From assembly GCA_030697615.1 (NCBI GenBank), contig JAUYPK010000090.1, positions 1-11,393 of the forward strand: a stretch of DNA of 11,393 nucleotides, given 5' to 3'. Below are positions 1 to 11,393 of the stretch, piece by piece (position 1 is the first letter of the stretch; each line of letters starts with the position of its first letter). The stretch is from Microcaldota archaeon (GTDB lineage Archaea; Micrarchaeota; Micrarchaeia; Norongarragalinales; UBA8480). A program made the translations under genes and the position numbers. Under the pieces are notes generated by a model. The model saw nothing but the letters and a program-made list of their open reading frames with translations. It searched no databases and was not told the origin of the DNA.

Positions 1-1788
1 TTGGATTCAAACTCCGAAAACCTCAACCAGTTCGACTTGATTATACTTACAAGCGAGAAGTTAGACTCAATCCTGCGTCACAAGGCGACTTGGGTTAGTG
101 AAGTTGAAGGAATTGTGTTTGACGAGTGCCACTTAATTGGAGAAGAACAGCGCGGTGCAACCTTAGAGGTTGTGATGACGAAGCTTCACTTGGAAGGTAA
201 GAAGATGTTGTGCTTAAGTGCAACTATTCCAAACGCGTTTGAAATTGCAGATTGGCTTGGTGCAAAGCTATTCACAAGCACGTTTAGGCCAACTAAATTA
301 ATTGTAGGCGTAAGCAGTGAAAATGGAATTAATTTCAAGGATAAAGAGTTGCCACTTATTCCACTTATGGAAAAGAAGCAGCTTGGCGAAATCATGCAAA
401 GCGCGTTGAAATTTAAGAAAAACGGCCAAGCGCTTGTGTTCGTAGCAACGCGGCGAAGCGCTGAATCAACTGCTCGTGAAATTGGACAAATTACGAAACA
501 ATTTCTAAACGACGGCGACAAGGTGGAGTTAAAGGAAACGAGTCGTAAAGTTTTGAAAGCGCTTGCTTCGCCAACGTCGCAGTGCAAAGATCTAGCATCG
601 TGTGTTGAAAACGGGGTTGCTTTTCACCACGCTGGCATTACGCCAAAGCAGCGGGATTTGATTGAAGCTGGTTTTAAACATGATAAGAACATCAAAGCAA
701 TTGTATGCACTACAACTCTTGCAATGGGAATTGACTACCCTGCGACTTGGGTGGTTGTAAAGGATTTGAAGCGGTTTACGGGTATGTTTTCTGAGTTCAT
801 CCCTTCTCTCGAAGTACATCAGATGCTTGGCAGGAGCGGCAGGCCTAACTACGACGACGTTGGAATAGGAGTGCTGATGTCAACAAACCGCGACTCTGCA
901 GAGGTTTGGGAGAAGTACGTTTACGGCAAACACGAGGATTTGTACAGCAAGTTGGCAAACGAAACAGCTATTCGCTTTCACACGTTGTCACTGATTTCTT
1001 CTAATTACGTTTCGAGTTTTGAAGAGTTAGAGAAATTTTTCAACTCTACGTTTTACGCTTTCCAGTATGGCGACAGTGGAAAGTTGGGGGAGATAATTGA
1101 GCGTATTTGTAAGGAGTTAAAGGAGTTTGATTTTATACGGGAGAAAAGCGGCAAACTAGGCGCTACGCCGATTGGCAGGCGCATTGCGGAGTTGTACATT
1201 GACCCATTGACTGGAATGAAATTTTTGGAATTTGTAAAAAAGGGACGCGGGGAAACAATTGACTATTTGTACTGCTTGTGCGAGGCAACCGAAATGCGGC
1301 CGCTTATTGGTTGCAAGAAAAACGAGGAGAAGATGATGTATGAAGATGCGTATAACCTCTTGGAAGATTTTCCAGCTTGGGATGCGGATGCACTAAATAA
1401 ATTTAAAACAGCGAAGATTCTCAACGCGTGGATCAATGAAGCCAGCGAGGAGGAGATGCTGGAAGAATTTGAAATGCCTCCTGGCATCTTACTTGCTAGG
1501 AAGCGAAACGCGGAGTGGCTTGCTTATGCTTTGCGAGAAATTGCGTTTATTGAAAACCAAACAACAGCTTACAAAAACTCACGCAGGTTACGTAGGAGAA
1601 TAAAGCATGGAATTAAGGAAGAGTTGCTTGACGTTTGTAGCATCCGCGGAATTGGCAGGGTAAAAGGCAGGCGACTTTTCAATAGCGGTGTAAAGACAGT
1701 TGAAGAGTATGGAAAATTAACAAAAGAACAAATCAAGGATATAACCGCTAGAAAAGCAGCACAAACCGGACAACAAGGCAAACTATAA
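1..1788 (+). CDS. hel308: Hel308-like Ski2-family DNA helicase, 5'-truncated
   Basis: ATP-dependent superfamily 2 helicase of the Ski2/Hel308 group, which in archaea unwinds lagging-strand forks during replication-coupled repair. The frame is open to the window edge, so the true start lies upstream and the TTG at base 1 is not a convincing start. The Q motif and Walker A (motif I) are missing, roughly 100-150 residues. Visible, in fragment numbering: motif Ib near TSEKL (17-21), motif II DECH (41-44), motif III SAT (73-75), motif IV ALVFVATRR (144-152), HHAG (209-212), motif V TTTLAMGIDYP (237-247) and motif VI QMLGRSGRP (274-282). Winged-helix and ratchet-type domains should follow. Near the end, IRGIGRVKGRRLF looks like a helix-hairpin-helix, as in the C-terminal domain of Hel308. 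The family is clear. Hel308 is preferred over other Ski2-like archaeal helicases because of the length and the HhH tail. Confidence 0.88.
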   Translation: MDSNSENLNQFDLIILTSEKLDSILRHKATWVSEVEGIVFDECHLIGEEQRGATLEVVMTKLHLEGKKMLCLSATIPNAFEIADWLGAKLFTSTFRPTKLIVGVSSENGINFKDKELPLIPLMEKKQLGEIMQSALKFKKNGQALVFVATRRSAESTAREIGQITKQFLNDGDKVELKETSRKVLKALASPTSQCKDLASCVENGVAFHHAGITPKQRDLIEAGFKHDKNIKAIVCTTTLAMGIDYPATWVVVKDLKRFTGMFSEFIPSLEVHQMLGRSGRPNYDDVGIGVLMSTNRDSAEVWEKYVYGKHEDLYSKLANETAIRFHTLSLISSNYVSSFEELEKFFNSTFYAFQYGDSGKLGEIIERICKELKEFDFIREKSGKLGATPIGRRIAELYIDPLTGMKFLEFVKKGRGETIDYLYCLCEATEMRPLIGCKKNEEKMMYEDAYNLLEDFPAWDADALNKFKTAKILNAWINEASEEEMLEEFEMPPGILLARKRNAEWLAYALREIAFIENQTTAYKNSRRLRRRIKHGIKEELLDVCSIRGIGRVKGRRLFNSGVKTVEEYGKLTKEQIKDITARKAAQTGQQGKL

Positions 1789-1906
1789 GAAAAGTTATAA
1801 TAAAGTTTTTTATAGTTTTTACTATAAAGTTTTGTATAAGAATTACTATAAACTTTTGTATAATGATTATTATACAAAAAAGTATAATTGTGAAGAAAAT
1901 GGTTGG
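1789..1906. repeat. AT-rich convergent junction with 24-base tandem repeats
   Basis: This spacer separates the convergent helicase and 536-residue genes. Two adjacent 24-base units at 1821-1844 and 1845-1868 share the form ACTATAAA(G/C)TTTTGTATAA followed by (G/T)(A/G)ATT. A degenerate earlier copy covers about 1796-1820. The sequence is almost entirely A and T. Because 24 is a multiple of three, the repeats stay open in some frames and would encode Tyr/Lys-rich peptides, which I regard as chance. The spacer probably serves as a termination region for both strands. Confidence 0.7.
1854..1879. terminator. 11-bp hairpin with T-tracts, probable bidirectional terminator
   Basis: TTTTGTATAAT (1854-1864) and ATTATACAAAA (1869-1879) are perfect inverted arms around a GATT loop. 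T-runs useful for archaeal termination lie on both strands: T6 at 1806-1811 and T5 at 1816-1820 on the plus strand just after the helicase stop, and a T6 run on the minus strand at about 1876-1881, downstream of the 536-residue gene. Archaeal RNA polymerase stops mainly at U-tracts, so the T-runs may matter more than the hairpin. The assignment rests on position and composition only. Confidence 0.5.
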
Positions 1907-3517
1907 CTAGGCTGGAGAAACAAACTTTTTCACACCAACTACTTTGAACCTCGGCATTGCAAGTGTCCGTATCTCAAGCCCTTTTCCGCCAAGTTCAGGC
2001 AAACTCGAAACTGCAAGTTCTTCAAATGTAAGTTTAGCTTTATTTTTCTCACTAGCTGGAAGCGAATTGCCGCGAGATGACATGAGGCTAATTGCACGTT
2101 TTAACGCGTTTACTTGCAGTGGGGAATGTGGGTTAACAAAATGTGCGGTTACTGCTTCTTGGCCAGTTTCGCCAATTGCCAGTTTAGTTGGAAGCTTAAC
2201 AACTAATCCACTCCATTGCTCTATTTTTGCACGTTCAATAGCGGTGTCAAGCTCTTGTTCATACCCACGGGTAAAAATACTATGTTGAGAGGCAGAGTTT
2301 CTAGGTACAAAAACCGTATTTTCAGGTTCTAATTTTAGAATATTTAAAACTCTACCGTTAACTGTTTTATCAGCGGCTACTACATAGTCGCTCTTGTCCA
2401 AAACTTTTACCCCTTTAGATTTTAGATAAGCGTCGGTTTCGTCACTTAGTGGAAATCTACCATATCTTATGAGTAAATCTGGAGAGGTGCTTTTGTTAGT
2501 TAAAAAGTCCTGTACTTTTAAACCAGTGAAAGGAAAACCCCGTGCTTCGCCGCTGCGAACTCCTTTAACGCGGCTTTCAACTGATTGTTGTAAAACTACA
2601 TTAACCGCTGCGTCTGGGTTTGACTGTCTTAGAATTCGTTCAACATTATCCCGAAGCGCGCCTATGTCCCTCTTGAACGTCTCTGCCAACTGTTTGTCGC
2701 GAACCATTATAGCAACTGTTTTAGGCAATGTTCCACTTTCCTCTTTGTGGATGTTTAGAAAAGCATGCGCTAAACTCTTAGCAAGACCAGAAGGCAACTT
2801 GTAAGTCTTTAGCACTTCATCAGTGAACCCAGCTCCAAGAAGTTCAGAGCTAACATCTATAACCGCTGCACGTGTTCTTCCACTTTTTCCCCGCACTAAC
2901 TTATAGTCCACTTTCATCAACGCTTTTCTGTTTTGCGGCTCAAAAACGCCTTCTTCGGCTACTTTTGCAGCTAACTCTCTAAACTCGTCAACTTTAGCAG
3001 TAGGATAACGCCTTCGGGTTTCATCAATTGCCCCTACAACCGCACGTGTGACTTTTCCAGTAGTAGCGCTTATTGGATCAAACAAATCATTGCCAACCTG
3101 TACAAAAACCTCAGCTTGCGGTAAATCAGAAACCGGCCTAAAACGCTTTGGCTTTGAAACAACCTTTAATCCTTCTTTGCCTCCGCGAACCCACGCAGTC
3201 CATTTCATTGTTGAACTACCTGCAGTTCTGAAAGCTGCACTGTTCAACATTGGAACCAACTCGTGGCTGTCGTGGTCTGAAATTGAATTTCCACCGTTAG
3301 CTAAATGAATTGCGTCTTGGAGTTTTTGCCTCACAATCGGCGATACCGCCCTGTCTTGTGCAATTTCAGAAAGCGCACTAGAATGCGCACTAATAGCCGC
3401 GGATAATTCAGGTGAATTCCTAGCGTGCCAAATTCCGTTTTTTCCAAACATAGCTTCAGCTGACAACAACTGGATTTTTCCAAATCCCCTTGGCAAAGTA
3501 CGGTATTCCATAGCCAT
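1907..3517 (-). CDS. Unknown 536-residue protein, possible ATP-grasp-like C-terminal region
   Basis: I do not recognise this protein with confidence. It has no obvious signal peptide or membrane segment and looks soluble. Residues 346-405 resemble the linker into an ATP-grasp domain: DLLIRYGR (347-354), a 'KSKGVKVLDKSDYVVAADK' stretch (366-384), then VLNIL and PENTVFVP (398-405). This is close to the 'D-(h)-h-h-R-G ... G-V-x-V-h-(N/D) ... x-A-x-D-K ... L ... P-x-T' pattern of RimK-like ligases. WSGLVVKLPTK (435-445) could be the ATP-binding lysine strand, and EIRTL (515-519) the closing metal-binding strand. Glycine-rich loops are weak, so the fold is divergent or the match is chance. Residues 1-340 match nothing I know. 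It is the last gene of a three-gene operon, 7 bases after the M20 gene. GGGGGAT overlapping the M20 stop region serves as RBS and favours the ATG at 3517 over the in-frame ATG at 3511. Confidence 0.8.
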   Translation of the reverse strand: MAMEYRTLPRGFGKIQLLSAEAMFGKNGIWHARNSPELSAAISAHSSALSEIAQDRAVSPIVRQKLQDAIHLANGGNSISDHDSHELVPMLNSAAFRTAGSSTMKWTAWVRGGKEGLKVVSKPKRFRPVSDLPQAEVFVQVGNDLFDPISATTGKVTRAVVGAIDETRRRYPTAKVDEFRELAAKVAEEGVFEPQNRKALMKVDYKLVRGKSGRTRAAVIDVSSELLGAGFTDEVLKTYKLPSGLAKSLAHAFLNIHKEESGTLPKTVAIMVRDKQLAETFKRDIGALRDNVERILRQSNPDAAVNVVLQQSVESRVKGVRSGEARGFPFTGLKVQDFLTNKSTSPDLLIRYGRFPLSDETDAYLKSKGVKVLDKSDYVVAADKTVNGRVLNILKLEPENTVFVPRNSASQHSIFTRGYEQELDTAIERAKIEQWSGLVVKLPTKLAIGETGQEAVTAHFVNPHSPLQVNALKRAISLMSSRGNSLPASEKNKAKLTFEELAVSSLPELGGKGLEIRTLAMPRFKVVGVKKFVSPA

Positions 3518-3524
3518 AATTAAA

Positions 3525-4622
3525 TTATCCCCCGTTGGTTAATAACTGTTTTGCCAATTGCACATAAACCTCTTTAGCTTTTTCTATTTGCACGGTTTCA
3601 ATTTCCTCTTTTCCAGTGTGCGAAAGCAAATTATTCCCAGGTCCGATGTTAACTACACTACAACCTTTTTCAATGTAGAAACGTGCATCGTTTGAGCCAA
3701 ATTTGTAAATAAACTCTGGCAAAAGGTTAACTGAATTCAATGCACTTACTGCTGCTTTGCAAAAATCGCTGTTTTTATCCAACGTCCAGCCAACTGCGCG
3801 AAACTTTTCACTCGAAGCAACGCTGCCATTTAACCTACGTGAAACGCGCGCCAGCATTTCATCACACGAAACCAAAGGCGAAAACCTAAAGTCAAGCAGA
3901 GAAACGCATTTTGCAGGAACTACGTTTACAGCTGTTCCGCCCAAAATTGTACCCACGTTCATCGTAATCTTGTCGAACACGAATTGATCGTCGCCATTTG
4001 GAACTGGAAACTCGTTTTCAAGCATGGAAATTGCCTTGGTAAGGTTTGTAATTGCGTTTTCATTTGGTCGCAACCTACCAGCATGGCGGGAAACTCCATC
4101 GGTACTTAATTCAAGCTGCAACGCACTTTTTTGCCCGTTACAGATCTTCAAGTTAGTTGGCTCGCCAATTACAACATAGTCCGCAAGAATCCCTTCACTA
4201 ACTGTTGCAGCTGTGCCGTTTTCTCCACCTTTTTCCTCGTTTCCAACAAGAACCAATATAACTTTTCCACCTAGGCGTTCCGGTTGCTGGACTAGTTCAA
4301 GAAATGCACACGTCATTGCTGCAACTCCGCTTTTCATGTCAACTACACCTAAGCCGCTAAGTACGCCGTCTTTAACTGTTCCATTAATTGCATTTGTGGC
4401 GCCAATTGCGGGTGGGACTGTGTCAGTGTGGCCATTGAACAATACACTTGTTTTGCCTTTGCCCACCTCGCAAACCACGTTGACAGTATCACCTTTTTCA
4501 ATGAGCCTTACTTTTTGTCCGTTTTCTTCTAGCAGCTTCGCTAGGTACGCCGCTATATCGGCGTTATTTGAAAAACTTTGTATGGAGACTAGCGCTTTGG
4601 CTAGCTCAGCAGGTTTCAACAT
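3525..4622 (-). CDS. M20-family metallo-deacylase/peptidase (ArgE/DapE/CPG2-like)
   Basis: Cytoplasmic di-metal (usually zinc) hydrolase of the M20 family, which removes acyl or aminoacyl groups from amino acids or small peptides. All expected residues are present: H65 and catalytic D67 in GHTDTVP, bridging D95 in GVVDMKSG, catalytic pair E129-E130 in GNEEKGG, E154 in IGEPT, and H335 in LLSHTGKEE. H180 (RHAG) sits where DapE-type enzymes have the dimerisation-domain histidine. GGTAVNVVP (228-236) is also typical. Length 365 fits a full enzyme. Substrate cannot be read from sequence: acetylornithine, succinyl-diaminopimelate, LysW-lysine and simple dipeptides are all possible. The start overlaps the end of the P-loop gene by 17 bases, with a strong GAGGAG (4630-4635) placed 7 bases before ATG. 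Coupling to an uncharacterised P-loop enzyme and a possible ligase suggests a dedicated pathway, not general peptide turnover. Confidence 0.92.
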   Translation of the reverse strand: MLKPAELAKALVSIQSFSNNADIAAYLAKLLEENGQKVRLIEKGDTVNVVCEVGKGKTSVLFNGHTDTVPPAIGATNAINGTVKDGVLSGLGVVDMKSGVAAMTCAFLELVQQPERLGGKVILVLVGNEEKGGENGTAATVSEGILADYVVIGEPTNLKICNGQKSALQLELSTDGVSRHAGRLRPNENAITNLTKAISMLENEFPVPNGDDQFVFDKITMNVGTILGGTAVNVVPAKCVSLLDFRFSPLVSCDEMLARVSRRLNGSVASSEKFRAVGWTLDKNSDFCKAAVSALNSVNLLPEFIYKFGSNDARFYIEKGCSVVNIGPGNNLLSHTGKEEIETVQIEKAKEVYVQLAKQLLTNGG

Positions 4623-5646
4623 TTTTCATCTCCTCGAATAACAATGACGGTATTAGTTGCTTGTTCACAGATAACGCCGAAATTTCAGTGCGTTGAGCCA
4701 AGATTTTACACGCTAATTCACTATTAGCCATTATTCCACTGAACAAAGCAGGTTGTACGCCAACTGTGCTGAGTAAAAACATGGCGCCAAGTGCGGCCGT
4801 AGCTTCTGAGCCGCAAACAACTACTTTGAGCTTAGCTGAATTCAATGCGCTAAGTATGGGAAGAATCGGGTGTTGACCAAGCAAGCTAGAGCCAAACTCC
4901 GCAACTATAACATCATTACTTTGCAAGTACGAAATGCATTTCAACGCAGCTTCCACTGCCAGTTGTTCGTTACATATTGTTGAAGCTCTGCCTGCATCTG
5001 AAAAGTCAACTACTTGATCTGCACCAGCTTCGAAGTAGCTAAGCGGATCATCACCACATATCCCCGTAAGTTTACAAGCACCGACTTTCACGCCAAGCTG
5101 CTTAAGTTCACTTATGAGCTTTGCAGTAGTCACTGTTTTTCCAGTGTTTGTATCAGTGCCAATAACTGCGATTATCGGTTTCTCAAAACCACACTGAACA
5201 GGCAGTCGGTCAACTAATTTTAACGGAACTTTCTCCAGCATTAGCGTTGCAACGTACTTGACCAAAAGAGCATTTTGATCAGCAACGCCAAAAACTGGTT
5301 GACCAACTAAACCAGCTCTATTTACAACAATCCATGTAGCTGTAGAATCTCGCGGCACTTCAATGACATCCAACTTAAAAGAAGCATTTGCACCAACTAG
5401 GCAAACTAGCAAATCGCCAGGTTCAGGCACAACTATTGACAAATCGCTTAGCCGAAGCGGCTTACCCATAGAATTTTCAAGTACGCGGACAAGCACAAGT
5501 TCGCCAGCTTCAAAAACTTGGCGTTCTTGAAAAGCTACGTTTTCAAAAGAAGACAGTACTTTGCCAGCTACAAAGCTAACTAAGATAGTTGCACCGCTAG
5601 GCAAATTGACAGTTTCACGACTACAAGTAAGGGTTAAAGCATTCAT
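4606..5646 (-). CDS. P-loop NTPase with BioD/DUF1611-like C-terminal domain
   Basis: The C-terminal half has a Walker A of the SIMIBI type, GTDTNTGKT (163-171), like dethiobiotin synthetase BioD and the P-loop half of DUF1611 proteins. It is followed by KLTGICGDDP (192-201), where BioD-like enzymes use a lysine and acidic residue near the substrate. An acidic strand, DVIVAEFGSSLLG (245-257), fits Walker B. These enzymes normally use ATP to activate a carboxylate or carbamate, or to transfer phosphate. The first 150 residues are rich in short beta strands and glycine turns and match no domain I can name, so this is not an ordinary BioD (about 220 residues). No biotin gene is nearby. It is the first gene of the operon with the M20 hydrolase and the 536-residue protein. 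GGAGGTG (5655-5661) lies 8 bases before the ATG and fixes the start. Function unknown; an amide-bond or acyl-transfer role is only inference. Confidence 0.85.
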   Translation of the reverse strand: MNALTLTCSRETVNLPSGATILVSFVAGKVLSSFENVAFQERQVFEAGELVLVRVLENSMGKPLRLSDLSIVVPEPGDLLVCLVGANASFKLDVIEVPRDSTATWIVVNRAGLVGQPVFGVADQNALLVKYVATLMLEKVPLKLVDRLPVQCGFEKPIIAVIGTDTNTGKTVTTAKLISELKQLGVKVGACKLTGICGDDPLSYFEAGADQVVDFSDAGRASTICNEQLAVEAALKCISYLQSNDVIVAEFGSSLLGQHPILPILSALNSAKLKVVVCGSEATAALGAMFLLSTVGVQPALFSGIMANSELACKILAQRTEISALSVNKQLIPSLLFEEMKNVETC

Positions 5647-5654
5647 AACAGACG

Positions 5655-5670
5655 CACCTCCAAAAAGGAG
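5655..5670 (-). promoter_or_regulatory. Strong RBS of P-loop gene inside a small hairpin
   Basis: On the minus strand GGAGGTG (5661-5655) precedes the ATG at 5646 by 8 bases. Just upstream, CTCC (5670-5667) is complementary to GGAG (5661-5658) across a five-T loop, with U-G and A-U pairs able to extend the stem. The RBS can therefore be masked in the mRNA. The stem is short, so a regulatory role is uncertain. Confidence 0.5.
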
Positions 5671-5675
5671 ATTAA

Positions 5676-5692
5676 GACTCTTTTATTGAGTC
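5676..5692 (-). promoter_or_regulatory. Leader hairpin GACTC/GAGTC
   Basis: GACTC (5676-5680) and GAGTC (5688-5692) are perfect arms around a 7-base loop, a few bases upstream of the RBS hairpin of the P-loop gene. Two successive small hairpins in a leader of about 55 bases may act together, or may be chance in AT-rich DNA. Confidence 0.35.
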
Positions 5693-5796
5693 ATTGAGCT
5701 GGCTTGAATGCCGTTAAGCATGTGCCAGATATAAGTAAGGACTAAGCTAAAGCTAGCAATAAACTGAAATAGTTTCTGAGTTGCGCTAGCTTTCAT
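5683..5796 (-). CDS. Possible 37-residue membrane microprotein
   Basis: An ATG at 5796 opens 37 codons ending in TAA at 5685-5683, just ahead of the P-loop gene. The product starts MKASATQKL and then has a hydrophobic run, FIASFSLVLTYIWHML, long enough for one membrane helix. There is no Shine-Dalgarno, but a TATA-like TATTTAAG lies at -29 to -22 relative to the ATG. That is where archaeal promoters sit for leaderless mRNAs. The reading frame overlaps an inverted repeat (arms 5749-5757 and 5785-5793), so the region could be regulatory and the ORF accidental. It could be a leader peptide or a small membrane partner of the downstream operon. Chance remains a serious alternative. Confidence 0.3.
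   Translation of the reverse strand: MKASATQKLFQFIASFSLVLTYIWHMLNGIQASSMTQ
5728..5735 (-). promoter_or_regulatory. Candidate TATA box for the P-loop/M20 operon
   Basis: On the minus strand this reads CTTATATC, close to an archaeal TATA element. A start about 25 bases downstream would give a leader of roughly 55 bases carrying both small hairpins and the RBS of the P-loop gene. A second similar box, CTTATATG, lies at 5810-5803 in a related context (GCTTAGTC shortly before each). Assigned by pattern only. Confidence 0.4.
5749..5793. repeat. 9-bp inverted repeat AAAGCTAGC / GCTAGCTTT
   Basis: Perfect 9-base arms at 5749-5757 and 5785-5793 enclose 27 bases, inside which AAACT (5761-5765) and AGTTT (5771-5775) form a further small stem. 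Each arm contains the palindrome GCTAGC. GACTAAGC occurs as a direct repeat outside the arms (5740-5747 and 5810-5817). The repeat lies between two candidate TATA boxes on the minus strand. It could be a pair of repressor sites or a folded leader element. Confidence 0.5.
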
Positions 5797-5817
5797 TGTA
5801 GACATATAAGACTAAGC

Positions 5818-5825
5818 CTTAAATA
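5818..5825 (-). promoter_or_regulatory. TATA-like TATTTAAG upstream of the 37-codon ORF
   Basis: The 8-base element is identical to the one serving the divergent regulator/trp promoter region at 6363-6370. On the minus strand its spacing to the ATG at 5796 (-29 to -22) fits a leaderless transcript. It lies 14 bases after the stop of the regulator gene, so it could fire independently of read-through. Confidence 0.35.
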
Positions 5826-5838
5826 AAAACTTATGCAT

Positions 5839-6357
5839 TCATTTTATCAAAAGGCTATGAGCAAATTTTGCTTCTTTAAGTTTTTTCATCGTACGGCTGG
5901 GAAGTTTGCCATCTATGATTACAGTCAAAACTGGATCTGGAAACAATTCAGGGTCATCGGACATAATTTGACGAATAACAATCCCATCATCTGCAATTAT
6001 TTTACTCACAGCTGCCACTATACCTTTTTTCTTTGGATCTGCCCGTAGTTCAATAGTGTCAAAACCTAATTCTTTGGCAGCGTTGCCCATAAACGCACGA
6101 GGTTCAAGCCGATAGAAAATTTGAAGCAGCTTATTGTCACGAGCTATTGCCTGGCCAGTTGCGATTACAACCCTGCGGTCAATCGAAAGCGCGCGGGCAA
6201 TTTTAGCAGGCGGAACTTCAATATTACCAAAAAATATTTTTCCACGGCTATCTACCCTAAGGCCAAGGCGCAATAGTTCAATCGCCACCGTTTTTCTCCC
6301 ATGTGCGTTTTCAAAAAATTCTTCAAGCAATTTAAGCATATGTATACTTTTAGTCAT
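5839..6357 (-). CDS. COG2150-type amino-acid metabolism regulator (winged helix + ACT)
   Basis: Predicted archaeal regulator with an N-terminal DNA-binding domain and a C-terminal ACT domain, the fold that binds amino acids in feedback-controlled enzymes and regulators. In the first 75 residues, VPPAKIARALSIDRRVV (about 48-64) reads as a helix-turn-helix. From about residue 95 the pattern FDTIELRADPKKKGIVAAVS, then VIRQIMSDDP and PVLTVIIDGKLP, fits the beta-alpha-beta-beta-alpha-beta ACT fold. It is divergent to the tal-aro-trp operon, so it is a natural candidate for its control, probably with an aromatic amino acid as ligand; this is inferred from position. The longest frame is given. The in-frame ATG at 6339 (residue 7) is the better start, because the only good TATA element (6370-6363) lies at -31 to -24 from it and only 5 bases upstream of the ATG at 6357. 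No RBS is seen at either, which suggests a leaderless mRNA. Confidence 0.85.
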   Translation of the reverse strand: MTKSIHMLKLLEEFFENAHGRKTVAIELLRLGLRVDSRGKIFFGNIEVPPAKIARALSIDRRVVIATGQAIARDNKLLQIFYRLEPRAFMGNAAKELGFDTIELRADPKKKGIVAAVSKIIADDGIVIRQIMSDDPELFPDPVLTVIIDGKLPSRTMKKLKEAKFAHSLLIK

Positions 6358-6362
6358 AAAAG

Positions 6363-6370
6363 CTTAAATA
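6363..6370. promoter_or_regulatory. Shared TATA element of the divergent regulator/aromatic operon
   Basis: CTTAAATA reads as a TATA box on the plus strand, preceded by an A/G-rich ATAAAAG that fits a BRE. Transcription would start near 6391-6395, just ahead of the RBS of the leader ORF. Read on the minus strand as TATTTAAG it is correctly spaced for a leaderless start of the regulator at 6339. A single element used in both directions would tie the two transcripts together by competition. Confidence 0.5.
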
Positions 6371-6409
6371 TGTGCATCAAGGTAAATTACTAAAAGAGGT
6401 GTTGAAATA

Positions 6410-6487
6410 ATGAAAAAAACAAGTGGCGGTTTACTTTGGCAACTCACAGCTAAACCAATTTCAGCACTGCGCATCGATTCTAATTAA
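6410..6487 (+). CDS. 25-codon leader ORF with a single Trp codon
   Basis: This small ORF begins MKKTSGGLLWQLTAKP and stops at TAA 6485-6487, 30 bases before the transaldolase gene. AGAGGTG (6395-6401) sits 8 bases before its ATG, a better RBS than that of the gene downstream. The TATA element at 6363-6370 would start transcription just ahead of it. It is therefore likely to be translated. The product resembles no protein family I know. Its place at the head of an aromatic/tryptophan operon and the TGG codon at 6437-6439 suggest a leader peptide. Only one Trp codon is present, where classic bacterial trp leaders have two or more in tandem. Alternatives are a chance ORF or a functional small protein. 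Confidence 0.55.
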   Translation: MKKTSGGLLWQLTAKPISALRIDSN

Positions 6488-6517
6488 TACACGTAGCAAC
6501 GGAGTTGTTAGCTAAAC
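6428..6517 (+). promoter_or_regulatory. Candidate translational attenuator of the tal-aro-trp operon
   Basis: Segment TGGCAACTC (6437-6445), which includes the leader Trp codon, can pair over 9 positions (two G-U) with GAGTTGTTA (6502-6510), covering most of the transaldolase RBS GGAG (6501-6504). GGTTTA (6428-6433) can pair with TAAACC (6451-6456), which puts the Trp codon in the hairpin loop. TAGCAAC (6494-6500) offers a competing local 7-bp stem with GTTGTTA (6504-6510). Direct repeats link the two halves: T(G/A)GCAAC at 6437 and 6494, and AGCTAAAC at 6448 and 6510. A ribosome paused at the Trp codon would cover the anti-RBS segment. No U-tract follows, so control would be on translation. 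Confidence 0.4.
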
Positions 6518-7213
6518 ATGGAACTTTTTCTCGATACTGCAAAGGTTGAAGAAATAAAAGCTGGACTTGAAACCGGATGCATTGATGGCGTAACAACTAA
6601 TCCTACCTTAATCAGCGAGTGTGGAAAAAAATTTGAAGCCACCATAATGGAAATAGCTGAACTTGTCAAGGAGAGTAACGTTAAATGGATCGTTAATGCA
6701 GAGGTAACGCAAGTAGAATCATCGACTGCAATGATAACGCAGGGAATTTACCTATCAAAACTACACCAGAATATAGTGGTTAAACTGCCTGCGACAATAG
6801 AGGGGATAACTGCTGCGAGTTGCCTTGCAAGGAAAAATATAAGGACTAACGTAACGCTTTGTTTTTCAGTTAACCAAGCGCTCTTAGCTGCAAAAAGTGG
6901 GGCGAGTTACGTTTCTCCTTTTGTCGGAAGATTAGATGACATTGGAGAAAATGGAACTGAGCTAATTAAGCAGATTAGAATCGCATACAATAACTACAAG
7001 ATAAACACGAAAATACTAGCAGCTAGCATACGTTCGCCGTTCCATGTATCGGCAATGGCATTAATAGGTGCAGATGTGGCAACCATTCCATTTAGCATAT
7101 TTGAAAAAATGTTCAAGCATCCGCTTACAGATAATGGAATGATGCGTTTCAAAAGCGACTGGGAAACGTTTACAGCGCGTAGTGAAATAAAACAGGTGAA
7201 TTTTACAAGATGA
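6518..7213 (+). CDS. tal: Transaldolase / fructose-6-phosphate aldolase family protein
   Basis: Cytosolic class I aldolase of the short TalC/MipB/FSA group (231 residues; the family is about 215-225). It moves a dihydroxyacetone unit between sugar phosphates, and transaldolase activity yields erythrose 4-phosphate. Motifs: LDTAKVEEI with D6, TTNP (26-29), Schiff-base lysine K89 in IVVKLPAT, NVT (111-113), YVSPFVGRLDD (131-141), AASIR (168-172), and PLTDNG near the end. A few terminal residues exceed the family norm. The RBS is GGAG at 6501-6504, rather far (13 bases) from the ATG but matched exactly in spacing by trpB. The stop overlaps the DAHP synthase start as ATGA. Its place before DAHP synthase suggests that it provides the erythrose 4-phosphate that enzyme needs. 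Transaldolase versus FSA activity cannot be decided from the sequence. Confidence 0.92.
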   Translation: MELFLDTAKVEEIKAGLETGCIDGVTTNPTLISECGKKFEATIMEIAELVKESNVKWIVNAEVTQVESSTAMITQGIYLSKLHQNIVVKLPATIEGITAASCLARKNIRTNVTLCFSVNQALLAAKSGASYVSPFVGRLDDIGENGTELIKQIRIAYNNYKINTKILAASIRSPFHVSAMALIGADVATIPFSIFEKMFKHPLTDNGMMRFKSDWETFTARSEIKQVNFTR

Positions 7214-8022
7214 AAAATAAACTAACTGCAAAACAGCATGCAACACATAATACAATAGTTACCGTTGGCAAAATCAAAATTGGTGGATTAACGCCCACAA
7301 TAATAGCTGGTCCGTGTAGTGTCGAAAGCGAAGAACAGCTGCTTAAAACCGCAGTTGGAGTTGCAGAAGCAGGCGCGCATTTACTGCGAGGAGGCGCGTT
7401 TAAGCCAAGGACTTCACCATATTCATTTCAGGGACTTGGTGAAGACGGGCTAAAACTACTTGTTAAAGCACGTGAAAAAACTGGACTGACTATTGTTACT
7501 GAAATAGTTTCAGAAAAATACATTCCGCTATTTGAAAAATATGAAGTGGACGTTTATCAAGTTGGCGCTAGAAACTGCCAAAATTATGACCTGTTAAAGG
7601 CGTTGGGCAAAGTGAAAAAACCAGTGTTACTAAAGCGAGGTATGGGCACAAAGCTTGAAGAATTTCTACTCTCTGCAGAATACCTAGTGCACCACGGTAA
7701 CCCAAACGTCATTATGTGCGAACGTGGCATAACTACTTTTGAAAATTACACGCGTAATACACTTGACTTGAATACAGTTGCAGCGCTAAAGCAATTAACG
7801 CACTTGCCAATAATAGTTGACCCTAGTCACGGGACTGGAATTCGCTCGCTTGTTACGCCATTAGCAAGGGCAAGCATAGCTGCAGGTGCAGATGGACTGA
7901 TAATAGAAGTTCATCAAAAGCCAGAAGAGGCGCTTTGTGATGGCCAGCAATCACTAAACCTAGCTGAATTTAGTGAATTAGTTGATCAAGTCAATAAAAT
8001 ATCACACGCAGTTAAGAAGTGA
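7210..8022 (+). CDS. aroF: 3-deoxy-7-phosphoheptulonate (DAHP) synthase, type I-beta
   Basis: Condenses phosphoenolpyruvate with erythrose 4-phosphate, the first step of the shikimate pathway. The protein is a bare catalytic TIM barrel of 270 residues, without an N-terminal ferredoxin-like or C-terminal chorismate-mutase extension, so allosteric feedback is not expected. Metal ligands are C36 ([10 protein letters not shown]), H207 (DPSHGTG), E233 (IIEVHQKP) and D244 (LCDGQQSL). [17 protein letters not shown] (61-77) and LLKRGMGT (140-147) carry the phosphate-binding residues. The start overlaps the transaldolase stop by four bases, with AGGTGA at 7194-7199 as RBS. Many archaea bypass this enzyme with the aldol-based AroA'/AroB' route, so the gene and its coupling to transaldolase indicate the classical erythrose-4-phosphate route here. 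The close relative KDO-8-phosphate synthase is excluded by KPRTSP, GTG and operon context. Confidence 0.95.
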
Positions 8023-8076
8023 GAAAAATAAATGTAAGGTAAATTAATGATTTACAACCAAAAGTGAAAACAAAAC
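8023..8076 (+). other. Short spacer with 6-bp hairpin before trpC
   Basis: This is the largest gap in the operon after the leader. GTAAAT (8039-8044) and ATTTAC (8050-8055) form a hairpin with a five-base loop. There is no T-run after it and no clear TATA box. It may be a processing or pausing site, or nothing. Only a weak AAGTGA precedes trpC as RBS. Confidence 0.3.
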
Positions 8077-8874
8077 ATGCTACAATTACATCAAAAAATA
8101 GCGCGGTTGCTTGAATTGAAAAAAACCGAGCTACAACAAAAGAAACAAACCACAGTAGTAAAGAGTTTACTTGACGCAGCAACTGCAATGAAAATGCCAC
8201 CTAGTTTTTCCAGTGCAATAAAACAAGCTAATAAAATAACACTCATATGCGAATACAAACGTAGCTCGCCAAGCGAAGGAGAAATCAATGGTGCGCGCTT
8301 GGAGGAAGTTATTTCCAAGTACGAAAAAGGAGGCGCAGATGCAGTTTCTATACTAACTGAACCTAACTACTTTTCCGGCACCATAGTTGATTTGAAAAAG
8401 GCAAGCGAGTTAACGTCACTGCCTTTGCTTAGAAAAGACTTTGTAATTGAAGAATACGAAATTATCGAAGCAAGAGCCAACGGTGCAAGCGCAGTTTTGC
8501 TAATCGCGGAAATAACTCCCAATATGCAAAGGATGATTAGTGTCTGCAAAGATTTGCAAATGGATGCGCTAGTGGAATGCTTTACTGAAGAAAACATAAC
8601 CTTGGCAGTAGATTCTGGCGCGAGCATAATCGGGGTAAACAATCGTAGTTTTGTTGATTTAAGTGTAGATAAAAATCGCGCTTTGGCATTAAAGCAATTT
8701 ATTCCAAAGAATTGCATAAGCATTGCAGAAAGTGGAGTTAAGAATTCAACTGGAGTGCAAATGTACAAAAAAGCTGGGTTTGACTCAATTTTAATTGGAA
8801 CAAGCTTAATGAAAGCAGCTGTGCCAGAAAAACTATTGGCAGAATTAGTACAAGCTGCAGGTGCAAAAATCTAA
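8077..8874 (+). CDS. trpC: Indole-3-glycerol phosphate synthase
   Basis: Closes the ring of carboxyphenylamino-deoxyribulose phosphate to give indole-3-glycerol phosphate, the substrate of TrpA. It is a single-domain (beta-alpha)8 barrel of 265 residues, not fused to TrpF. Active-site residues are visible: E59 and K61 in CEYKRSSPSEG, K120 in LLRKDF, E168 in LVECFTEE, N189 in GVNNRSF, E218 and S219 in IAESGV, and the phosphate loop LIGTSLMK (239-246). The N-terminal helix, MLQLHQKIARLLELKK, is the usual substrate-gating extension. The gene follows DAHP synthase after 54 bases and abuts the kinase-like gene with no gap (TAAATG). The RBS is weak (AAGTGA), so translation may depend on coupling or on an A-rich leader. 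Confidence 0.96.
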   Translation: MLQLHQKIARLLELKKTELQQKKQTTVVKSLLDAATAMKMPPSFSSAIKQANKITLICEYKRSSPSEGEINGARLEEVISKYEKGGADAVSILTEPNYFSGTIVDLKKASELTSLPLLRKDFVIEEYEIIEARANGASAVLLIAEITPNMQRMISVCKDLQMDALVECFTEENITLAVDSGASIIGVNNRSFVDLSVDKNRALALKQFIPKNCISIAESGVKNSTGVQMYKKAGFDSILIGTSLMKAAVPEKLLAELVQAAGAKI

Positions 8875-9429
8875 ATGGCATATAGAATTAACCCAACTGG
8901 AAAACGTGCATTGCGGCAAATGAGCATCAATGGACAAGACAACGTCACTTACGAGAACTTAAGCCAATATCTAGATGGTGCAATCCGCTTTACTGCAGCA
9001 GAAGGAGAAAATCCCTTATTTAAGTTAAGAACTAGAAAAGGAAAACACATCGCAATTAAGGTTTTTCCAGATCAAAGATATGAAGACGGAATAGAACACT
9101 ACGATGCATTAACCGATTTGCAAAATGCTTTTAGAAAATCAAGGCTAGGACACCGAGTAGTTAGGCCATTATTCGCCACTAAACATGTGCTCGGAATGGA
9201 GTATATTCCAAAGCGAGTAAAACGGTGGGATGAATTTATCAAAAAAGCAGATAAAAGAAAACGCTCAATGGCTCAACGCGAACTGGAAAAAATAGTAACC
9301 GCAGTAAAAACACATGCACCACATTTACTCGCTCGTTTTGATCCACATGAAGAAAATGTATTTGTAGAACAACAGCGAAATAAGATAAAATTAGTAATAA
9401 TAGACGCAGTTAAAGCAAGGAGTTTATAA
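8875..9429 (+). CDS. Small kinase-like protein (RIO/APH/LPS-kinase-like fold), in the trp operon
   Basis: Not a known trp gene. The 184 residues contain, in order, elements of a minimal protein-kinase-like fold: a strand pair ending HIAIKVF with K62 in the place of the ATP-binding lysine, E74 as possible helix-C glutamate, a hinge-like GMEYIP (107-112), a catalytic-loop-like FDPHEENVFV with D156 and N161, and LVIIDAVKA with D177 in the place of the DFG aspartate. The spacing of these parts is right for RIO, Bud32 or aminoglycoside-phosphotransferase-like kinases. The protein ends 7 residues after D177, so the usual C-lobe helices are absent. The canonical HxD histidine is replaced (R154-F155-D156), and no clear glycine loop is seen. 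It is basic overall. TAAATG joins it to trpC, and trpB follows after 6 bases, so all three are probably translated from one mRNA. The target is unknown; the fold call is inference from motif order. Confidence 0.75.
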   Translation: MAYRINPTGKRALRQMSINGQDNVTYENLSQYLDGAIRFTAAEGENPLFKLRTRKGKHIAIKVFPDQRYEDGIEHYDALTDLQNAFRKSRLGHRVVRPLFATKHVLGMEYIPKRVKRWDEFIKKADKRKRSMAQRELEKIVTAVKTHAPHLLARFDPHEENVFVEQQRNKIKLVIIDAVKARSL

Positions 9430-9435
9430 TTAAAC

Positions 9436-10599
9436 ATGAAACGTTACTTTGGCGAATTTGGCGGGATGTTCGTTCCGGAAATGCTAGTGCCAGCTTTGCA
9501 AGAATTGGAAACTGCGTTTGAAAAGTTAAAAACCGACAATAAGTTTGAACACGAACTGCACACGCTATTGCATGACTTTGCAGGTCGGCCAACTCCACTT
9601 TACCACGCTGCAAACTTGTCGAAAAAATATGGATTTAAAATTTACCTTAAACGGGAAGATTTACTCCACACCGGCGCACATAAGATTAACAACTGCCTTG
9701 GCCAAGCGCTGCTTGCTAAGCGTATGGGGAAAAAACGCTTAATTGCAGAAACCGGCGCAGGCCAACATGGAGTTGCAACTGCTGCTGTCGGTGCGTTGCT
9801 TGGCATGCAAACGACGATTTACATGGGTAGAAAAGACGTTGAAAGACAAAAGCAAAATGTGTTCAGGATGAAATTACTTGGGGCAAAGGTAATTCCGGTT
9901 GAAACTGGCTCCCAAACTTTAAAAGACGCAGTTAACGAAGCACTTCGAGACTGGATAACTCGACTTGAAACAACTCATTATCTCCTTGGATCTGCAGTTG
10001 GCCCGCATCCCTTTCCATCAATTGTAGAATATTTTCAAAAAGTTATTGGTGAAGAAGCGAGGCACCAGATTCACCACTTTGAGAGAAAAAAACCAAAAGC
10101 GATTTTGGCCTGCGTAGGTGGAGGAAGCAACGCAATTGGTATGTTCAACGCGTTTATTCCGGATAAAAACGTGCGTTTAATTGGAATTGAAGCCGGCGGT
10201 AGAGGAAAGAACATGGGGCAAAACGCAGCTACGCTATGCCTCGGCACACTGGGAGTACTTCACGGTGCAAAAACTCTTTTACTTCAAGATAAGCACGGCC
10301 AAGTTAGTGACACGCATTCAATTTCAGCTGGACTTGACTACCCTGCTGTTGGGCCTAAATTAGCATTTCTCAAGAGGAGCGGCAGAGTCAAAGTACACGC
10401 AGTTACGGATAAAGAAGCGCTAGACGCATTTATGGAACTTAGCAGGTTAGAAGGGATAATTCCTGCGCTCGAGTCATCGCATGCACTTGCTTATCTCAAA
10501 CACTTAAAGCTGAAAAAAGGCGACTCAGTCATTGTGAACTTATCCGGCCGGGGCGATAAGGATCTCGGCATAGTTATGGAAAATTTAAAGGGAATTTAA
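9436..10599 (+). CDS. trpB: Tryptophan synthase beta chain
   Basis: PLP enzyme joining indole and serine to make tryptophan, in an alpha2-beta2 complex with TrpA. At 387 residues it is of the TrpB1 class, which pairs with TrpA; the longer TrpB2 form is excluded. PLP lysine K83 lies in HTGAHKINN, catalytic E105 in AETGAGQHG, the phosphate cup GGGSNAIG is at 228-235, E346 is in PALESSHA, and the PLP-ring serine S370 is in NLSGRGDKD. The N-terminal [12 protein letters not shown] is a family signature. GGAG at 9419-9422, inside the end of the kinase-like gene, sits 13 bases before ATG. GGAGTT-N7-AAACATG is the same arrangement as at the transaldolase start. trpA follows after one base. Confidence 0.97.
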
Positions 10600-10600
10600 A

Positions 10601-11380
10601 ATGGGGCTTAAAAACATTCAAAATACTTTTGCACAAAAAAAGGGAACTGCATTTATGCCTTTTTTAGTGGCTGGCTATCCTGATTTTGAAACTTCGGTAA
10701 AAATTACAAAAATACTAGTGGAAAACGGCGCAGATGCGCTGGAAGTGGGAATCCCATTTTCCGACCCGCTGGCAGATGGTCCTACAATTCAAGCTGCAGA
10801 TGTAAAAGCAATTGAAAACGGCATGACGCCAGTAAAAGCGTTTAGACTCGTGAAAGAGATTAGAAAGTTCTCCAAGGTTCCAATTGTAATAATGTGCTAC
10901 GCAAATGCAATTACAACTTTTCCAGGCGACTTTTACAAAGAAGCTGCAAAAAACGGAGTTGACGGAGTACTAGTTGCAGATGTGTGCCTTGAAGAAATAA
11001 AACCATTTGCGCAAAAGGCCAAGATCAACGGCTTAGCAAATGTAATGATAATCAGCCCAAACACGTCTCTTAACCGCATCAAGCAAATTGGCAAACAAAG
11101 TAGCGGCTTTCTTTACGTGGTTTCAGTGATGGGCGTAACTGGCGAAAGAAAAGATGCGATGAAAACTGCAATTGCGTTGGCACTAAGGGCGAAAAAAGCA
11201 ACTAGATTGCCAACCTGCATTGGCTTCGGCATATCAACGCCAGCACAAGTGAAACAACTTAGAAGCAACCACGTCGATGGTGCAATTGTTGGAAGTGCGT
11301 TGATTGCAAAGATACGTGATAAAAACTATAAAGCACTTAAAGTACTCGCTAAACAAATGAACATAGAGGCTAAAAAATGA
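10601..11380 (+). CDS. trpA: Tryptophan synthase alpha chain
   Basis: Cleaves indole-3-glycerol phosphate to indole and glyceraldehyde 3-phosphate, passing indole to TrpB through the interchain tunnel. Catalytic E48 and D59 are present in ALEVGIPFSDPLADGP. The flexible loop 2 and 6 regions are seen as PIVIMCYANAI and FLYVVSVMGVTG, and the phosphate-binding end as GFGIST and GAIVGSAL. VLVADVCLEE has Cys where Pro is common, a mild difference. At 259 residues it is full length. AAAGGGA upstream acts as RBS. The TGA stop shares bases with an ATG at 11377 (ATGA), which indicates another coupled gene downstream. Confidence 0.97.
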   Translation: MGLKNIQNTFAQKKGTAFMPFLVAGYPDFETSVKITKILVENGADALEVGIPFSDPLADGPTIQAADVKAIENGMTPVKAFRLVKEIRKFSKVPIVIMCYANAITTFPGDFYKEAAKNGVDGVLVADVCLEEIKPFAQKAKINGLANVMIISPNTSLNRIKQIGKQSSGFLYVVSVMGVTGERKDAMKTAIALALRAKKATRLPTCIGFGISTPAQVKQLRSNHVDGAIVGSALIAKIRDKNYKALKVLAKQMNIEAKK

Positions 11381-11393
11381 AAACTCGCCGTGG
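11377..11393 (+). CDS. First codons of a further operon gene, cut by window end
   Basis: An ATG overlapping the trpA stop as ATGA opens a frame reading MKTRR before the window ends. The same four-base overlap joins transaldolase to DAHP synthase, so a further coupled gene is likely. Five codons cannot identify it. A missing pathway gene such as trpD, trpE, trpF or another aro gene would fit. Confidence 0.5.

Follow-up and report, generated by a model that had tools for sequence, protein, structure and literature searches.

How does a short open reading frame (ORF) that carries a Trp codon and lies directly ahead of a tryptophan operon act upon that operon in an archaeon? The question is raised by a stretch of 11,393 nucleotides from a Microcaldota archaeon (hereafter, at its full length, the window). 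For this leader, an earlier note had proposed that a ribosome stalled at the Trp codon masks a segment complementary to the ribosome-binding site (RBS) of the next gene, a transaldolase, and in this manner frees that site. Comparison with relatives points to a different finding that is larger than the one first stated: a family of putative Trp-codon +1 frameshift cassettes that stand before tryptophan genes of Micrarchaeota, which is well supported as to the identity of the cassette in the sequences.

The tryptophan operon and its TrpY-like neighbor

The right half of the window carries an operon of tryptophan and precursor synthesis, running to near the contig end (11393).

6518..7213, plus strand: tal, transaldolase / fructose-6-phosphate aldolase family (PF00923, E 3e-54; TIGR00875, E 2e-72, slightly below the cut-off)
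7210..8022, plus strand: DAHP synthase (PF00793; TIGR01361), its start overlapping the tal stop (ATGA)
8077..8874, plus strand: trpC, indole-3-glycerol phosphate synthase (PF00218, E 5e-63)
8875..9429, plus strand: unnamed 184-aa ORF between trpC and trpB, kinase-like by eye only
9436..10599, plus strand: trpB (PF00291; TIGR00263)
10601..11380, plus strand: trpA (PF00290, E 3e-77)
5839..6339, minus strand: trpY-like regulator gene, divergent from the operon, 166 aa counted from codon 7 (Met) of the longest ORF (5839-6357)
6341..6356, unstranded: operator-like box TGTATACTTTTAGTCA, with 12/16 matches to the TGTATATTTTTGTACA-type boxes near the TATA in relatives

The trpY-like gene matches the NCBIfam model NF053754 (TrpY_fam) with an E value of 4e-43 and 147 bits, below the curated cut-off of 180; its listed homologues are mostly 166 aa long, several of the named ones are ACT-domain proteins of Micrarchaeota, and an 89% match to it is encoded on a metagenome contig. 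A TrpY-family gene divergent from trp genes is the arrangement of a TrpY-regulated divergent operon, and trpY-like genes adjoin trp genes in relatives as well, with TrpY homologues present across the class in 57 of 295 genomes. The operator-like box was judged by eye and without statistics, and TrpY may bind there. The 184-aa ORF has no match in Pfam or NCBIfam; a distant relative (27% identity, E 1e-8) also lies between trpC and trpB in genome G016 (L081:7383-7979). Elsewhere in the window, a 536-aa ORF on the minus strand (1907-3517) has no Pfam match at E 0.001.

Between the regulator gene and tal lies the leader, with the following signals read from the sequence.

6364..6371, plus strand: TATA-like box TTAAATAT
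6396..6401, plus strand: Shine-Dalgarno (SD) sequence GAGGTG of the leader ORF; AGAGGTG likewise stands before a trpB2 gene of a genome of the same order (G012, below)
6410..6487, plus strand: frame-0 leader ORF MKKTSGGLLWQLTAKPISALRIDSN, 25 codons, stop TAA at 6485-6487

All of these elements, which the earlier note had described together with the Trp codon TGG at 6437-6439, were confirmed: the 25-codon ORF beginning at ATG 6410, its SD and the TATA-like box. The position of the TATA-like box suggests a transcript start near 6393. The assembly of 843 kb contains the pattern GAGGTG..ATG 18 times and a control pattern 26 times, and since ORFs of at least 70 aa begin at 11 of the 18 sites, the SD of the leader is of a kind that the organism uses. 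The chance of at least one Trp in 24 codons is P = 0.11. An inverted repeat of 10 nt with 90% complementarity (6399-6408 / 6458-6467) would cover part of the leader SD when the leader is untranslated. There are no terminator-like sites at 6200-6700, and an Rfam search of the window at the gathering threshold gave no match.

Direct relatives of this arrangement are scarce. Transaldolase is absent from all six other genomes of the family and present in 24 of the 60 genomes of the set, the organism's own included, and among the seven genomes of the family only its own encodes DAHP synthase. None of the transaldolase loci in the genome contigs searched exceeds 54% identity to that of the window; the best other transaldolase protein, at 67% identity, is encoded on a 2.5-kb contig. 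Before transaldolases elsewhere we saw no leader ORF resembling that of the window, and no close relative of the leader itself was found in the genomes searched.

RNA pairing in the leader

The mechanism of the earlier note rests on base pairing between the Trp-codon segment and the tal RBS. A complement does exist, and it spans ten positions (6436-6445/6502-6511), three of them G-U pairs, rather than the nine first described; its length is near chance, with runs of at least ten pairs with the RBS in 9.4% and of at least nine in 24% of 10,000 dinucleotide-shuffled leaders. The hairpin said to display the Trp codon in its loop retains six pairs (6428-6433/6451-6456), beyond which a mismatch and then a G-U pair follow. 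The competing local stem (6494-6500/6504-6510) is present with one G-U pair, and the direct repeat AGCTAAAC is present and exact at 6448-6455 and 6510-6517. The second copy of the repeat abuts the tal ATG and contains the +1 stop described below; the repeat may mark a small duplication.

Folding the segment 6393-6530, which the earlier note had named as a check, gave a stability not above that of shuffled sequences (z +0.76; 152 of 200 shuffles at least as stable). The probability of the helix between the Trp-codon segment and the RBS was 0-0.2 in three folds of the full leader, and rose to ~0.7-0.86 only when the RNA was cut at 6411. Nor does stalling release the RBS in the folding model: with a ribosome footprint masked at codon 10, the accessibility of the tal GGAG (6501-6504), free versus stalled, was 0.59 versus 0.60, 0.70 versus 0.70 and 0.23 versus 0.23 for three 3' ends. 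The behavior expected of an erm-type translational attenuator, in which the RBS is sequestered and stalling frees it, was hence not what the folding model returned for the window. As an RNA device, the elements of the leader are unremarkable.

A model in which the stalled ribosome hides the anti-RBS segment and frees the tal RBS, with no frameshift, can draw on the leader ORF, its Trp codon, the ten-position complement and the dominance of the helix in an RNA that begins at 6411. We regard it as very unlikely, given a pairing that is near chance and rare in full leaders and a stall that is without effect in the folding model; it moreover leaves unexplained why trpE and trpB2 of relatives lie in the +1 frame after CTT-TGG. 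What survives of the earlier proposal is its broader part, that translational control of an aromatic operon is exerted through a leader Trp codon, which is consistent with the lack of terminator-like sites; the proposed mechanism is not supported. A Trp codon in a translated leader probably controls a trp/aromatic operon at the level of translation, in an archaeon and without a terminator.

A shared layout before trpE and trpB2 in relatives

In several of 30 regions divergent from TrpY genes, that of the window included, a AAGGGRTNTNCTTTGG-like stretch lies just within the first gene, with an SD-led ATG upstream in one frame and the gene itself in the next. Homology surveys of trpE and trpB2, which were made without the motif as a criterion, revealed a common layout in genomes of the same class (Micrarchaeota), for the most part next to trpY. 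Seven trpE genes and three trpB2 genes share it: a mini-ORF of 6-10 codons leads up to a site resembling GGAAGGGRT-NNN-CTT-TGG, past which the tryptophan gene is read in the +1 frame. The junction codon is UGG in all ten of these genes; for six of them none of the codons ATG, GTG and TTG is available at the gene start in its own frame, and a TrpY gene lies on the same contig for nine, the exception being G155.

The trpE survey found the gene in 35 of 301 genomes, and 33 loci were examined. Seven carry the cassette (G108, G101, G155, G169, G024, G014 and G027), with a frame-0 ATG and CTT-TGG or CGT-TGG; trpE itself lies in +1, without an SD-led start in its own frame. G024, G014 and G027, which belong to the same order as the window, lack any ATG, GTG or TTG codon from the preceding in-frame stop to the conserved trpE N-terminus; own-frame starts without a recognized SD are an ATG in G108, G101 and G169 and only a GTG in G155. 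The frame-0 ATG of G014 has no recognizable SD, and this site was picked up solely by a scan requiring Trp. The trpE frame of G027 is broken again after 271 codons, and this second break may be an error. Among the other loci, an ordinary SD-led own-frame start was scored at 15 of the 33 by the script's criterion (among them G272, where the motif is kept), an own-frame ATG without a recognized SD at four, and copies that are truncated, or longer and different, at six. At the remaining locus, in G017, whose genus also includes G014 and G024, trpE is continuous in frame and reads SGFLG; judged by eye, this is the product expected from a +1 shift after Leu in G014 and G024. At this locus (L206 / L085, G017:C14) the site, GGG TTC CTG GGC, is one base shorter by eye, and trpE would there be independent of a shift.

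The trpB2 survey found the gene in 36 of 301 genomes and examined 32 of 37 places, leaving out G070, G089, G059, G215 and G199. An own-frame start is present at 28 of the 32 loci, one is truncated, and three have none: G012 (of the window's order), G043 and G079. In each of these three a frame-0 ORF of the form SD-ATG-...-TGG precedes trpB2 in the +1 frame. The motif is retained in G069 and G272, where it goes with an SD-led in-frame ATG. Sites of this kind are found repeatedly in genomes from several families, and we therefore consider assembly errors an unlikely cause of the frameshifts. At the level of sequence, the surveys establish the cassette, its frames and the missing own-frame starts in these relatives.

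The nucleotide conservation of AAGGGRTNTNCTTTGG near TrpY genes would also be explained if the shared motif were a protein-binding element in DNA or RNA, a TrpY site for example, in which case the frames would be incidental. In the ten trpE and trpB2 cases, though, ATG, TGG and the +1 gene stand in a constant frame relation, and six of the ten genes are without a start codon in their own frame; this explanation is extremely unlikely.

Form and rarity of the proposed shift site

Eighteen sites, the window included, were aligned without gaps; for the seven sites before other genes (below) TGG is present by construction. The consensus is GGAAGGGRT NNN CTT TGG, with the hexamer AGGGRT at -12 to -7, a G at -9 in all 18 sites, a T at -7 in 16 and a C after TGG in 12. 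This internal SD-like AGGGRT, or a close variant, is found in most of the 18 sites; those from the order to which the window belongs have degenerate forms of it. TGG is preceded by CTT in ten sites, GTT in four, CGT in two and TTT and CGG in one each, so that NTT occupies 15 of the 18; the 17 sites besides the window have CTT 9, GTT 4, CGT 2, TTT 1 and CGG 1. CGT or CGG replaces NTT in G169, the trpB2 cassette of G079 and G168.

In a junction-codon scan, TGG came top of the 61 sense codons in a tie with AAA (18 each of 410, with no SD-led own-frame start), a count that is inflated for TGG because the scan took in some loci fetched by TTTGG patterns; GGA, TTC, AGG and CTT follow close behind, and codons belonging to the cassettes themselves may account for some of these. 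Fourteen of the 22 TGG matches are cassettes already counted. In a class-wide pattern search, ATG-TGG distances that keep the frame were not in excess (29 versus 35 and 34), and RAGGRRTNTNNTTTGG barely exceeds its control (21 versus 18 in 60 genomes); cassettes make up 8 of those 21. With no general excess in the pattern searches, the cassette is therefore rare and local.

Several candidates were set aside along the way. The pattern matches L244, L219, L231, L217 and L224 were inspected and none was accepted as a cassette; for G015 (MCMPKGLLW, same order) and G116 (MEGFLW), inspection showed short +1 frames of 52 and 33 codons, and neither was kept; and a generic scan for SD-led ORFs that overlap out-of-frame ORFs was discarded as too noisy.

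Cassettes before other genes

Cassettes before genes outside tryptophan synthesis were found through the motif or the junction-codon scan. In G066 three successive genes encode cassette proteins of 59 aa, 181 aa and 624 aa, the last a radical-SAM plus methyltransferase-33 protein. Each of these three genes (L167:3283-6010, G066:C47) has a cassette of its own, and the 624-aa fusion, which resembles histidine-specific methyltransferases, has no Trp. Further cassette genes encode proteins of 245 aa (G079) and 117 aa (G061), a response-regulator-like protein (G077) and, behind a looser cassette (CGG-TGG, no AGGG), a 248-aa protein in G168. Two TrpY-adjacent loci, L177 and L096 (G168 and G143), share CCGGTGGCAAGA before unnamed proteins of ~250 aa whose kinship was judged by eye; both have the looser CGG-TGG variant, in which frame 0 holds the Trp codon and the protein is read in +1.

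The seven proteins outside tryptophan synthesis contain no Trp in 1656 aa; in 103 background ORFs taken from these loci its share is 0.59%, and 37 of the 103 are likewise without any Trp. Trp depletion was rejected as evidence for the trpE and trpB2 cassettes because ordinary copies of these proteins are equally poor in Trp.

The probable cassette in the window

Fifteen bases, GGCGGTTTACTTTGG, are identical in the leader of the window and the trpE cassette of G027, and the SD and ATGAAA of the window resemble those of the trpB2 cassette of G012, both genomes being of the same order. The pattern GGTG-ATG-GG..T..NTTTGG has a single match in the organism's own assembly, which is the site in the window; a single-motif scan of the two loci of the Trp/Tyr-tRNA synthetase family in that assembly found no cassette. 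The parts of the leader that correspond to the cassette, together with the SD of tal, are as follows.

6425..6430, plus strand: GGCGGT, in the register of the cassettes' internal SD-like AGGGRT and degenerate here (from the 18-site alignment)
6434..6439, plus strand: proposed +1 shift site CTT TGG, P-site Leu CUU and A-site Trp UGG (from the 18-site alignment)
6438..6515, plus strand: +1-frame continuation GNSQLNQFQHCASILINTRSNGVVS, 25 codons, stop TAA at 6513-6515
6501..6504, plus strand: GGAG, SD of tal, 13 nt upstream of the gene and inside the +1 frame

On the strength of this match, the leader is very probably a divergent member of the cassette family. The +1 frame of the window is not a gene, just a 25-codon tail, and its stop at 6513-6515, a position that the sequence itself fixes, lies 2 nt before the tal ATG; a slipped ribosome would therefore reach the start of tal. 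An equally close stop arose in 4.6% of 20,000 shuffles (P 0.046). The SD of tal itself is weak and distant. With the +1 stop near the tal ATG and the tal GGAG inside the +1 frame, we read the leader as a frameshift-and-coupling switch.

Two further explanations bear on this reading. Since the +1 frame is a mere tail with a placement of P 0.046, decay or coincidence is possible, and the main rival is a decayed cassette, that is, the remnant of an ancestral trpE-type cassette whose first gene was replaced by tal and DAHP synthase, with tal initiating by itself and TrpY exerting transcriptional control alone. No chorismate-binding domain, and hence no trpE, was found in the 72%-complete assembly of the organism, and the TrpY neighbor, the +1 frame that is no gene and the degenerate internal SD-like segment all fit decay. 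We nonetheless consider it unlikely, as the SD, ATG, frame and CTT-TGG are all intact, the +1 stop is 2 nt from the tal ATG, and tal would have to rely on a weak SD 13 nt away. Alternatively, the leader may be an ordinary short upstream ORF that helps tal through termination and reinitiation without sensing anything, as its good SD and a stop 30 nt before tal would allow; the match of the leader to trpE and trpB2 cassettes of the same order makes this highly unlikely.

Proposed mechanism

Taken together, we propose that the leader of the window is a tryptophan-sensing +1 frameshift cassette, the reading that on balance we find probable. The ribosome would initiate at ATG 6410 and arrive at CUU-UGG. 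With plentiful Trp-tRNA, UGG would be read and translation would terminate at UAA 6485-6487, 30 nt before tal. When Trp-tRNA is scarce, the peptidyl-tRNA-Leu would slip +1, from CUU to UUU; the slipped ribosome would then translate the +1 frame across the tal SD and stop at UAA 6513-6515, and reinitiation at the tal ATG would lead to expression of tal, DAHP synthase, trpC, the 184-aa ORF, trpB and trpA. In relatives, the +1 frame of the cassette would lead straight into trpE or trpB2.

Slippage, its dependence on tryptophan and the expression of tal by coupling are the three steps that we infer. Trp-responsive +1 shifting is, in our assessment, the likely working principle, and for coupling to tal in the window we lean slightly in favor. 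In Micrarchaeota at large, it is rather probable that charged tRNA-Trp at CUU-UGG decides whether there is any expression of trpE, trpB2 and a few further genes, and that the same switch operates in the window.

Comparison with known systems

Amino-acid operons sensed via leader ORFs are a textbook theme in bacteria, where an attenuator of the trpL type has tandem Trp codons in its leader. As in bacterial trpL attenuation, the regulatory codon of the leader ORF is cognate to the amino acid of the operon, a pattern stated in general terms in PMC1183508. The window differs in having a single in-frame Trp codon and no terminator-like site (6200-6700); both the terminator hairpin with its U-tract and the tandem Trp codons of trpL are absent. 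The controls of archaeal trp genes described in the available parts of PMC6737238, TrpY and TK0271, are transcriptional, and the TrpY-controlled trp operon of Methanothermobacter is presented there as a case of repression with no frameshift described.

A 2016 review (PMC5009743) states that hungry-codon frameshifting yielding starvation-specific trans-frame proteins has no known examples. For Archaea, only one case of -1 frameshifting has been described according to PMC8211752, the main text of which does not contain the word tryptophan, and tryptophan shortage has been linked to ribosomal frameshifting in cancer cells (PMC11425274). In the open-licence literature, represented mostly by titles and the beginnings of abstracts, we found no report of a Trp-codon +1 frameshift switch for tryptophan genes. 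If the proposal holds, the cassettes would be a case in which nature employs starvation frameshifting for the production of starvation proteins, an archaeal counterpart of attenuation and another coupling of aminoacyl-tRNA supply to gene expression, and they would account for the missing start codons of trpE and trpB2 in some Micrarchaeota genomes.

Precedents for the shift itself come from elsewhere. Ty1 slips +1 at CUU-AGG-C. The likeness is that a P-site CUU shifts +1 at a slow sense codon in the A site, as outlined in PMC5009743. Ty1 is, in contrast to the cassettes, a yeast retrotransposon unrelated to amino-acid biosynthesis.

The closest geometry is that of the bacterial RF2 (prfB) site, which we take to read AGGGGG-UAU-CUU-UGA. 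For RF2, PMC5009743 describes a short 0-frame ORF, a slow A-site codon as the sensor and a product in +1, with a stimulatory SD 3 nt from the shift site and an anticodon that moves from CUU to UUU. The cassettes share this geometry, with an SD-like segment 3 nt 5' of the site (degenerate in the window) and CUU, and have UGG where RF2 has UGA; in the window the P-site CTT is likewise able to re-pair on UUU. With UGG in the A site and trp genes in place of UGA and an encoded RF2, the cassette may therefore work like RF2 without being a member of that class, and it differs further in its tryptophan genes, its archaeal ribosome and, in the window, a +1 frame that ends at the start of the next gene. 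For this last property we liken the window to the ermC leader, where, according to PMC5009743, a telithromycin-induced frameshift moves ribosomes on into the spacer, so that the next gene can be initiated; in the window, a hungry codon would be the signal instead.
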